In this document: one piece after another, positions 1 to 64,000 of the stretch | Position numbering within the stretch: the stretch's first letter is position 1 | Layout: each line of letters opens with the position of its first letter | From: Nitrospinaceae bacterium | GTDB lineage: Bacteria; Nitrospinota; Nitrospinia; Nitrospinales; Nitrospinaceae | DNA: 64,000 bases | Assembly (NCBI GenBank): GCA_024644405.1 | Contig: JAHELC010000006.1 | Location: 1-64,000, forward strand | Reading direction: 5' to 3' | Notes under the pieces: generated by a model | Databases searched by the model: none | What the model was told of the DNA's origin: nothing | The model's input: only the letters and a program-made list of their open reading frames with translations | Translations under genes and position numbers: made by a program

Positions 1-340
1 TGCTGAGGATAGGAACAAAAAACGGTTTGAGGGAATAGATGTTGGGTTTTTGAACTTGAATGTTCGAGGGAATCAAGTCTTGAGCCGGAATCTGCGTGGC
101 AACCGGGGCGACTTCTGAACTTCTTTCCATTAAACTCAATATTCCCCAACCAACCCCCCAAATCAGAAGAGCGGCTACGGTCAATCCCAAAAACAGTTTT
201 TGGTTGAGGAATTTCCTTAAAGGATGGGCGTGGACGACTTTTTCCTCCGCTTTCTCCTCTTCTTCCTTTAACAGACGCTCGATTTCTTCCGCTTCACGCA
301 AGTCGAGGTCCGGCACCTGTCCTATTTCTTCCTGAGCCAT
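1..340 (-). CDS. Single-pass membrane protein, C-terminus cut by window edge
   Basis: An ATG at 340 opens a frame that stays open to the window edge, giving about 113 visible residues. They comprise a very acidic and charged cytoplasmic-like N-terminus (roughly residues 1-50, Glu/Lys rich), one hydrophobic segment (about 52-72) and the start of a presumably extracytoplasmic part. The frame starts 5 bases after the coaE stop, so the two are probably cotranscribed. The last visible residues (IYSLKPFFVPIL) loosely recall the start of FliL-type periplasmic domains, but that is a guess from a few residues. Function not recognised. Confidence 0.75.
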   Translation of the reverse strand, partial: MAQEEIGQVPDLDLREAEEIERLLKEEEEKAEEKVVHAHPLRKFLNQKLFLGLTVAALLIWGVGWGILSLMERSSEVAPVATQIPAQDLIPSNIQVQKPNIYSLKPFFVPILS

Positions 341-345
341 AATGG

Positions 346-954
346 TTAAACCGCCAACTGTTTCAATTGATGGAACAACGTTTCTGTCTTGTCCTTCAGT
401 TCTGGTAAACCTGAATCGTTGTGAATCACATAATCAGCAAATTTGATTTTCTCTTCCAGAGGCATCTGTTGTTGCAATCGCCTTGCGGCATCTTCCCGTG
501 AAAACGTATTTTTGGCCATGATTCTGTGAAGCTGGATTTCCTTGTCGCAGGCAATCACAATCACCTTATCTACTTTACGGTAATTTCCCGATTCAATTAA
601 CAGGGCCGCATCAATTATTACCAGGGCACCGGGATCTTTTTTAAGGATATCCTTATAAATCGCCTGTTCTTCCGCCATCACCCGCGGATGAAGAATGGCT
701 TCCAGCTTATTTTTTTTCTTCGGGTCCTTAAAGACGATCTCCGCAATTTTCCGGCGATCCAGAGTTTGGTCGTCCCTTAAAATCCCGTTACCCAGCAAAT
801 CGACGATTTCCCGCCACGCCGGCTTTTCAGGTTCGACCAGGGATCGGCATATCTCATCCGCATCCAGAACATAGGCGCCCAGGGATTTAAACAAATTCCC
901 GACCGTCGTTTTTCCGGAACCCATACCCCCGGTCAGACCCACCAAAAGAGCCAC
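346..954 (-). CDS. coaE: Dephospho-CoA kinase CoaE
   Basis: Phosphorylates the 3'-hydroxyl of dephospho-CoA with ATP, the last step of coenzyme A synthesis in the cytosol. The 202 residues match the usual family length. The N-terminal P-loop GLTGGMGSGKT lies at about residues 7-17, followed by the DADEICRSLVEP segment and the conserved HPRV of the CoA-binding region. The start is GTG at 954, since the P-loop begins only a few residues later and no upstream ATG fits. It is followed after 5 bases by a membrane-protein gene. Confidence 0.96.
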   Translation of the reverse strand: MALLVGLTGGMGSGKTTVGNLFKSLGAYVLDADEICRSLVEPEKPAWREIVDLLGNGILRDDQTLDRRKIAEIVFKDPKKKNKLEAILHPRVMAEEQAIYKDILKKDPGALVIIDAALLIESGNYRKVDKVIVIACDKEIQLHRIMAKNTFSREDAARRLQQQMPLEEKIKFADYVIHNDSGLPELKDKTETLFHQLKQLAV

Positions 955-986
955 AACGCCTCCAGGTTATATTCTAGGAAATTCGA

Positions 987-1841
987 TTACAGGGATTTCA
1001 GGACGTCCTGATAAAGCCGCATCATCATTCTGGTAATGGGTCCCAGCTTGCCGTCGCCGATAGGTCTTCCGTCCAGCGAGGTCACCGGCATGACCATTTT
1101 AACGGTACCCGTGATAAAGGCTTCCTCCGCATTTTGAAGCACATCGGCAGGCCACTCCCCTTCCTCCACCAACACGCCATTTTCACGAGCCAGCCGAAGC
1201 ACCACTTCCCGCGTGATCCCCGACAGAATACCGCAATTCAACGACGGGGTCATCAGGCGCTGGTCGCGGACAAAGAAGAAGTTGCTGGTGGTGCACTCGG
1301 TCAATTGCCCGGTCGGGTTCAGCATCAATGCGTCCGCCGCCCCCGCTTTCCGGGCCTCCACTTTGGCCAGAACATTATTGAGATAATTTCCGGTTTTGAT
1401 GCCCGGGTTCAGCGCCTCTTTGGGATTTCTCTTTATGGAAACCAGCGCGATATTGATCCCATTCTTATAGTTCTCTTCGGGGTAGTGCAGGATGGATTTG
1501 ACGAATATCAGGACATTCGGCTTGGTACAGGTTTCGGGATCGATATCCATCTCCCCGACCCCACGGGTAACGATAATGCGAATGTAGGAATCCGGGTTTC
1601 CCGCCGCCGCCACCGTTTTATGAATTTCCTGGAGCATTTCTTCATCGGTCAGTGGAAGTTCCAACGAAATAGCCTGGGCGGAACTTCTCAGGCGCCGCAA
1701 GTGTTCGTTGACAAAACACAAGTGCCCGTGATGCGTACTGATCACTTCATAGACGCTGTCGCCAAACAGGAAACCATGGTCAAAAACCGAGATATGCGCA
1801 TCCTGGTGTATTTCACCATTCAAATTAATTCGAGTCGTCAT
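987..1841 (-). CDS. Class IV aminotransferase (branched-chain or D-amino acid type)
   Basis: Fold-type IV PLP aminotransferase of 284 residues. The PLP lysine is K149 in IKTGNYLNN, and the class IV signature with E182 and N187 (ECTTSNFF) follows. An arginine near residue 50 fits the phosphate/PLP site. The family includes IlvE, D-alanine aminotransferase and aminodeoxychorismate lyase, and residues alone do not separate them here. The IKTGNYL form is closest to IlvE-like enzymes, so leucine/isoleucine/valine transamination is the first guess. A long open frame on the opposite strand is a shadow. Confidence 0.9.
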   Translation of the reverse strand: MTTRINLNGEIHQDAHISVFDHGFLFGDSVYEVISTHHGHLCFVNEHLRRLRSSAQAISLELPLTDEEMLQEIHKTVAAAGNPDSYIRIIVTRGVGEMDIDPETCTKPNVLIFVKSILHYPEENYKNGINIALVSIKRNPKEALNPGIKTGNYLNNVLAKVEARKAGAADALMLNPTGQLTECTTSNFFFVRDQRLMTPSLNCGILSGITREVVLRLARENGVLVEEGEWPADVLQNAEEAFITGTVKMVMPVTSLDGRPIGDGKLGPITRMMMRLYQDVLKSL

Positions 1842-1919
1842 AGTGAAAGTGAATCAGGGAAGGAAAATTTGTTCTGAAATGATGGGCTTGGTGATTTAAA
1901 TTTCCAATATTTTTTCTTC

Positions 1920-2603
1920 TTATTGGTCGGCAATTTCGTTAAGGATTTTATCCAGATGCTCACGATCCTCTTTTGTGTAATCATCTTGGGGGCGCGAATC
2001 CAAACGGGTCAAAGCAGAAGTTTGCTCTTTCAATTTTTCCTTCTGATCGGCCAGGCGTTCTTTGATTCCTTCCAGATCGGGTATTGATTGGCGCATTCCC
2101 TTTAAGGAACCGGGCATACTGCGGTTGAATCCGGGCTCCACCTCAACACTTTCCCGGATATCGTCGACCCAATCTTCCAGATAGGGAGCCACCAGGGAAT
2201 CTTCAGTCCAACGGGCATAGGTTTCGTCGAACCACTGCAGGGGAAACATGAAGACAATCATCAGCAGGATTCCCTTGGCCATCCCGAAAAACCCTCCCAG
2301 AAAACGGTCCCATCCTGAAATCGTATGCGTGGAATGCAGGAACTTTTTAATCGCGCGCCCCACCAGGGCAACAACAAGCAGGCTGAAAATAAATAACACG
2401 ATAAAACTAAGAATATGAGCCACCGTTTCTTCAGTAATTACTCCATCAATCAAACCCGCCAAATCCGAATACAGGTTCAAAGCCACCAGATAGGCCACGA
2501 CGATTGCGACCAGGGAAAAGGCTTCCCGTACCATCCCTTTCCAAACGGAATAGAGAACGCTTATACCGATGATAATAAATGCAAAAACATCAAATGAAAT
2601 CAT
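1920..2603 (-). CDS. CvpA family membrane protein
   Basis: A 227-residue protein with about four hydrophobic helices in the first 125 residues, beginning ISFDVFAFIIIGISVLYSVWK, which is the typical CvpA opening (MxxxDxxxxxxxxxxxxxxG). A charged, probably coiled-coil tail of about 100 residues follows. CvpA proteins are inner-membrane proteins first linked to colicin V production and later to envelope stress. The true activity is unknown. The start lies directly after the stop of the lytic transglycosylase gene (one base apart), so translation is probably coupled. Confidence 0.85.
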   Translation of the reverse strand: MISFDVFAFIIIGISVLYSVWKGMVREAFSLVAIVVAYLVALNLYSDLAGLIDGVITEETVAHILSFIVLFIFSLLVVALVGRAIKKFLHSTHTISGWDRFLGGFFGMAKGILLMIVFMFPLQWFDETYARWTEDSLVAPYLEDWVDDIRESVEVEPGFNRSMPGSLKGMRQSIPDLEGIKERLADQKEKLKEQTSALTRLDSRPQDDYTKEDREHLDKILNEIADQ

Positions 2604-2604
2604 C

Positions 2605-5031
2605 TCAATTGTTCCTGACGGTCAAGATACTCTGAAAATCATGGATTCCACCCTGTCCATACAGGGTTTTGTAAATCACATAATTTCTCAGGACTTTTTT
2701 AACATAGTTCCGGGTTTCTTTGTAAGGTATGGTTTCCATGAATTCCAAAGGCTTTAAATGAGAACGGATCTCCATCCACTGTTTGACTTTACCGGGACCG
2801 GCATTGTAAGACGCCAGCGCAAAAATAATATTATCCTCAAAATCGATCAGCAATCCACTCAGGTATTTTACACCCAATTGGATGTTAACTTCAGGTTTTT
2901 TCAGGTCATTTTGGTCGGGAGGTTTTGTTCCCATGGAACGGGCCACTCGCGTGGCGGTGGAGGGAAGGAGCTGCATCAAACCGATGGCCTGGGCGGAGGA
3001 GACCACTTTCTTGTTGAAGGCACTTTCCTGACGCATTAAACCCAGCACCAGATAGGGACTCAAGTTGTATTGAGAGCTTTCCTGTATCGCCTTGTCAATG
3101 TACGGCTTGGGGAAAAGAATTTCTGCCAGGGAAGGCGAAATAGAATCATGACTTTTGTCTCTGGAAATTCCCCAGGACAAACTGATGGCTCTCTGGTATC
3201 CGCCGGCCTTTTTAAACAATTGCGCCATATAATATAAAAACTCCTGATTCCCTTTCTCCTGGGGAATCAACGCAAGCTCTTTCATTCCCATTTCCAGAAA
3301 TCCAATTGAGATGAGTTTTTCCGCCCGGTTTATCCGCTTTCGATTGATATCTCCCAATCCCCATTTTCGTGGAGAGGATTTCTGGATGGTCCGGGGTTCC
3401 AGAAAATTGAGAGGCTGCATGGACATTTCTATTCTTGCGATCATGGCATAAAAATCCATGGGAAATTCTTCCACCAGTTGCTTGAGAAACACGACCCTGG
3501 AATCATAGTGTTCCAGTTGGCGTTCCGTTTCCGCCAACCAGTATAGGGCCGCAGGCCTAAAGTCATCGGGTTCCGGAAAACCGTTGTCCAGGTTTCTGAA
3601 CTTTGCAGGATTGGCGTATTTCAACAACTGATTGAACCTCGCTCTGGCCTCTTCCAACTGGCCAAGCAATCGGTACAGCCAGGGAATTTTGAACTGGGTT
3701 GAAGGCGTGAAATAACCCCAGTTGTATTTTTCCAGGAGTTTTTCGTAATAAACAATGGCTTCCGGGTAACGAAGGCTGTCCTCCTCGATCCTTCCCATAA
3801 AATATAAGGCTTTATGACAGGCCAGGGTTTCGGTGGGATGATTGTCGAGAATCTTTTGATACATCAGCTTGGCGGCATCGGGATATCCGCTTTCCCATAA
3901 CCGACTGGCCAGTTTATTAATATAGCGTACAGGATAAAGATCCACCAAACGATCCATGCCCTCGCTCCATTGGTCCCTCTGAACGTTTTTCAAAATAGCG
4001 CGATTGATATGATTGAAAACCCCTTTAGCGTTTTCATCCCCCGGAAATTCCTTGAGCACTTTTTCGCCATACTCCACAATCTTAGGAAAATCATCGACAC
4101 TCAAAGCGTGATACAGGTTGTCGAAGATTTCATTGTGGGTATCGGGCCACTGGGGAAGCTTCCGGGCCACAGACTTCACCGGAAAGTCATCTTCTTCTCT
4201 TTTGCCAATGAGCAACTGTTTTAACTGCCTGGCGTTGCCATTGAGATCCTCTAAAGTTGCCAGATTATTTTTAAGAAAGGTATGTGCCGCATCTTCGGTC
4301 TGGGTTGAAGAGAAATTGTTTAAAAGATAAATATGAGTATCAGCCGCTTCGTTCAGATCTCCCCCAGCCTCATAAGTTCGGGCCAAGGCCGTGTAAATAT
4401 TTAAATGCGACGCTTTATGATTCGGATATTCCCGCGCCAGAGCATTGTTGTAACTGTTCCAAGCCGCAGGAAAGTCCTCTTTTTTGTAATAAACGTCACC
4501 CAATTGGGTTTCGATCTGCGCCAGAAATTCGGGCACATCTTCATGAAAGGGACTTGAAGGGAAACTTTTGAACAGGTTCATCTGATTTTTAATGGCTTCC
4601 TTCAAATATAAAATTGCCTGATCGAAATTTTCTTCTTGAACGCTCTCTTCCGCCATAGCGCGCAACGCAATGGTCAGAAAATAAATCCTGAAATCCTCCA
4701 GAATAAAATCTTCGTTTATTTCTTCATTTAAAATCTCAAAAGATTTTTTATAGTTTTTTTGCAGCAGATGAAGATAGGAAATACCTAAATGGATCAGGTT
4801 GTTTTGAGTTGGAGACTCCGCCTGATCCAGGGCATCAGTAAATTTTTGCAAAACAAGCTCCCTGTCTTCAGGGCTCAGGTTTTTTAAACTGGGAATTTCT
4901 TCTTTGAATATAAAGTCGGCGGGAAAGGTTTTTCCGGTTCCGAATACATCCAAATGATCGGCAAGCGAGGATGAGGGGCATAGCCCTGAAAGTATCAACA
5001 GAATGAAAAACGATCGTCTAATAATTTTCAT
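2605..5031 (-). CDS. Soluble lytic murein transglycosylase with TPR superhelix
   Basis: 808 residues with the Slt70 plan. An N-terminal signal peptide (MKIIRRSFFILLILSGL, likely cut after SLA) leads into roughly 600 residues of helical TPR-like repeats and a C-terminal SLT domain from about residue 655. The catalytic glutamate is E669 in RQESAF, and the GLMQLLP and ASYNAG motifs follow as expected. It cleaves the MurNAc-GlcNAc bond of peptidoglycan to give 1,6-anhydro ends in the periplasm. A cysteine at the end of the hydrophobic stretch does not make a good lipobox, so a soluble periplasmic form is more likely than a lipoprotein. Confidence 0.93.
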   Translation of the reverse strand: MKIIRRSFFILLILSGLCPSSSLADHLDVFGTGKTFPADFIFKEEIPSLKNLSPEDRELVLQKFTDALDQAESPTQNNLIHLGISYLHLLQKNYKKSFEILNEEINEDFILEDFRIYFLTIALRAMAEESVQEENFDQAILYLKEAIKNQMNLFKSFPSSPFHEDVPEFLAQIETQLGDVYYKKEDFPAAWNSYNNALAREYPNHKASHLNIYTALARTYEAGGDLNEAADTHIYLLNNFSSTQTEDAAHTFLKNNLATLEDLNGNARQLKQLLIGKREEDDFPVKSVARKLPQWPDTHNEIFDNLYHALSVDDFPKIVEYGEKVLKEFPGDENAKGVFNHINRAILKNVQRDQWSEGMDRLVDLYPVRYINKLASRLWESGYPDAAKLMYQKILDNHPTETLACHKALYFMGRIEEDSLRYPEAIVYYEKLLEKYNWGYFTPSTQFKIPWLYRLLGQLEEARARFNQLLKYANPAKFRNLDNGFPEPDDFRPAALYWLAETERQLEHYDSRVVFLKQLVEEFPMDFYAMIARIEMSMQPLNFLEPRTIQKSSPRKWGLGDINRKRINRAEKLISIGFLEMGMKELALIPQEKGNQEFLYYMAQLFKKAGGYQRAISLSWGISRDKSHDSISPSLAEILFPKPYIDKAIQESSQYNLSPYLVLGLMRQESAFNKKVVSSAQAIGLMQLLPSTATRVARSMGTKPPDQNDLKKPEVNIQLGVKYLSGLLIDFEDNIIFALASYNAGPGKVKQWMEIRSHLKPLEFMETIPYKETRNYVKKVLRNYVIYKTLYGQGGIHDFQSILTVRNN

Positions 5032-5187
5032 TAAGGCGTCTTGTTGCAGGGCTATCAGGCGACAACCCCAACCGGTTGTATCCCGATTCCAGAAATACTC
5101 GGCAAAGGATTTCGAGGGGTTCCAGAAATCATTTCCAGATAACCAGTATCAGGCAATCGAATCCCATTCTCAAGTATTTTGCAAGGG

Positions 5188-5694
5188 TTAAACTTTTGAT
5201 TTTAAATAGTTATCGAAAAACAGGTGAAATGTGGAGGTGAATTGGCCGGGATGGTTGAGGACCGACTTTTGGAGGTCGGGGAGCGGCCAGAATCGGCCTT
5301 CACTGATCTCAACGGGATTGATGATGATCTTCAGATCGGTTGTGCATAGAAAGGTTTCGACATGTTCCCAGAATGTTTCCCGGCAGGCGGAAAATTTCAT
5401 GAAAAACAGCAATTCCCCGGAAATTCCCAGCTCTTCCATGAGTTCCCGATGGGCACTGGCCCGGTAGTCCTCGCCGGCATTCACATGCCCCGCCGCCGAA
5501 GAATCCCAGTAGCCCGGGTTTTCATCCTTGGTCAGGGCCCGTTTCTGAAGAAATATCTCTCCCCGGGAATTGAAGACTAGAATATGAACGGAACGATGAA
5601 GCAGGCCTTGCGCATGGACTTCGCCCCGGGTGGCTTGACCTATGACCCGGTCTTCGGTATCCACCACATCAAACAGTTCTGAGGAATCATCCAT
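5188..5694 (-). CDS. Nudix hydrolase
   Basis: 168 residues with a complete Nudix box: G-H-V-N-A-G-E, seven residues, then RELMEELGI. The N-terminal sequence (ELFDVVDTEDRVIGQATRGEVHAQGLLHR, described here by its type) resembles the YfcD/isopentenyl-isomerase-like Nudix group. The substrate, a nucleoside diphosphate linked to some moiety, cannot be told from sequence. I chose the ATG at 5694, which overlaps the TGA of the upstream HPr-fusion gene as TGATG; a TTG three bases earlier is also possible. The overlap implies translational coupling. Confidence 0.9.
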   Translation of the reverse strand: MDDSSELFDVVDTEDRVIGQATRGEVHAQGLLHRSVHILVFNSRGEIFLQKRALTKDENPGYWDSSAAGHVNAGEDYRASAHRELMEELGISGELLFFMKFSACRETFWEHVETFLCTTDLKIIINPVEISEGRFWPLPDLQKSVLNHPGQFTSTFHLFFDNYLKSKV

Positions 5695-7016
5695 CAAGCG
5701 GTTTCCCGCATCGATTTCAGGTAGCTGAGTTCGTTGGGGATGCTGGTGTCCTCGCAGTAATTGTGCTCGGCCAGGATTTTGAGGTCGTCCAAAACGCGCT
5801 TGTCCCCTTCGAAGACTACCGTTTGATACCCCTTATCCGCCACCGCGCCGCCTGCCTGCAGCAGACTCATTACCGAGCGGGCATTGAATTTTTCACCATC
5901 CACAAGCAGGAACGCGTCGGCGTCATAGTTGCGCACGATCAGGGAAATATAGGTCGAAGGACGGGCATGAAATCCTAAAGGCGTGGGAATGGGCAATTCA
6001 TAACGAACGGTCTTGACAAAGTTTTTGAGCAGCTCTTTGCCCAGCAGGTCTCCTTCACGAATATAAAAAATACAGTTATTAAAACAGAAATTCACTATTC
6101 GGCTCAACAGTTCATCTTTGTTGACCAGTGTGGAAATGATGTGTTTGCATTCCCCTTGCCGGATTTCATCCTCATGCCGCTCATAAAAATGAGTCAGCCA
6201 AATGGTGACTTCCAGCAAGTGAAGCGGCATTGAAATGTATCCACGAAAAGTTTTGAGTTCCTCGTATCTTTTCTGAATAGAGGTTCCCTTGATATAGGTA
6301 TCGAATTCGGATTGCACGCTATGGACCAAACTCATGATCATCCGGGCCTTCTTTTCATCGATGATTTCGGGAACGATTCGTTTGAGATCCCCTTTCTTCT
6401 GCTGGACCCGCGCATTTATTTCCTCCATCATGCCGGCCACGTTGCTCATTTTCTCGAACATATCAATGATACGTTCTTCATCTTCCTTAATCTGCTCATC
6501 TTCGGCATTTTTAGGAAGCTGTTTATTCACTTCGACTTCTGAAAACTGGCTCGGGTCAACCGATTCCCTGGAATAGTTCAGCTTGTTTTTTTCGCCGGCG
6601 CGAAGACACTCCTGATACAGATTGAGAATGGATTCATTCAAAAAGTCCAGAATCCCCTGGGCATCTTTATAAAAATTTTCCTTCTGCTCGTCGGAATCCC
6701 GCAGGTTGTAAAAGGGATAACGGTCCAACAGATGTTTGATATAAAAACTTGCAATGACGAGGTTCCGTATCGAAGCCACATATTCGGTAAAAAACGACCA
6801 CGTCTTGTTTTGCCGGGCGCCGTGCTCATCCATGAAGCTTTCAAGAAGCTCCGCTTGCTGGATCAGGTTGGAATAACACTTGCGGTTGGCATCCCGCCGC
6901 TTGTCGGGAAGCGAGGCGAAGGAATTGAAGGTTTTGAAAAACTGGGATCCCGCCACTTCCACCAAAGGAAGAAATTCGTCTTCGGATATGATCTGGATAA
7001 GCGATTTAGGTTCCAA
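5694..7016 (-). CDS. Helical protein with C-terminal HPr phosphocarrier domain
   Basis: 440 residues. The last ~100 form an HPr domain, with phospho-acceptor H350 in GFHARPST and the equivalent of regulatory Ser46 at S381 in ARSVMSLLQAGG. The first ~340 residues are charged and helix-rich, with an acidic stretch near 165-185, and I do not recognise them. HPr normally is an 85-90 residue stand-alone carrier between enzyme I and enzyme II of the sugar PTS. No enzyme I, enzyme II or HPr kinase gene lies in this window. The fusion suggests a regulatory rather than a transport role. Coupled to the Nudix gene by a TGATG overlap. Confidence 0.85.
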   Translation of the reverse strand: MEPKSLIQIISEDEFLPLVEVAGSQFFKTFNSFASLPDKRRDANRKCYSNLIQQAELLESFMDEHGARQNKTWSFFTEYVASIRNLVIASFYIKHLLDRYPFYNLRDSDEQKENFYKDAQGILDFLNESILNLYQECLRAGEKNKLNYSRESVDPSQFSEVEVNKQLPKNAEDEQIKEDEERIIDMFEKMSNVAGMMEEINARVQQKKGDLKRIVPEIIDEKKARMIMSLVHSVQSEFDTYIKGTSIQKRYEELKTFRGYISMPLHLLEVTIWLTHFYERHEDEIRQGECKHIISTLVNKDELLSRIVNFCFNNCIFYIREGDLLGKELLKNFVKTVRYELPIPTPLGFHARPSTYISLIVRNYDADAFLLVDGEKFNARSVMSLLQAGGAVADKGYQTVVFEGDKRVLDDLKILAEHNYCEDTSIPNELSYLKSMRETA

Positions 7017-7064
7017 GGTCGGATTCCATAAAGGACCTGCCGATACAAGCCGGCAGGAAGCGGT

Positions 7065-7607
7065 TCAATTCATCGAAGTCCGGGCGACGAACGATTTGGG
7101 AAGATATTTCATCCAGCTTTCAACATGCGAGGTCGGACCCACGGGAACCACCAATTGGTGGAAATTGAAATTCGGCCGGTCCGGTTTTTTGCCCAGCCTC
7201 ATATTGGCCTCCCGGGCCGTCCGGCTCCCTTTTTTCATGTTACAGGGTTTGCAGGCCACCACCACATTGGTCCAGGTGGTTTTCCCGCCGCGGGATTTCG
7301 GGATGACGTGATCCACGGTCAGTGGATATTCCCGGTCACCGCAGTACTGACAGGTAAAATTATCCCTTCTCAATATATTTTTCTTGCTGAAGGACACATT
7401 TTTTCGCGCCTTGCGCTTGACCAGATTGAGCACACGAATCACCGTGGGCACTTGCAACGACATCGAGGGAGATCGAACCACATAACCGTCGCACTCAATT
7501 TGCTCGGCACGGCCGCTCAGCACCATCACAAGTCCCCGCTTGGCACTGCAAAACTGCAACGGCTCGTAGGAATAATTGAGGATCAATATTTTTAAGGAGT
7601 TCAACAT
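7065..7607 (-). CDS. HNH endonuclease family protein
   Basis: About 180 residues. An N-terminal segment (LILNYSYEPLQFCSAKRG) typical of the stand-alone bacterial HNH group leads to the HNH core: CQYCG, then TVDHVIPKSRGG, then the NVVVACKPCN zinc ribbon half. The four cysteines and the DH/N residues of the nuclease site are all present. Such genes are widespread and usually chromosomal; they are not restriction enzymes by default, and the target is unknown. I chose ATG at 7607; a GTG at 7622 in the same frame is possible, and neither has a clear ribosome-binding site. Confidence 0.88.
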   Translation of the reverse strand: MLNSLKILILNYSYEPLQFCSAKRGLVMVLSGRAEQIECDGYVVRSPSMSLQVPTVIRVLNLVKRKARKNVSFSKKNILRRDNFTCQYCGDREYPLTVDHVIPKSRGGKTTWTNVVVACKPCNMKKGSRTAREANMRLGKKPDRPNFNFHQLVVPVGPTSHVESWMKYLPKSFVARTSMN

Positions 7608-7744
7608 GGTCGATTGATTCACAAAGAAAATCGTACAACTTTGAAAATATAGAGTAAATCTTGTTGATTTTACTCTGACTCTCCTTGACCGTCAACATCC
7701 CCTGTTTCCCCGGATATCTCCCAGATTAGTCGTAAATCTATATT

Positions 7745-9163
7745 TTAAAAAAGGTTACCCACTCCAAAACGACCCTGCGGATCCAGGGATTTTTTGATTT
7801 TCCGTAACTCTCCAAGCGCCTGATCCCCGATCATTTTATGGTAATACTCTTTTTTTAACTTGCCGACACCATGCTCCGCGGAAATAGTGCCCCCCCATTT
7901 TAAAATCTGATCCACCAAAGAGGCATACGTTTCCTGCGCCTGTGACGTCTGGTTCGTATCCGGCAACAAATTAATATGAAGATGATTGTCCCCAATGTGA
8001 CCAAACATAACGAAGTCCAGGCCGCTGCCAGTCAGTTCATCCCGGTAAAACTCCATCATCTTTCGGAAATGCTCGTCGCCCACCGCCATATCCGTACCCA
8101 TCTTCACCCGCCCCAGCCGGGAATTTTCCTCATTGATCATCAGGGGTATCTCGTGGCGAAAGTCATAAAACATTTCGATGTCCTTGGGACCCTGCGCAAA
8201 CCAGGAATCCTCCAATAGAACCTTTTCCGTTTCCAAAAATTCATACCAGGATTCAAGGCAGAGATCGTACTCCTGCTGGCTGGCGACATCCTGTTCAAAA
8301 AAAAGTGCCGCCCGGGCGTTCTCCGGAATGTTGTGGAATTTTTGTTTCAAGCGTTGCAAAGACCGGCGGTCAAAATATTCCAGCGAACACGGAGAAATTT
8401 TTGATTCCCTGGATCCCCGGATTTTCTCCAGCAACTCCCAGCACACTTCCTCCTGTTCCATGAATAGAATGCCGCTCAAAAAATCGGCTGGGGCTTTCAA
8501 AAGTTTCAACGTGCATTCGATAAAAACGCACAGGGTTCCATCCGAACCGATAAATATATCCAGCCAGTCCATCCCCGGTTGGACGAAATACCCCGCCGCG
8601 TTTTTACACTCCGGGCTTTTGAATTTCACAGGAGGAAAGTTTATAGTGGAGCCATCGTCCAAATGCAGAGGCCGGTCAATGGTGTCCCCCCGCCGGACTG
8701 AGGCGGTCCGCCCGTCCGACAACACAATATCCGCTGCAAGCACGAACTGGCGTGTGGTTCCGTATTTATAACTGCGGGCGCCCGAGGCATTGGTGGCCAG
8801 GGTGCCACCGATGGAGGCCAGCCATTCGGTCGGATTGGGGGGATAAAACCAGCCGCTGTTCTTCAGATGGTCATTCAAGTCCTGCAAAGTAACTGCAGGT
8901 CCGACTCGAATGGTACCGTCTGTAACAGAGTCCAGTTTCTTGAACCGTTCCAGGGAAATCACAACGCCGCTCAAAGGAATGCGCGACGCCGTAAGTCCCG
9001 TGCCCGCGCCCGCCAGAGCGACGGGATTTTCATTTTCCTTCAAAAAGGCTACCAACTCCTCGCGGGTTTCCGGAATAATGACCTCACTGGCCCGCCCTTC
9101 AGAAAAGTTTGAGGCGTCTTTGAGATAAGGAGCAATGGTTTCGGGATCGGTTTTTCTAAACAT
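7745..9163 (-). CDS. FAD-binding oxidase/dehydrogenase, GlcD/D-lactate type
   Basis: 472 residues of the VAO/PCMH flavoprotein family. The N-terminal FAD domain includes GAGTGLTASRIPLSG (about 52-66) and GGTLATNASGARSYKYG (about 118-134). The C-terminal cap domain has the FGHIGDNHLHINLLP metal/substrate motif and the final SAEHGVGKLKK. Members oxidise 2-hydroxy acids such as glycolate or D-lactate and pass electrons to quinones or partner proteins. No GlcE/GlcF partners are adjacent, which favours a single-subunit D-lactate or 2-hydroxyacid dehydrogenase. The substrate is undetermined. Confidence 0.9.
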   Translation of the reverse strand: MFRKTDPETIAPYLKDASNFSEGRASEVIIPETREELVAFLKENENPVALAGAGTGLTASRIPLSGVVISLERFKKLDSVTDGTIRVGPAVTLQDLNDHLKNSGWFYPPNPTEWLASIGGTLATNASGARSYKYGTTRQFVLAADIVLSDGRTASVRRGDTIDRPLHLDDGSTINFPPVKFKSPECKNAAGYFVQPGMDWLDIFIGSDGTLCVFIECTLKLLKAPADFLSGILFMEQEEVCWELLEKIRGSRESKISPCSLEYFDRRSLQRLKQKFHNIPENARAALFFEQDVASQQEYDLCLESWYEFLETEKVLLEDSWFAQGPKDIEMFYDFRHEIPLMINEENSRLGRVKMGTDMAVGDEHFRKMMEFYRDELTGSGLDFVMFGHIGDNHLHINLLPDTNQTSQAQETYASLVDQILKWGGTISAEHGVGKLKKEYYHKMIGDQALGELRKIKKSLDPQGRFGVGNLF

Positions 9164-9181
9164 GGATTCTAAACCGCCCGG

Positions 9182-9775
9182 TCATCGCCGGGTGGACTCC
9201 ATTAAACCATCGGCTTGCGGGGGAAGGAAACCCTCGTAACCATGGTGACGTTCAATCAATTCCAGTACTGTGTACACTTCGCCGTCCTTCATCTCAGGCT
9301 CGGTAAACACCTGGCGCAAATCGGTGCCCGGGTCACCGACCACCTGGCCTGCCACCTTGAACCCTCTTTTGCCAATCGCTTTGATGGCGGCATCGATGTC
9401 TTCGACGAGGAGGGCGATATGATGGAAACATTGATCCCCATGAGCCTTCACCCATTCGGGAATCAGGCTTTTTCCGCCCCGCTCGCCCTCATACGCCTGA
9501 TCGATAAACAAGGCCGGGTATCCTGCTTTCCGGTATACTTTCGCCCACCAGTTATCGAATTCCAGAACCCCGATCTTTGCGTCAAAACGGAATCCGAGAT
9601 CGATAAATTGTTGGGCTCGGGTATCGACATCCAGGGTGCGAATGGTGCAATGGTCCACCAGAGGCAGCCACCCGGCGCCGCATTGGGTCAGTTGATCCGC
9701 AAAATCCGCTGCCGCCCGGTTGCTTGCCAGAAACCTGCCGAGATAGTCCTGCATCAACTGGTCCAGCGCATCCAT
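9182..9775 (-). CDS. VOC (glyoxalase-fold) family protein
   Basis: 197 residues from the ATG at 9775, chosen because it has a GGGAG-type ribosome site just upstream and because the longer frame begins inside the 54-residue gene at 9780-9944. The sequence contains VDHCTIRTLDV near residue 40 and CFHHIALLVEDIDAAIKAI near residue 115, each the opening strand and helix of a VOC module with a metal-type histidine, and ends with VYTVLELIER, which supplies a Glu ligand. This fits a metal-dependent dioxygenase or lyase. The long W-rich middle segment recalls DUF1338-type enzymes, but it is much shorter than the 2-oxoadipate dioxygenases. Confidence 0.75.
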   Translation of the reverse strand: MDALDQLMQDYLGRFLASNRAAADFADQLTQCGAGWLPLVDHCTIRTLDVDTRAQQFIDLGFRFDAKIGVLEFDNWWAKVYRKAGYPALFIDQAYEGERGGKSLIPEWVKAHGDQCFHHIALLVEDIDAAIKAIGKRGFKVAGQVVGDPGTDLRQVFTEPEMKDGEVYTVLELIERHHGYEGFLPPQADGLMESTRR

Positions 9776-9779
9776 AACC

Positions 9780-9944
9780 CTACTCCCTGTCTTTATGCGA
9801 TGGGTTATCGGATTCGTCCTCTCCCTGATTTTCTTTCCGGTTACCCGGCGACGGGCCCTGATGGATAAATCCGGCATAGCGGAACATGACAACCACCAAA
9901 CCGATCAAAGCCCCGATCACCACCACTATGATTATTAAGTCCAT
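9780..9944 (-). CDS. Small single-pass membrane protein, 54 aa
   Basis: An open frame from ATG at 9944 to TAG at 9780-9782 encodes 54 residues. The first ~22 form a strong transmembrane helix (MDLIIIVVVIGALIGLVVVM) and the rest is a charged, Asp/Glu/Lys-rich cytoplasmic-type tail. The stop codon sits 4 bases before the start of the VOC gene, as expected for an operon. The hydrophobic start with a polar tail makes chance unlikely. No family recognised. Confidence 0.6.
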   Translation of the reverse strand: MDLIIIVVVIGALIGLVVVMFRYAGFIHQGPSPGNRKENQGEDESDNPSHKDRE

Positions 9945-10033
9945 GAGTTCATCATCCTGTTAACTTTGTATGCCAATAGTTTACCACCCGCGATAAAAAC
10001 CTCCAAGATATACACCCAATTATACTTTATGCG

Positions 10034-10062
10034 TTGACAAATATGATCTGAGGGCATAAATT
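10034..10062 (+). promoter_or_regulatory. Sigma-70 promoter of the efflux-remnant operon
   Basis: TTGACA at 10034-10039 and TAAATT at 10057-10062 are separated by exactly 17 bases. A GAGG ribosome site at 10072-10075 precedes the ATG at 10084. This is among the best promoter matches in the window, so the damaged operon behind it is probably still transcribed. Confidence 0.75.
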
Positions 10063-10083
10063 TAAACAAACGAGGTCTTCTAT

Positions 10084-10362
10084 ATGGCAAAATTATTTTC
10101 GAAAAAATACAAAAAGCTCGTTTGCGGCTTGGCATTTGTGCTGTTTTTTTGTCTAACCCTGCAGGCTCCCCTCATGTCTTATGGCATGGGCGGCATGAAC
10201 TGTGTCACCAAGATAACCTGTGCCGCCTGCGGATGCGTCGTTAACTCCATTTCTTCCCCCATGTCTCCATCGCTATTTTTTGTTGAGCTGAACTCACCGA
10301 TGGAACATCAGATTCCCAAAGCTCTTCTCATCCAGGAACCTCGGATCCAACCTCCCAAATAA
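10084..10362 (+). CDS. Small secreted cysteine-containing protein, czc/cus leader type
   Basis: 92 residues with an N-terminal hydrophobic signal (about 12-35), then a short Cys cluster (NCVTKITCAACGCV) and a proline-rich C-terminus ending IQPPK. Small secreted proteins of similar size often precede RND heavy-metal efflux operons in Gram-negative bacteria. That resemblance is a general impression, not a family match. Here it sits 73 bases before a truncated CusA/CzcA gene, under a strong promoter, so it is likely the surviving first gene of an efflux operon. Function unknown; possible periplasmic metal binding through the cysteines. Confidence 0.6.
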   Translation: MAKLFSKKYKKLVCGLAFVLFFCLTLQAPLMSYGMGGMNCVTKITCAACGCVVNSISSPMSPSLFFVELNSPMEHQIPKALLIQEPRIQPPK

Positions 10363-10435
10363 TCTATACCCCATCCCCTGCAAGAAGCGTAATGTCATAA
10401 GCCTATTCAGGCTACTATTTATTCGCGCCTGCGGG

Positions 10436-11668
10436 ATGACGATCAGGAAACTCATCGATGAGATGGACGCGGCCATTCAGTTCCCGGGATTGACCAACGC
10501 CTGGACCATGCCGATCAAGACCCGGATCGATATGCTATCCACCGGAATCAAGACCCCTGTCGGAATTAAAATCGCCGGAGACGATTTAAACACTCTTCAG
10601 GAACTGGGCCAGCAGGTGGAAACGGCCGTTCGCGACATACCGGGTACTCTCAGCGTTTATTCCGAACGGGTGGTGGGAGGAAACTATTTTGACTTCGAGA
10701 TCGACCGGGAGGAGGCCGCCCGCTACGGATTAACCATGGGAGATGTGCAAGATGTCATTCAAACTGCAATCGGGGGGATGAACATCACCACCACCATTGA
10801 AGGACTGGAGCGGTATCCAATCAACCTCAGGTACAGCCGGGACCTGCGTGACGATATCAATAAATTGCAACGGGTTTTGATTTCCACACCGCAAGGGCAA
10901 CAAATCCCTATGATTCAGGTCGCGAAAGTTGTGATCAAAAAAGGTCCGCCGGCAATAAAAAGTGAAAACGCCCGTCTCAACGCCTGGATCTACATCGATA
11001 TAAAAGATATCGATGTCGGTACCTATGTGGAAAATGCCAAGCAGGTCATTGAAAAAGAAATTTCTTTACCCGCGGGGTACAGTTTGTTTTGGAGCGGTCA
11101 ATATGAATATCTGGAGCGGGCCCAGGCCCGGTTGAAATTGGTCGTTCCCTTTACGCTTCTTATTATTTTCTTACTCTTATATTTGAATTTTCAAAATATT
11201 ACTGAGAGTCTCATCGTTATGCTGTCCCTGCCGTTCTCACTGGTCGGGGGAATCTGGTATATTTACTATCTGGATTACGATTTGAGCGTGGCGGTGGTGG
11301 TTGGGTTTATTGCTCTGGCGGGACTTGCGGCAGAAATCGGCGTACTGGTCTTGACTTATATCGATCACGAATTTCAAAGAAAAATGAAAGCCGGAAACAT
11401 CACCGATCTCCATGACTTGAGAGAAGCGGTTTTCAAAGGAGTATCGGAACGGATTCGTCCCATTTTAATGGCAGTTACGGCAACTTTCGCCGGCCTGCTT
11501 CCGATCATGTGGGGTAGCGGTACCGGTTCAGAAGTCATGCAACGCATCGCCGCGCCGATGGTGGGAGGCATGGTGTCCGCCACTTTATTAACCCTGATCG
11601 TGATTCCCGCCATCTACGGCTGGGTACTTGAGCATCGTCTCAAACAATCCGGTCAATACACACACTAA
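10436..11668 (+). pseudogene. C-terminal fragment of CusA/CzcA-type RND efflux pump
   Basis: 410 residues that correspond to about the last 40% of a ~1040-residue heavy-metal RND transporter. The homologous part begins in the second large periplasmic loop (RKLIDEMDAAIQFPGLTNAW, then KTRIDMLSTGIKTPVGIKI), and includes ERYPINLRY, SGQYEYLERA and the last membrane helices with PFSLVGGIW and RIAAPMVGGMVSA. Everything N-terminal is absent: the first transmembrane half, including the proton-relay helix 4, and the usual CusC and CusB genes. The first codons have no good ribosome site. The frame itself has no internal stop, so the loss is either recent or the fragment is retained. It cannot pump on its own. 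Confidence 0.85.
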
Positions 11669-11675
11669 AACTACA

Positions 11676-12260
11676 ATGAAAAATCTAAATATTATTTTAC
11701 TGTTAATAGCTGTTGCTGTGACCAGCCTGATTTCGACTCCTTCTTACAGCCATGTCATCCCGGAGGATCAATTACGCAATGTTGTTTATATGACTACCCG
11801 GCAGGCACTGCAAAAGGTTTTTGCCGGTGTCAACAAAATCAAAAAAGAAAACCGGAAACTGACAGTTTCCCAACAAAGGGAGGCCGAAAAAATCCTGCAG
11901 AAAAAAATCAAGGACCTGCGTATCCAGTTTTTCACCGCTCATAAAGACGGCCGCCAACTCTATGCCACCATCGGTAAAACCTTTGCAAATTCCCATCCTG
12001 TTACGAAAGCCAGATTCGTGGTCCTTCTGGACTCTCAGGGAAACCTTGAGGAGTGTCACATCATGGAATATCAGGGTCCGCAACGTGCAGAGATCATTTC
12101 CCGTGATTTTTTGGATCAGTATCGCAACAAATCCGCCAAATCCGATTTCAGCATAGTTGCCAGCAACCAGGGGCCCACTCCTTCGGTTCAGGCCCTGAAC
12201 GAAGCGGTGCGTAAAATATTGGTTTTATACAAGGTGCTCTATCTGGATTCCAGCCACTGA
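11676..12260 (+). CDS. FMN-binding-domain-like secreted protein
   Basis: 194 residues from ATG 11676, 7 bases after the RND fragment. A signal peptide (about 1-25, ending SYS) is followed by a helical part and then an FMN_bind-like segment (ARFVVLLDSQGNLEECHIMEYQ, here around 115-136). FMN_bind proteins such as RnfG and NqrC carry FMN attached by ApbE to a threonine in a D-x-x-T-G-A-T-type motif. Here the corresponding place reads SNQGPTPSVQ: the acidic residue and GA are gone but Gly, Thr and the SVQAL continuation remain. The assignment is by pattern only. Location next to the pump remnant suggests it was part of the same operon. Confidence 0.55.
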   Translation: MKNLNIILLLIAVAVTSLISTPSYSHVIPEDQLRNVVYMTTRQALQKVFAGVNKIKKENRKLTVSQQREAEKILQKKIKDLRIQFFTAHKDGRQLYATIGKTFANSHPVTKARFVVLLDSQGNLEECHIMEYQGPQRAEIISRDFLDQYRNKSAKSDFSIVASNQGPTPSVQALNEAVRKILVLYKVLYLDSSH

Positions 12261-12287
12261 GGCGGCCGACCCTGCCCTCCTTCTTCC

Positions 12288-12316
12288 TTGACACCCTTTT
12301 GGGCCTTACGTATGCT
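12288..12316 (+). promoter_or_regulatory. Sigma-70 promoter of the MoxR module
   Basis: TTGACA at 12288-12293 and TATGCT at 12311-12316 are 17 bases apart. Transcription would begin near 12323, which excludes the ATG at 12319 as translation start and supports ATG 12343 with its AAGGAG site. Confidence 0.75.
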
Positions 12317-12342
12317 GAATGAAACCTAAGGAGAGCTTTTTA

Positions 12343-13320
12343 ATGAAAGACGATGTCAAAGGAAGCGGACTTCTCAATCAGAAAGTGACTATCGGCGGAG
12401 TGCAATTGACGCTCAGCCAGCCGGATTCCAGTGAAGTCACCTGGATCGGCCAGAGTGAAATCCTGAAGCAGATTCTGGCCTGCTGGCTGGTGGTGGGAGA
12501 AAAGGACCTGCCGTTGGCTCCGCGGATTGTCGGTATGCCCGGTATCGGCAAAACCACCCTGGCCATGGTCGGGGCGCGGACCCGCAAGCAGCCGTTATAT
12601 ATTTTTCAATGCACCGCCGATACCCGGCCGGAGGATCTGCTGGTCACTCCGGTACTTTCCGAAGCCGGCACCATTTCCTATCATGCCTCACCCCTGGTGA
12701 CGGCCATGATCCAGGGTGGCATCTGCATCCTGGATGAAGGCAACCGGATGAACGAAAAGAGCTGGGCCTCGCTGGCGCCGCTGCTGGATCACCGCCGCTA
12801 TGTCGAGTCGATTATTGCCGGCATACAGATCCACGCACATATGGAATTCCGCGCCGCCGTCACCATGAACAGCGACGAGTCCACATTCGAGATACCCGAC
12901 TACATCCTGTCGCGCCTGCAACCCACGCTGCAATTGAAAATGCCTTCGCATCAAGACGAGCTTTCCATATTGAAATACCATTTACCGTTTGCTGAAGAGG
13001 ACCTGTTGAACATGACGGTCGGGTTCCTGCAACGCGCGCACCAGCTTGATCTCGACTTTTCGCCGCGCGACGGTCTGCATATTCTGCAATACGCTCTCAA
13101 ACGAATGAGTCAGGACAAGGAACATCCTCTCTCGAAAGACGATATCTGGCTGGAAGCGGTGGAAAAAGTACTCGGCGAGGATGCGTTGAATCTGGATGAA
13201 CTGGCCGAAAAGAAAAAGCGGGCTCTGGGTTCTGAAAACCTGCCGATGGGTCTGGGGGATTTTTTCTTTGACGAAGACAGTCCCCTCCACCCCGATTCTG
13301 ATCCTGATTCCGACCGTTAA
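12343..13320 (+). CDS. MoxR-like AAA+ ATPase
   Basis: 325 residues from ATG 12343, preceded by AAGGAG at 9 bases. Walker A is GMPGIGKTT at 64-72, Walker B is ICILDE at 127-132 followed by [19 protein letters not shown] (the MoxR DExNR-type segment), and sensor 1 asparagine is N176 in [11 protein letters not shown]. An arginine in SRLQP fits the finger. The C-terminus is an acidic tail. MoxR ATPases usually work with von Willebrand factor A proteins to insert metals or remodel complexes. Here no vWA gene is adjacent. The next gene, 21 bases downstream, encodes a 608-residue protein that is the obvious partner. Confidence 0.85.
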
Positions 13321-13341
13321 GACCCTCTTTCGGAGTTATAA

Positions 13342-15168
13342 ATGGCGCACATTTTTGAACTCAGCGAGAAAGTTCAGTTGCTTCCCGTGGTTCACGGAAG
13401 CGGCAATTTCACTCGTGAGGTCCGCCAGAGAATTTTATCCTCCGGGTGCGATTGCCTGGCTGTCTGCCTGCCGCCGGAATTTCAAACCACTGTCGAAGAA
13501 GGTCTGCAAAAACTTCCCTATATCTCTATCAGTACCTTGACAGAGTCGGAGGGAACTGTGAGTTACGTTCCGATCGATCCCGTACAACCCGTCATCATGG
13601 CGCTGCGCATCGCCCAGCAGGAAGGCATTCCCCGGAAGTTCATCGACCTCAGCGTTTCCGAATATGAAACACGCCATTTCGAGTTCCCCGACTCATTTGC
13701 CCTGAACGGACTCTCTCTGGAAAAGTTCGCCATCACCCTTCTGCCATTTATCGATCGTCCTCCCGCGGACAGCCAGCACGACCAGCGGGCACGGTGGATG
13801 GCGTACCAGTTGCACCAGTTGGAAATGGATTATTCGAAGGTCGTTCTGGTCTGTTCGGTTTTGGACTGGCCGTGGATCAAGCAGGCGTATGATGAACGCT
13901 CCAAGTATCCCAAACCCAGTCCATCGCCCGAACATCCCGCATTATACGGGTTGGAACCTAACACACTATTTTTCGCGTTGAGCGAGTTCCCCTATATCAC
14001 CTACCTGTACGAAAAGAACCGGCAGGAGTTGAAATCGGACCGGGGCGTGGCGATCGACGGCGTCAAGGAGATCATGCTGAAAGCACGGGAGAATTTTCTG
14101 GCCAAACATAAAGTTCGTTATCACAACCTGACGTCACAGACCTTTCAGGTTTATCTGCAATACGTGCGCAACCTCACGCTTATGGAGCGCAGGCTCACGC
14201 CCGATCTGTATACCCTGGTGGTTTCCGCTGAGCAGATCGGGGGAGATGCGTATGCGATTGCCCTGGTCGAGGCCGCCCGCGACTATCCGTTTCAGAAAAA
14301 GGAAGAGGGAATGGACACGCTGGCGTTGGGCATCGACCGGGCGGTCCTCGATGACGATCAAGTCATCAATATGAAGAACCGGCTCAACGAAACCCAGTTT
14401 GAATGGCGGACTCTGGATCTGAAGCCGAACCCCGAGCCGTTCAAACAGGAACAGTGGAAATACACCTGGAATCCTTACGGACAATGCTCCTGGCCGCCGG
14501 AAGATGAAAAGATTGAAAGTCTGAACACCCATGTCCGCGAGCAGACCAAACTTCTGCTGTCTCACGATCTGGCGCGCACCGAAAAGTTCACTTCATCCGT
14601 CAAAGATGGGATCGACATCCGGGACACGCTCCGCAACTGGCACACCGGTGATATCTACGTCAAAGAGATCCCTCCTTCGCGGGGCACCATCGAAGTGGTG
14701 GTCATGCTGTTCGAAATGGAACCCCAGCCGGATCGATACACCTGGCGGCAAACCTGGTTCGCAGAGCATAAAGAAGAATCCACACTATGCTTCTTCGCCA
14801 CGAACTATATGGATAACATGATCGGCCCGGGCATCGGCCAGGCCACCTATGGCGGGTGCATGATGATTTTTCCTCCACGCCCGATCATCAACATATGGGA
14901 GGATCCCCGCCTGTTCATGGGCGATACGCTGGAGGAAAAACTATTGGAGGCAGCGTTTTTGCATTCCCGCGAACGGCATATCACCGTCGTCTCTCCCGGA
15001 CCGCCCAAAGCCGGTTGGCGCCGCATGGCCCGTCAATACAAAAAACGGATCATTCATATTCCCCTCAAACGGTTTTCCGTCCAGACCATTGAAAAAGTCC
15101 GCCAGTTTCACGTGCTGAACGGCAAGCACATCCGCTCCTTCGCCACCCGATTCATTCAGGACATTTAA
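13342..15168 (+). CDS. DUF5682/TraB-like partner of MoxR ATPase
   Basis: 608 residues, no signal or membrane helix seen, so cytosolic. The first ~200 residues follow the order of motifs I associate with DUF5682 and the wider TraB/TIKI/EreA-like class: VVHGSGNFTREVRQRIL (17-33), CDCLAVCLPPE, then PVQPVIMALRIAQQEGIP leading into RKFIDL, and RWMAYQLHQLEMDYSKVVLVC. DUF5682 proteins are known from MoxR-vWA operons, which agrees with the upstream ATPase. The C-terminal ~400 residues are not recognised. The fit is from remembered patterns, so it needs a profile search. GGAG precedes the ATG. Confidence 0.6.
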   Translation: MAHIFELSEKVQLLPVVHGSGNFTREVRQRILSSGCDCLAVCLPPEFQTTVEEGLQKLPYISISTLTESEGTVSYVPIDPVQPVIMALRIAQQEGIPRKFIDLSVSEYETRHFEFPDSFALNGLSLEKFAITLLPFIDRPPADSQHDQRARWMAYQLHQLEMDYSKVVLVCSVLDWPWIKQAYDERSKYPKPSPSPEHPALYGLEPNTLFFALSEFPYITYLYEKNRQELKSDRGVAIDGVKEIMLKARENFLAKHKVRYHNLTSQTFQVYLQYVRNLTLMERRLTPDLYTLVVSAEQIGGDAYAIALVEAARDYPFQKKEEGMDTLALGIDRAVLDDDQVINMKNRLNETQFEWRTLDLKPNPEPFKQEQWKYTWNPYGQCSWPPEDEKIESLNTHVREQTKLLLSHDLARTEKFTSSVKDGIDIRDTLRNWHTGDIYVKEIPPSRGTIEVVVMLFEMEPQPDRYTWRQTWFAEHKEESTLCFFATNYMDNMIGPGIGQATYGGCMMIFPPRPIINIWEDPRLFMGDTLEEKLLEAAFLHSRERHITVVSPGPPKAGWRRMARQYKKRIIHIPLKRFSVQTIEKVRQFHVLNGKHIRSFATRFIQDI

Positions 15169-15312
15169 GCTTGAGGTGGGACTCCCGCTTTTATTTTGCT
15201 ATACTTTTTTCGCAGGTTTTAATTTTAAAATTCCCCGACGACCTGTAAAGTCCATTTTCTAACCGGCGCTCTCTTCCGGCCGACACCAATCCAGGATCCT
15301 CTATCTTCTCAC

Positions 15313-16884
15313 ATGGAAAACCATAAAAAGGTAAGCAAAGCGGCAGGAGCCGTCGGCTCGATGACCATGGTGTCACGCCTGTTTGGATTCGTCCGCGATC
15401 TGGTGCTGGCGATGACCTTTGGAGCCACCGCTTCAGCGGACGCTTTCTTCGTCGCGTTTCGCATTCCCAACATCCAGCGGCGCATCCTGGGCGAGGGCGC
15501 GGTCAGCGCCGCCATGATCCCGGTGTATGGCGAATACCTGAACACCCAAAGCGAGGAGGAAACCCAGAACTTTGCCTCGAACCTGTTCAACATCCAGCTG
15601 GCGGTTTTGATCATCACCTCGCTGGCGATTGTTGTGTTCGCACCTTATCTCATCATGGGCTTTGCTCCGGGGTTCATGGATCAACCCGACAAATTTGAAT
15701 TGACGGTCACCTTGACGCGATGGATGGGACCGTACCTGATACTGGTGGGGATGAGCGCCTACTGCATGGGAATTCTGAATACACATGGCGTCTTTACCCT
15801 TTCCGCTGCGGCGCCGATACTCGTAAATCTTTGTATGGTCTTGGGCGCCCTGTTTCTGTCTCCCTACCTTGAGCGACCCATTCTGGGACTGGCCATCGGG
15901 GTTCTGGTCGGAGGGGCTTTACAATTCCTGGTGCAGTTCCCAGCCACCCTGCGCAAGGGCTTGACCCTCAGGCTGACCTTCAACTGGAAACATGCCGGCA
16001 TCATCAAAGTCGGAAAACTGTTGGGTCCAGCCATCCTGGGATTCGGAGTTTATGAAATCAACTTGCTGGTGGATACCCTGCTGGCGTCTCTGCTGGCGGA
16101 AGGATCCGTTTCCTATCTGTATTACGCCAACCGGATGGTGCAGTTACCGCTCGGCGTGTTCGGCGTCGCGCTTGGGGTGGCCATACTGCCGATGCTGACC
16201 GGGCAGGCGGCCCGGCAGGAAATCGAAGAGTTCCGCGACACCCTGGCGTTCGGAGTCCGGTTGATCCTGTTTATCACGATTCCCGCTACGGTGGGGTTGA
16301 TCATTTTGAGTTTTCCGATCATCAACACCCTGTGGGAACGCGGCGAGTTTTTGCGAACCACGACTGAGGGCACCAGCCTGGCTTTGATTTATTATTCGGT
16401 CGGGTTATGCGCCTTTGCCGGAACCAAGGTGATGGTTTCGGCCTTCTATTCGTTTCAAGACACCCAAACCCCGATGAAAATCGGAATCTATTCGATGGTA
16501 CTCAACGTGACTCTCGCCGTTATCCTGATGGGCCCGCTCAAGCATGGAGGCATCGCGCTGGCCACATCCCTTTCCTCCATTTTCAACGCGGCGGCCTTGG
16601 TGTTTCTCATGAAGAAAAAACTGGGACGCATGGGGGGGCGCCGCATCGTATTCTCTATGGCTCAGTTGACCGTCGCCGTCACCTTAATGGGATTGGCCGT
16701 CTATTTCGTCAACGCCTGGTGGTTCGATCCCCAGGCTCCTCTGATCGAACGTATCGGGATACTATTGGGGGAAATAACGCTGGGCGTGATTATTTATACC
16801 GGCACTTCCTGGTTGATGAAAAACGAAGAGCTGAAATTTATCCGGCAAATGATCCTCGAAAGAAAAAGCCCACGCCCCACCTGA
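15313..16884 (+). CDS. murJ: Lipid II flippase MurJ
   Basis: 523 residues with about 14 hydrophobic helices and the MviN/MurJ N-terminal signature: SKAAGAVGSMTMVSRLFGFV, then RDLVLAMTFGA, ADAFFVAFRIPN, and RILGEGAVSAAMIPV. It moves lipid II across the inner membrane for peptidoglycan synthesis. Arginines R24 and R28 and other charges in the central cavity region are present as in the family. An extended -10 type sequence (TGCTATACT) lies about 100 bases upstream. The gene stands alone between the MoxR module and thrH. Confidence 0.95.
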   Translation: MENHKKVSKAAGAVGSMTMVSRLFGFVRDLVLAMTFGATASADAFFVAFRIPNIQRRILGEGAVSAAMIPVYGEYLNTQSEEETQNFASNLFNIQLAVLIITSLAIVVFAPYLIMGFAPGFMDQPDKFELTVTLTRWMGPYLILVGMSAYCMGILNTHGVFTLSAAAPILVNLCMVLGALFLSPYLERPILGLAIGVLVGGALQFLVQFPATLRKGLTLRLTFNWKHAGIIKVGKLLGPAILGFGVYEINLLVDTLLASLLAEGSVSYLYYANRMVQLPLGVFGVALGVAILPMLTGQAARQEIEEFRDTLAFGVRLILFITIPATVGLIILSFPIINTLWERGEFLRTTTEGTSLALIYYSVGLCAFAGTKVMVSAFYSFQDTQTPMKIGIYSMVLNVTLAVILMGPLKHGGIALATSLSSIFNAAALVFLMKKKLGRMGGRRIVFSMAQLTVAVTLMGLAVYFVNAWWFDPQAPLIERIGILLGEITLGVIIYTGTSWLMKNEELKFIRQMILERKSPRPT

Positions 16885-16903
16885 TTTTTTTGATGAAACA
16901 CCC

Positions 16904-16931
16904 TTGTGTTCTCTCCCCTGTTCCCTATAAT
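16904..16931 (+). promoter_or_regulatory. Probable promoter of thrH
   Basis: TTGTGT at 16904-16909 and a perfect TATAAT at 16926-16931 with a 16-base spacer, about 40 bases before the thrH start. Transcription would start just inside the gap after murJ. Confidence 0.55.
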
Positions 16932-16970
16932 AGGCCTTCCAAAAATAATAACCTGAACCAAGGAAATACA

Positions 16971-17582
16971 ATGCTGGCCTGTTTGGATTTGGAAGGAGTG
17001 CTGATTCCCGAAATCTGGATCGCATTTGCGGAGAAAACCGGAATTGATAAACTTCGCCTGACCACCCGCGATATCCCGGATTATGATGAACTGATGCGCG
17101 GCCGGCTACAAATTCTTGACGAAAACAATTTGAGACTTACGGATATACAGAAAGTGATCCGCGAAATCAAACCGCTGGAGGGAGCGAAGGATTTTCTGGA
17201 GTGGTTGAAATCCGAGTTTCAGGTGATCATTCTTTCCGACACCTTTTACCAGTTCGCAGGTCCGCTCATGGCGCAACTGGATTACCCCGCCCTGTTCTGC
17301 AATGACCTGGAAGTTGGAGAAAACGGCCGAATCACCGGTTACCGACTGCGACAACCCGACGGCAAAACCAAAGCCGTAGAGGCCTTGCAGAGCCTCAATT
17401 TCAAAGTGGTGGCGGCAGGCGATTCCTATAATGACACCGGGATGTTAATGCAGGCGGATGTAGGGATATTTTTCCGGCCACCGGAGGGTATCCTGAGGGA
17501 ATTTGCGCAGTTTCCCGTGACTCATCGATACGACGAATTAAAACAGGAGTTTCGTAAAGCCGTGGTCATGCTAACCCAGTAA
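16971..17582 (+). CDS. thrH: Phosphoserine phosphatase / homoserine phosphotransferase ThrH
   Basis: 203 residues from ATG 16971, which has AAGGAAA 6 bases upstream; the longer open frame runs back inside murJ and is not coding there. The HAD nucleophile motif is CLDLEGVL, with Asp at 6 and the Glu variant at 8 that marks ThrH rather than SerB. IILSDTF gives motif II, KTKAVEAL holds the lysine, and AAGDSYNDTGML gives motif IV. ThrH from Pseudomonas dephosphorylates phosphoserine and can pass phosphate to homoserine. It may serve the serine or threonine pathway. Confidence 0.92.
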   Translation: MLACLDLEGVLIPEIWIAFAEKTGIDKLRLTTRDIPDYDELMRGRLQILDENNLRLTDIQKVIREIKPLEGAKDFLEWLKSEFQVIILSDTFYQFAGPLMAQLDYPALFCNDLEVGENGRITGYRLRQPDGKTKAVEALQSLNFKVVAAGDSYNDTGMLMQADVGIFFRPPEGILREFAQFPVTHRYDELKQEFRKAVVMLTQ

Positions 17583-17602
17583 AGATAGATTCAACTGGCG
17601 GA

Positions 17603-18103
17603 TCACTCAATGGAAGAAGATAACAGGCGTGTGGCGACCCAACCCTTTTTACCGCCCATATCCACCTGACTCCAGTGCTCCCCTTTTTCAAGAATGATCA
17701 GGCGCTCTCCCTTGCCGGCGCCACCGATAATTTTCGCTTGTTTGCTGGGTTGTTCCCGAATATTGGCAAACGACACATTGACATAGTGGATCAGCTGGTA
17801 GTCTTCATCCTCCGGGATCTCCTGCGCCTGTTCCGCAGCGGGGGTTTCCAGGGCTCTGTCAAAGAAAGCCCGGTAATCCCATTCCGCCTTATAGGCCACA
17901 ACGACCGCAAATAACAGGGTCAATAAGGAGATTTTAGTAATAGCCTGCCAGACAGTCGTTCCCGATTCCGGAACCTCTTCGGGCAGGATGGGCGGACCGC
18001 AATTTTCACAGAAGGCCGCCCCCGCCGGTAAGGGCTTGTTGCAGGAAATGCAATAATCCTTGATCAAGGCATTTTGTCTTTTGGTGATCTCATCTAAATT
18101 CAT
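17603..18103 (-). CDS. Zinc ribbon - transmembrane - SH3 domain protein
   Basis: 166 residues. The N-terminus has a CxxC...CxxC zinc ribbon (CISCNKPLPAGAAFCENCG, about 18-36), followed by one membrane helix (about 52-70) and, after a short acidic linker, a bacterial SH3 domain (NVSFANIREQPS to KKGWVATRLLSS, about 108-163). The predicted order places the ribbon in the cytosol and the SH3 fold in the periplasm, where such domains often bind peptidoglycan or peptides. Seven bases separate it from the carboxypeptidase gene upstream, so they form an operon. Confidence 0.8.
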   Translation of the reverse strand: MNLDEITKRQNALIKDYCISCNKPLPAGAAFCENCGPPILPEEVPESGTTVWQAITKISLLTLLFAVVVAYKAEWDYRAFFDRALETPAAEQAQEIPEDEDYQLIHYVNVSFANIREQPSKQAKIIGGAGKGERLIILEKGEHWSQVDMGGKKGWVATRLLSSSIE

Positions 18104-18110
18104 GATCCAC

Positions 18111-19625
18111 TCATGCGGTAGAACTCAACCGATAAATATCATGGTACTTGTTTTTCAAATAAGCAATGAAATGGTCGGGATTCAAAACTTCCCCCGTCAC
18201 CTCTTTCAATAAGGCATCGGTGGACAACAACTTCCCCTTTACGTGAATTTTCTGGCTCAACCATTGTTTGATGGATTGGAACTTGCCCTCACGAATCCAG
18301 TTTTCCAGATCGGGTGTCTCCTGTTTCATCGCGTTATAAAATTGACAGGCGTACATGGCTCCGTACGTGTAGGATGGAAAATACCCGAAAGCGCCGCCGC
18401 TCCAATGCACGTCCTGCAAAATGCCTTCGGTATCCGTCGCGGGACGGATTCCCAAATATTCCTGCATTTTATTATTCCACACTTCCGGTAAATCCGAAAC
18501 CGTATAGGTGCCGTCGAAAATCCCTTTTTCAATCTCGTAACGCAGGATAATATGCATCGGGTACGTCACCTCATCCGCCTCCACGCGAATAAAGGAAGGC
18601 CGGCAGATATTGATGGCTTCATAGAAGGCCTGAGTATCCACTCCCTTTAGATTATCAGGAAAGGTTTCGATGAACAAATCCATATAATGCTCACAAAATG
18701 CTTTCTGCTTGCTGATCATGCGTTCCCAGAACAGGGATTGGGATTCATGAATCCCGGTGGTCAAGGCTTCGGAAACCGGCAAGGCGCGATCGCGTTCCAT
18801 TCGCCCCTGTTCGTACAGGCCATGGCCGGTTTCGTGGATGACGGCAAACAGCGATTCCATAAAGTTGTCGGACCCGTAGCGGGTGGTGATCCTCACATCG
18901 GTGGGATCCGCCCCGCCGCAGAAGGGATGGACGGACACATCCATCCGGCCTTTTTCGAAATCGAAGCCCAGGGCTTCACTGATGGTACGCCCCAGTGCCT
19001 CCTGTTGCGCGACTGAAAATTCGCCCTGCAGAAAAGAGGTGTCCGGTTGGTAGTCGCTCTCCTGAATCGATCGGATCAAGGGCACCAGTTCGGCCTTGAG
19101 ACTTTCGAAGATGGGATCGACCCGCTTCATCGTCAAATCGCGTTCGTAAATATCCATCAGGACATCGTAAGGCGGCTGGTCCGGTTCGATATAATGAATC
19201 CATTGTTTTCCGAGTTCGATCAACCGCTCCAATACCGGCGCGAAGTCGGAGAATTTGTTTTCCTCGCGGGCCTTGGCCCAGATGTGATGGCCCCTGGACC
19301 TCAATTCCGCCAACTCCTGGACCAATTCCATGGGGACTTTGGTTTCCCGATCATACATCCGTCGGGTCTCACGAATATTGCACAGCTCGTAAGGATTCAA
19401 ATCGTTCGCAGAACCGGATTCCAGTTGATTCAACAATTCTCCAATTTGAGGATCGGTCAGCTTTTCGTGCGCGACACCGGCCAAAGAAGCGATCTGTCCG
19501 GCCCGCGCCTGAGCGGCACCCCGGGGCATGATCACTTCCTGATCCCAGTGCAGTATGCCCATGATCTGCTCCAGCTGGCCCAGTTCTTCAAGTTTCCTGG
19601 CTAGTTTCTGATAAGTTTGCTGCAT
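18111..19625 (-). CDS. Thermostable carboxypeptidase, M32 (Taq) family
   Basis: 504 residues, the usual M32 length. The zinc motif is HETGHGLYEQG (HExxH with both histidines), followed by the conserved HESQSLFWERM and the IRVEADEVTYPMHI segment carrying the third ligand region. These cytosolic metalloenzymes remove C-terminal residues from peptides with broad specificity. It lies upstream of the zinc ribbon-SH3 gene and is divergent from the mini ferritin-like gene. Confidence 0.94.
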   Translation of the reverse strand: MQQTYQKLARKLEELGQLEQIMGILHWDQEVIMPRGAAQARAGQIASLAGVAHEKLTDPQIGELLNQLESGSANDLNPYELCNIRETRRMYDRETKVPMELVQELAELRSRGHHIWAKAREENKFSDFAPVLERLIELGKQWIHYIEPDQPPYDVLMDIYERDLTMKRVDPIFESLKAELVPLIRSIQESDYQPDTSFLQGEFSVAQQEALGRTISEALGFDFEKGRMDVSVHPFCGGADPTDVRITTRYGSDNFMESLFAVIHETGHGLYEQGRMERDRALPVSEALTTGIHESQSLFWERMISKQKAFCEHYMDLFIETFPDNLKGVDTQAFYEAINICRPSFIRVEADEVTYPMHIILRYEIEKGIFDGTYTVSDLPEVWNNKMQEYLGIRPATDTEGILQDVHWSGGAFGYFPSYTYGAMYACQFYNAMKQETPDLENWIREGKFQSIKQWLSQKIHVKGKLLSTDALLKEVTGEVLNPDHFIAYLKNKYHDIYRLSSTA

Positions 19626-19762
19626 TACGAAATGTGTTCCTCCTGGTAAACTAAAATGATGGATTTCAACAAATGAAAACCCATTGAACGAGTTTTATTA
19701 TATAATTCCCAAAACCCACTCGAATTCACTATCATCTTTAAAACATTGATAAGGAAATCAAG

Positions 19763-20008
19763 ATGGACACAGGCGAAGAAAATAAAACCACCATTGAAGC
19801 CCGGCTCAAGGTATTGAACAAGTCCCTCGTGAGCGAGGAAAATTCGGTTCAATACTATCAAACCCTTCTCGAAAATACCGCTCCGGATACGGATGAAAAA
19901 ATTGGGGAGCGCCGGATGTATGAGGACCTCCAGGCAGAAGAAAGAAAACATGTACAGGTCCTCCGGAACATGATCCAGCTTTGGGAAACCAGGCTTAAAG
20001 CTGTCTAG
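19763..20008 (+). CDS. Small ferritin-like / rubrerythrin-type helical protein
   Basis: 81 residues, mostly two helices. SEENSVQYYQTLLENT (about 24-39) and LQAEERKHVQVLRNM (about 55-69) resemble one helix pair of the ferritin-like fold, with Glu in ExxxxYY and the EExxH pair that usually binds iron. A full ferritin-like site needs four helices, so this would have to dimerise. A GGAAATCAAG ribosome site precedes ATG. It sits directly before the Fur-controlled FTR1 locus, which fits a role in iron handling, though this is inference. No metal-site claim beyond pattern. Confidence 0.6.
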   Translation: MDTGEENKTTIEARLKVLNKSLVSEENSVQYYQTLLENTAPDTDEKIGERRMYEDLQAEERKHVQVLRNMIQLWETRLKAV

Positions 20009-20134
20009 AGCAATAATTGTTTATATTCAATTAGTTGGGATGTATTTAGTTGTCTAAAAAATGAAGTTATAAGCGTCTGTCACAATATCCTCAGAACGCC
20101 TTTCCTCACTCTTTTCCCCTTTAAAACTAATTAT

Positions 20135-20163
20135 TTGACAAGATTCCTTCATTAATATATATT
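20135..20163 (+). promoter_or_regulatory. Sigma-70 promoter of the FTR1 operon
   Basis: TTGACA at 20135-20140 and TATATT at 20158-20163 with a 17-base spacer. The -10 box abuts the Fur-box-like palindrome, as in many iron-repressed promoters. Confidence 0.8.
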
Positions 20164-20182
20164 GATAATCATTCTCATTATT
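20164..20182 (+). promoter_or_regulatory. Putative Fur box
   Basis: GATAATCATTCTCATTATT matches the 19-base consensus GATAATGATAATCATTATC at about 15 positions. It starts at the base after the -10 box, covering the expected transcription start, where bound Fur would block RNA polymerase. A Fur-family gene is at 45504-45932. Confidence 0.7.
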
Positions 20183-20248
20183 AAAATTATTGGGATTAAT
20201 CAAGACCTGAGAATTCCATTAACTGTTTTTAAAAAGCCGAAAGAAACC

Positions 20249-22396
20249 ATGTTTCCCAAAAACAGATTGAAGTTTACGACGGGCTTATTTGCCTTCCTGC
20301 TGGGAATCATTGTGATGTCCCTCCATATCCCAACTCCGGTAGAGTCTCAACCGGGAAAGCTGGAATCCGGCGTCAAGAAAATCGTTATGATGATGAACAT
20401 CGTCAACAAGGAATACCACGAAGGAATTGCGAAAGGGAAAATCATCAATGCTGCGGAATACGAAGAGAGCCAGGTATTTCTGGAGCAGGCGTTTGGCCGT
20501 TATCAGAATCTGACGGAGGGAAAGGCGTCTGAGGGAATCCCGGACGAACTGGCCAGCCGGTTTGTTTCGCTTATTCAGAAAATTAAAAGCAAAGAAGATC
20601 CCAGTGTGATTCACTCCGAAGTCAACGCGATCAATGCCGGAATCCTTAAGAAATTCAACATCCAGCTCAGCCAAACACCCTCCGATCCGGTTTCTCTTGA
20701 AAATGGACGTACCCTCTACGCGAATAATTGTAAGGTCTGTCATGGAATCCAGGGACAAGGGGATGGTCCGATCGCGCCGCAACTGGATCCCAAACCTGCG
20801 GTATTATCCGATCCACAACTCACGGGAGACAAATTTTCCAAACCTTACGATAATTTCCAGATCATCAACGTGGGCATTGCCAATACTGCGATGGTGGGCT
20901 GGGCCGACCAATTTTCCGAAAAGGAATTGTGGGATGTGACATATTTCATTCGGACGTTTTCCAACGAAAATGTGAAGCTTCCGCTTTTGGTTTCCCAGAC
21001 GTCATCCACGGGTATTGAGAAAAACCGCGGAAGTTCGACAAAAAAAATCTTCAGCGAAGTATTTTTATTACTCGATCAAAGTTTGAAGGCTTACCGGGAA
21101 GGCCAGAACCGGGAAGCTTCAGAGTCTGCTTTCGACGCTTACCTGACTTATGAAAAGGTGGAATCGCCTTTAATCACCAAGCGCAAGGAACTCGGCCTCA
21201 AGCTGGAATCTTCTTTTGGCAGACTGCAGGCGGAAATCAAACGGAATGCAGACATCGACCTGGTGGAGAAAGTCGGACAGGGAATCGCCGACGACTTGAA
21301 AGAGGCTCAGCAGGTGTTGACGCAGGAGATTGGGTTCACCGGTTTGTTTATCCAATCCTTCTCGATCATTGTGCGGGAAGGTTTTGAAGCGATTTTGATT
21401 ATCGCGGCGTTGATCACGTTCCTCGTTAAATCCCGCAATCGGGACAAACTGAAAGCCATTTACGTGGGCGTGGCGATCGGGGTCATCGGCAGTTTTATCA
21501 CCGCGTATATCCTTCAGGAAATTCTGGATATCAGTATGTCCAGCCAGGAAATGATGGAAGGAATCATCATGCTGGTCGCGGTCTTGGTTCTGTTTTATGT
21601 CAGCTACTGGCTGGTTTCTAAAATCGAAGCGACCAAATGGCAAAGTTATATCACCGGTAAAATGCAGAAAGCGGTCACCACCGGTAGCGCATTTACCCTC
21701 AGTATGGTTGCCTTTCTGTCGGTATACCGGGAAGGCTTTGAGACCGTTCTGTTTTACAAAGCGCTGTACCTGTACGCCGGGGACACCACCGCCGGGATCA
21801 TACCCGGATTCCTCGCCGGATGTGTCGTTCTGGCAGTTGTCTATTTCCTGATCAACCAATTGGGGATGCGTATCCCGGTAAAATGGTTTTTCGTGGTCAC
21901 CAGTGTATTCCTGTATTACATGGCATTCATGTTCATGGGCAAAGGGCTCCACGAATTGCAAATGGGGGGAGCCTTGAGCATGACTGTCGCCAACTTTGTT
22001 CCCGAAATTCCGTGGCTGGGCATGTACCCGACGTGGGAAACCTTCATCGGCCAAATGATACTCGTGGTGGCCTATGCCGGCGCCTTGATTTATACCTTCG
22101 GGATCAAACAGGAGCGCGCAGCACACGAATTAAAATCAGAGGCCACCCAGATCCAGCAGAATATCACCGTGGTTCACGATCTGGTCGAACACATTTCGCA
22201 TCACGCCAAGCGTTGCGAAATCTTCCTTAAGGATACCCGCGACCAGGACCTTAAGGAATTGTCCCAGCATTTGAAGGAAATCGATTCCAAAGTCCATGAG
22301 TTGTTCGATCAGGTGATCTATTTTGAAAATCGCCTGACGGATGAGTACGATCGCTTGTCGCAACCCATCGGCGCCAAGGAAAAGGATTTGCATTGA
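20249..22396 (+). CDS. Cytochrome c domain - FTR1 iron permease fusion
   Basis: 715 residues from ATG 20249; earlier frame codons lie upstream or across the Fur box. A signal anchor is followed by a helical periplasmic part, a haem c domain (CKVCH at 161-165), another helical stretch, and then an FTR1-type permease with the two REGFE motifs at 376-380 and 494-498 and SSQEMMEG between them. Those acidic motifs bind iron during transport in the FTR1/EfeU family. The haem may oxidise or reduce iron at the entry. The C-terminus is a ~70-residue charged tail with H-D-x2-E-H-I-x2-H-x3-C at about 643-656. A Fur box sits at its promoter and the next gene overlaps its stop. Confidence 0.9.
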
Positions 22397-23952
22397 GATT
22401 CCGGTTTTTCAAAACTTCCCGTGACTTTCACAAATGGACCGGAATTGTCTGCGCAATTTTCATCCTCATACTTTCCGTCAGCGGCATCCTGCTCATGCAC
22501 CGGGATTCCCTGGACCTCGACCAGATAGAAGTTTCCTCCCGATACCTGCCGGATAAATACTTTCACCTGGTCAAAGACAAACTGAAAATCCAATCGATCG
22601 CGGTGAACCCTCAAAACGAAAAAATTATTTTCGTGGGAAGCGGGAATGGATTGTTCCGATCCCAAGACGGAGGGAAAACCTGGCAATCCCTTCACGATGG
22701 ATTGCGTGAGGAAAATATCCGCGTGCTGGCTGTATCCCCTTCCGCACCCCATATGATCTATGCCGGTACCTCTAAGGGTATTTTCTTATCTGAGGATGGC
22801 GGGGACCACTGGACTGACTGGTTCGAGGAATCGTCGGGCCTTTCGAATATGGATATTCAGGACTTGATCATTCATCCCGAAAAACCGGGACACCTGTTTG
22901 CCGCCACATCCGGCGGTTTATTTATTTCTAAGGATGAAGGCGACACCTGGGAACTCGCCTTTGAAGGAAATCCATCCGAGGGAAGCCGTGAAGTGCGTTT
23001 TGTCCGCTTCTCTTCCAAGGGGCGCTCCCTGTATATTGGAACGACCGGTGGAATATTCAAAAGCGCCGATGGCGGCAAACATTGGAACAAAAAATGGCAG
23101 GATGCCCTGCCCTCACCCCTGTCACTGGTTTCTTTGGACACCGATCCTGAATTTATTTATACCGGAACCCCGGAGGGGCTTTACAAATCGTATAATAGGG
23201 GAATCACCTGGGTCCACGACGCGACACCCGACGGAGCGGTGCGCCAATTGGCGGTGGATCCCAAAAACACAACCCATATTTATATGGGAACGGCCCGGCA
23301 CCTATTCATGTCCCCCGATGGCGGGGACACCTGGAATCCCCTGGGCTTTGAAGAAGGCGATGGAAAAACTCTGGACAGCTTGACTCTGGTTCGTTCTTCC
23401 CGGCAATCCTCCCCTACCCTGATTGCCGGCACTTCAACCGGTCTTTATATTTCCATTAACGAAGGACGCACCTGGCAAAAAACCACGCTCGCAGAAACCA
23501 TCCAGCAAAAATCCGGCGGCCATTTGAAAATGGACCTCGTCAAGCTGATGACGGAAATCCATACCGGACGTTTTTTCGGGGATTATGTTTATCTTTTGGT
23601 AGACATTGCCACGGTCGGATTGATGGTGCTGGTCTTTTCCGGGTTCGGCCTGGCTCTCTACCGGAAGCGCATTGCCAAATCCAAACTGGTCAAGAAACAA
23701 ATAACAGAAGAGGAAGCGGTGGACAATCTTATCGATATTCAGGAAACTACGGATGAGTTGTCGCAGGAGAGCGTGGAAATCCACGACATGATCGAGCATA
23801 TCAATTCCCACCTGGCCAAGTGCCGATCGGTTTATATTTCAAAAGAGAAAAAAGAAATCGATAAAATAGGACGGCATATCACCGATTTAGACAAGAAAAT
23901 GCATCATCTGATGGAACGAATCGAGGAGTTTAACAAATTTTCCCAGAACTAG
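22393..23952 (+). CDS. PepSY-like-anchored BNR beta-propeller membrane protein
   Basis: 519 residues. The start is TTG at 22393, overlapping the TGA of the FTR1 gene, with an AAGGAAAAGGA site upstream. One membrane helix (about 15-37, [24 protein letters not shown], of the type that opens PepSY-family proteins) leads to a large periplasmic propeller with repeated SxDGGxxW-like (BNR/sortilin) motifs, for example [41 protein letters not shown] second membrane helix (about 395-417) and a cytosolic tail follow. The tail carries H-D-x2-E-H-I-x2-H-x3-C at 464-477 and aligns without gaps to the tail of the permease. It is likely a partner subunit. Confidence 0.8.
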
Positions 23953-23990
23953 GAAATAAGGGGCCGGGTCCGCACAATTAGGCCGGAGGT

Positions 23991-24260
23991 TTAATGCAGA
24001 AAGTTTTTTTCTTTCGGGTTGGAACCGCTTGACGGGCCCAAATCCCGGTTGAAATCCATTTTCTTGAATTCTTCCCACGAATCCCGGCAAAGATTGAATC
24101 CTACGAAATCGAGGGCCTGCATCAGCTCAAGATCGGATATTTTACTGTCTCCGGCTTCGGAGCGGGCTTCCTGAATAACCTCTTCCAGGTTTTCGCAGAG
24201 CCGGGCAAATCGTTCTTCATCTTCCCAATGCAGGATGTTTTTCATAAAATCGAAACTCAT
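23991..24260 (-). CDS. Hypothetical 89-residue cytosolic protein
   Basis: 89 residues, acidic and helical in the first 65, then a polar tail. No signal, membrane helix or recognised motif. GGGGGGATCC precedes ATG and may act as ribosome site. It is convergent with the propeller gene and lies 42 bases from the Eda-type aldolase gene upstream, so it is probably the third gene of the two-aldolase operon. Confidence 0.6.
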   Translation of the reverse strand: MSFDFMKNILHWEDEERFARLCENLEEVIQEARSEAGDSKISDLELMQALDFVGFNLCRDSWEEFKKMDFNRDLGPSSGSNPKEKNFLH

Positions 24261-24302
24261 GTGGATCCCCCCTTCGCAGGACTTGAAATATTCAAACTGA
24301 CC

Positions 24303-24971
24303 TTATTCCATTGTATTCAAAAAATTTTTCACTGCAAATAAAATTTCTTTCAGATGATCGCGTATCTCTGAATATTCCCCGTTTATCATTCGTGACTGCG
24401 AAAATACCGAACCCCCCACCGCCACCGCAGATGCGCCGGACGAAAAATACGCGGGAATATTGTCGGAGGTGACCCCACCGACAGCCATCAACGGGATGTC
24501 TTCAAACGGTCCTTTAATCTCTTTGAAATACGGCGGTCCCCATAGGGAAGCGGGAAATACCTTGACCATCGTCGCACCGGCCCGCCATGCCTTTTCAATC
24601 TCGCTGGGGGTCAGGGCGCCGGGGAAATGAGGTAACGCCTGACTTCGGCAGTAGGACGCCACCTCCTCATTTAACGCCGGACTGACAATAAACCGGGCAC
24701 CGGCAGCCACTGCCTGTTCTACCTGTTCCCGGGTGCGCACGGTACCGGCTCCAATGCACAGGGAACTCCCATATGTTTTGACGGCTGATTCAATCAGTCC
24801 CAGAGCGTTAACTGTATTGAGAGTGATTTCAAGGAATCCTAGGCCGGCATCCCGTGCAGAGTCGCAAACTCCCCCGAGACTGTTTTCCGGAACACCGCGG
24901 ACGATCCCCAGGACAGGCACTTGCTTGAAGCGTTCAGGATCGAATTTCAAACCCGTGGCTTTCCGAATCAA
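24303..24971 (-). CDS. KDPG/KHG aldolase family protein (Eda-like)
   Basis: 222 residues, TIM-barrel class I aldolase. The substrate glutamate is in FLEITLNT, the GAGTV phosphate-binding strand follows, and the Schiff-base lysine is in TMVKVFPAS, with the AVGGVTSDN phosphate loop near the end. The family splits 2-keto-3-deoxy-6-phosphogluconate to pyruvate and glyceraldehyde 3-phosphate. No Entner-Doudoroff dehydratase is near, and the gene overlaps (4 bases) the HMGL-like aldolase gene upstream, so its substrate may be another keto acid. Confidence 0.88.
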   Translation of the reverse strand: MIRKATGLKFDPERFKQVPVLGIVRGVPENSLGGVCDSARDAGLGFLEITLNTVNALGLIESAVKTYGSSLCIGAGTVRTREQVEQAVAAGARFIVSPALNEEVASYCRSQALPHFPGALTPSEIEKAWRAGATMVKVFPASLWGPPYFKEIKGPFEDIPLMAVGGVTSDNIPAYFSSGASAVAVGGSVFSQSRMINGEYSEIRDHLKEILFAVKNFLNTME

Positions 24972-25918
24972 ACACTGGATTCGCTGATGATTTTTTCGTA
25001 GAACTTCAGGAACCCGTTTTTATTTTCCGTTTTCATCAACGCCATACCGGCTCGCGGATGGACGTCCAATGTGCCGGTAATCATGTAAGGAATGATATAG
25101 CCCCACTCAATTTCCTCCCGAATTTTAAGAAAATCGGTTCCAATGATTTTGATGATCGGGCGAATATCATATTTGGGATTTTTGAGAAAACCCAGGAGCA
25201 GTTCCAAAGGACAGTTGCCGGCGGCCCGGCCGATTCCGTAAATGGTTCCATCCAGATAGTTGATGTTGTTGATGATGGATTCAATAGTATTGGCGAAAGC
25301 CAGTTGCTGATTATTGTGGGCATGAATTCCAAGCTCCTTGCTGGGCATCAGCTCCTTGTACTTTTTAGCCAGGTAGGCAATCTGTTCGGAATACAGTGCG
25401 CCAAAACTATCCACCAGGTAAATCACATCCGCCGCACTTTCTTTTTCGACCTGCTGCAGCGCTTCGTCCAGCTCACGCTCACGCGCATGGGAAACAGCCA
25501 TGATATTGATGGTGGTTTCGTATCCTTTGCTATTCAATTTATTCACCAGGTCGATGGCTTTATCGATATCCTTGACGTAGGAAGCCACCCGGTACATATC
25601 GATATGACTTTCCCCGCTGGGAATGACGCTATCCGGGTCGAATCGTCCAATATCGGCCATGACGGAAATTTTTACTTTCTTTTCAATTCCGCCGACCACC
25701 TTTTCGATATCTTTTTCGCTGCAAAACTTCATGGGGCCGAATTCCGACCGGGAAAACTGGGATTCGTCCGCTTTATAACCCAACTCAATATAATCAATAC
25801 CCGCGTCATTGGCGGACTGATATACTTTACGCACCAACTCATCTGAAAATTGATGATTATTCATCAACCCTCCATCACGAATGGTGCAATCCAAAACTTT
25901 AATTTCCGGGCGATACAT
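24968..25918 (-). CDS. HMGL-like (DRE-TIM) aldolase
   Basis: 316 residues. The N-terminus has LDCTIRDGG (DRE-TIM motif with Arg and Asp), followed by IDYIELGYK and later the metal-site histidines in GIHAHNNQQLAFAN. This places it near 4-hydroxy-2-oxovalerate aldolases and the group of such enzymes found in sugar and polysaccharide clusters. It would cleave or form a C-C bond to pyruvate or acetyl-CoA using a divalent metal. It overlaps the Eda-like gene by 4 bases (ATGA). The exact substrate is unknown. Confidence 0.85.
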   Translation of the reverse strand: MYRPEIKVLDCTIRDGGLMNNHQFSDELVRKVYQSANDAGIDYIELGYKADESQFSRSEFGPMKFCSEKDIEKVVGGIEKKVKISVMADIGRFDPDSVIPSGESHIDMYRVASYVKDIDKAIDLVNKLNSKGYETTINIMAVSHARERELDEALQQVEKESAADVIYLVDSFGALYSEQIAYLAKKYKELMPSKELGIHAHNNQQLAFANTIESIINNINYLDGTIYGIGRAAGNCPLELLLGFLKNPKYDIRPIIKIIGTDFLKIREEIEWGYIIPYMITGTLDVHPRAGMALMKTENKNGFLKFYEKIISESSV

Positions 25919-26061
25919 ACGTCTCTAGCTCCAAAGGAAAATCTACCGCAATCCAGGTAGAGATCATAAAAAATCAATTAAACTGATTGAATTTGCTGAT
26001 TATATTTTGGTCGGACGTTTCAGTCAATTAGATAATCCCAAATTCCGGTTTTATTTGAATT

Positions 26062-26091
26062 TTGTGGTAAAATTTCAAAGCTTTGTATAAT
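26062..26091 (+). promoter_or_regulatory. Probable promoter of EVE-domain gene
   Basis: TTGTGG at 26062-26067 and TATAAT at 26086-26091, 18 bases apart, about 70 bases before the start codon. Confidence 0.5.
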
Positions 26092-26162
26092 AAAGAGTTT
26101 CTCGGATTTCCTGAATATCCATATTAAGAATAGCGATTTAATTAATGGAAAGGAAACAGAAT

Positions 26163-26576
26163 ATGGGGTTCTGGCTGGTCAAACAGGAGCCTTCCAAATA
26201 CAGCTGGGAAGAGTTTTTGAAAGACAAGAAAACCTATTGGGACGGGGTCCGCAATTATCAGGCGCGGAATAATCTTCAAGCGATGAAAAAAGGCGATCAG
26301 GTTTTCTTTTACCATAGTGTGGTCGGAAAGCAGATTATGGGTGTCGCCCAGGTGACTCGTGAATCCTATCCCGATCCCACCACCGACGACCCGGCCTGGG
26401 TGGTGGTCGATTTGAAACCGGTCAAAACGTTGAAAGTTCCGGTCACCCTGGAGCAGATCAAATCCCATCCACAATTAAAAGAGATATCGCTGATCAAACA
26501 ATCCCGTTTATCGGTCATGCCTTTGACTCAATCGGAATATAAAATTATTTTAGAGATGGGCAAAACCCAGGTTTGA
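26163..26576 (+). CDS. EVE domain protein (PUA-like, modified-base reader)
   Basis: 137 residues from ATG 26163, which has AAGGA 8-9 bases upstream; an ATG at 26145 lies within that site. The whole protein is one EVE domain: FWLVKQEPSKYSWE at the start, WDGVRNYQARNNL, then KGDQVFFYHS. The aromatic cage and the KxEP motif are as in THYN1-type proteins, which bind modified cytosines or RNA bases. In bacteria some EVE proteins sit with restriction systems, but none is near this gene, so a housekeeping RNA role is more likely. Confidence 0.92.
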   Translation: MGFWLVKQEPSKYSWEEFLKDKKTYWDGVRNYQARNNLQAMKKGDQVFFYHSVVGKQIMGVAQVTRESYPDPTTDDPAWVVVDLKPVKTLKVPVTLEQIKSHPQLKEISLIKQSRLSVMPLTQSEYKIILEMGKTQV

Positions 26577-26717
26577 TGAGCCTACTCAAATTACTGCACC
26601 GGCAAAAAGGACGTTGACTTAAAACTGAATGGCGTTTAAATTGGCAGAAAATGGGATCAGTCTTCCATGTGCCCGAATATATCTGATCGCCTTTCCCCTT
26701 CAGAATAAAAACCACCC

Positions 26718-27389
26718 ATGCGAATCAAGCCAGCTCTATTTTTTTTGTTTTGTGTTTGCATCCTCATCTCATTTTCCGGAACAGCGTGGAGCCAGGCACA
26801 AACCCAAAAATGCGATAGCCAACTGTCCCTCCTGAAAAAAACCAAAAATGCGATTATTGAAGAGGGCGGCATGTGGGGACTTTTCGAACGCTATAAAGGA
26901 CTCCGGAAGGATTCCAGCAAAGCCATGCAGTTGGATTTCAAGGTTCAGCAGTTGGTTTGGCTCCTGGATTACCTGTGCAATACCGTTGAGGGCGTCCCTT
27001 TGAATGAACTGGCGGTCTACCTGACAGAGAGCCTGAAAGAAAAAAGTAAATCGCAATTCAAGAAGGAACTGATCGTCCTGGGAAAAACGGAAGCAGAAAT
27101 AGATATCTGGTTTGTTTTTTCGGATATTTCTCTAAAAAACAAGACTCGGAAATTAAACATGGAGACAATTTGCACTTCCATTCAAAGATCACATCCGTTA
27201 ATCGACCAGTACAAACGGTTGGCTGAAAAAATCGAGCTGTCTCCCAATGCAGAACAAATTGAAAGCGTGAACCACCTCTACCAGAAAATTGAACACCTGG
27301 AGTCGTCAGATTCTTATTTAGCGCAAGCCTTGCGGGAAACCTCCCAGGTACCGCACTGGGATATTGACGAAAGCACCGGCGGCTCCTGA
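26718..27389 (+). CDS. Secreted hypothetical protein
   Basis: 223 residues. A signal peptide (MRIKPALFFLFCVCILISFSG, likely cut after AWS) is followed by a helical, charged domain with three cysteines (C33, C86 and the one in METICTS), some possibly disulfide bonded in the periplasm. I do not recognise the family. It stands between the EVE gene and the Rossmann-fold gene, both on the same strand. Confidence 0.7.
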   Translation: MRIKPALFFLFCVCILISFSGTAWSQAQTQKCDSQLSLLKKTKNAIIEEGGMWGLFERYKGLRKDSSKAMQLDFKVQQLVWLLDYLCNTVEGVPLNELAVYLTESLKEKSKSQFKKELIVLGKTEAEIDIWFVFSDISLKNKTRKLNMETICTSIQRSHPLIDQYKRLAEKIELSPNAEQIESVNHLYQKIEHLESSDSYLAQALRETSQVPHWDIDESTGGS

Positions 27390-27439
27390 CAATAAACAAA
27401 CCGACGGGTAACATTTCAAATTCAAAAAGGGAGAAGGAC

Positions 27440-28240
27440 ATGGCAAATTTTCTAGTGATCGGCGGATCCGGAGTAATGGGCACTGCCGCTATACAGGCTG
27501 TACGGGAAGTCTTTGGCAAAAAAGCCAACATCATTGCCAATTGGTACGGCAAGGAGGACACAGGCCTGAAAATAGAAAATGCCAACCACACCCTGTTCGG
27601 AGACGTGTCCGATCCCAAATGCCTGGAAGACATCAAGTCCAAGGCCACCGCCTACGATTATATGTTTTACGCCACGGCCCTGGGGGATGTTGGCATTCCC
27701 ATTAAAAGTGCCACCCAGGAACAGATCGACCGTTCCAACCGGCTTTCCTTTGATCCCATCCCGACACTGGAAGCAGCCCTCGATATCGGAGTGATTGTTG
27801 CCTATTCGACGTTTTATGTGACCCGCCACCAATTGGGAAGTTATGGGGCAATGGGTTATTCCAAAGAGGCGATTGAAAAATGGACCCTGGAAAACGGAAA
27901 ATCCAGTCACGCCTGTATACGGGCCGGTTTGTTTGAATCGCAATCTTCGCGCGGCATCAAACTTCTTTTAAGGAAAAATGCCAAGCACCTCGAGACGATT
28001 GAGGACCCCCTGATTCGATCCTACTTTGAAAACGTAAGCACCAAGGAGGGTATTGAACGCTATCTTGAGGGCATCATCAATGAGGAAAAGGAGCTGTTTG
28101 GAGACAGCCCCACAACAGCCGAAGACCTCTATAAAGCCCACTTAGAGCTGTTCAAAGCAGATGACCCAAAATTCATTAATGTGTGCGGCAAGAAGATCTG
28201 GCTAACAGAAGATCCTCAGTTGATCAAAGATCACATTTAA
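27440..28240 (+). CDS. Rossmann-fold NAD(P)-binding protein, SDR-like
   Basis: 266 residues. The N-terminal GGSGVMG (8-14) is a dinucleotide-binding loop, and the DVSDP and YDYMFYATALG segments follow in the order of SDR proteins. YGAMGYSKEAIEKW (about 135-148) resembles the catalytic Tyr-Lys region, but the spacing is not the standard YxxxK. GGGAGAAGGA precedes the ATG. The C-terminal half is unlike common SDRs. It may be a reductase or an epimerase. No partner gene indicates the substrate. Confidence 0.7.
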   Translation: MANFLVIGGSGVMGTAAIQAVREVFGKKANIIANWYGKEDTGLKIENANHTLFGDVSDPKCLEDIKSKATAYDYMFYATALGDVGIPIKSATQEQIDRSNRLSFDPIPTLEAALDIGVIVAYSTFYVTRHQLGSYGAMGYSKEAIEKWTLENGKSSHACIRAGLFESQSSRGIKLLLRKNAKHLETIEDPLIRSYFENVSTKEGIERYLEGIINEEKELFGDSPTTAEDLYKAHLELFKADDPKFINVCGKKIWLTEDPQLIKDHI

Positions 28241-28392
28241 GACCTGCCCTTCCAACAAGATGATCGTTTTATCCGACTGAAAGAATTGGCGTTAAGTGAT
28301 TACGGCTATTGCTTTTATCAGGTGTTTGGCAGATAATAAAACAAATTATCTGTTCAATTCCCATAAATTTTGGGTTAACCGTTCATATCCTT

Positions 28393-30087
28393 ATGGCACA
28401 GCCGCAATCAGGAAAAAACTTACCGAACGCAACAGAAAAAGATTCCGTGTACGCTTTTCTGACTTCTTCTAAAAACGCAGACAACCCTTACGTTGAATAT
28501 CTGTTACAACAGATCAACCGACTGGCGGAAATCGGTCGGGCCCTTTCCGGGGAGTACGATCTCAATACCCTCTTGGAAAAAATTTGTGATGAAGTCCGTA
28601 AGTTCACCTATGCAGACGCCTGCACCCTGTACATCGCCAAGGAAAACCAGCTTCACATCAGACTTTTCCAGAACCACACCATGGGGATTCGGATGGGAGG
28701 TAAGACCGGAGAAGAAATCAATATGCCGCCGGTCGATCTGGTCGAATCCAATGTCTCCGCATATGTCGCCCTTAAAGGAGTTTCGGTCAACATACCGGAT
28801 GTTTATGATACCGATTTATTCGACTTTACTGGCCCCAAGGCATTCGACCAGGAAACCGGGTATCATTCCACCTCCATGCTGGTCTGCCCCATGCGAAACC
28901 ATGAGAACGACAATATCGGGGTTCTGCAATTGGTCAACGCGCTGAATCCGGACACCGGTGAAATCATCCCCTTTTCACCTGATTACGTCAGCCTGACAGA
29001 ATCTCTCGCTTCCCAGGCCGCCGTATCCATCACCAATGCCCGCCTGATCAACGATATGGAGCATCTTTTTGAGTCTTTCGTAGAGGTCATGGCTACCGCC
29101 ATCGATGAAAAATCTCCGATTACAGGCGGACACATTCGACGGGTCGCCAACCTGACAATGGTCATGGCCGAAGAACTGCACAAAAACACCAAGCCGCCTT
29201 TTCAGAATATTCATTTCACACCGGAAAAATTCCACGAGCTGCGGGTGGCTTCCTGGATGCACGACATCGGCAAGGTCACCACTCCAGTGGAAATCATAGA
29301 GAAAAGCAAAAAACTGGAAACCATTTTTGATCGCGTACAATTTATAGACCTGAGAATGCAATTCATTATACAGAAGACCCAGCTGGAAGCGGCCCAGGCT
29401 CAATTAAAAATGATTCGTGATGGAGAACCTCAGGAAAGAATAAAAAAACTGGAAAAGACCACTGAAAAAGCTATCCGGGAGCTAAAGGAAATCCGGGAAT
29501 TCATCATAAAATGCAACGAACCTTCCGAATTCCTGGAAGATGAATTTATCGATCGGCTCCAGCAAATCGCCAGAAAAACCTACCGGGACGAGCAGGGTCA
29601 GGAACAGCCCTTCCTGACGCCCGATGAGCTCAAGAATCTGTCCATTCGCAAAGGCAGTATCAACGAACAAGAACGCCAGATAATGAAAAATCACGCTCAG
29701 ATTACCCTCGACATGCTCGCTAAAATTCCATTTACCAAAAAACTAAAGAATATTCCGAACTTTGCCGGGGCACACCACGAATGTATTAATGGGCTGGGGT
29801 ACCCTCTGGGACTCCAGGGTGAAGAAATCCCCTTTGAAGGAAAACTGATGGCCGTCACCGATATTGCGGAAGCGTTAACCGCCAAGGACCGGCCGTACAA
29901 AAAAGCGATGCCTCTGGAGCAGGTCTATAAAATTTTGAGAACGATGGTGGATAAAAACGAACTTGACCGTGATCTGGTTGATTTTTTTATCAACGAAAAA
30001 ATATATGAAATCTATCAGGCAAAATATGAAATGCCTGACTCAGCCCAATCGTCAAAACCATCCCCTAAAAACAAAAAAGACCCCTAA
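28393..30087 (+). CDS. GAF - HD-GYP signalling protein with large insertion
   Basis: 564 residues from ATG 28393; the frame extends back to a TTG, but no ribosome site supports it. A GAF domain spans about 42-220. The HD-GYP domain follows, with the metal pair HD at 290-291 (MHDIGKV), HHE at 461-463 and GLGYP at 467-471. HD-GYP enzymes hydrolyse cyclic di-GMP. Between the HD motif and the ERQIMKNH helix there is an extra ~110 residues (about 310-419) that look like a coiled coil, where the standard domain has only a short link. A GAF ligand probably controls the activity. Confidence 0.88.
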   Translation: MAQPQSGKNLPNATEKDSVYAFLTSSKNADNPYVEYLLQQINRLAEIGRALSGEYDLNTLLEKICDEVRKFTYADACTLYIAKENQLHIRLFQNHTMGIRMGGKTGEEINMPPVDLVESNVSAYVALKGVSVNIPDVYDTDLFDFTGPKAFDQETGYHSTSMLVCPMRNHENDNIGVLQLVNALNPDTGEIIPFSPDYVSLTESLASQAAVSITNARLINDMEHLFESFVEVMATAIDEKSPITGGHIRRVANLTMVMAEELHKNTKPPFQNIHFTPEKFHELRVASWMHDIGKVTTPVEIIEKSKKLETIFDRVQFIDLRMQFIIQKTQLEAAQAQLKMIRDGEPQERIKKLEKTTEKAIRELKEIREFIIKCNEPSEFLEDEFIDRLQQIARKTYRDEQGQEQPFLTPDELKNLSIRKGSINEQERQIMKNHAQITLDMLAKIPFTKKLKNIPNFAGAHHECINGLGYPLGLQGEEIPFEGKLMAVTDIAEALTAKDRPYKKAMPLEQVYKILRTMVDKNELDRDLVDFFINEKIYEIYQAKYEMPDSAQSSKPSPKNKKDP

Positions 30088-30093
30088 GGGTCT
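30072..30093 (-). terminator. Intrinsic terminator (minus strand)
   Basis: AGACCC at 30078-30083 pairs with GGGTCT at 30088-30093 around a 4-base loop. Read on the minus strand the stem is followed by six T, so it ends transcription of the gene at 30141-30389. It overlaps the last codons of the HD-GYP gene. Confidence 0.65.
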
Positions 30094-30140
30094 CCTCTGT
30101 ATATTCTTCCATATAAAAGTAACCGTCGAATCCGGGATAA

Positions 30141-30389
30141 TTATTTTTTCTTGGGAACGTACCATCCGGTGCGCATATAAGAATCATTCATTTTGACATG
30201 CTCATCAATACTGACATTATCGGTGATTTTGGTGTCGGGTTCATGATCATCGTCAAATTTCTTTAATACTTTTTTCGTGGTCTTGTCGGACATCATGGTA
30301 GACCGCTTCTTGCGGGTACGGGACGGCCTCCGGGCTTGCTTCTCACGGAGTTCTTTGATTTCCTTACTGGACAATCCATCAATAACCAT
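30141..30389 (-). CDS. Hypothetical basic 82-residue protein
   Basis: 82 residues. A short acidic start (DGLSSKEIKELREKQ) is followed by an Arg/Lys-rich stretch (ARRPSRTRKKRS) that could bind nucleic acid, then an acidic turn and a C-terminal MRTGWYVPKKK. GAGG precedes the ATG and a terminator follows the stop by about 50 bases, which together support a real gene. Function unknown. Confidence 0.6.
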   Translation of the reverse strand: MVIDGLSSKEIKELREKQARRPSRTRKKRSTMMSDKTTKKVLKKFDDDHEPDTKITDNVSIDEHVKMNDSYMRTGWYVPKKK

Positions 30390-30476
30390 AAAAGCCTCAA
30401 TTTTTTTTTACTTTATGCTTTATAATCTCAATAGAGAATTATCGCTTTAATTTATTGGATTTATAATACCAAAACC

Positions 30477-31829
30477 ATGCCCATCGACCAATTAAAATCC
30501 CTATTTTTGGAACCCGGTGTTCCGGAATCCCAGGCGCGTGAAATGATCAACAGCATGGATCATTTCGAAATCGCCCGTCTTCTCCATCAACTCCCGGCAG
30601 ATGATAAAGTCCTTATTTTTCAATATATTGACGATGATGTGAAGCGGCAGGAACTGCTTTATGAAACAGATCAGGAAAGCCGCAAGGATCTCAGCGATGC
30701 CCTCGGGCTGGATTTTATGGCGCCTTTTCTCGAAGGCATGCCAAAGGATGAGGCAGCGGACATTCTTCAGGAGCACGAACCCGAGGTCCAGGAAAAAATC
30801 CTGGAACAGATGGTCCCTGATGAAGCGCGGACTCTCAAAAGTTTAATCCATTACGAGGAGCAAACTGCCGGCGGTATGATGACTCCACATTTTAACCGGG
30901 TCGACCCGGAAGATATTGCGAGTGAAATCCTGACCAAAATGATTCGAGATCCATCCAAAGATTCGTTAACCGATTTTTTCGTGGTCGGGAAAAACAACAA
31001 ACTGGTCGGATTTTTCACCTTGAGGGATTTACTGAATGTCCTGCCCAATGACAAAGCCATCAATATCATCCGTGAGCAAACGCCCCATGTACTGCTCGAC
31101 GAGCCCTGCGAAAAAATTGCGAACCTTATGGACCACGAACATCTCAGCACCGTGCCCGTGGTCGACGAACAGAATACCATTCACGGTGTCGTAACCTTTG
31201 ATGACGTGTTCAGAGGACTCAGGCAAACGGCTGATGAAGAAATTTATACGATGGTGGGTGCAACGGAAATCGACCCTTTTGCCAAAAAGACTTCCAGCAA
31301 AATTGCCGCCCGTGCACCGTGGCTCTTCACCACTTTCGTCGGTGGAATGATCAGCGCCTTCATTTTAAAGTCGTTTGAAATCAACATGAGCGAGTTTACG
31401 GCTGTCATCTTTTTTATTCCATTTGTGCTTGGCCTCGCGGGAAACGTGGGAATTCAAGGAGCTACCGTCATTGTACGGGGACTGGCCACAGGAGACATCC
31501 AAAGCGACAACCTGAGCCGGGTTCTCAAAAGTGAGGTTAAGGTTGGTCTCTTCAACGGCATAATTTTCGGAACCATTTGTGGAGCAAGTATCGTATTTAT
31601 AGCAGAGAGCCTGCTAAACGCATCACCGGCCCTTGGCCTCACGGTGGGCCTGGGAATTATTTTGGCAGTGACTACGGCAACCCTGATCGGCTCCTTCACG
31701 CCATTACTTTTCATGAAATTAAATATTGATCCAGCCATCAGCACGGGGCCTATGGTTACGGTAATAAATGACATCATCGGATTGGCAATTTATTTGTTTA
31801 CTGCAACTACGGTTTTTTCAATCTTATAG
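30477..31829 (+). CDS. mgtE: Magnesium transporter MgtE
   Basis: 450 residues with the MgtE plan: an N-terminal superhelical domain (about 1-130), a pair of CBS domains (about 135-255, with MTPHFNRVDPEDIASE and VPVVDEQNTIHGVVTFDD), a plug helix and five membrane helices at the C-terminus, with GLAGNVGIQGATVIVRGLA matching the conserved pore segment (family: GN.G.Q...). It is a Mg2+-gated Mg2+ channel in the inner membrane. No long 5' leader is present, so a Mg riboswitch is unlikely. Confidence 0.94.
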   Translation: MPIDQLKSLFLEPGVPESQAREMINSMDHFEIARLLHQLPADDKVLIFQYIDDDVKRQELLYETDQESRKDLSDALGLDFMAPFLEGMPKDEAADILQEHEPEVQEKILEQMVPDEARTLKSLIHYEEQTAGGMMTPHFNRVDPEDIASEILTKMIRDPSKDSLTDFFVVGKNNKLVGFFTLRDLLNVLPNDKAINIIREQTPHVLLDEPCEKIANLMDHEHLSTVPVVDEQNTIHGVVTFDDVFRGLRQTADEEIYTMVGATEIDPFAKKTSSKIAARAPWLFTTFVGGMISAFILKSFEINMSEFTAVIFFIPFVLGLAGNVGIQGATVIVRGLATGDIQSDNLSRVLKSEVKVGLFNGIIFGTICGASIVFIAESLLNASPALGLTVGLGIILAVTTATLIGSFTPLLFMKLNIDPAISTGPMVTVINDIIGLAIYLFTATTVFSIL

Positions 31830-31989
31830 ATACAGAGCTGTTTCATTCCTTGTATCAGACCCAAAAACCCGCTTGCATACATTTAAAAAACTTTATAAAG
31901 TATTACGTGAAGGATTATTCTAATTTTAAACCCTTCAGCGCATACGCCCGGTTTTCAAGAATCTGCTTACCCTCTGATTTGGCGTTAAG

Positions 31990-32880
31990 ATGAGATCCTC
32001 TATCAAAATTATTGCAGGATTGACCTTCGCCTTAAGCTTGGCCGTTGGTCTTTCCCTGGTTTCCGCCTCCCGGGCTAGCGTCTCGACTTCCGGCGAACCC
32101 CTGTCTTATAACTCGATTTCGGAATACCCTTATAAGGCTTTTGGATCCTCGATTATATTGAAATGGCCGCGGGGTAGTCTGATATTCCCAGAGAACAATG
32201 ATCCCGACAAAACCGATGACGTCTTCCTTTTGGATGAAGTCTCCGTTTCCCACTCCGAGCTTCAAGCTCTTCATCTTCATTTTGGACAGCAGTTTTTCTC
32301 ACGCAGCAAATTTAACGAAGCAAAAGGGGAATATTTGAAAGCATTGGAATTCGAATCCAATATTCCTGATATCCATGAAAAACTGGGATTGGTCTATTTC
32401 AATTCCAAAAACTACAAGAGCGCAGAAAGAGCCTACCGGAAGGCCCTGCAGCTCAATCCGGGTTACACCACCGCACTTGCCAAACTTGCCCTCAGTCTGG
32501 CGGCCCAGAAAAAATACAACTCGGCGGAAAGAAAATTCAAACAGGCGATCCGTTTGGAGCCGTCCAATGCCGATCACTACCTCAATTTGGGGCACTTTTA
32601 TTATTATTTGAAGAAAAACTACAAGGGCGCTAAAAGCTCTTATCGAAAGGCATTGAAATTAAATCCCCGGTTGAAAAAAGCCAGAAACAACTTGCGGGAT
32701 ATTAACCGGAAATTCAGAAAATGGAGGGACCAGGAAAACGATTTTGAAAATTCCTGGGGAAGTGATTTCGACTACGATAACTCACAAGATGCGGAGAACC
32801 AAGGCACTCCGGGCTACCCAGAAGAATCCGATATTGCCGGTACCTGGGACGAGGAAAACTCCCAGCACCCGCTTTTTTAA
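31990..32880 (+). CDS. Secreted TPR protein
   Basis: 296 residues with an N-terminal signal peptide (about 1-32), a non-repetitive segment, and three to four TPR units between about 95 and 235 (for example YLKALEFESNIPDIHEKLGLVY, whose type repeats as AYRKALQLNPGYTTALAKLALS and FKQAIRLEPSNADHYLNLGHFY). The C-terminus is acidic and low in complexity. TPRs bind protein partners; the partner is unknown. It is probably periplasmic. Confidence 0.8.
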   Translation: MRSSIKIIAGLTFALSLAVGLSLVSASRASVSTSGEPLSYNSISEYPYKAFGSSIILKWPRGSLIFPENNDPDKTDDVFLLDEVSVSHSELQALHLHFGQQFFSRSKFNEAKGEYLKALEFESNIPDIHEKLGLVYFNSKNYKSAERAYRKALQLNPGYTTALAKLALSLAAQKKYNSAERKFKQAIRLEPSNADHYLNLGHFYYYLKKNYKGAKSSYRKALKLNPRLKKARNNLRDINRKFRKWRDQENDFENSWGSDFDYDNSQDAENQGTPGYPEESDIAGTWDEENSQHPLF

Positions 32881-32905
32881 TACTGCTTCAAACAAATGAG
32901 CAGGT

Positions 32906-33148
32906 CTATTCCTCTTTTACCTCTTCTATTTCGATAATGGGGGTATCGGTTTCAATATACTCCCCCTCATTCGCATAAATTTCCTTCACCACTCCTTCGT
33001 ACTCTGAAACAAGCGTGTAATAACCCTCTGCAACAATTTCCGCCACCGGCATTCCCACTTTAACCGTATCTCCGATATTGACGAGAAATTCGTCTACTTT
33101 ACCGGACGTCATCGTCGGATACATCGGGGCCATGGTAATATAGGCCAT
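32906..33148 (-). CDS. Lipoyl/biotinyl-like domain lacking the modified lysine
   Basis: 80 residues, the size of one lipoyl domain. The order of strands fits: APMYPTMTSGKVDEFLVNIGDTVKVGMPVAEI, of which the key pieces are MTSGKV and GDTVKVGMPVAEI, and then EGVVKEIYANEGEYIETDTPIIEIEE. At the hairpin where lipoyl domains have DKA and biotinyl domains MKM, it reads VAEGYYTLVS, with no lysine. It thus cannot carry lipoate or biotin in the normal way. It stands alone, without a dehydrogenase or carboxylase gene nearby. Confidence 0.75.
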   Translation of the reverse strand: MAYITMAPMYPTMTSGKVDEFLVNIGDTVKVGMPVAEIVAEGYYTLVSEYEGVVKEIYANEGEYIETDTPIIEIEEVKEE

Positions 33149-33204
33149 ATTCCTCCAGAATCAAATAATGGGCGTTTCACCCATACAAATAAAATGCCTC
33201 AGGT

Positions 33205-33233
33205 TTGATAATACTTTAAGTTCGCCATGATAA
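33205..33233 (+). promoter_or_regulatory. Possible promoter of 76-residue protein gene
   Basis: TTGATA at 33205-33210 and TGATAA at 33228-33233, 17 bases apart. The -10 box is weak. Confidence 0.35.
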
Positions 33234-33267
33234 AATAGAATTGTTTCACAATTTACGGAGTTCCACA

Positions 33268-33498
33268 ATGAAAGTCAAAGTCGGGGATTGCCTGTTCGAG
33301 CCCCTCTCACAGAATAACGGGGAGGTCACCCGAATCATCAGTCACCCCAATGGAAAACTTGTGACCGTACGCTGGAGGGTGGAAGATCACTTGCCCCATG
33401 ATACGGAATATTTTTATTCCAAATTGGTTAAGAGCATCAAAAAAGGGCACATCGAATATACCCCCGGCCCGGAACACGAGTTGGAAGAGAATTCCTGA
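33268..33498 (+). CDS. Hypothetical 76-residue protein
   Basis: 76 residues from ATG 33268, with GGAG 9 bases upstream. The sequence is beta-rich (KVKVGDCLFEPLSQ, then GEVTRIISHPNGKLVTVRW), which suggests a small barrel such as an SH3 or hypervariable KOW-like fold. The C-terminus is acidic. I do not recognise the family. It is convergent with the ABM-domain gene. Confidence 0.6.
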   Translation: MKVKVGDCLFEPLSQNNGEVTRIISHPNGKLVTVRWRVEDHLPHDTEYFYSKLVKSIKKGHIEYTPGPEHELEENS

Positions 33499-33558
33499 TA
33501 AATTCTATCGAAGCCCTCATCAAACCTTTCAGTTCCCCACGCCGCCCCAAACTGACTG

Positions 33559-33843
33559 TTATTGCCGATACATGGTGTGACTGGGCCGTCCCGCCAGAAT
33601 ATTTTCCTTTCCCCAGTCCACGACGCCAGCAAATTTTTCGGAATTGATAAAAGCTTTATAAGCCTCTTCAGTATTCCAATCGGATACGATGAGATACGAA
33701 TGGGAATCATTCACATCTTTATATAAATTGGACTGCGTGTGTCCTTCCATTTCGTTCATTACTTTTATAACGCTTTTAAAGGCGTTTTCGAAAACTTCCT
33801 CTTTCCCGGGAATTATCTTGTAATTCATTCCAATCGTTACCAT
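33559..33843 (-). CDS. ABM (antibiotic biosynthesis monooxygenase-like) domain protein
   Basis: 94 residues, the length of one dimeric ferredoxin-like ABM domain. Start MVTIGMNYKIIPGKEEVFENAF, of which IPGKEEVFE is typical, then MEGHTQSNLYKD, SDWNTEEAYKAF, and a last strand. Family members are haem-degrading or quinol-oxidising enzymes or have no known activity. No haem-oxygenase motif (N and W in the HmoB/IsdG order) can be assigned with confidence. Confidence 0.75.
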   Translation of the reverse strand: MVTIGMNYKIIPGKEEVFENAFKSVIKVMNEMEGHTQSNLYKDVNDSHSYLIVSDWNTEEAYKAFINSEKFAGVVDWGKENILAGRPSHTMYRQ

Positions 33844-33880
33844 TTTATTATCCTCAGTCTCAGTAAATTGTCGAAGGGGT

Positions 33881-34894
33881 TCAAACTATCAATTCAGGGG
33901 CGATGAGGCCAGGAGTTTGCCTGAACACCAGTTCTTTAATGGCAAACTTTTCCTTCAGCATCAAAGTGTTTTCTTTGCGGTGCCCAGTATAATTAGAAAT
34001 TTTTCGTAAGGGAACTTTAAAAATCACCCGTTTCGGCAAAACCGCCTGCCGTGACAGGAGGTCGGACAGGGTATCGAAACATATCCGGGATTCCACAAGG
34101 GAGCGCAGGGCAGGATGATGGGGACCGTCCACAATATTGGCCAGCAATGAAGGCTCCGGGTGAAGTCCCAGGCGGATTATGGGTACCCCCACGTCCTCAA
34201 ATCGCTTTACCGCCCTCTTGAGGGCGTTTACCGTTCGATCCAGACTCCAGGGGACATATTCTCCATTTTTATACATTTCATGGAGGGCGGTTCCACGCAC
34301 CACGAGAGCCGGATAAATCCGCACAAAATCGGGCTTGAATTGCAAGGTATCGCTGACGGATTGCTGAAAAATTTCTTCCGAGTCTCCGGGAAGCCCCAGC
34401 ATCAACTGCAACCCCAGCTGGTAACCTTTGTTTCGGATCAGACGAACCGAACGGCCCAAAGACTCCGGAGTGTCGCCCCTGCCGGATTGCCTGAGAACTT
34501 CCGGATCAGTGGACTGGACACCCAATTCGATGGTTTTCACCGCATAGGGGGCCAGAAGCGCCAACGCCCCGGCATCCACCGCACCCGGATGGGTGGAGAG
34601 ACGCAGGCTTTGGATATACCCCTGGTCGACCCAGGTCTGCACCGAGGACAAAAGAAATTCCTGCCGGTACACCGGCAGGGCGGTGAAGGTACCACCATAA
34701 AAGGCCGCCTCCCGAATGACGGGCAGTTCCTCCAGGGGCCGCGATGTGAGGTACGTATTGAAAGCGCTTTCCAAACGCGCCTGATCCTCCTCCCGTTCCG
34801 CCCCGGAAATCTCATTCTGGTTACAGAAAACGCAACGGTAGGGACATCCCTGATGAGGGATAAAAATGGGCACGATCATACGTTGGCGAGGCAT
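33881..34894 (-). CDS. Radical SAM protein, Elp3/YhcC-like
   Basis: 337 residues. The radical SAM cluster motif is CPYRCVFC near residue 17, followed by YGGTFTALP, which binds SAM, and TIELGVQSTDPEVL and GYQLGLQLMLGLPGD in the order of the Elp3/HemN-like group. The C-terminus has no Cys-rich extra domain or acetyltransferase domain. It lies 4 bases after rnc, the last gene of the fatty-acid cluster. The substrate is probably a tRNA or cofactor, but undetermined. Confidence 0.85.
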   Translation of the reverse strand: MPRQRMIVPIFIPHQGCPYRCVFCNQNEISGAEREEDQARLESAFNTYLTSRPLEELPVIREAAFYGGTFTALPVYRQEFLLSSVQTWVDQGYIQSLRLSTHPGAVDAGALALLAPYAVKTIELGVQSTDPEVLRQSGRGDTPESLGRSVRLIRNKGYQLGLQLMLGLPGDSEEIFQQSVSDTLQFKPDFVRIYPALVVRGTALHEMYKNGEYVPWSLDRTVNALKRAVKRFEDVGVPIIRLGLHPEPSLLANIVDGPHHPALRSLVESRICFDTLSDLLSRQAVLPKRVIFKVPLRKISNYTGHRKENTLMLKEKFAIKELVFRQTPGLIAPELIV

Positions 34895-34898
34895 GCTA

Positions 34899-35615
34899 TC
34901 AATCTATGGAATTTAAATTAAAACTGTCCAAAGCCGATTTGGCGGCGGACTGCTCGGCTTCCTTTTTACTTTTGCCGCTTCCCCTTCCGCGAACACTTTC
35001 CTGAACCAGGACCGTCACCTCAAACTCCTTGGCATGGGCCGGGCCCTTCTCGTTTACAATTTTGTAATTGGGAATACAGTTGCAATGTGTTTGCGTGTAC
35101 TCCTGAAGTTCGCTTTTGTAATCCCGAAACTGAGCCGTATCGGCATATTTGGCAATTTCCTTCTCAAGGACGGGAAGATATATCTTCAGGACCGTCTCCA
35201 AATCACTATCGAAATAAACCGCTCCCGCCAGCGCTTCGTAAGCATTCGCGAGAAGGGAATTTTTTTTTCTGCCGCCTGAAGAAGCCTCCCCTTTTCCCAA
35301 AAGCAGGTATTTTCCCAAATCAATCCTGCGGGCCAGTTCGGCAAGACATGTTGCATTGACCACGGCCGCACGAATTTTGGAAAGGATGCCTTCCGCAAAA
35401 TCGGGAAACGCTTTGATCATATAATCACTGACAATCAAATCCAGAACCGAATCGCCTAAAAACTCAAACCGCTCATTATATTTCAAAGAGCCTGAATTTT
35501 CGTTGACGTAGGATTTATGGGTCAGGGCTTTATTGAGGAGCGCAATGTCCCGGAAGGTATAACCGATTTGCTTTTGAAGAGAAGCTAATTCCTGGATACG
35601 TTCTGTGGGGAGCAT
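34899..35615 (-). CDS. rnc: Ribonuclease III
   Basis: 238 residues. The endonuclease signature NERFEFLGDSVLDL (about 44-57) has the Mg-binding Glu and Asp, with the second set further on, and the double-stranded RNA-binding domain is C-terminal (ELQEYTQTHCNCIPNY to KKEAEQSAAKSALDS). It processes rRNA and degrades structured RNA. It is positioned after fabF, as in many bacteria. Confidence 0.96.
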   Translation of the reverse strand: MLPTERIQELASLQKQIGYTFRDIALLNKALTHKSYVNENSGSLKYNERFEFLGDSVLDLIVSDYMIKAFPDFAEGILSKIRAAVVNATCLAELARRIDLGKYLLLGKGEASSGGRKKNSLLANAYEALAGAVYFDSDLETVLKIYLPVLEKEIAKYADTAQFRDYKSELQEYTQTHCNCIPNYKIVNEKGPAHAKEFEVTVLVQESVRGRGSGKSKKEAEQSAAKSALDSFNLNSID

Positions 35616-35628
35616 TGGAGCCTGGCGG

Positions 35629-36870
35629 TTAACTCACCATTTCCTTGAAAATGATGACTCCGTTGGTGCCTCCAAATCCAAACGAGTTGGACAAGGCGGC
35701 GGTAATTTTTCGCTTGCGGGCTTCATTGGGAACGTAATCGAGATCACAATTCGGATCGGGTGTGGTGTAGTTGATGGTGGGGGGAATAATGCCATGATGA
35801 ATGGCCAAAATCGAATAAATCGCCTCTACCCCACCGGCAGCTCCCAGCAGATGCCCCGTCATGGATTTGGTGGAGCTGACGACCAGTTTGTAGGCATGAT
35901 CCCCGAAGACCTTTTTGATGGCGGTCGTTTCAGTGGCATCCGCCCCTGTAGAGGTGCCATGGGCGTTGATATAGCTGATGTCCTCTTTGTTCAGTTTGGA
36001 ATTTTCCAGAGCCAACTGCAGGCACCGGGCGGCCCCCTGTCCTTCAGGCGAAGGGGCCGTAATGTGATACGCATCCCCATTCAAAGCATATCCGCCCACC
36101 TCGGAATAGATTCGGGCTCCCCGCTTTTTAGCACTTTCCAGGTCTTCCAGGATCACAATCCCACAGCCTTCGCCCATCACAAAACCATCCCGGTCTTTGT
36201 CAAAAGGCCGACTGGCCCCTTCCGGATCGTCGTTGCGGGTAGACAGCGCCTTGGCGGCCGCAAAGCCTCCAATGGCCAGTGGAGTGATGACCGATTCGGT
36301 GCCTCCGGCGATCATGACATCGGCCACGCCGTCACGCACCATTTGATACGCATCCCCAATGGCATGGGTCCCCGTGGCACAGGCAGTCGCGACACAGGTG
36401 TTGGGACCTTTCGCTCCCAATAGAATGGACACCTGTCCGGAAGCCAGGTTGGGAATGAGCATGGGGATGAAAAAAGGCGTGATTTTTTTTACACCTTTAT
36501 CCAGATAAATCTGATGGTACTTCTCAATCGCCGGCAAACCGCACAGGCCGACCCCCACCAGGACACCCACTCGTTCGGCATTGCTGTCGTTGATCTCAAT
36601 ACCGGAATCCTCCAACGCCATTTGCCCGCACGCAACGGCATAATGGATAAAGGTATCCATTTTTTTTATTTCTTTGTGATCGATATAATCTTCAGGCTGG
36701 AACCCTTCGACTTCACCCGCTATTTTTACCGGGAAATCATCATGAACTTGAAATCGGGTCACCGGTCGGATGCCGGACTTTCCTGCGCACACCGCGTCCC
36801 AATTCTTTTTCACACCAATACCCAGGGGCGATACCATGCCCAACCCTGTAACAACTACACGTCTTGACAT
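35629..36870 (-). CDS. fabF: Beta-ketoacyl-ACP synthase II FabF
   Basis: 413 residues. The catalytic cysteine is in ATACATGTHAIG (about C167), the two histidines are in NAHGTSTGAD and TKSMTGHLLGAAG, and NSFGFGGTNG ends the fold. FabF extends acyl-ACP with malonyl-ACP. Its start lies 26 bases downstream of the acpP stop in a classic fab operon. Confidence 0.97.
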   Translation of the reverse strand: MSRRVVVTGLGMVSPLGIGVKKNWDAVCAGKSGIRPVTRFQVHDDFPVKIAGEVEGFQPEDYIDHKEIKKMDTFIHYAVACGQMALEDSGIEINDSNAERVGVLVGVGLCGLPAIEKYHQIYLDKGVKKITPFFIPMLIPNLASGQVSILLGAKGPNTCVATACATGTHAIGDAYQMVRDGVADVMIAGGTESVITPLAIGGFAAAKALSTRNDDPEGASRPFDKDRDGFVMGEGCGIVILEDLESAKKRGARIYSEVGGYALNGDAYHITAPSPEGQGAARCLQLALENSKLNKEDISYINAHGTSTGADATETTAIKKVFGDHAYKLVVSSTKSMTGHLLGAAGGVEAIYSILAIHHGIIPPTINYTTPDPNCDLDYVPNEARKRKITAALSNSFGFGGTNGVIIFKEMVS

Positions 36871-36896
36871 AAAATTTCCCTGACGAATTACAACGA

Positions 36897-37130
36897 TTAA
36901 TTGGTGTGCTTGTTGATATAGCTGATTGCGTGTTCCACGGTAACGATCTTTTCGGCATCCTCATCCGGGATTTCAATTTCAAAGGCTTCTTCCAAAGCCA
37001 TGACCAATTCCACGATATCCAGTGAATCGGCTCCCAGATCATCGATAAACGCCGCAGTTCCTGTTACCTGCTTTTCATCTACTCCCAACTGATCTACGAT
37101 TATTTCTTTTACTTTATCTTCCACAGACAT
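36897..37130 (-). CDS. acpP: Acyl carrier protein
   Basis: 77 residues, strongly acidic. The phosphopantetheine serine is in [10 protein letters not shown] (S36-type position), and the four-helix pattern is complete. It carries growing fatty acyl chains for the Fab enzymes and PlsX. Located between fabG and fabF. Confidence 0.97.
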
Positions 37131-37152
37131 AATTTATACGCTCCTCAATAGG

Positions 37153-37893
37153 TCACATTAACATCCCACCATTAATACCAATAACCTGGCCGGTTATATA
37201 ACTGGCCCGGTCTGAAACAAGAAAAGAAATACAATTGGCAATATCTTCGGGTAGACCCAGTCGAGCCAGCGGGATTTGCTCGATGAGCCGATCACGAACT
37301 TTTTCATCCAACACCTGGGTCATGGCGGTATCGATAAAACCCGGGGCAATTGCATTCACCCGGATCCCTCGAGTAGCCACCTCCCTGGCCGTGGTCTTGG
37401 TGAGCCCAATCAATCCCGCCTTGGAAGCCGAGTAATTGGCCTGCCCCGCGTTGCCCATCAAACCGACAATGGAAGCCACGTTGACGATGGAGCCGCTCTT
37501 CTGCTTCATCATCTGTTTGACGGCCTGCTGGCTGCACAAAAAGGAACCCTTGAGATTGATAGCAAGCACCAAATCCCAATCGGCTTCCTTCATCCGCATC
37601 AGCAAACCGTCGCGGGTGATCCCGGCGTTGTTCACCAGGATATCTACCAGTTTAAATTCTTTGGAGACAGAATCAAAACATTTTTGAACCGCCCCGGCGT
37701 CTGTTACGTTCAATTCCACGGCGGAGGCGGAGCCGCCACTCTTTTTGATTTCATCTGCCGATTTATCAGCACCTTCCAGATTGACATCGCCTAGAATTAC
37801 ATGGGCACCCTGCCGCGCCAGTTCTTCCCCAACGATCTTTCCAATGCCCTGTGCGCCCCCCGTCACCAGGGCAACTTTATCCTTAAGCTCCAT
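37153..37893 (-). CDS. fabG: 3-oxoacyl-ACP reductase FabG
   Basis: 246 residues, SDR fold. The NADP loop is TGGAQGIG (about 11-18), NNAG follows near 88, and the catalytic Ser, Tyr and Lys are in NVASIVG and YSASKAGLIG. The final IDTAMTQVL and ITGQVIGINGGM are typical of FabG. Reduces 3-oxoacyl-ACP to 3-hydroxyacyl-ACP. In the fab operon. Confidence 0.96.
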   Translation of the reverse strand: MELKDKVALVTGGAQGIGKIVGEELARQGAHVILGDVNLEGADKSADEIKKSGGSASAVELNVTDAGAVQKCFDSVSKEFKLVDILVNNAGITRDGLLMRMKEADWDLVLAINLKGSFLCSQQAVKQMMKQKSGSIVNVASIVGLMGNAGQANYSASKAGLIGLTKTTAREVATRGIRVNAIAPGFIDTAMTQVLDEKVRDRLIEQIPLARLGLPEDIANCISFLVSDRASYITGQVIGINGGMLM

Positions 37894-37913
37894 CGATCAC
37901 CTTAATTGACAGA

Positions 37914-38852
37914 TTACCCTTTTAGCCCCGCAATTGTTTTTTTCAGGGACTCCTGATCACCCACCTGGTAACAATCAACGCTTTTATCGAACCGTCTCAT
38001 CAATCCCGACAATACTTTTCCGGTTCCAATTTCCACGATTGCCTGAATTCCCTGATCAACCATATATTGCATGGTTTCCAGCCAGCGAACCGGAGAGCAG
38101 ACCTGCCGGACCAGAGCTTGCCGCGCATCGCTTCCTTTGGAAATAGGTTTGGCTTCAACATTGGAAATGATCGGAACTTTCAAGTCCTGAAAATCGGTTC
38201 GCTCCAATTCATCCCGCAGTTTGAGTTCCGCCGGCTTCATCAAAGAGCAGTGAAAGGGGGCGCTGACCGGCAACAGAACGGATTTTTTGGCACCCGCCTG
38301 TTTTGCGTTTTCGGAAACGATTTCCACTGCTTCCTTATGACCTGCGATGACTATTTGCTCTGGACTGTTCAGATTGGCCGGTTGAACGACTTTTCCGTTC
38401 GTGGAGATATCGTTGCAGAGTTCCTGGATTTTCTCCAAGGGCAAGCCAATGATTGCCGCCATGCCGCCGACCCCAACCGGTACGGCTTCCTGCATGAAAC
38501 GGCCCCGTTGACGAACCAAATGCACGGCATCCCGAAACTGGAGAGCTCCCGCCGCAACCAGCGCGGAAAATTCACCCAAGCTATGGCCTGCCGCCATTAC
38601 AAAATCTATATCATGCTCTTTTAATCTTTTCAAGGCAATACTACTATGGATCAACAACGCCGGTTGCGTGTTCTCGGTCAACTTCAAAGCCTCTTCCGGA
38701 CCGTTGAAACAAATGTCGGCGATGTCCTGCCCCAGCACCTCGCAGGCTTCGTCAAACATCGCCCGGCACTCGGCATCCGAATCATAAAAGTCTTTACCCA
38801 TTCCCACAAACTGGGATCCCTGACCGGGAAATAAAAAAGCCGTCTTTACCAT
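37914..38852 (-). CDS. fabD: Malonyl-CoA:ACP transacylase FabD
   Basis: 312 residues. The start FLFPGQGSQFVGMG and the nucleophile serine in AAGHSLGEFSAL (about S92) are diagnostic, with the catalytic histidine in SAPFHCSLM. It loads malonyl units on ACP. Its start overlaps the end of fabH by 7 bases. Confidence 0.97.
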   Translation of the reverse strand: MVKTAFLFPGQGSQFVGMGKDFYDSDAECRAMFDEACEVLGQDIADICFNGPEEALKLTENTQPALLIHSSIALKRLKEHDIDFVMAAGHSLGEFSALVAAGALQFRDAVHLVRQRGRFMQEAVPVGVGGMAAIIGLPLEKIQELCNDISTNGKVVQPANLNSPEQIVIAGHKEAVEIVSENAKQAGAKKSVLLPVSAPFHCSLMKPAELKLRDELERTDFQDLKVPIISNVEAKPISKGSDARQALVRQVCSPVRWLETMQYMVDQGIQAIVEIGTGKVLSGLMRRFDKSVDCYQVGDQESLKKTIAGLKG

Positions 38853-39847
38853 CGTATCGCCGCTGCCCCCCAGGTTATGCCCGCACCTAAAACGGTCAGC
38901 AGACTCAAAGCTCCCGGTTGAAGTCTTCCCGATTCACGCGCTTCATGAAGAGCAATGGGAATGGAAGCTGCACTGGTGTTTCCGTATTTATGAATATTGA
39001 TAAAAAATTTATCGATATTCATTTTCAATTTTGCAGACACGGTTTCGATAATCCTGCGGTTGGCCTGATGAGGAATCACCATATCCACGTCCTCGGGAGA
39101 CAGCCCATTGAATTCCAGGCATTCCCTTGAGACTTGACTCATACGCTTCACCGCCATTTTGAAGGTCGACTGCCCTGCCATTTTCAAACAGTACATTTTA
39201 TTGTCGACGGCTTCGTGGTTCACCGGTTCCCTGCCGATGCCGCCGGGCACGATCAACATATCGGAATGATTGCCATCGGAATAGATGTGGGAAGAGAGAA
39301 TCCCTATCGGCTCTTTTTTTTCGACCCGCTTGATAATAACCGCGCCGGCACCGTCACCGAATAAAACACAGGTCTTGCGGTCGGTCCAGTCCATAATCCG
39401 GGAATTGACCTCGGCGCCGATCACCATGACTTTTTCATACCGTCCGCTTTTGATGTATTGCTCGGCAATCGACAATCCAAACACAAACCCGGAACACACG
39501 GCGGAGATGTCATAGGCAGCGGCCCTGGACGCGCCGAGGTTCTTTTGCACAAAACAGGCGGTTGAAGGATAAAGCACATCCGGGGTGGAGGTGCAGACGA
39601 TGATCATATCCAGCTCATCCGGGGACATCCCTGCGGCATTCAACGCATTTTTTGCCGCATGCGCACCCAAGGTGGAGGCGGATTCATCCTTACGGGCAAT
39701 CCTTCTCTCCTGAATACCCGTGCGTGTCCGGATCCACTCATCCGAAGTATCCAGAGTTTTTTCCAGGTCTGCATTGGTCAGAACTGTTTCGGGAACGTAA
39801 AGACCGGTTCCTACAATTTCAGCCTGGTAGAGTGAAAGTTTTTTCAT
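38846..39847 (-). CDS. fabH: Beta-ketoacyl-ACP synthase III FabH
   Basis: 333 residues. Catalytic cysteine in ISAVCSGFVFG (about C118), histidine in IPHQANRRI (about H254-265 region), and the asparagine in YGNTSAASIP. It starts fatty-acid synthesis by condensing an acyl-CoA with malonyl-ACP. It overlaps fabD by 7 bases and lies 42 bases after plsX. Confidence 0.97.
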   Translation of the reverse strand: MKKLSLYQAEIVGTGLYVPETVLTNADLEKTLDTSDEWIRTRTGIQERRIARKDESASTLGAHAAKNALNAAGMSPDELDMIIVCTSTPDVLYPSTACFVQKNLGASRAAAYDISAVCSGFVFGLSIAEQYIKSGRYEKVMVIGAEVNSRIMDWTDRKTCVLFGDGAGAVIIKRVEKKEPIGILSSHIYSDGNHSDMLIVPGGIGREPVNHEAVDNKMYCLKMAGQSTFKMAVKRMSQVSRECLEFNGLSPEDVDMVIPHQANRRIIETVSAKLKMNIDKFFINIHKYGNTSAASIPIALHEARESGRLQPGALSLLTVLGAGITWGAAAIRW

Positions 39848-39889
39848 GCGCTAATCAAGTTGGGTGATTTAACTCTAAGGATTGGACGG

Positions 39890-41011
39890 TTAATTTTTTG
39901 AAGGATCAGAAGTTTCCTCGGAAACTTCGGCATCTTCGGATTCTTTACGCTCTTTAGTATCATCATCCGATCCGGTAACAATCTCCTTAATATGTTGCCA
40001 GAGCGACCCTCCTCCGTCCAGATTGTATTCAATGTCCTCACAAATATGCTCATTGATCTTTTTTTCAACAAACTTGTGTGCCTGATAAATAGCATTTTTA
40101 ATGGCTTTGGGACTCGAACTGCCGTGGGCAATAATACACACGCCATTGATTCCCAGAAGCGGCGCCCCTCCCTTTTCCGAATAATCGACTTTCTTCTTCA
40201 GCTCAGCCAAATGAGGTTTCAACAACATGTAACTCAGCTTGGTGGTCATCCCCGTCTTAAAGAGGTCTTTCAGACTGCCACCGATCATCTCGGCCAAACT
40301 CTCGCTGATTTTGAGCGCCACGTTACCGGTAAAACCGTCGCACACAATAACGTCGGCGTTGCCCCGGTAAACTTCTTTCCCCTCAATATTGCCGATAAAA
40401 TTGATATGGCTTTTCTTGAGAAGTTTGAAAGCTTCTTTCGTAGTCTCGTTGCCTTTACCATCCTCTTCGCCGATACTCAGCAGTCCGATTCCGGGATTAT
40501 CGTTTCCCAGAATGTATTTGGCATAGGCGTGGCCCATGATTCCAAATTGAAACAGCTGGTTGGTTTTGCAATCCACATTGGCGCCGGCATCCAGAAGAAT
40601 TGAAGTGCCTTTGGCCGTTGGCAGTTGAATCGCAATAGCAGGACGATCCACACCCTTCAAAGGCCGTAAAATGATAGTAGAAAAGGCAAGCACCGCACCG
40701 GTGTTGCCGGCACTGACGAATGCAGAAGCTTCGCCCTTTTTAACCAGTTCAACTCCAATTTTGATGGAGGACTTTTTCTTGGATCGGATCACCTTGCTGG
40801 GAACGTCATGCATCTCGACGACTTCATCCGCGTGCTCTACTTCAATGCCCAGCTGTTTCCAGTCTTCGTATTTCTCCAGCTCCTGATGTACCCGATGCGA
40901 AATACCCGTGAGGATAATAGGAATCTCAAATTCCCGTGCCGCCAACACAGCCCCTTCAACAATGGCCTCTGGAGCATGGTCTCCCCCCATTGCGTCAACA
41001 GCAATTTTCAT
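39890..41011 (-). CDS. plsX: Phosphate acyltransferase PlsX
   Basis: 373 residues. The start IAVDAMGGDHAPEAIVEGA and later VSAGNTGAVLA and GFTGNVALK are PlsX hallmarks. It makes acyl-phosphate from acyl-ACP for phosphatidic acid synthesis. The C-terminal ~30 residues are an extra acidic tail (DDDTKERKESEDAE). Positioned between rpmF and fabH as in many bacteria. Confidence 0.96.
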   Translation of the reverse strand: MKIAVDAMGGDHAPEAIVEGAVLAAREFEIPIILTGISHRVHQELEKYEDWKQLGIEVEHADEVVEMHDVPSKVIRSKKKSSIKIGVELVKKGEASAFVSAGNTGAVLAFSTIILRPLKGVDRPAIAIQLPTAKGTSILLDAGANVDCKTNQLFQFGIMGHAYAKYILGNDNPGIGLLSIGEEDGKGNETTKEAFKLLKKSHINFIGNIEGKEVYRGNADVIVCDGFTGNVALKISESLAEMIGGSLKDLFKTGMTTKLSYMLLKPHLAELKKKVDYSEKGGAPLLGINGVCIIAHGSSSPKAIKNAIYQAHKFVEKKINEHICEDIEYNLDGGGSLWQHIKEIVTGSDDDTKERKESEDAEVSEETSDPSKN

Positions 41012-41196
41012 TTTCGATTTTCTTCCTCCGGAAGGTTCAAAGGGGATCCGCCAATTGTCTTTTCAGGATGAAATTGGAGGAATTGAGGTTAACAAAAAAT
41101 TTGAGTCCGGCAGTTTATTCGGGATATGGTGATACCCTTTTCAATGGTTGAAATTCAAATAAACCGGTCGACCAGGATTGGAATCAAAAGACCTGC

Positions 41197-41379
41197 TTAG
41201 ACTGCTTCAACCTCTAAAATTTCTTTATCCTTGTAGTATCCACAGTGAGGACAAACATGGTGAGGCCGTTTAATTTCGTGGCATTGAGGACATTCGCCAT
41301 AAGCCGGAACACTTAAATGATCATGTGAACGTCTCATACCTTTTTTTGATTTGGATGTTTTTTTCTTGGGTACTGGCAT
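41197..41379 (-). CDS. rpmF: 50S ribosomal protein L32
   Basis: 60 residues. It begins [20 protein letters not shown] and has four cysteines in a CPQC...CPHC zinc ribbon. It lies between the yceD-type gene and plsX, the typical location. Confidence 0.97.
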
Positions 41380-41396
41380 GCTGATTTCCTTAAAAG

Positions 41397-41936
41397 CTAT
41401 TTCAGTTTATCTTTCAACGTTTTTAAAACGGCCAATCGTGGGTCGATTGAATCCTTATCCGAACACTGACAATTTTTTTTGTTTCGATTTACCCCGCACT
41501 GCGAGCATATCCCCAGGCAATCCTCCCGGCATAACCTTGCCAGAGGCAGACTCAACATCATCTGGTCGTACACGGCCTGGGTTAAATCAATCCGTCCATC
41601 GGAGTAGTACTCGACTTCGATGTCCGAAGTATGGAGCTCAATATCCGTATCCTGGCTTCCGGCCTCTTGACCGGGCACATAACGGGATGAAACCCTGGAC
41701 CGGATCTGATATTTCAGCGGCTCCAGACAGCGGGAACAAATCATTTCCATTTCCGTGGAAACGCTTCCCTTAAGTAAGACTTCACGGCCCACCTTCGAAA
41801 GACTTCCCTGCACGTGAACGTCTTTTCTTAAAACCCCTTCTTCCGGATCAACCTTAAAATAATCCGGCTTTTCCTGGAGATCAAAAACATATTCCTCGTC
41901 ATCCGGAATATCATCAAAATTTATGACCAAACTCAT
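41397..41936 (-). CDS. YceD/DUF177 family protein
   Basis: 179 residues. The family signature is the C-terminal zinc-like cluster with [21 protein letters not shown], and a CSRCL motif in the middle. YceD is tied to 23S rRNA processing and to L32 assembly. It precedes rpmF by 17 bases. Confidence 0.92.
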
Positions 41937-42007
41937 GGTCGACCCGCTGATTCGAAAGGCATCATGAATACTTAAAATGTGTCACGCGTAAAGGCGGGTA
42001 AGGTACT

Positions 42008-42031
42008 AAAAATACTAGCTTTAATAAGCTA
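42008..42031 (-). terminator. Possible terminator after the Xer gene
   Basis: TAGCTT at 42016-42021 pairs with AAGCTA at 42026-42031 around a 4-base loop. On the minus strand a run of five T follows. A weak 6-bp stem. Confidence 0.4.
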
Positions 42032-42066
42032 AAGAGTCAAGGGAAAATTAAGCCTTCAATCCCCAA

Positions 42067-42945
42067 TCAGGACCGGGGATGACACTTGTCAAATACTTCT
42101 CTCATCCTCTCTTGTACCACATGCGTATAGATTTGAGTGGTGGAAATGTCCGAATGCCCCAACATTTGCTGAACCGAGCGCAAATCGGCCCCTCTCTCCA
42201 GGAGATGGGTCGCAAAAGCGTGCCGCAACGTGTGCGGGGAGACGGGTGCCGAAATATTAGCCTTGAGGACATATTGTTTCAGGATTTTCCAGAAGGCCTG
42301 CCGGGTCATGGGCATTTTGCGCCGGGATATGAATAGCGCGGGGAGGCTTTTATTTTTAAGCAGCTTGGGACGGCTTTGTTCCATATAAACCTTTAAATAA
42401 GTTTGGGCCACCTCTCCCAGCGGAATCACCCGCTCCTTGCCGCCTTTGCCGTAGGAGCGAACAAAACCGACCTCCAGATTCAGATCGTTCAATTCCAAAG
42501 ATATCAACTCACTGACCCGTACCCCGGTGGCATACAAGACTTCCAGCATGGCTTTGTCCCTGATCCCCAGCGGGGTCTCGGTATCCGGCTGATTTAAAAG
42601 AGATTCCACCTCATTCAAGGTAAGGGTATGGGGCAACTTGCGCCAGATTTTCGGGGTCTCTAGGGTCTCCACCGGGTTCTCCTTAATCAAGCTTTCCCCA
42701 ACCAGGTATTTGAAAAACGATTTCAGGGAGGACAGAGATCGCGCAATGGAACGGGAAGAAAGACCCAGATTGTGCAGACTCAAAAGAAACTCTCGAATGT
42801 CCGACGGGGTGACAGACCTTAACGATGTCCTCGGCTGGAAGGCAACAAACCGCAAAATATCCCGACGGTACCCATCCACCGTATTCGGCGAGTGCCGTTT
42901 CTCGACAAACAAATGCTCGGTAAATTCCCGGACCAGCTCTTCCAT
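42067..42945 (-). CDS. Tyrosine recombinase XerC/XerD
   Basis: 292 residues from ATG 42945, where the family N-terminus begins; the frame extends 20 codons further. The SAM-like core-binding domain (RHSPNTVDGYRRDILRF) is followed by a catalytic domain with the Arg in ATGVRVSELISL, Lys in GKGGKERVIPLG, HTLRHAFATHLL, LGHSDISTTQIYTHV, giving the full RKHRHY set. It resolves chromosome dimers at dif. XerC and XerD are not separable here. It lies alone before the yceD-rpmF cluster. Confidence 0.92.
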   Translation of the reverse strand: MEELVREFTEHLFVEKRHSPNTVDGYRRDILRFVAFQPRTSLRSVTPSDIREFLLSLHNLGLSSRSIARSLSSLKSFFKYLVGESLIKENPVETLETPKIWRKLPHTLTLNEVESLLNQPDTETPLGIRDKAMLEVLYATGVRVSELISLELNDLNLEVGFVRSYGKGGKERVIPLGEVAQTYLKVYMEQSRPKLLKNKSLPALFISRRKMPMTRQAFWKILKQYVLKANISAPVSPHTLRHAFATHLLERGADLRSVQQMLGHSDISTTQIYTHVVQERMREVFDKCHPRS

Positions 42946-43121
42946 TTCGAAACCACATAAGGGTTTAATTATCAATAATTTATGATAAAATCTTTGAATA
43001 ATCAATGAAATAATCGGCTCCCAGGAAAATTTGCCGAATAGTATGAAATCAGTTAGAATTACGCCAGCCTGTCAGCTGAACCGTTCATCTTCTGAATCAA
43101 CCACCCACAAGAAAGACCGAT

Positions 43122-44114
43122 ATGGAACGCATCACGCTTATTCAACACCTGCGGCGGCGCCAGAATATGGCCGAGGGAGCGACCGGGGAATTTACCAGCC
43201 TGATGATGGAAATCCTGGTGGCGGCCAAGTTTGTCTCGCTGCAGGTGAATAACGCGGGTTTGGGTGAAAATATCCTGGGATTGACGGGCCGGGTCAACAT
43301 CCAGGGCGAAGAAGTGCAAAAACTGGATGAGTACGCTAATGAAATTTTCACCAAATTGCTGGGAAATTCCGGTCTCATTTGCGCCATTACCTCGGAGGAA
43401 TACGACAAGCCGGTGATCATTCCTCCCGATCGGGCGGGAAAATATGTGTTCACGATGGACCCACTGGACGGTTCGTCCAACATCGACGTCAACGTCAGCA
43501 TCGGCACCATTTTTTCCATCTATCGCAAACAAAGTCCCGGCAAGGAAGTCACCGATGACGATCTGCTCCAAAAAGGATCGCAACAAGTGGCGTCCGGCTA
43601 CATTGTTTACGGTTCCAGCACGATGTTCGTTTACTCTTCCGGCGAAGGCGTTCATGGCTTCACCCTTGACCCGTCGCTGGGCGAGTTTTTCCTGTCGCAC
43701 GGCGATATCAAAATTCCGGAATCCGGTTCCACTTACAGCATCAACGAGGGCAATATTGAAACCTGGGAAGAGTCCCAGAAAAATCTCGTCGACTACATGA
43801 AAGAAAGGGATAAGGCAACCCAGAGGCCCTACAAGTTGAGATACATCGGTTCTCTTGTTTCGGATTTCCACCGCACTCTCCTCAAGGGTGGAATTTTTAT
43901 GTACCCGGGCGACCAGAAAAATCCCCAGGGAAAATTGCGTTACGCTTTCGAGGCGGCACCTCTGGCATTTATCGTGGAACACGCCGGCGGCAAAGCAACG
44001 AACGGGCAAACCCGGATTCTGGATCTCCAACCTTCGGAAATCCATCAAAGGACTCCCCTCTTCATTGGAAGCACCCGCGAGGTGGAACTGGTTGACCGAT
44101 TCCTCAAAAAATAA
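43122..44114 (+). CDS. fbp: Fructose-1,6-bisphosphatase class I
   Basis: 330 residues. The metal motif DPLDGSSNIDVNVSIGTIF (about 112-130) is diagnostic, with YVFTMDPLDG just before and the substrate site near KLRYIGSLVSDFHRTLLKGG. It makes fructose 6-phosphate in gluconeogenesis and in CO2-fixing cycles. It precedes hisS by 31 bases on the same strand. Long open frames on the other strand are shadows. Confidence 0.96.
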   Translation: MERITLIQHLRRRQNMAEGATGEFTSLMMEILVAAKFVSLQVNNAGLGENILGLTGRVNIQGEEVQKLDEYANEIFTKLLGNSGLICAITSEEYDKPVIIPPDRAGKYVFTMDPLDGSSNIDVNVSIGTIFSIYRKQSPGKEVTDDDLLQKGSQQVASGYIVYGSSTMFVYSSGEGVHGFTLDPSLGEFFLSHGDIKIPESGSTYSINEGNIETWEESQKNLVDYMKERDKATQRPYKLRYIGSLVSDFHRTLLKGGIFMYPGDQKNPQGKLRYAFEAAPLAFIVEHAGGKATNGQTRILDLQPSEIHQRTPLFIGSTREVELVDRFLKK

Positions 44115-44145
44115 TTTCTTACTCAAAGTTTAATCAATCGCGTTT

Positions 44146-45417
44146 ATGAAAATCAAAAGCGTCAAAGGCGTCAAGGATATCCTGCCCGGAGAAATAGAAA
44201 AATGGCAATGGGTGGAATCCGTGGCTCAGCAGATATTTTTCCGGTACGGCTTCAAGGAAATCCGTCCGCCTATTTTTGAATACACCAACCTCTTCAAAAG
44301 AAGCATCGGTGACACGACGGACATCGTGGAAAAAGAAATGTACACCTTCAAGGACAAAGGCGGTGAGGAGATCACCCTCCGGCCGGAAGGTACTGCTTCG
44401 GTCGTCCGTTCCTATATCGAACACAAAATGCACGGCCAGAATCCCTTGACCAAGTTGTATTACTTCGGCCCCATGTTCCGTTACGAACGGCCGCAAGCGG
44501 GACGGTTCCGCCAGTTTTATCAGATCGGCGTGGAAGCGATGGGATCACCCAGTCCCGCCATCGATGCGGAAGTGATGACGATGCTCATGGAATTTTTCAA
44601 GTTACTGGGCCTGAACGATCTGGAAATGCAGATCAACTCGTTGGGATGCAAGGTGTGCCGGCCGCAATACCGCGAAATCCTGAAAACCGCCATCAAGCCT
44701 CACTTGCAGGAGTTATGCACCAACTGCAACCAGCGCTACGAACGTAATCCTTTAAGAGTCCTCGACTGCAAAGTGGAGCGTGATGGTAAAATTGCCAAAG
44801 GACTTCCCAAGATCAAGGACCATCTCTGTGCTCAGTGCGAACAGGATTTTGCTGATGTTCAGAAACATCTGGATGCAGTCAATACATCTTATACAGTCAA
44901 CGATCAAATCGTACGTGGTCTCGATTATTACAATAAAACCTCATTCGAGGTGATTTCGAAAACCGGACTGGGGTCGCAAAATGCCGTCTGCGGCGGGGGC
45001 CGTTATGATTCGCTGGTGGAAGATTTCGATGGCCCTCCCACCCCCTGCTTCGGCTTCGCGCTCGGCATGGAACGCCTGATTTCCATTCTGCCGGATGAAA
45101 AACTTCAAGGTTTGGAACAACCTCCCGATGTCCACCTGGTTTGCCTCGGAGAAGAAGCGCAACAATTGGCCTTTCCCATCACGCATCAACTACGGGCTGT
45201 AGGCCTCTATGTGGAGCGTGAGATCGATGGCGGAAGCATGAAAAGCCAGATGCGCAAAGCCAACAAGCTGGCCAGCCGGTTTACGTTGATCATCGGAGAA
45301 GATGAAATTAAAAACCAGAGATACCTATTGAAAAATATGGATGGCGGGGAGCAATGGGAAGTGTCCGCGAATACTTTGGCGAAAGAAGTGCAATCCCGGC
45401 TTAAGTCATTTGATTAA
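44146..45417 (+). CDS. hisS: Histidyl-tRNA synthetase
   Basis: 423 residues. Class II motif 2 is MFRYERPQAGRFRQFYQIGVE (shown by FRYERPQAGR), the histidine motifs are VRGLDYYNKTSFEV and CGGGRYDSLV, and motif 3 is FGFALGMERL. A C-terminal anticodon-binding domain follows. It charges tRNA-His. Confidence 0.97.
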   Translation: MKIKSVKGVKDILPGEIEKWQWVESVAQQIFFRYGFKEIRPPIFEYTNLFKRSIGDTTDIVEKEMYTFKDKGGEEITLRPEGTASVVRSYIEHKMHGQNPLTKLYYFGPMFRYERPQAGRFRQFYQIGVEAMGSPSPAIDAEVMTMLMEFFKLLGLNDLEMQINSLGCKVCRPQYREILKTAIKPHLQELCTNCNQRYERNPLRVLDCKVERDGKIAKGLPKIKDHLCAQCEQDFADVQKHLDAVNTSYTVNDQIVRGLDYYNKTSFEVISKTGLGSQNAVCGGGRYDSLVEDFDGPPTPCFGFALGMERLISILPDEKLQGLEQPPDVHLVCLGEEAQQLAFPITHQLRAVGLYVEREIDGGSMKSQMRKANKLASRFTLIIGEDEIKNQRYLLKNMDGGEQWEVSANTLAKEVQSRLKSFD

Positions 45418-45503
45418 AAGCCTGTTAGGGAGTTGCGGACCGAAAATGATGGATTGACTCCCCTAGAATCCCCATGCTAAGTTTTAGTTCCAAGGGAGGT
45501 TTT

Positions 45504-45932
45504 ATGGCCGCTGACGAACACGAAGTTCTTGAAAATTATATTACCCAGCACAACCTGAAAATCACCAAGCAGAGACGCGCCGTGCTGGAAGCGTTTCTGG
45601 GCAGTGAGGAACATCTCAGCGCTGAAGAGCTTTACAAAATGGTATCGGCCAAAGAACCCAAGATCGGCCTGGCCACGGTGTACCGGACTCTCGCCCTGTT
45701 GACCGAAAGCGGACTCGCCGCTGAGCTGGATTTCGGTGATGGCCAGAAACGCTACGAGCACAATTACGAACACGCCCACCACGATCACATGATCTGCACC
45801 CAATGCGGCAAGATCATCGAATTCCAAAATTCCATGATCGAGAAATTACAGGAAGACGTCGCCAGGGAACACGGCTTCGAAATGACCACCCACAAACTCG
45901 ACATGTTCGGCATCTGCAAAGATTGTCGTTAA
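45504..45932 (+). CDS. fur: Fur family transcriptional regulator
   Basis: 142 residues from ATG 45504, because AAGGGAGG lies 5-6 bases before it while the upstream ATG at 45474 has no site. The HTH part has KITKQRRAVLEAFL and GLATVYRTLALLTESGLAAEL. The metal region has HAHHDHMICTQCGKIIEF and a C-terminal CKDC. The HHDHMIC layout is typical of Fur and related metal sensors. A Fur-like box lies at the FTR1 promoter. Zur or PerR cannot be fully excluded. Confidence 0.88.
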   Translation: MAADEHEVLENYITQHNLKITKQRRAVLEAFLGSEEHLSAEELYKMVSAKEPKIGLATVYRTLALLTESGLAAELDFGDGQKRYEHNYEHAHHDHMICTQCGKIIEFQNSMIEKLQEDVAREHGFEMTTHKLDMFGICKDCR

Positions 45933-45992
45933 CTTGTGTTCGAGTGGAAATTCCAGCGGACTTTCAAAATAGTCCAGAGGCAATTTAAAACA

Positions 45993-47153
45993 CTAAACCG
46001 GCCTTTCTTCCAGAACAACCTCCTTGTTAATATACTGGCCCTCTCTCCAAATTTTAAAATTCAATACCTCTCCGATTCGATGTTGGTTAACCTCATGTAC
46101 CAAGTCGTCCATGCTGTCTAGAGGCCTGCCGTTGATTTCAACAATAATGTCTCCACCCACCGGAAACCTTATATTTCCAAAAATCAGATTCGTGTGACCT
46201 CCTTTCAAACCTGCCTTATCCGCCGGGCCTCCCCTGATCACTTCTACTGCGATAACACCCTTGTCGAATTTCAAGTGAAGTGCCTCAGACAATTCCTTGC
46301 TCAAACCAAATCCCGAAATACCCACCCAGGGGTGAGCATATCTACCCGATGTAATGAGCTCCGCCGCCACCCTTTTTGCCCTATTAATGGGAATGGAGAA
46401 TCCAATACCTTGATAACCTCCGGAAAGGCTGAAAATTGCTGTATTGATTCCTATAACCTCCCCGTTAGAGTTAAGTAACGGTCCTCCTGAATTTCCAGGA
46501 TTAATTGCCGCGTCTGTTTGAATGAGATCGTATAAAATCCCTCCTTCGCGGTTTTGAATCTGCCTTTTAAGTGCACTGACAATACCAGAAGTCATGGTAT
46601 GGGAGAGCCCGAAAGGGTTACCGATGGCGATCGCCTTCTGTCCCACATGAATATTATCTGAATCTCCCAACCTGGCAATATCAGACACATAGCGGGGAGA
46701 TATTTTTATAACCGCCAAATCCGTCGCAGCATCTGTGCCGATCAAAACGGCTTCAACTTTTTTGTTATTGCCCAGCGTTACAATAATTTTTTGGGCCGAA
46801 CCAACCACATGGTTGTTGGTCAAGATATAACCGTCATCATCGATCACAAATCCCGAACCCTGGCCCTGCTGGGGAATGATCTGGTTCCAAAAGTTCATGG
46901 TCAACGTGGTTGCGGCAATATTGACAACCGACTCGTGGGTTTTTGCAAAAACTTCCGTAGTTACTTTTTCATCACTCGAAATAATACGAGGTTGCGCCTT
47001 GGCATCCGGCTCCCTCAAGAAATCGAGATCTTCAATAGCAGGGGGACCCAACAAGGCCAATTGAATACGATCCCATTGTGTAAACAAATAGGACAGTAAC
47101 AAAAGGACAAGGGTCCACAAAAAAAACTTCTTATTGAAGCCATCATCCAGCAT
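45993..47153 (-). CDS. HtrA/DegP-like serine protease with PDZ domain
   Basis: 386 residues. An N-terminal membrane helix (about 9-25) anchors it in the inner membrane. The triad is His in ILTNNHVVGS, Asp in DAATDLAVIKI and Ser in NPGNSGGPLL. One PDZ domain follows (about 290-380). It is a DegS/HtrA-type periplasmic quality-control protease. The single PDZ and the anchor recall DegS, but no rseA is adjacent. Confidence 0.93.
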   Translation of the reverse strand: MLDDGFNKKFFLWTLVLLLLSYLFTQWDRIQLALLGPPAIEDLDFLREPDAKAQPRIISSDEKVTTEVFAKTHESVVNIAATTLTMNFWNQIIPQQGQGSGFVIDDDGYILTNNHVVGSAQKIIVTLGNNKKVEAVLIGTDAATDLAVIKISPRYVSDIARLGDSDNIHVGQKAIAIGNPFGLSHTMTSGIVSALKRQIQNREGGILYDLIQTDAAINPGNSGGPLLNSNGEVIGINTAIFSLSGGYQGIGFSIPINRAKRVAAELITSGRYAHPWVGISGFGLSKELSEALHLKFDKGVIAVEVIRGGPADKAGLKGGHTNLIFGNIRFPVGGDIIVEINGRPLDSMDDLVHEVNQHRIGEVLNFKIWREGQYINKEVVLEERPV

Positions 47154-47188
47154 GACGCCACTTTCTATATTTTGGTTTGATTAATCCT

Positions 47189-47225
47189 AAAAAAAGAAGC
47201 GGCTTCCCTTGAGGACAGCCGCTTC
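47189..47225 (-). terminator. Intrinsic terminator of the 100-aa protein gene
   Basis: GAAGCGGCT at 47196-47204 pairs perfectly with AGCCGCTTC at 47217-47225. On the minus strand seven T follow. It ends the gene at 47257-47559 and lies just upstream of the HtrA gene. Confidence 0.8.
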
Positions 47226-47256
47226 TATTTCCTGCAAGGATCAGTTACAAAGAGGT

Positions 47257-47559
47257 TCACGCAGAATTCCGATGATCTGCCGTGTAGTCATAGTATTGAG
47301 TTTCACGAATAAAATCGAATTTTCTAACTTCTCCCTTCATTCCAGTTTTATCTATCGGCTGAATAGAAACGTTGCGTTCCAGCCCCTCCGCTGCAGAGTC
47401 GGCAGGAGCCTGAATGGTGCGGTTTCCTTCACTATTAAACCAGTTACTCCAAACGGCATGCCGATTCAGAGGATCCACTGAGGGTTCATCGGCTATTACG
47501 TTACCTGCACTGATGACGGTCAAGCAAATTGCAGCCGTCAGAGTCATTAGCTTTTTCAT
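47257..47559 (-). CDS. Small secreted hypothetical protein
   Basis: 100 residues with a signal peptide (MKKLMTLTAAICLTVISAG, cut after IADE region) and a polar mature part of about 76 residues without cysteines. A clear terminator follows the stop and an upstream TTGACC...TATTAA promoter is possible. No family recognised. Probably periplasmic. Confidence 0.7.
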   Translation of the reverse strand: MKKLMTLTAAICLTVISAGNVIADEPSVDPLNRHAVWSNWFNSEGNRTIQAPADSAAEGLERNVSIQPIDKTGMKGEVRKFDFIRETQYYDYTADHRNSA

Positions 47560-47698
47560 AATAAACCTCCAATAAGAAAGGATTGATAATGAGCCCGGCG
47601 GTAGGTACCTTGACCCATCGGCCGGCCAGGTTTTTAAATATTCTTTGTTTTTAATAAAACGATTTACCGAGAGGTCAAGTTTGGGAGTAAATTTTTTT

Positions 47699-47721
47699 AA
47701 AAAATCTTAGGGAGGATTCCC
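47699..47721 (-). terminator. Possible weak terminator after the SUMF1-like gene
   Basis: GGGA and TCCC at 47710-47721 form a short stem, followed on the minus strand by TAAGATTTTTT. Stem only four base pairs. Confidence 0.35.
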
Positions 47722-47804
47722 TGGACTCGCGATCGGCCCATAACCACACAGCTGAACGGGCAATGCCCGGTTCAATCCAAACAAGCAATACTGACCAGAC
47801 GAAT

Positions 47805-48755
47805 TCAGCCCGCGGTGGAGGCTTCCTTTTCTGCGGTATTCTCGGGGGATGTTTTAGCAGGCGGGGTGGGAATGGATTGGGCGCAACGGAAGCCGATGAA
47901 ATTGTACAACTCGTCGACACTGCCGCCGTAGGTGGCCACTTTGGAGAACACCCGGTTTTTGGGATTCAGCCAGGTGCGGTTGGTGATCCTGAGAGCCCCG
48001 GCGGATGAATTGAACGATCCGCCGCGGATCACTTTGTTCTCGCCCTCTTTCGGTCCGGTGGGATTGGTCTCCTTGTTGCCAACGTAATAGGGGCTGTACC
48101 AGTCCTCCACCCATTCCCAGACGTTCCCCATCATGTCGTGCAGGCCAAACTGATTGAGTTTTTTCTGGCCTACCGGGTGAGTGGTATTATCCGAGTTGTC
48201 CTCATACCAGGCGTAGGCGCCGTCCATGACGTTGCCCCAGTAGTATCGGGTCTTGGCGTTTCCCCGGGCGGCATATTCCCATTCCGCTTCCGTCGGCAAA
48301 CGACAGGCACCGCCGGACTTTTCGATAAACTGTTGGATGTCGTAATAGTTGACCTGCTCCACAGGGTGGTCTTTGTTGACAATTCTGGAGGGATTATAAC
48401 CCATGACTTTTTCCCAACGGGCCTGGGTGATTTCGTACCGGTCCATATAAAAATCGTCGAGGCACACTTCGTGCTCATATTTTTCATCCGCCTGGGCATT
48501 GTCGTTGCCCATCGTGAAGCACCCGCCCTTGATGAACGCCATGCCTGCGGGAGCCTGCTTGGCTTTGAGTTTATCCTCTTCTGACAATTCGACGGCACTT
48601 ACGCCCTGGGTCGAAGCCGTTCCCTTGTCGCTGTCGACTCCCTCGATCTCGGAGATGGAGGGCGCCTGATCCTCCTCTTTTCCGTTATTGCACTGGGAGC
48701 ACCCCATGGGTAACGCCAACAACATAAGAATGCTGGTAATCCTGAAAACGCTCAT
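47805..48755 (-). CDS. SUMF1/FGE-sulfatase domain lipoprotein
   Basis: 316 residues. The N-terminus is a hydrophobic signal with a lipobox-like MGC (about Cys 19), so it is probably a lipoprotein, followed by an acidic linker and an SUMF1/FGE fold domain from about residue 70 (GMAFIKGGCFTMG, RLPTEAEWEYAARG, MGNVWEWVEDWY, VIRGGSFNSSAG, GFRCAQ). The redox cysteines that let formylglycine-generating enzymes oxidise sulfatases lie in a region that here has no Cys, so it is unlikely to act on sulfatases. Similar domains serve as ligand-binding scaffolds. No sulfatase gene is near. Confidence 0.85.
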   Translation of the reverse strand: MSVFRITSILMLLALPMGCSQCNNGKEEDQAPSISEIEGVDSDKGTASTQGVSAVELSEEDKLKAKQAPAGMAFIKGGCFTMGNDNAQADEKYEHEVCLDDFYMDRYEITQARWEKVMGYNPSRIVNKDHPVEQVNYYDIQQFIEKSGGACRLPTEAEWEYAARGNAKTRYYWGNVMDGAYAWYEDNSDNTTHPVGQKKLNQFGLHDMMGNVWEWVEDWYSPYYVGNKETNPTGPKEGENKVIRGGSFNSSAGALRITNRTWLNPKNRVFSKVATYGGSVDELYNFIGFRCAQSIPTPPAKTSPENTAEKEASTAG

Positions 48756-48908
48756 TGGATCTGAATTTCACCTCAAATGGGAAAAGCGGACATAATACCC
48801 ATAAATGCTGATTTTTACTATTTCTTTCAGAACCCGGGAAAATAAAATTAAACCTATTTCTCCTGCCAGATCGGCTAAAATAATTGAAAATTATGCCGAT
48901 ATGAAGAT

Positions 48909-51458
48909 ATGGCCCGAAAACCCCGTTACCCTTTTATTGAAATGCTGACATTGTATCAAAAACCCGTGGGATATAGCGTCCTATTACTGTTGCTGATAAC
49001 CGGGTGGAGTTGCCAAAGTGCTTCCACCCCTCCCGGCAAGCGCAAGGCAACAATCGCCCAGCGCTTCGAGAAACCTGTCACCCCTGCTGAACCCAAGGTC
49101 ACAGAAGACCAACCCGTCAAGAAATCCACCGAACCCACGCCCACAGATGTTCAACCGGTACCCGATACTCCTGGCAAACAGAAGGCGACGATCTCCCAAC
49201 GGTTCGAACAGCCCGTCCCTCCTGCCAAATCGGAGGTCAGAATCGAGGAACCGCTCGTGAAATCTGCCTCCACCGCATTTCCGGAGACCAGCACTCCCAA
49301 ATCCCAATTGGATCTCGAATTCGCCATCGAACAATTCAAGGCCAATCAATATGAGGTGGCGGAATACTATCTCAAAAAATCGTTGATGGCCGCTCCGGAT
49401 AATCCCCAGACCATCCGGTTTCTGCCCTGGGCCTATTTTTTTCAAAAACGATACGACAAATCCCTCATCGCCTTCGAAAGCGCCCATACGCATTTCCCCA
49501 AGGACGCGGAACCGTTGATCGGTATGGGATGGTCTTATGTCGCGATGAAATTTTATGAGCGGGCTCTGGATAAATTCAGGCAGGCCGAGTCCCTGTCGCC
49601 CGATTCGTATGAGGTGCACAAAGGCCTTGGTTTTTGTAACCTCTTCCTCGCCCGGGAAAAGGCCGCACAATTTCATTTCAAGAAAATCTATGTGTTCGGG
49701 GAGCGGGACGATCTCGAAGAGCAATGGGAGCAATGGCACCAAGATTTGCCGGACAAGCCGGTGGAGGTGGCGCCTTCGCATATTCGAGTCGCTTCCCTGT
49801 TCACTCTGGATATCGAAGCGCCCCGTTACCGGAGCATGTTGTCGGTGTTTCCGGATTCACAACCGGAGCATTACCCGGCGCTTGAAGAAGCCTGGCGTCT
49901 TTACCGGAAAAAACTTTTCAAAAGAGCTTCAGCCGCTTTTCAGAGCCTGCCCCAGGAAGTCGCTCGGCATCTGGACGCCCGCAACGGATTGGCCTGGAGT
50001 CTCCTGGAAACCGGAAACCTGATCGAAGCGGAAAAAATATTCAATGAGACCTGGAAGCAACGCGGCCGGTTCATCGGGACCCGGTTGGGAATTCTCGAAG
50101 TTAAAAAAAGTCTCCAGGCCAAGGCCTCGGTTGCCAAGCATTACTTTGATATCCATAAATACCGCATCGCCGAGACAAAGTTTGCGCAACTGAATCAGAA
50201 TTACCCGGACTGGTCCTATCCCTACAGTGCCCTGGGGTGGATCGCCCTGAAGCGCGGCCAGGAGGATGAAGCCCTGAAGCGTTTCGAAACCGCTTTGGAC
50301 AAGGATCCCAAAGATCCCGCCGCGCTGGAGGGCATGCGTCATTTAAGAGGAACACTGGTTTCCAAGCTGTACCAGGCCGACCAGAAAATGAGACAGGGCG
50401 ACTATAAAAATGCCTCCTACCTCTACTTCGACTATATTGAAGATCAGCGCTCCAGGCCCACCCTGACGTTTGCCCTGGCCAAGGCCTACAGCGGTCTGGG
50501 TTTCAGCCAGATCGGGAAAATGCAATACCAACTCGCCATCCAGAATTTCGAAAAGATAAAAGTGCGGGAGGAATACGAATCGCACTGGACCAAGGGATTG
50601 GGAATCGCTTATTACCACCTCGGCCAATACGAAGAAGCCGCTAAAAACTTGATTGTCGCCGATACCCTCATCCCCGATCACAAGGAAATCGTTTACAAAC
50701 TGGACTGGAGTATTTTGAGAAGTTGGGACACGGCAACCGCCAAAGAATACTTCCTGGCTAAAGCCCGACGCAAACCACTCAGGGCGTCCGTTTACATGGC
50801 AGTCGGGTGGATTGAATATCAACACGGCGATCCCGACCTGGGAGTCGAATATTTTCTGAAAGCGATCTCGCTCGATCCCGAAATCGCGGCGTCGGAAGAT
50901 TTTAAAGGTATCCTGGCTAAAGAACGGTTCGGATGGCAGGTCTACAACCATCTCGGCTGGGCGTATTACCATCGCAACAAGTTCGAAGACTCCATCAAGA
51001 TGTTCAACACTGCCCTGGCCTCCCAGTCGCGATCCTCGGAAGCCCTGAAAGGATTGGGATACAATTTTCACAAGATGAAGAAATGGAAAGAAGCTGAGGC
51101 GCACCTCAGAAGAAGTCTCAAGAGGAATCCCAACTCCCACCCGGTCACTGAAAAAAACCAGGGCAACGAGCCCGGCTCAAACATCAACATCGTGACCAGC
51201 GCCCGCACCAAACTGGGCCGCACTTTGCTCCAGCAGAAAAAGTACAAGGAAGCGCTGAAACATTGGTTGGAAGCCTTGAACCATCACCCGGACTGGCCGG
51301 AGGTGCACGACGGCCTGGGATGGACTTATCTGAAACTCAACCGGCTGGCAGAATCGCGGGAGGCTTTCAATCAGGCCATCCGGCATCAACCCCTTAATCC
51401 GTTAAGCCATAAAGGGTTGAATGAGGTCAAATACCGCTTGGCCCTTAAAAAGATGTAA
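48909..51458 (+). CDS. Large TPR repeat protein with N-terminal signal
   Basis: 849 residues. The start could be ATG 48909 or, more likely by its hydrophobic segment, ATG 48945 (MLTLYQK); neither has a ribosome site. A signal-like helix (about 22-34) with a Cys at 35 is followed by a Pro/Lys-rich linker with an internal duplication (42-64 and 88-110, PGKxKATIxQRFEx), then many TPR units from about residue 130 to the end (for example DNPQTIRFLPWAYFFQKRYD, PKDPAALEGM, PDWPEVHDGLGWTYLKL). It probably is a periplasmic or lipid-anchored scaffold. Confidence 0.8.
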   Translation: MARKPRYPFIEMLTLYQKPVGYSVLLLLLITGWSCQSASTPPGKRKATIAQRFEKPVTPAEPKVTEDQPVKKSTEPTPTDVQPVPDTPGKQKATISQRFEQPVPPAKSEVRIEEPLVKSASTAFPETSTPKSQLDLEFAIEQFKANQYEVAEYYLKKSLMAAPDNPQTIRFLPWAYFFQKRYDKSLIAFESAHTHFPKDAEPLIGMGWSYVAMKFYERALDKFRQAESLSPDSYEVHKGLGFCNLFLAREKAAQFHFKKIYVFGERDDLEEQWEQWHQDLPDKPVEVAPSHIRVASLFTLDIEAPRYRSMLSVFPDSQPEHYPALEEAWRLYRKKLFKRASAAFQSLPQEVARHLDARNGLAWSLLETGNLIEAEKIFNETWKQRGRFIGTRLGILEVKKSLQAKASVAKHYFDIHKYRIAETKFAQLNQNYPDWSYPYSALGWIALKRGQEDEALKRFETALDKDPKDPAALEGMRHLRGTLVSKLYQADQKMRQGDYKNASYLYFDYIEDQRSRPTLTFALAKAYSGLGFSQIGKMQYQLAIQNFEKIKVREEYESHWTKGLGIAYYHLGQYEEAAKNLIVADTLIPDHKEIVYKLDWSILRSWDTATAKEYFLAKARRKPLRASVYMAVGWIEYQHGDPDLGVEYFLKAISLDPEIAASEDFKGILAKERFGWQVYNHLGWAYYHRNKFEDSIKMFNTALASQSRSSEALKGLGYNFHKMKKWKEAEAHLRRSLKRNPNSHPVTEKNQGNEPGSNINIVTSARTKLGRTLLQQKKYKEALKHWLEALNHHPDWPEVHDGLGWTYLKLNRLAESREAFNQAIRHQPLNPLSHKGLNEVKYRLALKKM

Positions 51459-51625
51459 AAAATCTGCTGAATTTAAAGAGGTCTGTGAATTGATTGTGAG
51501 TTACCTGTGGATAAAATTCACGAAAAACCCCTAAGCCTCAAGAAAACAGAAGAATTCCGTTGACAATCGAGAGCTATTGGAATAAAGTTATCTCTTCCAA
51601 TACACGCGTTCAATACATTTGGGGG

Positions 51626-51649
51626 AGGAAGGGGGACCTTTCCTTTTTT
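51626..51649 (+). terminator. Intrinsic terminator (plus strand)
   Basis: AGGAAGGG at 51626-51633 pairs with CCTTTCCT at 51637-51644 (one G-T pair) and T6 follows. It closes the transcript of the large TPR gene about 170 bases after its stop. Confidence 0.6.
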
Positions 51650-51665
51650 CGCCGATTAGCGAAGA

Positions 51666-51696
51666 ATCATGGAGTGGAGGCAATCTGCTCCATGAT
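51666..51696. repeat. Inverted repeat, possible terminator of acs
   Basis: ATCATGGAG at 51666-51674 and CTCCATGAT at 51688-51696 form a perfect 9-bp stem with a 13-base loop, about 42 bases after the acs stop on the minus strand. No T run follows, so a terminator is only possible. Confidence 0.4.
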
Positions 51697-51737
51697 CCCT
51701 TATCTTTCCTGAGCTAAACCCTACCTTCTATCTTTCT

Positions 51738-53705
51738 CTAAATTTTCTGATAAGTCGATTTCAACTGTTCCACCACCGATGGGTCCGCCAGCGTCGAAAC
51801 ATCACCCAACTGATCCGCTTCGTTGGCGGCAATTTTACGCAGGATGCGCCGCATGATTTTTCCCGAGCGGGTTTTCGGCAGGCCCGGCGCCCAGTGAATC
51901 ACGTCCGGCGCGGCAATGGCACCGATTTCCTTCCGTACAAACTGGATGAGTTCTTTCTTTAATTCGTCGGTGTATTCCACGCCATCCATCAAGGTCGTGT
52001 AAGCGTAAATGCCCTGCCCTTTGATGTCGTGCGGAAAGCCGACCACCGCCGCCTCGGCCACCTTTTCGTGCAGTACCAATGCCGACTCCACTTCCGCCGT
52101 ACCCATGCGGTGTCCTGAAACGTTAATGACATCATCCACCCGTCCGGTCACCCAATAATATCCATCTTCATCCCGGGTACTGCCGTCCCCGGTAAAATAA
52201 TAACCGGGGTACATCTTGAAATACGTTTCCTCGAACCGGTCGTGGTCGCCGTACACGGTTCGCATTTGTCCCGGCCAGGGTTCTGCCAGTGCCAGCACGC
52301 CGCTGACACCGTTACCTTCCATCACCTTGCCGGTTTCGGATTCAATAATGACAGGCTTCACCCCGAAAAATGGAAAGGTGGCGGAGCCGGGTTTGGTGGG
52401 CGTGCATCCCGGTAACGGAGTGATCAGGATACCGCCGGTTTCCGTCTGCCACCAGGTATCGACGATGGGGCACCGGCCCCGGCCGACATGTTTGTAGTAC
52501 CACCGCCAGGCTTCGGGGTTGATCGGTTCGCCCACGGACCCCAGAACTTTCAGCGTGGACAGGTTGTATTTCGAAGGAAACTCATCGCCATGCGACATCA
52601 AAGCCCGGATCGCCGTCGGCGCGGTATAGAACTGCGTCACCTTGTGACGATCCACCACATCCCAGAACCGTCCGGCATCCGGATACGTGGGGATGCCTTC
52701 GAACATGAGGGTAACAGCACCGTTGGCCAGGGGACCGTAAATGATATAGGAGTGACCCGTCACCCATCCGATATCCGCCGTGCACCACCAGATGTCGCCA
52801 TCGTGGTAATCGAAAATGTATTTGTGGGTGAGCGCGGTATAAATCATGTACCCGCCCACCGTGTGCTGGACACCTTTGGGCTTGCCCGTCGACCCGGAGG
52901 TGTACAGGATAAACAGCGGGTCCTCGGCGTCCATGACTTCCGGTTCGCACTCACCTTCGGCAGCGGCCATTTCGTCCTTCCACCAGGTGTCCCGACCGGC
53001 GGTCATACGGGTAGCGATCTTTTCCCCGACATGTTTGGCCACGATGCAGGATTTCACTGTGACTCCTTCTTTCTGGGCCAGGGTAATCGCTTCATCGACA
53101 TTGGTTTTCAACGCGACGGGTTTACTGCCCCGGTAGGAGCCGTCGGCGGTCACCACCACGGTGCAGGTCGAATCGACAATGCGGTCGGCCAGTGCCGTGG
53201 GTGAAAATCCGCCGAAGACAATGGAATGGACGGCCCCGATGCGGGCGCAGGCCAGCATGGCCACTGCCAGTTCAGGAACCATCGGCATGTAAATGGAAAC
53301 CCGGTCGCCCTTCTTGACCCCTTGTTTTTTGAGAACGTTGGCGAACCGGCACACCTGGTCCAGCAATTCCTTGTAGGTCAGGCTTCGGGTTTCTCCCGGC
53401 TCGTTGCCCTCCCAGAGTATGGCTGTCTGATCGGCTCGGGATTCGATATGGCGGTCCAGGCAATTGACGGTGATGTTGGTCTTTGCACCGCAAAACCATT
53501 CAATGAAGATTTTGCCTTTTTTAACGTTGTAATTGAAATCCCGGACCTTGTCCCATTTTTTGAACCAGATAAATTGCTCTGCCTGTTCCGCCCAGAATCT
53601 TTCCGGATCCTTGATGGACCGCTCGTACATCTCCCGGTACTGATCCATGCTTTGGACCCAGGCGGTTTCGGAAACGGTTGATGGGGGGTTGTATATGTCT
53701 TTCAT
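51738..53705 (-). CDS. acs: Acetyl-CoA synthetase
   Basis: 655 residues from ATG 53705, with AGGAG 7-8 bases upstream; the longer frame lies in the upstream gene. Motifs: [19 protein letters not shown] (nucleotide loop), [29 protein letters not shown], and the acetylatable lysine in [15 protein letters not shown]. It activates acetate with ATP and CoA. It lies 14 bases after the DUF1566 gene. Confidence 0.97.
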
Positions 53706-53719
53706 GAAGAAAACTCCTC

Positions 53720-54145
53720 TTATTTTAGTGAGCGTACCGCCCTGGCGGCCTCGGCCAGGGTCCATAACCCGTCGGGGTGCTCAAACTCCCCGTCCCTTAT
53801 TTTCAAAACCCAGGTACGAATCCGGCCATCCACCATTTTGGCGATCATCGAAAATCCGCACCCGCTGGCAAACTTGTCGCTGATGCGGACGGTCTTGCCG
53901 AACTTGTCGGTCTGCGAAAACGATTCATTATATAAAGACAGCATTTCATCTTTGGCGGGCAATCTCCAATCGTCATATCCCGCGAACTTGTTTTCATTAA
54001 GCCCGCGTACATAGTCCACTGCATCCTGATAATTGACCCACTTTTTAAGATCGATCATGGTGTCGGTTTTTTTCCACATCAACCCCGTGTCGCGGTCGGT
54101 CACCGTTTCGTCGCCATTATCGACAAAGCGTTCCTGTTCCGTCAT
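53720..54145 (-). CDS. DUF1566 (Lcl-like) domain protein
   Basis: 141 residues from ATG 54145; an upstream ATG in frame has no better site. The sequence has the DUF1566 pattern: [57 protein letters not shown]. This domain is common in bacteria, usually secreted, and related to lectin-like folds. Here no signal peptide is seen, so it may be cytosolic. It immediately precedes acs; the functional link is unclear. Confidence 0.85.
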
Positions 54146-54269
54146 AAAGACATCACCTGTTCCCTGAAAAATCACGAAATCTTGAAACTGACGGTAGAGA
54201 ATATCATTATAAAATCGTCAATTCAAAAGTTCTTCCCATTTCCGGACATTTATGAAATAAAATTGATTT

Positions 54270-54680
54270 ATGACTGAGAACCCGGCGGAACTCCCGCCAT
54301 TGAAAATCCTATTGAACCAGCTCGACTGGAACCTTCAGTGGCTTCAGCAGATGGAAAAAAACGAACCGACGGATTATTATCGGGATGCCGCCCTTCAGCG
54401 TTTTGAGTTCACTTTCAACACGGCAGTGAAATGTATCCGGGCCGGTGCCCTGCAACAGCGCATCACTTGTGAGTCGCCGGAGGAATGCTTTGCGCTGGCC
54501 GAGCGCGTGGATTGGCTGCCGGAGGGAACGGCATGGAAAAGTATGCTCCAAGACTACGAAAACATGAAACCGGAGTCGGCTTCTGAATACGCCGATGCTG
54601 TTTTCGCCCACCTCGAAGAATACCGACAACAACTGAAGACGCTGTTCGACCGGCTATCTGAATTGGAACACAATTCATAA
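54270..54680 (+). CDS. HI0074-like nucleotidyltransferase substrate-binding protein
   Basis: 136 residues, all helical. LNQLDWNLQWLQQMEKN and then AALQRFEFTFNTAVKCIRAG match the HI0074/HEPN-like family, which pairs with a MNT nucleotidyltransferase. No such partner gene is adjacent. The RNxxxH motif that gives HEPN nucleases their activity is not seen: the equivalent region reads DYENMKPESASEYADAVF. It is thus likely inactive as a nuclease. It overlaps rdgB tail-to-tail by 6 bases. Confidence 0.72.
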   Translation: MTENPAELPPLKILLNQLDWNLQWLQQMEKNEPTDYYRDAALQRFEFTFNTAVKCIRAGALQQRITCESPEECFALAERVDWLPEGTAWKSMLQDYENMKPESASEYADAVFAHLEEYRQQLKTLFDRLSELEHNS

Positions 54681-55232
54681 TTGGCTTTTGAGCGATTCAA
54701 ACGCCTGCCGGCGATGAGATCGGGCATTTTTTTCCTGCGGAGTCATTTCCGCATAGGTCCGGGTTTCGCCGTCGGGAATAAAAATCACGTCCCACCCGAA
54801 CCCCTGTCCTCCCCGGATTTCACGGGCAATGGTTCCCGGTACCCGTCCCTCGCCGATGACCATCGTTTCACCGTCGTACACCGCCGTCAAACAGACCGCC
54901 TCGGCCTGGCGATTTTCGAACGATTCCAGCATTTTCAACAGGCCCTCGCACCCGACACTCTTTTCGAACCATTTGACCAAAGCCCCCGGCAGACCGTTCC
55001 AGGCGGTAAAGACCAACCCTGAATCCTCCACCAGGACCGGGCATTGGAATTCACGCCAGGCTTCTGTGACCTTGTGCTCGACCAGCTGGCGGATATCGTT
55101 GGTCTGGATTTCGTGCAGGTGATCGGCCGTTGCCTGCTCCATTTCGATCCCCAGGATTTCCTGCGCCTCGCGCAGTTTGTTGGGATTGCCGGTGACAAAC
55201 TTCAATTGCTTCCAGATGGGATGATGCTTCAT
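54675..55232 (-). CDS. Non-canonical purine NTP pyrophosphatase (RdgB/HAM1-like)
   Basis: 185 residues. FVTGNPNKLREAQEIL opens the family pattern, VEDSGLVFTAWNGLPG holds the catalytic acidic residues, and YAEMTPQEKNARSHRRQA is the diagnostic end motif. It clears ITP/XTP from the nucleotide pool. The sequence has the eukaryotic ITPA-like order (LPG-x-LVKWF) more than the standard RdgB form. It overlaps the HI0074-like gene by 6 bases. Confidence 0.92.
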   Translation of the reverse strand: MKHHPIWKQLKFVTGNPNKLREAQEILGIEMEQATADHLHEIQTNDIRQLVEHKVTEAWREFQCPVLVEDSGLVFTAWNGLPGALVKWFEKSVGCEGLLKMLESFENRQAEAVCLTAVYDGETMVIGEGRVPGTIAREIRGGQGFGWDVIFIPDGETRTYAEMTPQEKNARSHRRQAFESLKSQL

Positions 55233-55339
55233 AATATCTGGCTGGTCTCGGATGCGGTCGACCGGCGGGCGTGCCTTGCCGGAACCCGGTTCGTGTGATA
55301 TAAATTTGGCCTTTAATTCCCGACGAATCCATTACCGAA

Positions 55340-56161
55340 ATGAATCCAATCTTACAGCGGCCGTGGCTCTGGCTGATTATCATAGTCCTTTGTGCCGGCG
55401 GATGCACCCGCATCTTTGAAAATGATCAGGACGCCCAGGCCCGGCAGGCGTTGCAGGACCTGATGGCCATCCAGGATCAGTTCCATAAAGAAAACAAACG
55501 TTACGCCAGAAATCTCGTTGAAATCGACAAGTACAATTTAAAATATCACAATGGAATCGTTTATCTCGAAATCGAATCGGCCGGCAAAAACAAATACCGG
55601 GCCATCTCCCTGCCGGCGGAATCCACCACCGCACGCGTGTTCGCATACGACACCAACCAGGGCGGTTATTACGAGATGGGCGAAGAGGAAGTGGCGCAAT
55701 ACGTTCTGGGCGCCTTGAACCACATCCGCAAAGAACAAAAAGAAAAAGCGACATTCGATTTCTTGTCGGCGGGGATGCTGATCTGTCTGTTCGGGTTCGG
55801 CTTGCGCATGCTCACCCGCTACAAGGAACCCAGAACGGGCTGGGTGTGGTGGCCTTATTTTCTTTGCCTGGCGCCCCTCAGCCTGGCAGTCGCCGCGCTC
55901 AATCACATGGATATTGATATCTCCCTGTCCACCGAATTGTTGATCCTGATGGGATCCGGGTTTGGAGTGTCCGTCCTCTGCCTGCTACTGGCCGGTATTG
56001 GGCTCACCAAAATTCCCGCCAAAGGCGAATACCACATTCTCCAGGGCATCGCCGTTTGTACGATTCTCATTTCCCTTTTCAGCGGGGCGATTCTGACCCA
56101 TTCCTACCTGACCTACTCACAACCCAAGGCAAATACGCTATATTTTAAACAAGCTCGATAG
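55340..56161 (+). CDS. Lipoprotein-like multi-pass membrane protein
   Basis: 273 residues. The N-terminal signal ends in AGGC, a plausible lipobox (C22). The first soluble part (about 32-100) reads ARQALQDLMAIQDQFHKENKRYA, which follows the length and pattern of type IV pilin-like globular starts (D-A-R-x-x-L...Y-A). After about residue 135 there are four membrane helices (LSAGMLICLFGFGLRML, WPYFLCLAPLSLAVAAL, LLILMGSGFGVSVLCLLL, GIAVCTILISLFSGAIL). No known family was recognised. It precedes rlmN by about 100 bases. Confidence 0.65.
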   Translation: MNPILQRPWLWLIIIVLCAGGCTRIFENDQDAQARQALQDLMAIQDQFHKENKRYARNLVEIDKYNLKYHNGIVYLEIESAGKNKYRAISLPAESTTARVFAYDTNQGGYYEMGEEEVAQYVLGALNHIRKEQKEKATFDFLSAGMLICLFGFGLRMLTRYKEPRTGWVWWPYFLCLAPLSLAVAALNHMDIDISLSTELLILMGSGFGVSVLCLLLAGIGLTKIPAKGEYHILQGIAVCTILISLFSGAILTHSYLTYSQPKANTLYFKQAR

Positions 56162-56225
56162 GGGTAACCGCAGATCGTCCACCTCTCGGTGTTTAAATCC
56201 TTCCTTGTTTTGTAGCGTGAATCCC

Positions 56226-56258
56226 ATGATAATGACTCCTCAAGGAGCGATTCACTGA
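56226..56258 (+). CDS. Possible 10-codon leader ORF before rlmN
   Basis: ATG at 56226 reads MIMTPQGAIH and its TGA stop at 56256-56258 overlaps the rlmN ATG as TGATG. The rlmN ribosome site AAGGAG lies within it. An inverted repeat (GTGAATC at 56217, GATTCAC at 56249) surrounds the region. It could couple or control rlmN translation; chance is not excluded. Confidence 0.3.
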   Translation: MIMTPQGAIH

Positions 56259-57301
56259 TGATCAATTTGATAGGTTATCCGGAAGAAAAACTAAAACAGT
56301 TGTTTGCCGACTGGGGGGCGCCCGCCTACCGGGTCCAGCAGGTGTTCAGCTGGATTTACCTGCACCGCGTACGGCAGTTTGAGGAAATGACCAATCTTTC
56401 CAAGGACCTGAGAGCCCGCTTGGCGGGGCATTTTGTCATAACCTTGCCCCGGATTGCCGCCAGAACCCATTCGCAGGACGGCTCCATCAAATATCTATTT
56501 GAGCTGGAGGACGGCTCCCAGGTCGAGAGTGTGTGGATGCCGGACGAAACACGTAAAACCCTGTGTATCTCCAGCCAGGTCGGTTGCCGGCTGGCTTGCT
56601 CTTTTTGTCTCACCGCCACCCTGGGATTGAAAAGTAACCTCACTGCCGGGGAAATCATCGGGCAGTGCCTGGCCGTGAATGATGACCTGCCGGAGGAAAA
56701 CCAGGTCACCAATATTGTGATGATGGGAATGGGCGAACCGCTGGATAATTATGATGAAGTGTGCCAGGCCCTACGATTGATGGTATCGCCGCACGGTATG
56801 AAAATTTCCAACCGAAAAGTGACCCTGTCCACCTCCGGGCTGGTCGACCGTATCCGGCAGTTTGCGCAGGAAGACATTCACGTCAACCTGGCCATCTCGC
56901 TCAACGCCACGGAAGACGCGACGCGCGATCAGATCATGCCGATCAACAAAAAATACCCCATCAAAGCGCTCATGGATTGCCTGAAGAAGTATCCCTTAAA
57001 ACCAACCCGGCGCATTACTTTTGAGTATGTATTATTGAAAGATATTAACGATTCCGATGAGGATGCGGTGCGCCTGGGCAAGCTGTTGAGCACGGTCCGG
57101 TGCAAAATCAACCTCATTCCCTTCAATGGCTATGACGGCTCACCCTACCAGCCGCCATCGGAGGAACGGATTAAGTCGTTTCAGAACTATTTGATCCAAA
57201 AAAAGTTCTCTGCCTTTATCCGCAATAACCGGGGAAGGGATATACTGGGTGCTTGCGGCCAACTGGCGGCCCAGGCAGTGACCGGTTCTCCGGCTCAGTG
57301 A
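56258..57301 (+). CDS. rlmN: 23S rRNA/tRNA adenine-C2 methyltransferase RlmN
   Basis: 347 residues. The radical SAM cysteines are in CRLACSFC (about 112-119 region), GMGEPLDNYDEV follows, and the methyl-carrier Cys is in GACGQLAAQ near the C-terminus. It methylates A2503 of 23S rRNA and A37 of tRNAs. The ribosome site is AAGGAG 10 bases upstream. Confidence 0.96.
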   Translation: MINLIGYPEEKLKQLFADWGAPAYRVQQVFSWIYLHRVRQFEEMTNLSKDLRARLAGHFVITLPRIAARTHSQDGSIKYLFELEDGSQVESVWMPDETRKTLCISSQVGCRLACSFCLTATLGLKSNLTAGEIIGQCLAVNDDLPEENQVTNIVMMGMGEPLDNYDEVCQALRLMVSPHGMKISNRKVTLSTSGLVDRIRQFAQEDIHVNLAISLNATEDATRDQIMPINKKYPIKALMDCLKKYPLKPTRRITFEYVLLKDINDSDEDAVRLGKLLSTVRCKINLIPFNGYDGSPYQPPSEERIKSFQNYLIQKKFSAFIRNNRGRDILGACGQLAAQAVTGSPAQ

Positions 57302-57428
57302 TCATTGTCCACTTTTCCACCCCCTTCGTTTTTGAAAAAAATGTACCCTTTTCGGACCCTCAAATTCCACTTTTTATTAATCTTCTGAGAACGCGTTAAT
57401 CCATGTATTTCCAGCATTTATAATTCTC

Positions 57429-57457
57429 TTGACTTTAAAAAACCCCTATGATATTTC
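57429..57457 (+). promoter_or_regulatory. Possible promoter of the bd-like oxidase operon
   Basis: TTGACT at 57429-57434 and TATTTC at 57452-57457 with 17 bases between. The start codon is at 57580, leaving a ~120-base leader in which I see no other structure. Confidence 0.4.
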
Positions 57458-57579
57458 TCTAACCTTTTTGGACGAAATGTTATTTTTTTTCTCCCGGCTC
57501 GACAGAGCCGATTCGCCAAAAGAACTAGCAACTTCTCAATTTAATTTATTTTCTGACCCTTAACTCCAGGAACTCTGCG

Positions 57580-59712
57580 ATGCCCCCAAGTAACGTCTCA
57601 GAGCAAAAATCCTTTTCATTCAAACTGATTCTGCTGGCACTTCTGGTGTATGGCCTGGCTCACCTGAGCCCGGCGCTGCCCTGGGCTTCCCCTTCCTCTT
57701 TTTTAAACGGTCTGGGACCCCAAACTGCCCTGGCCCAGGAAGATGAAGAAGACGAGGAGGATGAAGAAGACGAGGAAGATGAGGAAGACGGCGAAGGAGA
57801 GGCGGATGAGGCCGAAGGGGAAGAGGGAGAAGAATCCGCCGAAGGCGAAGCAGCTGCTGAAGAAGAAGATACCTCATATCTTACCGATATAGGTCCTGCT
57901 AAAGAAATCATAAACGAAGGATACATTTTCCCCGGTCTGGGCAACCGCAAGGCAACCTGGGGTGCGGCGCAACTGCATATCCTGTTTGCCTCCTTTATTC
58001 TCGGTTGCCCCATGTTCGTGGTCATCATGGAAGTGATGGGCGCCCGTAGAACCCAGGGGGTCCGCAAAGCGGTGATTCTCGCCAACGTCTTCATGGGCGT
58101 TTTGACCGGCGTCATCATCGGCATCATTGGTGAAATCATTGTCGACATTCATCACGGGGTGCTGTATGGACTGTGGGCCTGCGCTTTCGCCGCGCTGATC
58201 GTCAGTTTCCTGAATTATTTCCATATCTGCATGAACACCAAGGTGTCCTCTATCGTAGGCGCGGTGGTTGGAACCTTTTTTGCCTATATTCTGGTTCCGA
58301 TAGACCACACCACGGTACCCGCCATCATTCTGGCATTATTGAATGGCGCGGTAGGCGGTTTTCTGTCCACTGCTATCATGTTTGCTCAAGCGGACTACAA
58401 GTTTGAACGCCTGGCGCACGAAATCACCAAGGTCATCGGTTTCTGTTACAGCTTCACCGCGTTGACGGGCGGTTTGTTCCTGTTCATCATGATGGTGGCT
58501 TACAAGGATTTCATCTCCTACCTGGTCACCGCCTATCCCATCCTGTTCATGATCGGGTACCCCACCCTGTTCATCCTAGAAACCATTGTCCTGTACATTT
58601 ACGTTTATTCGTGGGAACCGCTCAACAAAACCAATAAAAAAGGTCGGCACATCGTTCTGGGGGTTGTGTTGAATATCCTGGGACTGTCGCTGTTATGTGC
58701 GCTGGATGGACCGGCCACCTTCATGCAGACACCGCCCAAGCCGTATGACGCGCTGTTCACCACGATGACCGAGTGGGACCGCATTGCGACCATGACGTGG
58801 ATGCCGCTCAATTATCACCGCCTTGTGGGCAACGGCACCTTCGGCGGATTTATGGTGGGAGTTATCTCCGCTTACATGTACCTCTGGTCCAAGGATCCCA
58901 AGGAAAAAGAGTACTACGACTGGGTGGGTTACATGGGGAACTTCATCGGCGTGCTGTTCATGATTCCCCTGCCGGCGATGGGCTACATCTTCGTCCGCGA
59001 AATTTATCAGTACGACGCCACCATCGGCATGTACATCATGTCCGACCGCGAATCGATGTTCATGCTGGTGCAGGGTTTGTTGATCGGCACCATGTTCACT
59101 GCCAGTAACATTTATATGTGGGTGAGCATGAAACGTATCGAAAACGCCCACCGGTTTTTCCCGGCAATGAAACTGGGCTTCATTCTGATCGTCATTGCGG
59201 CGACCATCTGGTTCACCCCGCGACGGTTCTTCGCCACCATGCTCCCGGAACCGGGAATGAACCCCGATATGGTGTTGCCGGACAACCTGGCGTTTCTGGC
59301 GCTCATGGTCTCCAAAAATACCGCTGCGTTCGCCCTGGTGACGGTAACGCTGATCAACTACATTTTCTATACGATTTCGACACGCACCGGGAAAATTGCC
59401 TGGGGGAAAATTAATCCTCTCGGTCCCTACATTCTGATTTTCATGGGTTTCACCGATATCTGGCTGATGAGCTGGATGGGCACCATCCGCGAGTTGTCCC
59501 GGATGAACTGGCATATCTATAAAGTGTTCAAGGACGTCACCCCTGAAAAATTTGCGCCTTCGCTGGCGGAATCCGGAGTGTTCGTGACCGGCGTGGTGTG
59601 GACCTTCTTTATCGTCATGACCCTGATTATCTGGCTGGGCATCAAATATCCTAAAACCAAGAAAGACAAAACCGAGGAAGCCCCTGCAGCGGCACCTCAA
59701 ATGGCTGAATAG
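57580..59712 (+). CDS. Cytochrome bd-like oxidase membrane subunit
   Basis: 710 residues. A signal peptide (about 10-52, ending ALA) is followed by an acidic tract of about 44 Glu/Asp/Gly/Ala residues (54-97), which would face the periplasm, and then ~14 membrane helices. The first helix reads WGAAQLHILFASFILG, with H133 in the position of the haem-ligand histidine of CydA-type oxidases. Further histidines occur in DIHHGVLYG, NYFHICM, DHTTV and NYHRLVG. CydA-like proteins of this size are known from nitrite oxidisers. The start has CCAGGAACTC before ATG. The cytochrome c gene follows after 26 bases. Whether it reduces O2 or another substrate is not determined. Confidence 0.7.
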   Translation: MPPSNVSEQKSFSFKLILLALLVYGLAHLSPALPWASPSSFLNGLGPQTALAQEDEEDEEDEEDEEDEEDGEGEADEAEGEEGEESAEGEAAAEEEDTSYLTDIGPAKEIINEGYIFPGLGNRKATWGAAQLHILFASFILGCPMFVVIMEVMGARRTQGVRKAVILANVFMGVLTGVIIGIIGEIIVDIHHGVLYGLWACAFAALIVSFLNYFHICMNTKVSSIVGAVVGTFFAYILVPIDHTTVPAIILALLNGAVGGFLSTAIMFAQADYKFERLAHEITKVIGFCYSFTALTGGLFLFIMMVAYKDFISYLVTAYPILFMIGYPTLFILETIVLYIYVYSWEPLNKTNKKGRHIVLGVVLNILGLSLLCALDGPATFMQTPPKPYDALFTTMTEWDRIATMTWMPLNYHRLVGNGTFGGFMVGVISAYMYLWSKDPKEKEYYDWVGYMGNFIGVLFMIPLPAMGYIFVREIYQYDATIGMYIMSDRESMFMLVQGLLIGTMFTASNIYMWVSMKRIENAHRFFPAMKLGFILIVIAATIWFTPRRFFATMLPEPGMNPDMVLPDNLAFLALMVSKNTAAFALVTVTLINYIFYTISTRTGKIAWGKINPLGPYILIFMGFTDIWLMSWMGTIRELSRMNWHIYKVFKDVTPEKFAPSLAESGVFVTGVVWTFFIVMTLIIWLGIKYPKTKKDKTEEAPAAAPQMAE

Positions 59713-59738
59713 ATTCTGAAACTGCTTGTGAATCGATT

Positions 59739-61007
59739 ATGAAGACCTTACCTAAAATACTGATTATCGCCGCCGCCGTTGGCGTCTTTGGATACGGAGT
59801 CGGTGAATTCTTTAGCATGAACCCACCCCTGATGGCAGGGGCCATGGCGGGCCTCACCCTGCTCTATGGAATCCTGCTGACCAAACAACACCGCCCCCCC
59901 AAGGAACAGGGATTTTTCAAAAATATCGCTACTAAGATCCCGGTGGTCACTGTTATCGCGGTCATCTTATGGTTTGGCGCGGGTTATTTCGGTTTTCCTG
60001 TCTGGTGGCAAATCGAGTTCGTCTCTTTCTCCGTCATCGGCATGATCTTCTTTATCATTCTCGACTTGAAGACCATGAAGCCAGAAAAAAGTGCAGGGGA
60101 TTCTCTCCTGCGTCTAACAGTAACCTATGCCCTGCCGTCAGCCCTGTTTATTACCATTACCGCGCAACTTCCTCAATTCGATCCGGAATATGAGTTGGCC
60201 AAGTTAAACAGGCCCCCGGTCAAATTGAGTGGCCTGGCCGGACCGGAAGTGATCGCGGCGGGACGGGAAATTTTTGAATCGAATAAATGCTTCAACTGCC
60301 ACAAAGTGTTCTGGGAAGGGAACTCGGATCGCGGTCCCAATCTGGGCACCAAGCAGATCGGGTTGTATTCCGAGGATTATATCAAGGAACAGATTCTGGA
60401 CCCGCGCAAAAAGCAGTCGCCGGGATTTGAAGATAAAAAATCCAAGAAGGCCATGCCAACCTATTACGGCGAGGATTTGAGCGAAGACGAATTGAGCGCC
60501 CTGGTGTCTTATCTCAAAACCATGCGCGATCCCACTCATATTCCGGTGGAAGGGAAATTCCCGGATCAGTGGACCTGGTGGGATGATAAACAGGTCCTGG
60601 AAGAGGGCAAGATAGTCTTCGAGGGTAAAGAGCCGGCCACTGAGGGTCTCAACTGTGCCGTCTGCCATGGCGCCGATGGCATTCCCATGATGACCGGAGC
60701 CTTCGATTTCCGCAATCCCGACAACATGGACACCACAAAAATGGCGGACCATCGGCCCATCAAACTCAAGGACTGGCCGGATGATCTGTATTATCGCCGC
60801 GTCACACGGGGGGTCGACGCCACACCCATGGCGCCCTGGGGCATGCTGTTTCCGCACCTATACCTCTGGAAAGCCGAGGCCTACGCCCGGACTTTCCATG
60901 ATCCGCTGGACAAGCGGACCGAGAAAAAGCCGGTGCCGCCCATCCCAACCAAGGAAGAAATCGAACGGTGGAAAACCGAGGGATTGTTCCTCGATCCGTT
61001 GCTTTAA
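59739..61007 (+). CDS. Membrane-anchored dihaem cytochrome c
   Basis: 422 residues with four or five membrane helices in the first 145, and then a periplasmic domain with two haem c sites: CFNCH at 184-188 and CAVCH at 306-310. M239 in KKAMPTYYG is a likely sixth ligand of the first haem. It probably passes electrons to or from the bd-like subunit encoded just upstream. The operon ends at a perfect terminator 25 bases after the stop. Confidence 0.9.
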   Translation: MKTLPKILIIAAAVGVFGYGVGEFFSMNPPLMAGAMAGLTLLYGILLTKQHRPPKEQGFFKNIATKIPVVTVIAVILWFGAGYFGFPVWWQIEFVSFSVIGMIFFIILDLKTMKPEKSAGDSLLRLTVTYALPSALFITITAQLPQFDPEYELAKLNRPPVKLSGLAGPEVIAAGREIFESNKCFNCHKVFWEGNSDRGPNLGTKQIGLYSEDYIKEQILDPRKKQSPGFEDKKSKKAMPTYYGEDLSEDELSALVSYLKTMRDPTHIPVEGKFPDQWTWWDDKQVLEEGKIVFEGKEPATEGLNCAVCHGADGIPMMTGAFDFRNPDNMDTTKMADHRPIKLKDWPDDLYYRRVTRGVDATPMAPWGMLFPHLYLWKAEAYARTFHDPLDKRTEKKPVPPIPTKEEIERWKTEGLFLDPLL

Positions 61008-61031
61008 CAGCCCAGCTTGACAGAATAATCC

Positions 61032-61062
61032 AACCGGTACGGGGCTCCCGTACCGGTTTTTT
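61032..61062 (+). terminator. Intrinsic terminator of the bd-like operon
   Basis: AACCGGTACGGG at 61032-61043 pairs perfectly with CCCGTACCGGTT at 61047-61058, loop GCT, followed by a T6 run. The strongest terminator in the window. Confidence 0.92.
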
Positions 61063-61132
61063 ATTTTCCAGACGATGGGAAATTGATATGATAGGGCCTT
61101 AATTCACCCAGCGTTACTGTAAGGAGTCGGGA

Positions 61133-61615
61133 ATGAGCCGGATCGATGATCTCATCAAGGAAAACCTGAGCGAGGATGGCACAGTGCTGAGCCTTCGTGA
61201 AAAATATATCGGGTTGCGGGGCACTATGGAATTGTTCACCAAGGGTGAAATTTTGAAAAAAGTTAAAGTGCTGACCTATTCAGGAAACCAGATCGGCGAC
61301 GAGGGGGCGGAATCCATTGCCGAATGCCCGTATTTGACGAACCTGGAGAATCTTGTCCTGAATCTCAATGAAATCGGTGACGAGGGGGCAGTCGCCCTGG
61401 CCGAATCGCCGAACCTGCCGAAGGTCACCCAGATGTCGTTGTTCGGCAATGTGATCGGTGACGAAGGAGCGCGGGCGTTTGCCGATTCGCCGAACAGCAA
61501 GAAACTCATCAAATTGGATTTATACAAAAACCAGTTTTCCCCGGAGGGTATCAAGGCTTTAACTGAGTCCAAAAACCTCAAAAACTGCGAGGAGCTGGAA
61601 ATTTACCGGGAGTAG
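61133..61615 (+). CDS. Leucine-rich repeat (RNI-type) protein
   Basis: 160 residues. About four repeats of 28-29 residues from about residue 50, each with the pattern N-x-I-G-D-E-G-A-x-A-x-A-x-S-P (for example NEIGDEGAVALAES and NVIGDEGARAFADS). No signal peptide, so it is cytosolic. LRR proteins of this type bind other proteins. AAGGAG-type site precedes the ATG. Confidence 0.85.
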   Translation: MSRIDDLIKENLSEDGTVLSLREKYIGLRGTMELFTKGEILKKVKVLTYSGNQIGDEGAESIAECPYLTNLENLVLNLNEIGDEGAVALAESPNLPKVTQMSLFGNVIGDEGARAFADSPNSKKLIKLDLYKNQFSPEGIKALTESKNLKNCEELEIYRE

Positions 61616-61622
61616 TCCCGGT

Positions 61623-61922
61623 TCAGGAAGGTTGCCCGCTCTGGTCCGCCCATTGTTTCGGCGTCAGGGTTTTGATCTGAATCGCGTGAATCAACTTGGG
61701 TGAACCGTTGATTTGATCGTCCAGCGCGCTATAGACCAGTCGTCGCTGGTCGATTAAATTGGTGTTTTCAAATCTTGCGGAAACGACGGTGACCGCGTAA
61801 TGCCCTCCCCCGCCGGCGGCTTTATGTCCCCGGTGCAGATAGCTTTCGTCGATGATGTCCACGTGGGACGCCTCGAGTTTTTCCTTTAATATTTGATCGA
61901 TCATTTGAACCGCTGGATCCAT
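61623..61922 (-). CDS. BolA family protein
   Basis: 99 residues. The family HYAVTVVSARFENTNLIDQRRLVYSAL and HAIQIKTLTP segments are present, with the class II KH-like fold. BolA proteins bind a [2Fe-2S] cluster together with monothiol glutaredoxins. The Gly-rich stretch (KAAGGGGHYA) fits the family's S-x(0-2)-H region. No Grx4 is adjacent. Confidence 0.93.
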   Translation of the reverse strand: MDPAVQMIDQILKEKLEASHVDIIDESYLHRGHKAAGGGGHYAVTVVSARFENTNLIDQRRLVYSALDDQINGSPKLIHAIQIKTLTPKQWADQSGQPS

Positions 61923-61991
61923 TATCGCACCTGAATTAAAATAATATTACGGGTTTAAATTGCTTTTCATTTATTGGTAAACTGGCAGGAA

Positions 61992-62198
61992 TTACTCAGC
62001 ATCCCGGGCATTCATATCGGGAAGATCGTAAAAATTCTTCAGATTATCCGCATACCGTGAGTGAGCTTCGTTTTTATCCTCGTCCACCAGACGGGTACGG
62101 CACTTGGCGCAAACCGGAATGCGGTCCGGCGAATATGACTTGATCCGGTTTTTAACGCCGCACTCGGGGCATTCGATGATAAAAATATCTTTGTCCAT
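61992..62198 (-). CDS. Small zinc ribbon protein
   Basis: 68 residues. Two CxxC pairs (CPECG at about 10-14 and CAKCR at about 31-35) form a zinc ribbon, followed by a helical acidic tail. Similar small ribbons act as regulators or as part of transcription or translation machineries. Function unknown. Confidence 0.7.
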   Translation of the reverse strand: MDKDIFIIECPECGVKNRIKSYSPDRIPVCAKCRTRLVDEDKNEAHSRYADNLKNFYDLPDMNARDAE

Positions 62199-62258
62199 CC
62201 CTTTGTCCCTTAACGTGATTTAGGGTGTATTATAGACCAAAGGAGCCTGTGATTTAAA

Positions 62259-62537
62259 ATGTTTGTTTTCACCACCCGAAACTTTAAACAATTGCCTCTC
62301 AGAACGAAAATCGGGCTATTCCTTGCGGTCACTCTCGGGATCACACTGCTGGTTTTCTTCGGCATTACTTTTATGGTGATTGCCCTGATCGGCGGGCTGA
62401 TCACTATGGTCGCCAATCTGTTTCGAGGCAGCCGTCCCCAATCGCGGCCTTTGCGGGATCCTTTCCGTCCACGTCCGCCCTCTCAAAAACCCCAACCGCC
62501 CCGCAAGTTTGACGACGATGACATTATCGATGTGTGA
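62259..62537 (+). CDS. Small membrane protein, Pro/Arg-rich tail
   Basis: 92 residues with one long hydrophobic region (about 18-48; two helices possible) and a C-terminal tail rich in Arg and Pro (FRPRPPSQKPQPPRK) that ends DDDDIIDV. The ORF lies between convergent genes. No family recognised. Confidence 0.6.
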   Translation: MFVFTTRNFKQLPLRTKIGLFLAVTLGITLLVFFGITFMVIALIGGLITMVANLFRGSRPQSRPLRDPFRPRPPSQKPQPPRKFDDDDIIDV

Positions 62538-62549
62538 CGGGTTCGTCGG

Positions 62550-63947
62550 TTAGTGCGGTTTCTTGTATTGATGAGTGGACCGGCCCAGGTACACCTCCGC
62601 CGCTTCCATGAGGGTCTCCGACAGGGTGGGATGAGGGTGCACCGTTTCCGCCAGGTCTGTGGCAGTGGCATTTAACCGAATGGCCAGGACGGCTTCTGAA
62701 ATGAGGTCCCCCACCCCGACGCCGACCAGGCCCACACCCAGGATGCGATCTGTTTTGGGATCGATCATCAGCTTGGTAGTCCCGTCATTTCTTCCCAAGG
62801 TACCGGCCCTCCCGGAAGCCCCCCAGGGAAATTTTGCGATGGCGACTTCGATCCCTTTCTCTCTGGCCTCCAGTTCAGTCAGACCGCACCAGGCGATTTC
62901 CGGATCGGTAAATACCACGGCAGGGATGACCATCTCTTCCTCCGCCGGAGAATCTCCCAACAGGCCGTCGACCGTCCTTTTAGCCTCATGAGACGCCTTG
63001 TGAGCCAGCATCGCGCCGCCCACTACATCGCCGATCGCGAAAATGGAAGGGTCCGACGTCCGCCCATGCGGATCGGCTTTCACGAATCCCTTGGTGTCCG
63101 TTTCCACCTGAGTGTTTTCCAGACCCAAACCGGAGGTGTTCGGTTGGCGGCCCACCGAAACCAGAACACGGTCAAATCCCGCCTCCTCCGCTTCACCGGA
63201 TCCCTGCAAAACCACCTGGAGGCATTCTCCTGCGTCCTTGATCCCGGTCACACGGGTATTGAGATGAATGGCTTCAAATTCCTTTTTGAGCCGGGCCTGT
63301 AAAATACGGACCAGATCGCGATCCGCTCCCGGCAGCAGGCCGTCGGTCATTTCCACGACGGTCACCTGGCTCCCCAACGCGGCATAAACGGTTCCCATTT
63401 CCAGGCCGATATAGCCTCCCCCGATGACCAGCAGGCGCTCTGGAATGTCCTCCAGTTCCAGAGCACCGGTGGAATCCATCAGCCGCGAACCGACTTGCGT
63501 CCAATCCTTTGGAATGATCGGTCGTGAACCCACAGCAATGAGAGCGCGGTCAAACGAGAGTGTTCCATGGCCTTCGACCCGAACCGAGCGCGAATCTTCA
63601 AACACAGCCCGCCCCTGTATCCGTTGGATCCCCCGCTGCTTGCACAGTTGCGCCAACCCGCCCGTAAGGTTGCCGGTGACCTTTTCCTTCCAGGTGCGAA
63701 TCTTATCAAGATCAATGGCCGGTTCTCCAAAATGAAGACCCCAGTCCCCGGCATGCCTGACTTCAGAAATCAATTTCGCCAGATGCAAAAGGGTCTTTGA
63801 GGGAATACAACCGCGCAAAAGGCAAACGCCTCCCAGCTGGTCTTCTTCATCGACGAGAGTTACCCGCATCCCCCTGTCGGCGGCCAGAAATGCAGCGGCA
63901 TATCCGCCGGGTCCACCGCCAATTATCAACAAGTTCTGTTCGCTCAT
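62550..63947 (-). CDS. lpdA: Dihydrolipoamide dehydrogenase
   Basis: 465 residues. The FAD loop is GGGPGGYAAA (about 9-18), the redox disulfide is GGVCLLRGCIPSKTL, the NAD loop is VIGGGYIGLEMG, and the final HPHPTLSE supplies the catalytic His and Glu. It reoxidises lipoyl groups of 2-oxoacid dehydrogenases or the glycine system. The ATG overlaps an upstream stop (TGATG), so an operon continues beyond the window. Confidence 0.96.
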   Translation of the reverse strand: MSEQNLLIIGGGPGGYAAAFLAADRGMRVTLVDEEDQLGGVCLLRGCIPSKTLLHLAKLISEVRHAGDWGLHFGEPAIDLDKIRTWKEKVTGNLTGGLAQLCKQRGIQRIQGRAVFEDSRSVRVEGHGTLSFDRALIAVGSRPIIPKDWTQVGSRLMDSTGALELEDIPERLLVIGGGYIGLEMGTVYAALGSQVTVVEMTDGLLPGADRDLVRILQARLKKEFEAIHLNTRVTGIKDAGECLQVVLQGSGEAEEAGFDRVLVSVGRQPNTSGLGLENTQVETDTKGFVKADPHGRTSDPSIFAIGDVVGGAMLAHKASHEAKRTVDGLLGDSPAEEEMVIPAVVFTDPEIAWCGLTELEAREKGIEVAIAKFPWGASGRAGTLGRNDGTTKLMIDPKTDRILGVGLVGVGVGDLISEAVLAIRLNATATDLAETVHPHPTLSETLMEAAEVYLGRSTHQYKKPH

Positions 63948-64000
63948 CAGGTAACGTTTCTCGCCAAGAGGAAGTGAAAGATGCCGTTCGGGTTATTTGT
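63947..64000 (-). CDS. 3' end of a CDS upstream of lpdA
   Basis: The frame that ends in TGA at 63947-63949 is open to the window edge (17 codons, ending GIFHFLLARNVT) and overlaps the lpdA ATG by one base. The TGATG overlap suggests a real gene, but too little is visible to name it. Confidence 0.4.
   Translation of the reverse strand, partial: TNNPNGIFHFLLARNVT

Follow-up and report, generated by a model that had tools for sequence, protein, structure and literature searches.

Two genes, here called A and B, lie on the same strand of the window, by which we mean the whole stretch of 64,000 nucleotides of Nitrospinaceae DNA that was analysed. According to the ORF listing they are separated by 21 bp, and both open reading frames were confirmed in place. 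The genes and the features recognised in them are listed below.

12288..12316, + strand: sigma-70-type promoter, TTGACA-17-TATGCT, kept in four sister species
12328..12345, + strand: ribosome binding site AAGGAG (12328-12333) and probable ATG start (12343-12345) for gene A, from sister-species conservation
12343..13320, + strand: gene A, MoxR-type AAA+ ATPase by its AAA_5 match, 325 aa (the ORF opens at 12319, giving 333 aa)
12532..12555, + strand: Walker A motif GMPGIGKT, A residues 72-79 (numbered from the ATG at 12319), from the sequence
12721..12738, + strand: Walker B motif ICILDE, A residues 135-140, from the sequence
13249..13299, + strand: 17-residue C-terminal tail motif of A, exclusive to partners of H-x-D type B
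13342..15168, + strand: gene B, 608 aa, from the ORF listing
13342..13956, + strand: TIKI/TraB-fold domain, DUF5682-like, B residues 1-205, from profiles and predicted fold (H18 retained; C in place of E42 and D in place of H175)
13957..14316, + strand: helical region, B residues 206-325, weakly alignable with DUF5682 up to residue 299
14467..15165, + strand: undescribed conserved C-terminal domain, B residues 376-608, with CSWPPED ... KDGID.RxTLR ... EH.EST ... FHVLNG

The promoter ahead of gene A had been called strong in the first-pass annotation. It scores 10/12 and is conserved in four sister species, where the sequence upstream of it diverges in the alignment, but by count such sites are no more frequent than expected by chance (2 found vs. 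1.9 expected). The first ATG of the reading frame, at 12319, lies only 2 nt past the -10 box. Since the promoter and the ATG at 12343 are both kept in the sister species, gene A probably starts at 12343 and not at 12319. Just upstream of the pair, the ORF at 10436-11668 is limited to the C-terminal portion of an AcrB-type RND pump (profile positions 637-1018 of 1021) and looks like a truncated remnant. Another ORF of the window, at 20162-22396, combines an FTR1 iron permease domain and a cytochrome c domain in one protein.

Gene A matches the Pfam family AAA_5 with 64.6 bits (cut-off 22), and the aligned A homologues have invariant residues in both Walker motifs (G72, P74, G75, G77, K78, and T79 in Walker A; L138, D139, and E140 in Walker B). 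Its sequence thus marks it as a MoxR-type AAA+ ATPase, as had been proposed. CbbQ and NorQ are the closest bacterial relatives of A with a solved structure.

The N-terminus of B had been assigned to DUF5682 (TraB/EreA-like) from the order of the motifs HGSGN, CDCLAVCLPP, and FIDL, all of which are present in B in that order. Against the DUF5682 profile (PF18934) B scored 11.5 bits (E 0.093) with a Pfam gathering score of 26 bits, and no Nitrospinota are listed among the 8 of 387 genomes with a DUF5682 match. Homology could nevertheless be detected between families. A family alignment of 80 B sequences from several phyla (A5) was compared by hhalign with an alignment of nine true DUF5682 proteins including YehM (A4), which gave a probability of 98.1% (E 6.8e-14) over B residues 12-299, as against 0.4% for an unrelated control. 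YehM was also retrieved directly by the B profile (E 1e-7), and a bona fide TraB protein (PF01963) matched the B family with 95.4%. The alignment ends at B residue 299, corresponding to residue 330 of 757 in DUF5682, and no homology was seen to the C-terminal half of DUF5682. Judged by these comparisons, the N-terminus of B is remotely but clearly homologous to DUF5682. As B falls short of the Pfam cut-off and the C-terminal parts are unalignable, it is best described as a remote sister family of DUF5682 and not as a member, so that only the homology part of the original assignment stands.

No family scored above the cut-off for B in Pfam, NCBIfam, PHROGs, or PADLOC, and sequence profiles gave no match to the PDB. 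The N-terminal half brought up no known unrelated family, only the DUF5682 and TraB matches. We attribute weak profile matches of B, such as those to Rpn9_C, RNase T2, and shikimate dehydrogenase, to chance. A structural match of residues 266-314 to the helices of histone folds was set aside, this arrangement being common.

The predicted structure of B points in the same direction as the profiles. The AlphaFold model based on A5 (pLDDT 90.4, pTM 0.77) was used in place of an earlier one, built on 36 close homologues, which was poor in the C-terminus. The model contains the parallel β-sheet core of the TIKI/TraB superfamily. The best structural neighbours of residues 1-188 were a subunit of Tetrahymena complex IV (Z 11.0), which we take to be a TraB-domain protein, followed by ChaN (8.3), HopBA1 (6.9), and Ere-type structures (6.3-6.8); as Z scores below 8 are weak taken singly, the structural claim rests on their agreement with the sequence profiles. 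The TIKI-superfamily structures named in PMC6254334 include ChaN, HopBA1, and the Ere-type protein Bcr135. The top Foldseek match of the model in BFVD was a viral TraB protein (prob 1.00).

Of the 80 B homologues, 34 have the complete set of putative catalytic residues of the TIKI fold, H18, E42, and H175. The set is incomplete in the B of the window, where only H18 is kept. E42 and H175 are replaced throughout the clade of the window, which forms a single branch with an H-E-H sister, a pattern consistent with one loss. In addition, three finished genomes of 1.6-1.8 Mb (L168, L169, L170) encode a B protein that lacks all three residues and still keeps the C-terminal domain and an adjoining A. 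The strict form of the tail motif of A follows the same division: of the A proteins paired with an H-x-D type B, 26 of 28 have it, whereas all 27 paired with an H-E-H type B lack it. Since the types are clades, this agreement amounts to one or few events, not many.

The C-terminal part of B, which had been called unrecognised, remained so: for this domain of ~230 residues, Pfam, NCBIfam, PADLOC, and the PDB sequences yielded nothing convincing. It is conserved more strongly than any other part of the protein (mean column entropy of 1.6-1.8 bits for residues 376-608 vs. 2.1-2.7 bits elsewhere), even where the TIKI residues are lost, and the 80-sequence alignment shows no variation at E387, D388, F416, and G423. 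In 387 genomes, all matches to the domain better than E 0.01 are B-family proteins or fragments; five extra matches with E 0.01-0.09 look like chance. When the B model was searched with Foldseek against the PDB and BFVD, many RNase H-like folds were retrieved over ~140 columns (short prokaryotic Argonautes, uS11, RuvC, and integrases), none of them significant (best E ~0.1). As a weak lead, the modelled order of strands and helices in residues 468-587 (14743-15102) would suit an RNase H-like fold.

The fold of B and the 34 homologues with a complete residue set would fit a protein that is mainly a hydrolase (protease or esterase) of the TIKI superfamily, with the MoxR ring feeding or switching it; the version in the window would then be a derived regulatory pseudoenzyme or one that uses other residues. 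Such a role is harder to reconcile with the replacement of E42 and H175 in the clade of the window, with the three finished genomes described above, and with a C-terminal domain that is better conserved than the TIKI part, and we consider it unlikely. As the C-terminal domain remains fixed even in proteins that have lost the TIKI residues, the function of B probably resides there. B shares with the TIKI/TraB/Ere/ChaN superfamily the fold of residues 1-188, the TraB profile match, and H18, but differs from it in the replaced residues of this clade and in the extra conserved C-terminal domain.

The first-pass annotation had further pointed out that in other genomes vWA proteins accompany DUF5682 and MoxR and that no vWA gene is present here, and we could confirm both observations. 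Among eleven true DUF5682 loci examined, a YehL-like MoxR gene was found at nine and, within the short flanks available, a YehP-like vWA gene at six. No vWA gene was found in the ten flanking genes scanned around the A-B pair, and no CoxE-type vWA scored over the cut-off in the genome of the window. VWA_2 genes are present elsewhere in this genome, the nearest ~129 kb away on the same contig. Likewise, no Yeh homologue, including a YehP-like vWA, was detected with tblastn in 19 wide A-B or B loci. In E. coli, yehL-yehM-yehP-yehQ encode a MoxR protein, a DUF5682 protein, a CoxE-type vWA protein, and a SWIM protein, respectively. The A-B pair resembles this module in that a MoxR gene directly precedes one whose product shares the N-terminal domain, but it has no vWA or SWIM gene, and the C-terminus of B is not alignable with that of YehM. 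One genome (G211) carries both a DUF5682/Yeh-type locus and a B locus, at separate places. Among the papers searched, none names DUF5682, and at least two of yehL, yehM, and yehP are mentioned together in passing in two of them.

Within the Nitrospinota, B was identified in 56 of 77 genomes and A in 54. Both genes are present in 53 genomes and neither in 20, with B only in three, at a contig end in each case, and A only in one; the association is strong (Fisher p 2e-14), although this value is indicative only, as related genomes are not independent. A and B are adjacent in that order in 46 of the 53 genomes with both. The seven non-adjacent cases include the fragmentary genomes G020 and G053. 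A and B are on different contigs in G003, G074, G075, and G076, and in some Nitrospinota families they are unlinked. Considering good genomes, 26 of 31 carry the pair at fixed synteny, and in Nitrospinaceae it is syntenic with murJ.

Outside the Nitrospinota, a first survey found B in 13 further genomes. In sampled genomes of four other phyla it was present in 23/149, 26/118, 5/8, and 3/7; the pair spans at least five bacterial phyla in all. Of the 60 distinct loci whose upstream stretch was long enough to judge, 46 have A immediately ahead of B. Together with the Nitrospinota loci, A and B homologues adjoin almost everywhere, in line with the proposed two-gene module. The other 14 loci have B without an adjoining A, and there B may act alone. 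One pair is located on plasmid pS13 of Neochlamydia sp. S13 (Chlamydiota), where the genes are annotated as 'AAA family ATPase' and 'hypothetical protein.' Two IMG/VR contigs matched, A adjoining B in one of them.

The trees of A and B are similar. Their distances are correlated with r = 0.883 over 61 pairs, a value reached in 0 of 2000 permutations, and 33 of 58 bipartitions are common to both trees. Such a correlation is expected under vertical inheritance and is no proof that the proteins touch. A and B form a conserved operon and are co-inherited. The description of the system as 'reduced' has to be abandoned, as the two-gene form is old, widespread, and co-evolving and not a stripped-down local copy.

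A role in conflict had also been suggested. The pair might be a conflict or anti-phage system with B as sensor or effector and A as its NTP-driven regulator, given that MoxR-vWA ternary systems have been described as conflict systems (PMC7159879), that the distribution outside the Nitrospinota is patchy, and that one copy is plasmid-borne. The pair has a MoxR ATPase in common with these MoxR-vWA-β-propeller/VMAP systems, but no bpMoxR match, vWA neighbour, or variable effector was seen for it. Moreover, PADLOC gave no match for A, B, or 39 B homologues, no phage record matched, and both the fixed synteny in Nitrospinota and the agreement of the two trees weigh against such a role, which we find very unlikely. 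Vertical inheritance and the fixed neighbourhood beside murJ in Nitrospinaceae favour housekeeping over conflict.

MoxR ATPases are understood mostly via their vWA partners. Like NorQ-NorD, CbbQ-CbbO, and RavA-ViaA, the A-B operon combines a MoxR ATPase with one dedicated partner; unlike the partners in those pairs, B contains a TIKI-fold domain, and no vWA domain was recognised in it. We tentatively propose, rating the chance as slightly below even, that A and B constitute a self-contained, vWA-free MoxR chaperone pair in which B is both adaptor and effector, and which serves housekeeping and not defence. A would build an ATP-driven MoxR ring, with B standing in for the vWA adaptor. The TIKI-fold domain, decayed as an enzyme in the clade of the window, would be a docking or structural module, and the strongly conserved C-terminal domain would bind or act on the client. 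ATP hydrolysis by A would then remodel B or a B-bound client, as a step in housekeeping maturation or quality control rather than defence. MoxR-adaptor pairs such as NorQ-NorD are known to remodel clients using ATP (PMC9976466); for A and B, we infer a physical complex, the adaptor role of B, and client remodelling.

The kinship of A to CbbQ and NorQ could also mean that the pair serves a single metalloenzyme by inserting its metal or maturing it, in the manner of NorQ-NorD and CbbQ-CbbO; in the case of NorQ-NorD, iron is inserted into the reductase (PMC9976466). We see this as distinctly unlikely, as the neighbourhood survey found no enzyme conserved beside the pair as a candidate client, the carriers are varied, and the pair is without the vWA domain that is required in NorD (PMC9976466). 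A third gene common to the A-B loci that would name the client was not found either.

In a broader version of the chaperone-pair proposal, A-B would represent a class of MoxR machines that operate without vWA, widespread but so far undescribed. The C-terminal domain of the partner, a new fold or enzyme, would be the business end, and the TIKI-fold domain, originally an enzyme, would have become a docking module in the course of the family's history. We regard this as possible, though somewhat doubtful. The pair is a natural case in which to ask whether MoxR depends on its vWA adaptor or can work with a substitute, and B exposes a conserved domain that is absent from the libraries searched. The comparison also connects the TIKI fold with the uncharacterised proteins of the DUF5682/YehM type, and in the B family a loss of active-site residues can be located on the tree and set against the corresponding change in the ATPase.

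A few irregular loci were seen among the genomes surveyed. In G057, assembled as one 2.5 Mb contig, shortened copies of A and B lie 1.5 Mb apart (L061 6716-8473; L062 7016-7906), A being cut after residue ~197 and B before residue ~191, which points to a rearrangement or an assembly error. Fragments matching no more than the last 45-65 residues of B (L105 11127-11264; G024 C438 4051-4242) are remnants of a duplicated B. Finally, at L096 (9089-12625) a lone B is found near a different MoxR gene (11627-12625), which matches A weakly (E 2e-7).

Follow-up and report, generated by a model that had tools for sequence, protein, structure and literature searches.

The cytosolic tails of two adjoining proteins of a Nitrospinaceae bacterium, an FTR1 iron permease and a PepSY-type membrane protein that carries a periplasmic propeller, are homologous at the sequence level, and the hairpin that they have in common is not private to this pair. 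On balance, we favour the reading that the tails are copies of one mobile cytosolic metal-binding hairpin found at iron importers, which would be bundled around iron; the module spans 45-70 residues, has a fixed set of His, Asp and Glu residues, and sits on or beside FTR1, FeoB and PepSY-type redox proteins. Our sequence data establish the homology of the tails, the conservation of ligand-type residues and a consistent linkage to iron import, together with a topology predicted from sequence, and we file the hairpin as an undescribed accessory domain of known iron importers.

The FTR1 operon and its two homologous tails

The window, a stretch of 64,000 nucleotides (contig JAHELC010000006.1), contains at 20249..22396 on the + strand the gene for an FTR1 iron permease of 715 aa, which starts with the ATG at 20249, scores well above the PF03239 cut-off (104.2 bits vs 25.3) and has both expected motifs (REGFEA and REGFET). 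The protein consists, in order, of an N-terminal helical part, a cytochrome c domain with a CxxCH motif (residues 151-236; 20699..20956, +; PF00034, 45.7 bits, E 1.7e-11), a periplasmic helical part, an FTR1 core of seven TM helices and a cytosolic tail. The REGxE motif residues are invariant among 37 FTR1 sequences, and named records assign the tailed FTR1 to Nitrospina and Nitrospinaceae. The second gene (22393..23952, +) starts with a TTG at 22393 that overlaps the FTR1 stop by 4 bases, and encodes a PepSY-type protein of 519 aa with two TM helices, a periplasmic BNR propeller and the second tail (PF03929; BNR/Vps10 matches). Most genomes of the order encode a near-full-length relative of this propeller protein directly 3' of FTR1, and the two genes adjoin, and often overlap, in most genomes.

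A Fur-box-like element (TATATTGATAATCATTCTCATTATTA; 20158..20183, no strand assigned) lies 91 bases upstream of FTR1 and matches the Fur consensus at 16 of 19 positions, which none of 100 shuffles reached; most related FTR1 loci have upstream matches of 15-17 of 19, likewise above shuffles. A gene at 19763-20008 (+), also upstream of FTR1, encodes a rubrerythrin/ferritin-like protein of 81 aa that Pfam matches weakly (E 0.0016); of the related loci that were checked, about half have it in the same position. The FTR1 core with two REGFE motifs, the CxxCH cytochrome c domain ahead of it and the upstream Fur-box-like site are all common to the cytochrome c/FTR1 family permeases (PF03239; EfeU/Ftr1; FtrABCD and P19 systems). 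Unlike known FTR1 systems, the permease of the window has a conserved cytosolic hairpin, and the gene that comes next encodes the PepSY-propeller protein, where known systems have P19 or EfeO/B. The plasmid-borne cytochrome c/FTR1 permeases of Proteobacteria give no significant match to the tail.

Both tails are predicted by AlphaFold2 to form a helix-turn-helix. That of FTR1 (residues ~631-704; 22139..22360, +) is matched by the tail HMM and has its core from His643 to His683 (22175..22297, +), corresponding to H17-H57 in family numbering; that of the propeller protein (residues 442-518; 23716..23946, +; HMM E 2e-31) has its core from His464 to His504 (23782..23904, +), in which H469, H473, H495 and D500 are invariant among 38 sequences. 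The sequence-only reading had described an ungapped alignment of more than 50 residues with about a quarter identical; the ungapped stretch extends over ~63 columns, and the identity is slightly lower than was claimed (13 identities, 21%). The two motifs that it had named, H17-D-x2-E21-H22-I-x2-H26-x3-C30 and then H48-x4-D53-x-K55-x-H57, do occur in both tails with equal spacing, and its placement of both on the cytosolic side is supported by the topology predicted from sequence.

With only ~21% identity between the window tails, a chance likeness of two charged helical tails had to be considered, but the comparisons make it so improbable that we give it hardly any weight. The Smith-Waterman score of tail against tail is 110, which was reached by none of 20,000 shuffles (36.0 +/- 6.8, maximum 77), nor by any of 20,000 shuffles that preserved heptad positions (39.4 +/- 7.3, maximum 85), so that the proposed similarity withstood both versions of the test. 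A profile-profile comparison of nine FTR1 tails with ten propeller tails gave a probability of 97% (E 1.2e-10), and an HMM built from FTR1 tails only scored a median of 34 bits on 34 propeller tails, compared with ~1 bit (maximum 13.5) for heptad-preserving shuffles. Low-complexity coiled-coil similarity is ruled out, as is chance, by both kinds of shuffle together with the HMM controls.

The propeller protein as a PepSY-type membrane protein

The propeller protein passes PF03929 (PepSY_TM; 42.6 bits, cut-off 28.8). Its TM1 (22405..22500, +) contains the invariant His13 (H-K-W-x-G) and MHRD, as judged from 38 sequences that include minimal PepSY forms, and its TM2 (23536..23667, +) contains an invariant E-I-H390-T-G-R-F-F-G in the 38-sequence alignment. 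Between the two TM helices sits the periplasmic BNR propeller (22570..23487, +), which is YCF48/GH74-like (Foldseek: 5oj3, E 1e-12; GH74, E 4e-15). The propeller proteins and the minimal PepSY-tail proteins have in common the invariant H13 (H-x-W-x-G) in TM1 and H390, G392, R393 and G396 in TM2, and the heme-type pair H13 and H390 is invariant across the 38 sequences. Mean identity within the propeller proteins is 68% for the tail core, 65-67% for the TM segments and 44% for the propeller.

PepSY_TM proteins such as FoxB bind two hemes on conserved His residues at both membrane sides and reduce ferric siderophores, and their electron donor is unknown (PMC13038864). The PF03929 match, the TM histidines and the iron context are common to the propeller protein and the PepSY_TM iron reductases (FoxB, FpvG, VciB). 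It differs from them in having two TM helices rather than three or more (PepSY_TM proteins have three to six, with one or more PepSY domains), a propeller in the periplasmic loop, where it takes the place of the PepSY domain, and a cytosolic hairpin. Iron assimilation has also been linked to PepSY-like clusters with flavinylated proteins (PMC8238504), and the minimal tailed forms likewise adjoin an FMN-binding protein. Given the PF03929 match, the invariant TM histidines and these precedents (PMC13038864; PMC8238504), the most fitting reading of the protein is that it carries electrons across the membrane, with a propeller on the periplasmic side and putative heme ligands. Its earlier interpretation as a sensor or ferroxidase partner needs to be revised in the light of the same match and histidines and of the YCF48-like propeller between the TM helices.

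In one genome (G031; loci L107 and L108) the propeller gene is split, with the N-terminal part 3' of FTR1 and the tailed C-terminal part ~1.05 Mb away. Each part adjoins an N stretch; rearrangement at a repeat may be the cause, or else assembly or masking.

Distribution and conservation of the hairpin

The tail motif is kept in ~40 Nitrospinota genomes, and outside Nitrospinaceae the tail profile finds matches in four contexts, namely FTR1, the FTR1 of a second phylum, PepSY-like proteins and proteins linked to FeoB. In G061 the tailed FTR1 lacks the cytochrome c domain, and its neighbours are P19 (PF10634) and a regulator resembling Fur. Tailed FTR1s of the second phylum are found in G245, G438, G691, G697, G699, G700, G703, G714, G715 and G726, several of which share their operon with P19 and a NapH-like polyferredoxin. 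Tailed PepSY-like proteins of ~210 aa with two TM helices (G072, G073, G075 and G076) are encoded directly 3' of FMN-binding and porin-like proteins; that of G072 scores slightly below the PF03929 cut-off (26.3 bits vs 28.8). Locus L185 (G706; 2423-8451) has the operon-like order Fur, FeoB, DtxR-like, PepSY-tail, porin and FMN-binding, and looks like a reductive iron uptake cluster with a two-TM PepSY carrier. Stand-alone hairpin proteins of 70-90 aa are encoded downstream of feoA-feoB in G504, G544, G550, G637, G684, G771 and G915, so that feoB lies upstream in all seven cases found; the G915 case was found later and served as a blind test, and the G550 hairpin is partly decayed. At the latter locus (L187; 1837-2345, - strand) there are two adjoining partial copies in different frames, as if the gene had been duplicated and then decayed. 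All hairpin contexts found belong to iron import or to a redox cluster nearby, and the hairpin is rare outside the groups listed (2 of 241 genomes in one class). Small cytosolic DUF2325-like proteins recur beside the PepSY-tail and FTR1-P19 clusters (L103:2148-2459; L153:1413-2125), accompanied by porin-like proteins of a single type.

Within FTR1 the tail core has the highest mean pairwise identity of any segment (83%, compared with 74% for the TM core and 65% for cytochrome c), and H643, H652 and H674 are invariant among the 37 FTR1s. Across FTR1, propeller, PepSY and FeoB-linked members, H22, H26, H48, D53 and H57 are near-invariant, the replacements in the core being D22 in G245 and G438, D26 in G504 and G771, and N53 in G771. 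C30 and K55 are features of some subgroups; C30 was rejected as an essential ligand, being absent from PepSY, FeoB-linked and some FTR1 members. The propeller tails of a marine subgroup (L097-L099) no longer have H17 or some of the core ligands (YDMANHINTHLIKC...), and the FTR1 of the same operon keeps the full motif.

The AlphaFold2 models of the single chains, in which confidence is modest for the tails (pLDDT about 57-74), place helices at 596-661 and 666-704 of FTR1 and at 442-480 and 483-518 of the propeller protein. The first FTR1 tail helix continues TM7, so the module is probably attached rigidly at the cytosolic exit of the permease. Along the modelled hairpin H26 would face H48, H22 would face D53, and H17 and E21 would face H57. 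Foldseek with the FTR1 model returned nothing informative.

The expectation that no described domain of this kind would be found was borne out by Pfam and NCBIfam, neither of which gave a credible family for the tails, and by the open-access literature, in which we found no description of the module. A sequence search of the PDB gave no solved relative, the matches being coiled coils, whether designed or natural, and comparable helical regions; those to UvrB (PDB; G200) fall in a helical region of that protein and were judged false positives. Hemerythrin binds its metal through five His, one Glu and one Asp with HxxxE, HxxxH and HxxxxD spacings, and this tally and these spacings resemble those of the hairpin. 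Membership of that family (PF01814) was nevertheless rejected, since the two tails gave no match up to E 1, PF01814 was not among the matches listed (25 families) for 13 diverse members at E 0.1, and each tail has two helices rather than a four-helix bundle in one chain. Ferritin families in Pfam did not match the tails, and NCBIfam DpsA gave a weak match below the cut-off (E 0.011). FeoC is a winged-helix protein, whereas the FeoB-linked protein is a helical hairpin, and one such protein (L155:4733-5050) had no FeoC match in Pfam or NCBIfam. The two are alike in being small, cytosolic and encoded after feoB, FeoC having been proposed as an iron sensor or stabiliser (PMC8749426). EncFtn is an antiparallel two-helix hairpin that bears His and acidic residues and, as a dimer, makes a di-iron site (PMC5012862); it is like the tail module in architecture but differs in its ligand set and its lack of a tie to transporters, and no sequence similarity was found.

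Pairing of the tails and proposed function

We infer both metal binding and tail pairing from the sequences and their genomic contexts. The sequence-only reading had suggested that the tails bind metal through their histidines, acids and one Cys; the idea is strengthened by the residues kept across FTR1, propeller, PepSY and FeoB-linked members, which are of ligand types, and is weakened for Cys30 and Lys55, which are confined to subgroups. Two or more hairpins that meet would make up a helical bundle, with iron bound by His and carboxylate side chains where the importer opens to the cytosol, by analogy with the EncFtn hairpins, which bind iron at their dimer interface (PMC5012862). The partners may be FTR1 with FTR1, a stand-alone hairpin with itself or, in Nitrospina, FTR1 with the propeller protein, and the bundle may take over the iron that is imported, or act as a sensor of cytosolic iron with feedback on transport. 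The propeller protein, as an electron carrier of the PepSY type, would dock to the permease via its own tail, which could couple the reduction or oxidation of iron to its passage. The Fur-box-like sites upstream of FTR1 and the higher identity of the tail core relative to the permease core (83% vs 74%) count in favour of an iron module, and the core-residue replacements and the modest confidence of the tail models count against it.

Metal may, however, not be involved at all: the hairpin could be a dimerisation or assembly coiled coil in which the His and Asp residues are structural, forming buried polar layers. The AlphaFold2 hairpins, and the coiled coils and similar helical regions that were the sole PDB sequence matches, fit such a role, but invariance is mostly confined to ligand-type residues, four to five His with Asp and Glu in fixed spacing would be unusual for a coiled coil, and the tie to iron importers is consistent, so that we regard it as unlikely. 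More improbable still is a role of the hairpin in heme binding, or in passing electrons from a donor in the cytosol on to the heme of PepSY and, in FTR1, in reducing incoming Fe3+. The transfer of electrons through two His-ligated hemes in PepSY_TM proteins, with the donor unknown (PMC13038864), and the invariant heme-type histidines of the propeller protein would leave room for such a relay; the tail, however, has neither CxxCH nor a known redox motif, and the hairpin also occurs alone beside FeoB, which carries Fe2+ and requires no reduction.

Whether, on the preferred reading of a metal-binding hairpin, the two tails of the operon pair with each other is a separate question, to which the genomes give a mixed answer. 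Among FTR1-bearing Nitrospinota genomes 48 of 56 have the tail, which is at odds with the refuting outcome named earlier, its absence from every close homologue. The propeller gene is present in 40 of these 48 and in none of the eight tailless ones (Fisher p 9e-6, phylogeny ignored), the eight including one FTR1 cut by a contig end (G058) and three genomes with other FTR1 types (G008, G010 and G011). Four genomes, all of them lacking the propeller, have a shortened or tailless FTR1 at the same syntenic site: the protein breaks off immediately ahead of the tail core in G034 and in G001, a member of the same genus, and has no tail in G065 and G013. Such forms at this chromosomal site imply that transport as such does not depend on the tail. 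At the G001 locus (L193; 743-2653) it appears as if one deletion took both the tail core and the propeller gene. The FTR1 tail is kept with the propeller gene gone in at least six genomes (G015, G024, G035, G036 and G054, at the same site, and G019), and G061 is a further tailed FTR1 with no propeller protein, so hetero-pairing is not required.

The tails may thus not touch, each serving its own protein in homodimers of FTR1 or of the propeller protein, with a common domain because both proteins work on iron or electrons at one membrane. We give this account, which is compatible with metal binding, not far short of an even chance; FTR1 tails with no propeller, PepSY tails in genomes that lack FTR1 (G072, G073, G075 and G076) and the stand-alone hairpin beside FeoB all argue for it, whereas the propeller tail never occurs without an FTR1 tail (again ignoring phylogeny) and the two genes adjoin and often overlap. 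The pairing proposed earlier is plausible, with indirect support from the co-occurrence, but it is not obligatory: the primary assembly of the hairpin is probably homomeric, and heteromeric assembly is possible in Nitrospina. The fuller proposal, an undescribed metal-dependent docking and sensing module common to three unrelated classes of membrane protein, FTR1, FeoB (as a stand-alone subunit) and PepSY proteins, which in Nitrospina would couple the electron carrier to the permease by pairing of the two tails around iron, is put forward tentatively, as something we would sooner doubt than assume.

The receipt of iron and the throttling of its import on the cytosolic side of FTR1 and FeoB are poorly understood, and the hairpin is a concrete, expressible candidate for this step. 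It would give otherwise unrelated importers a common part, and would offer a handle on the iron uptake of Nitrospina, which are marine nitrite oxidisers.
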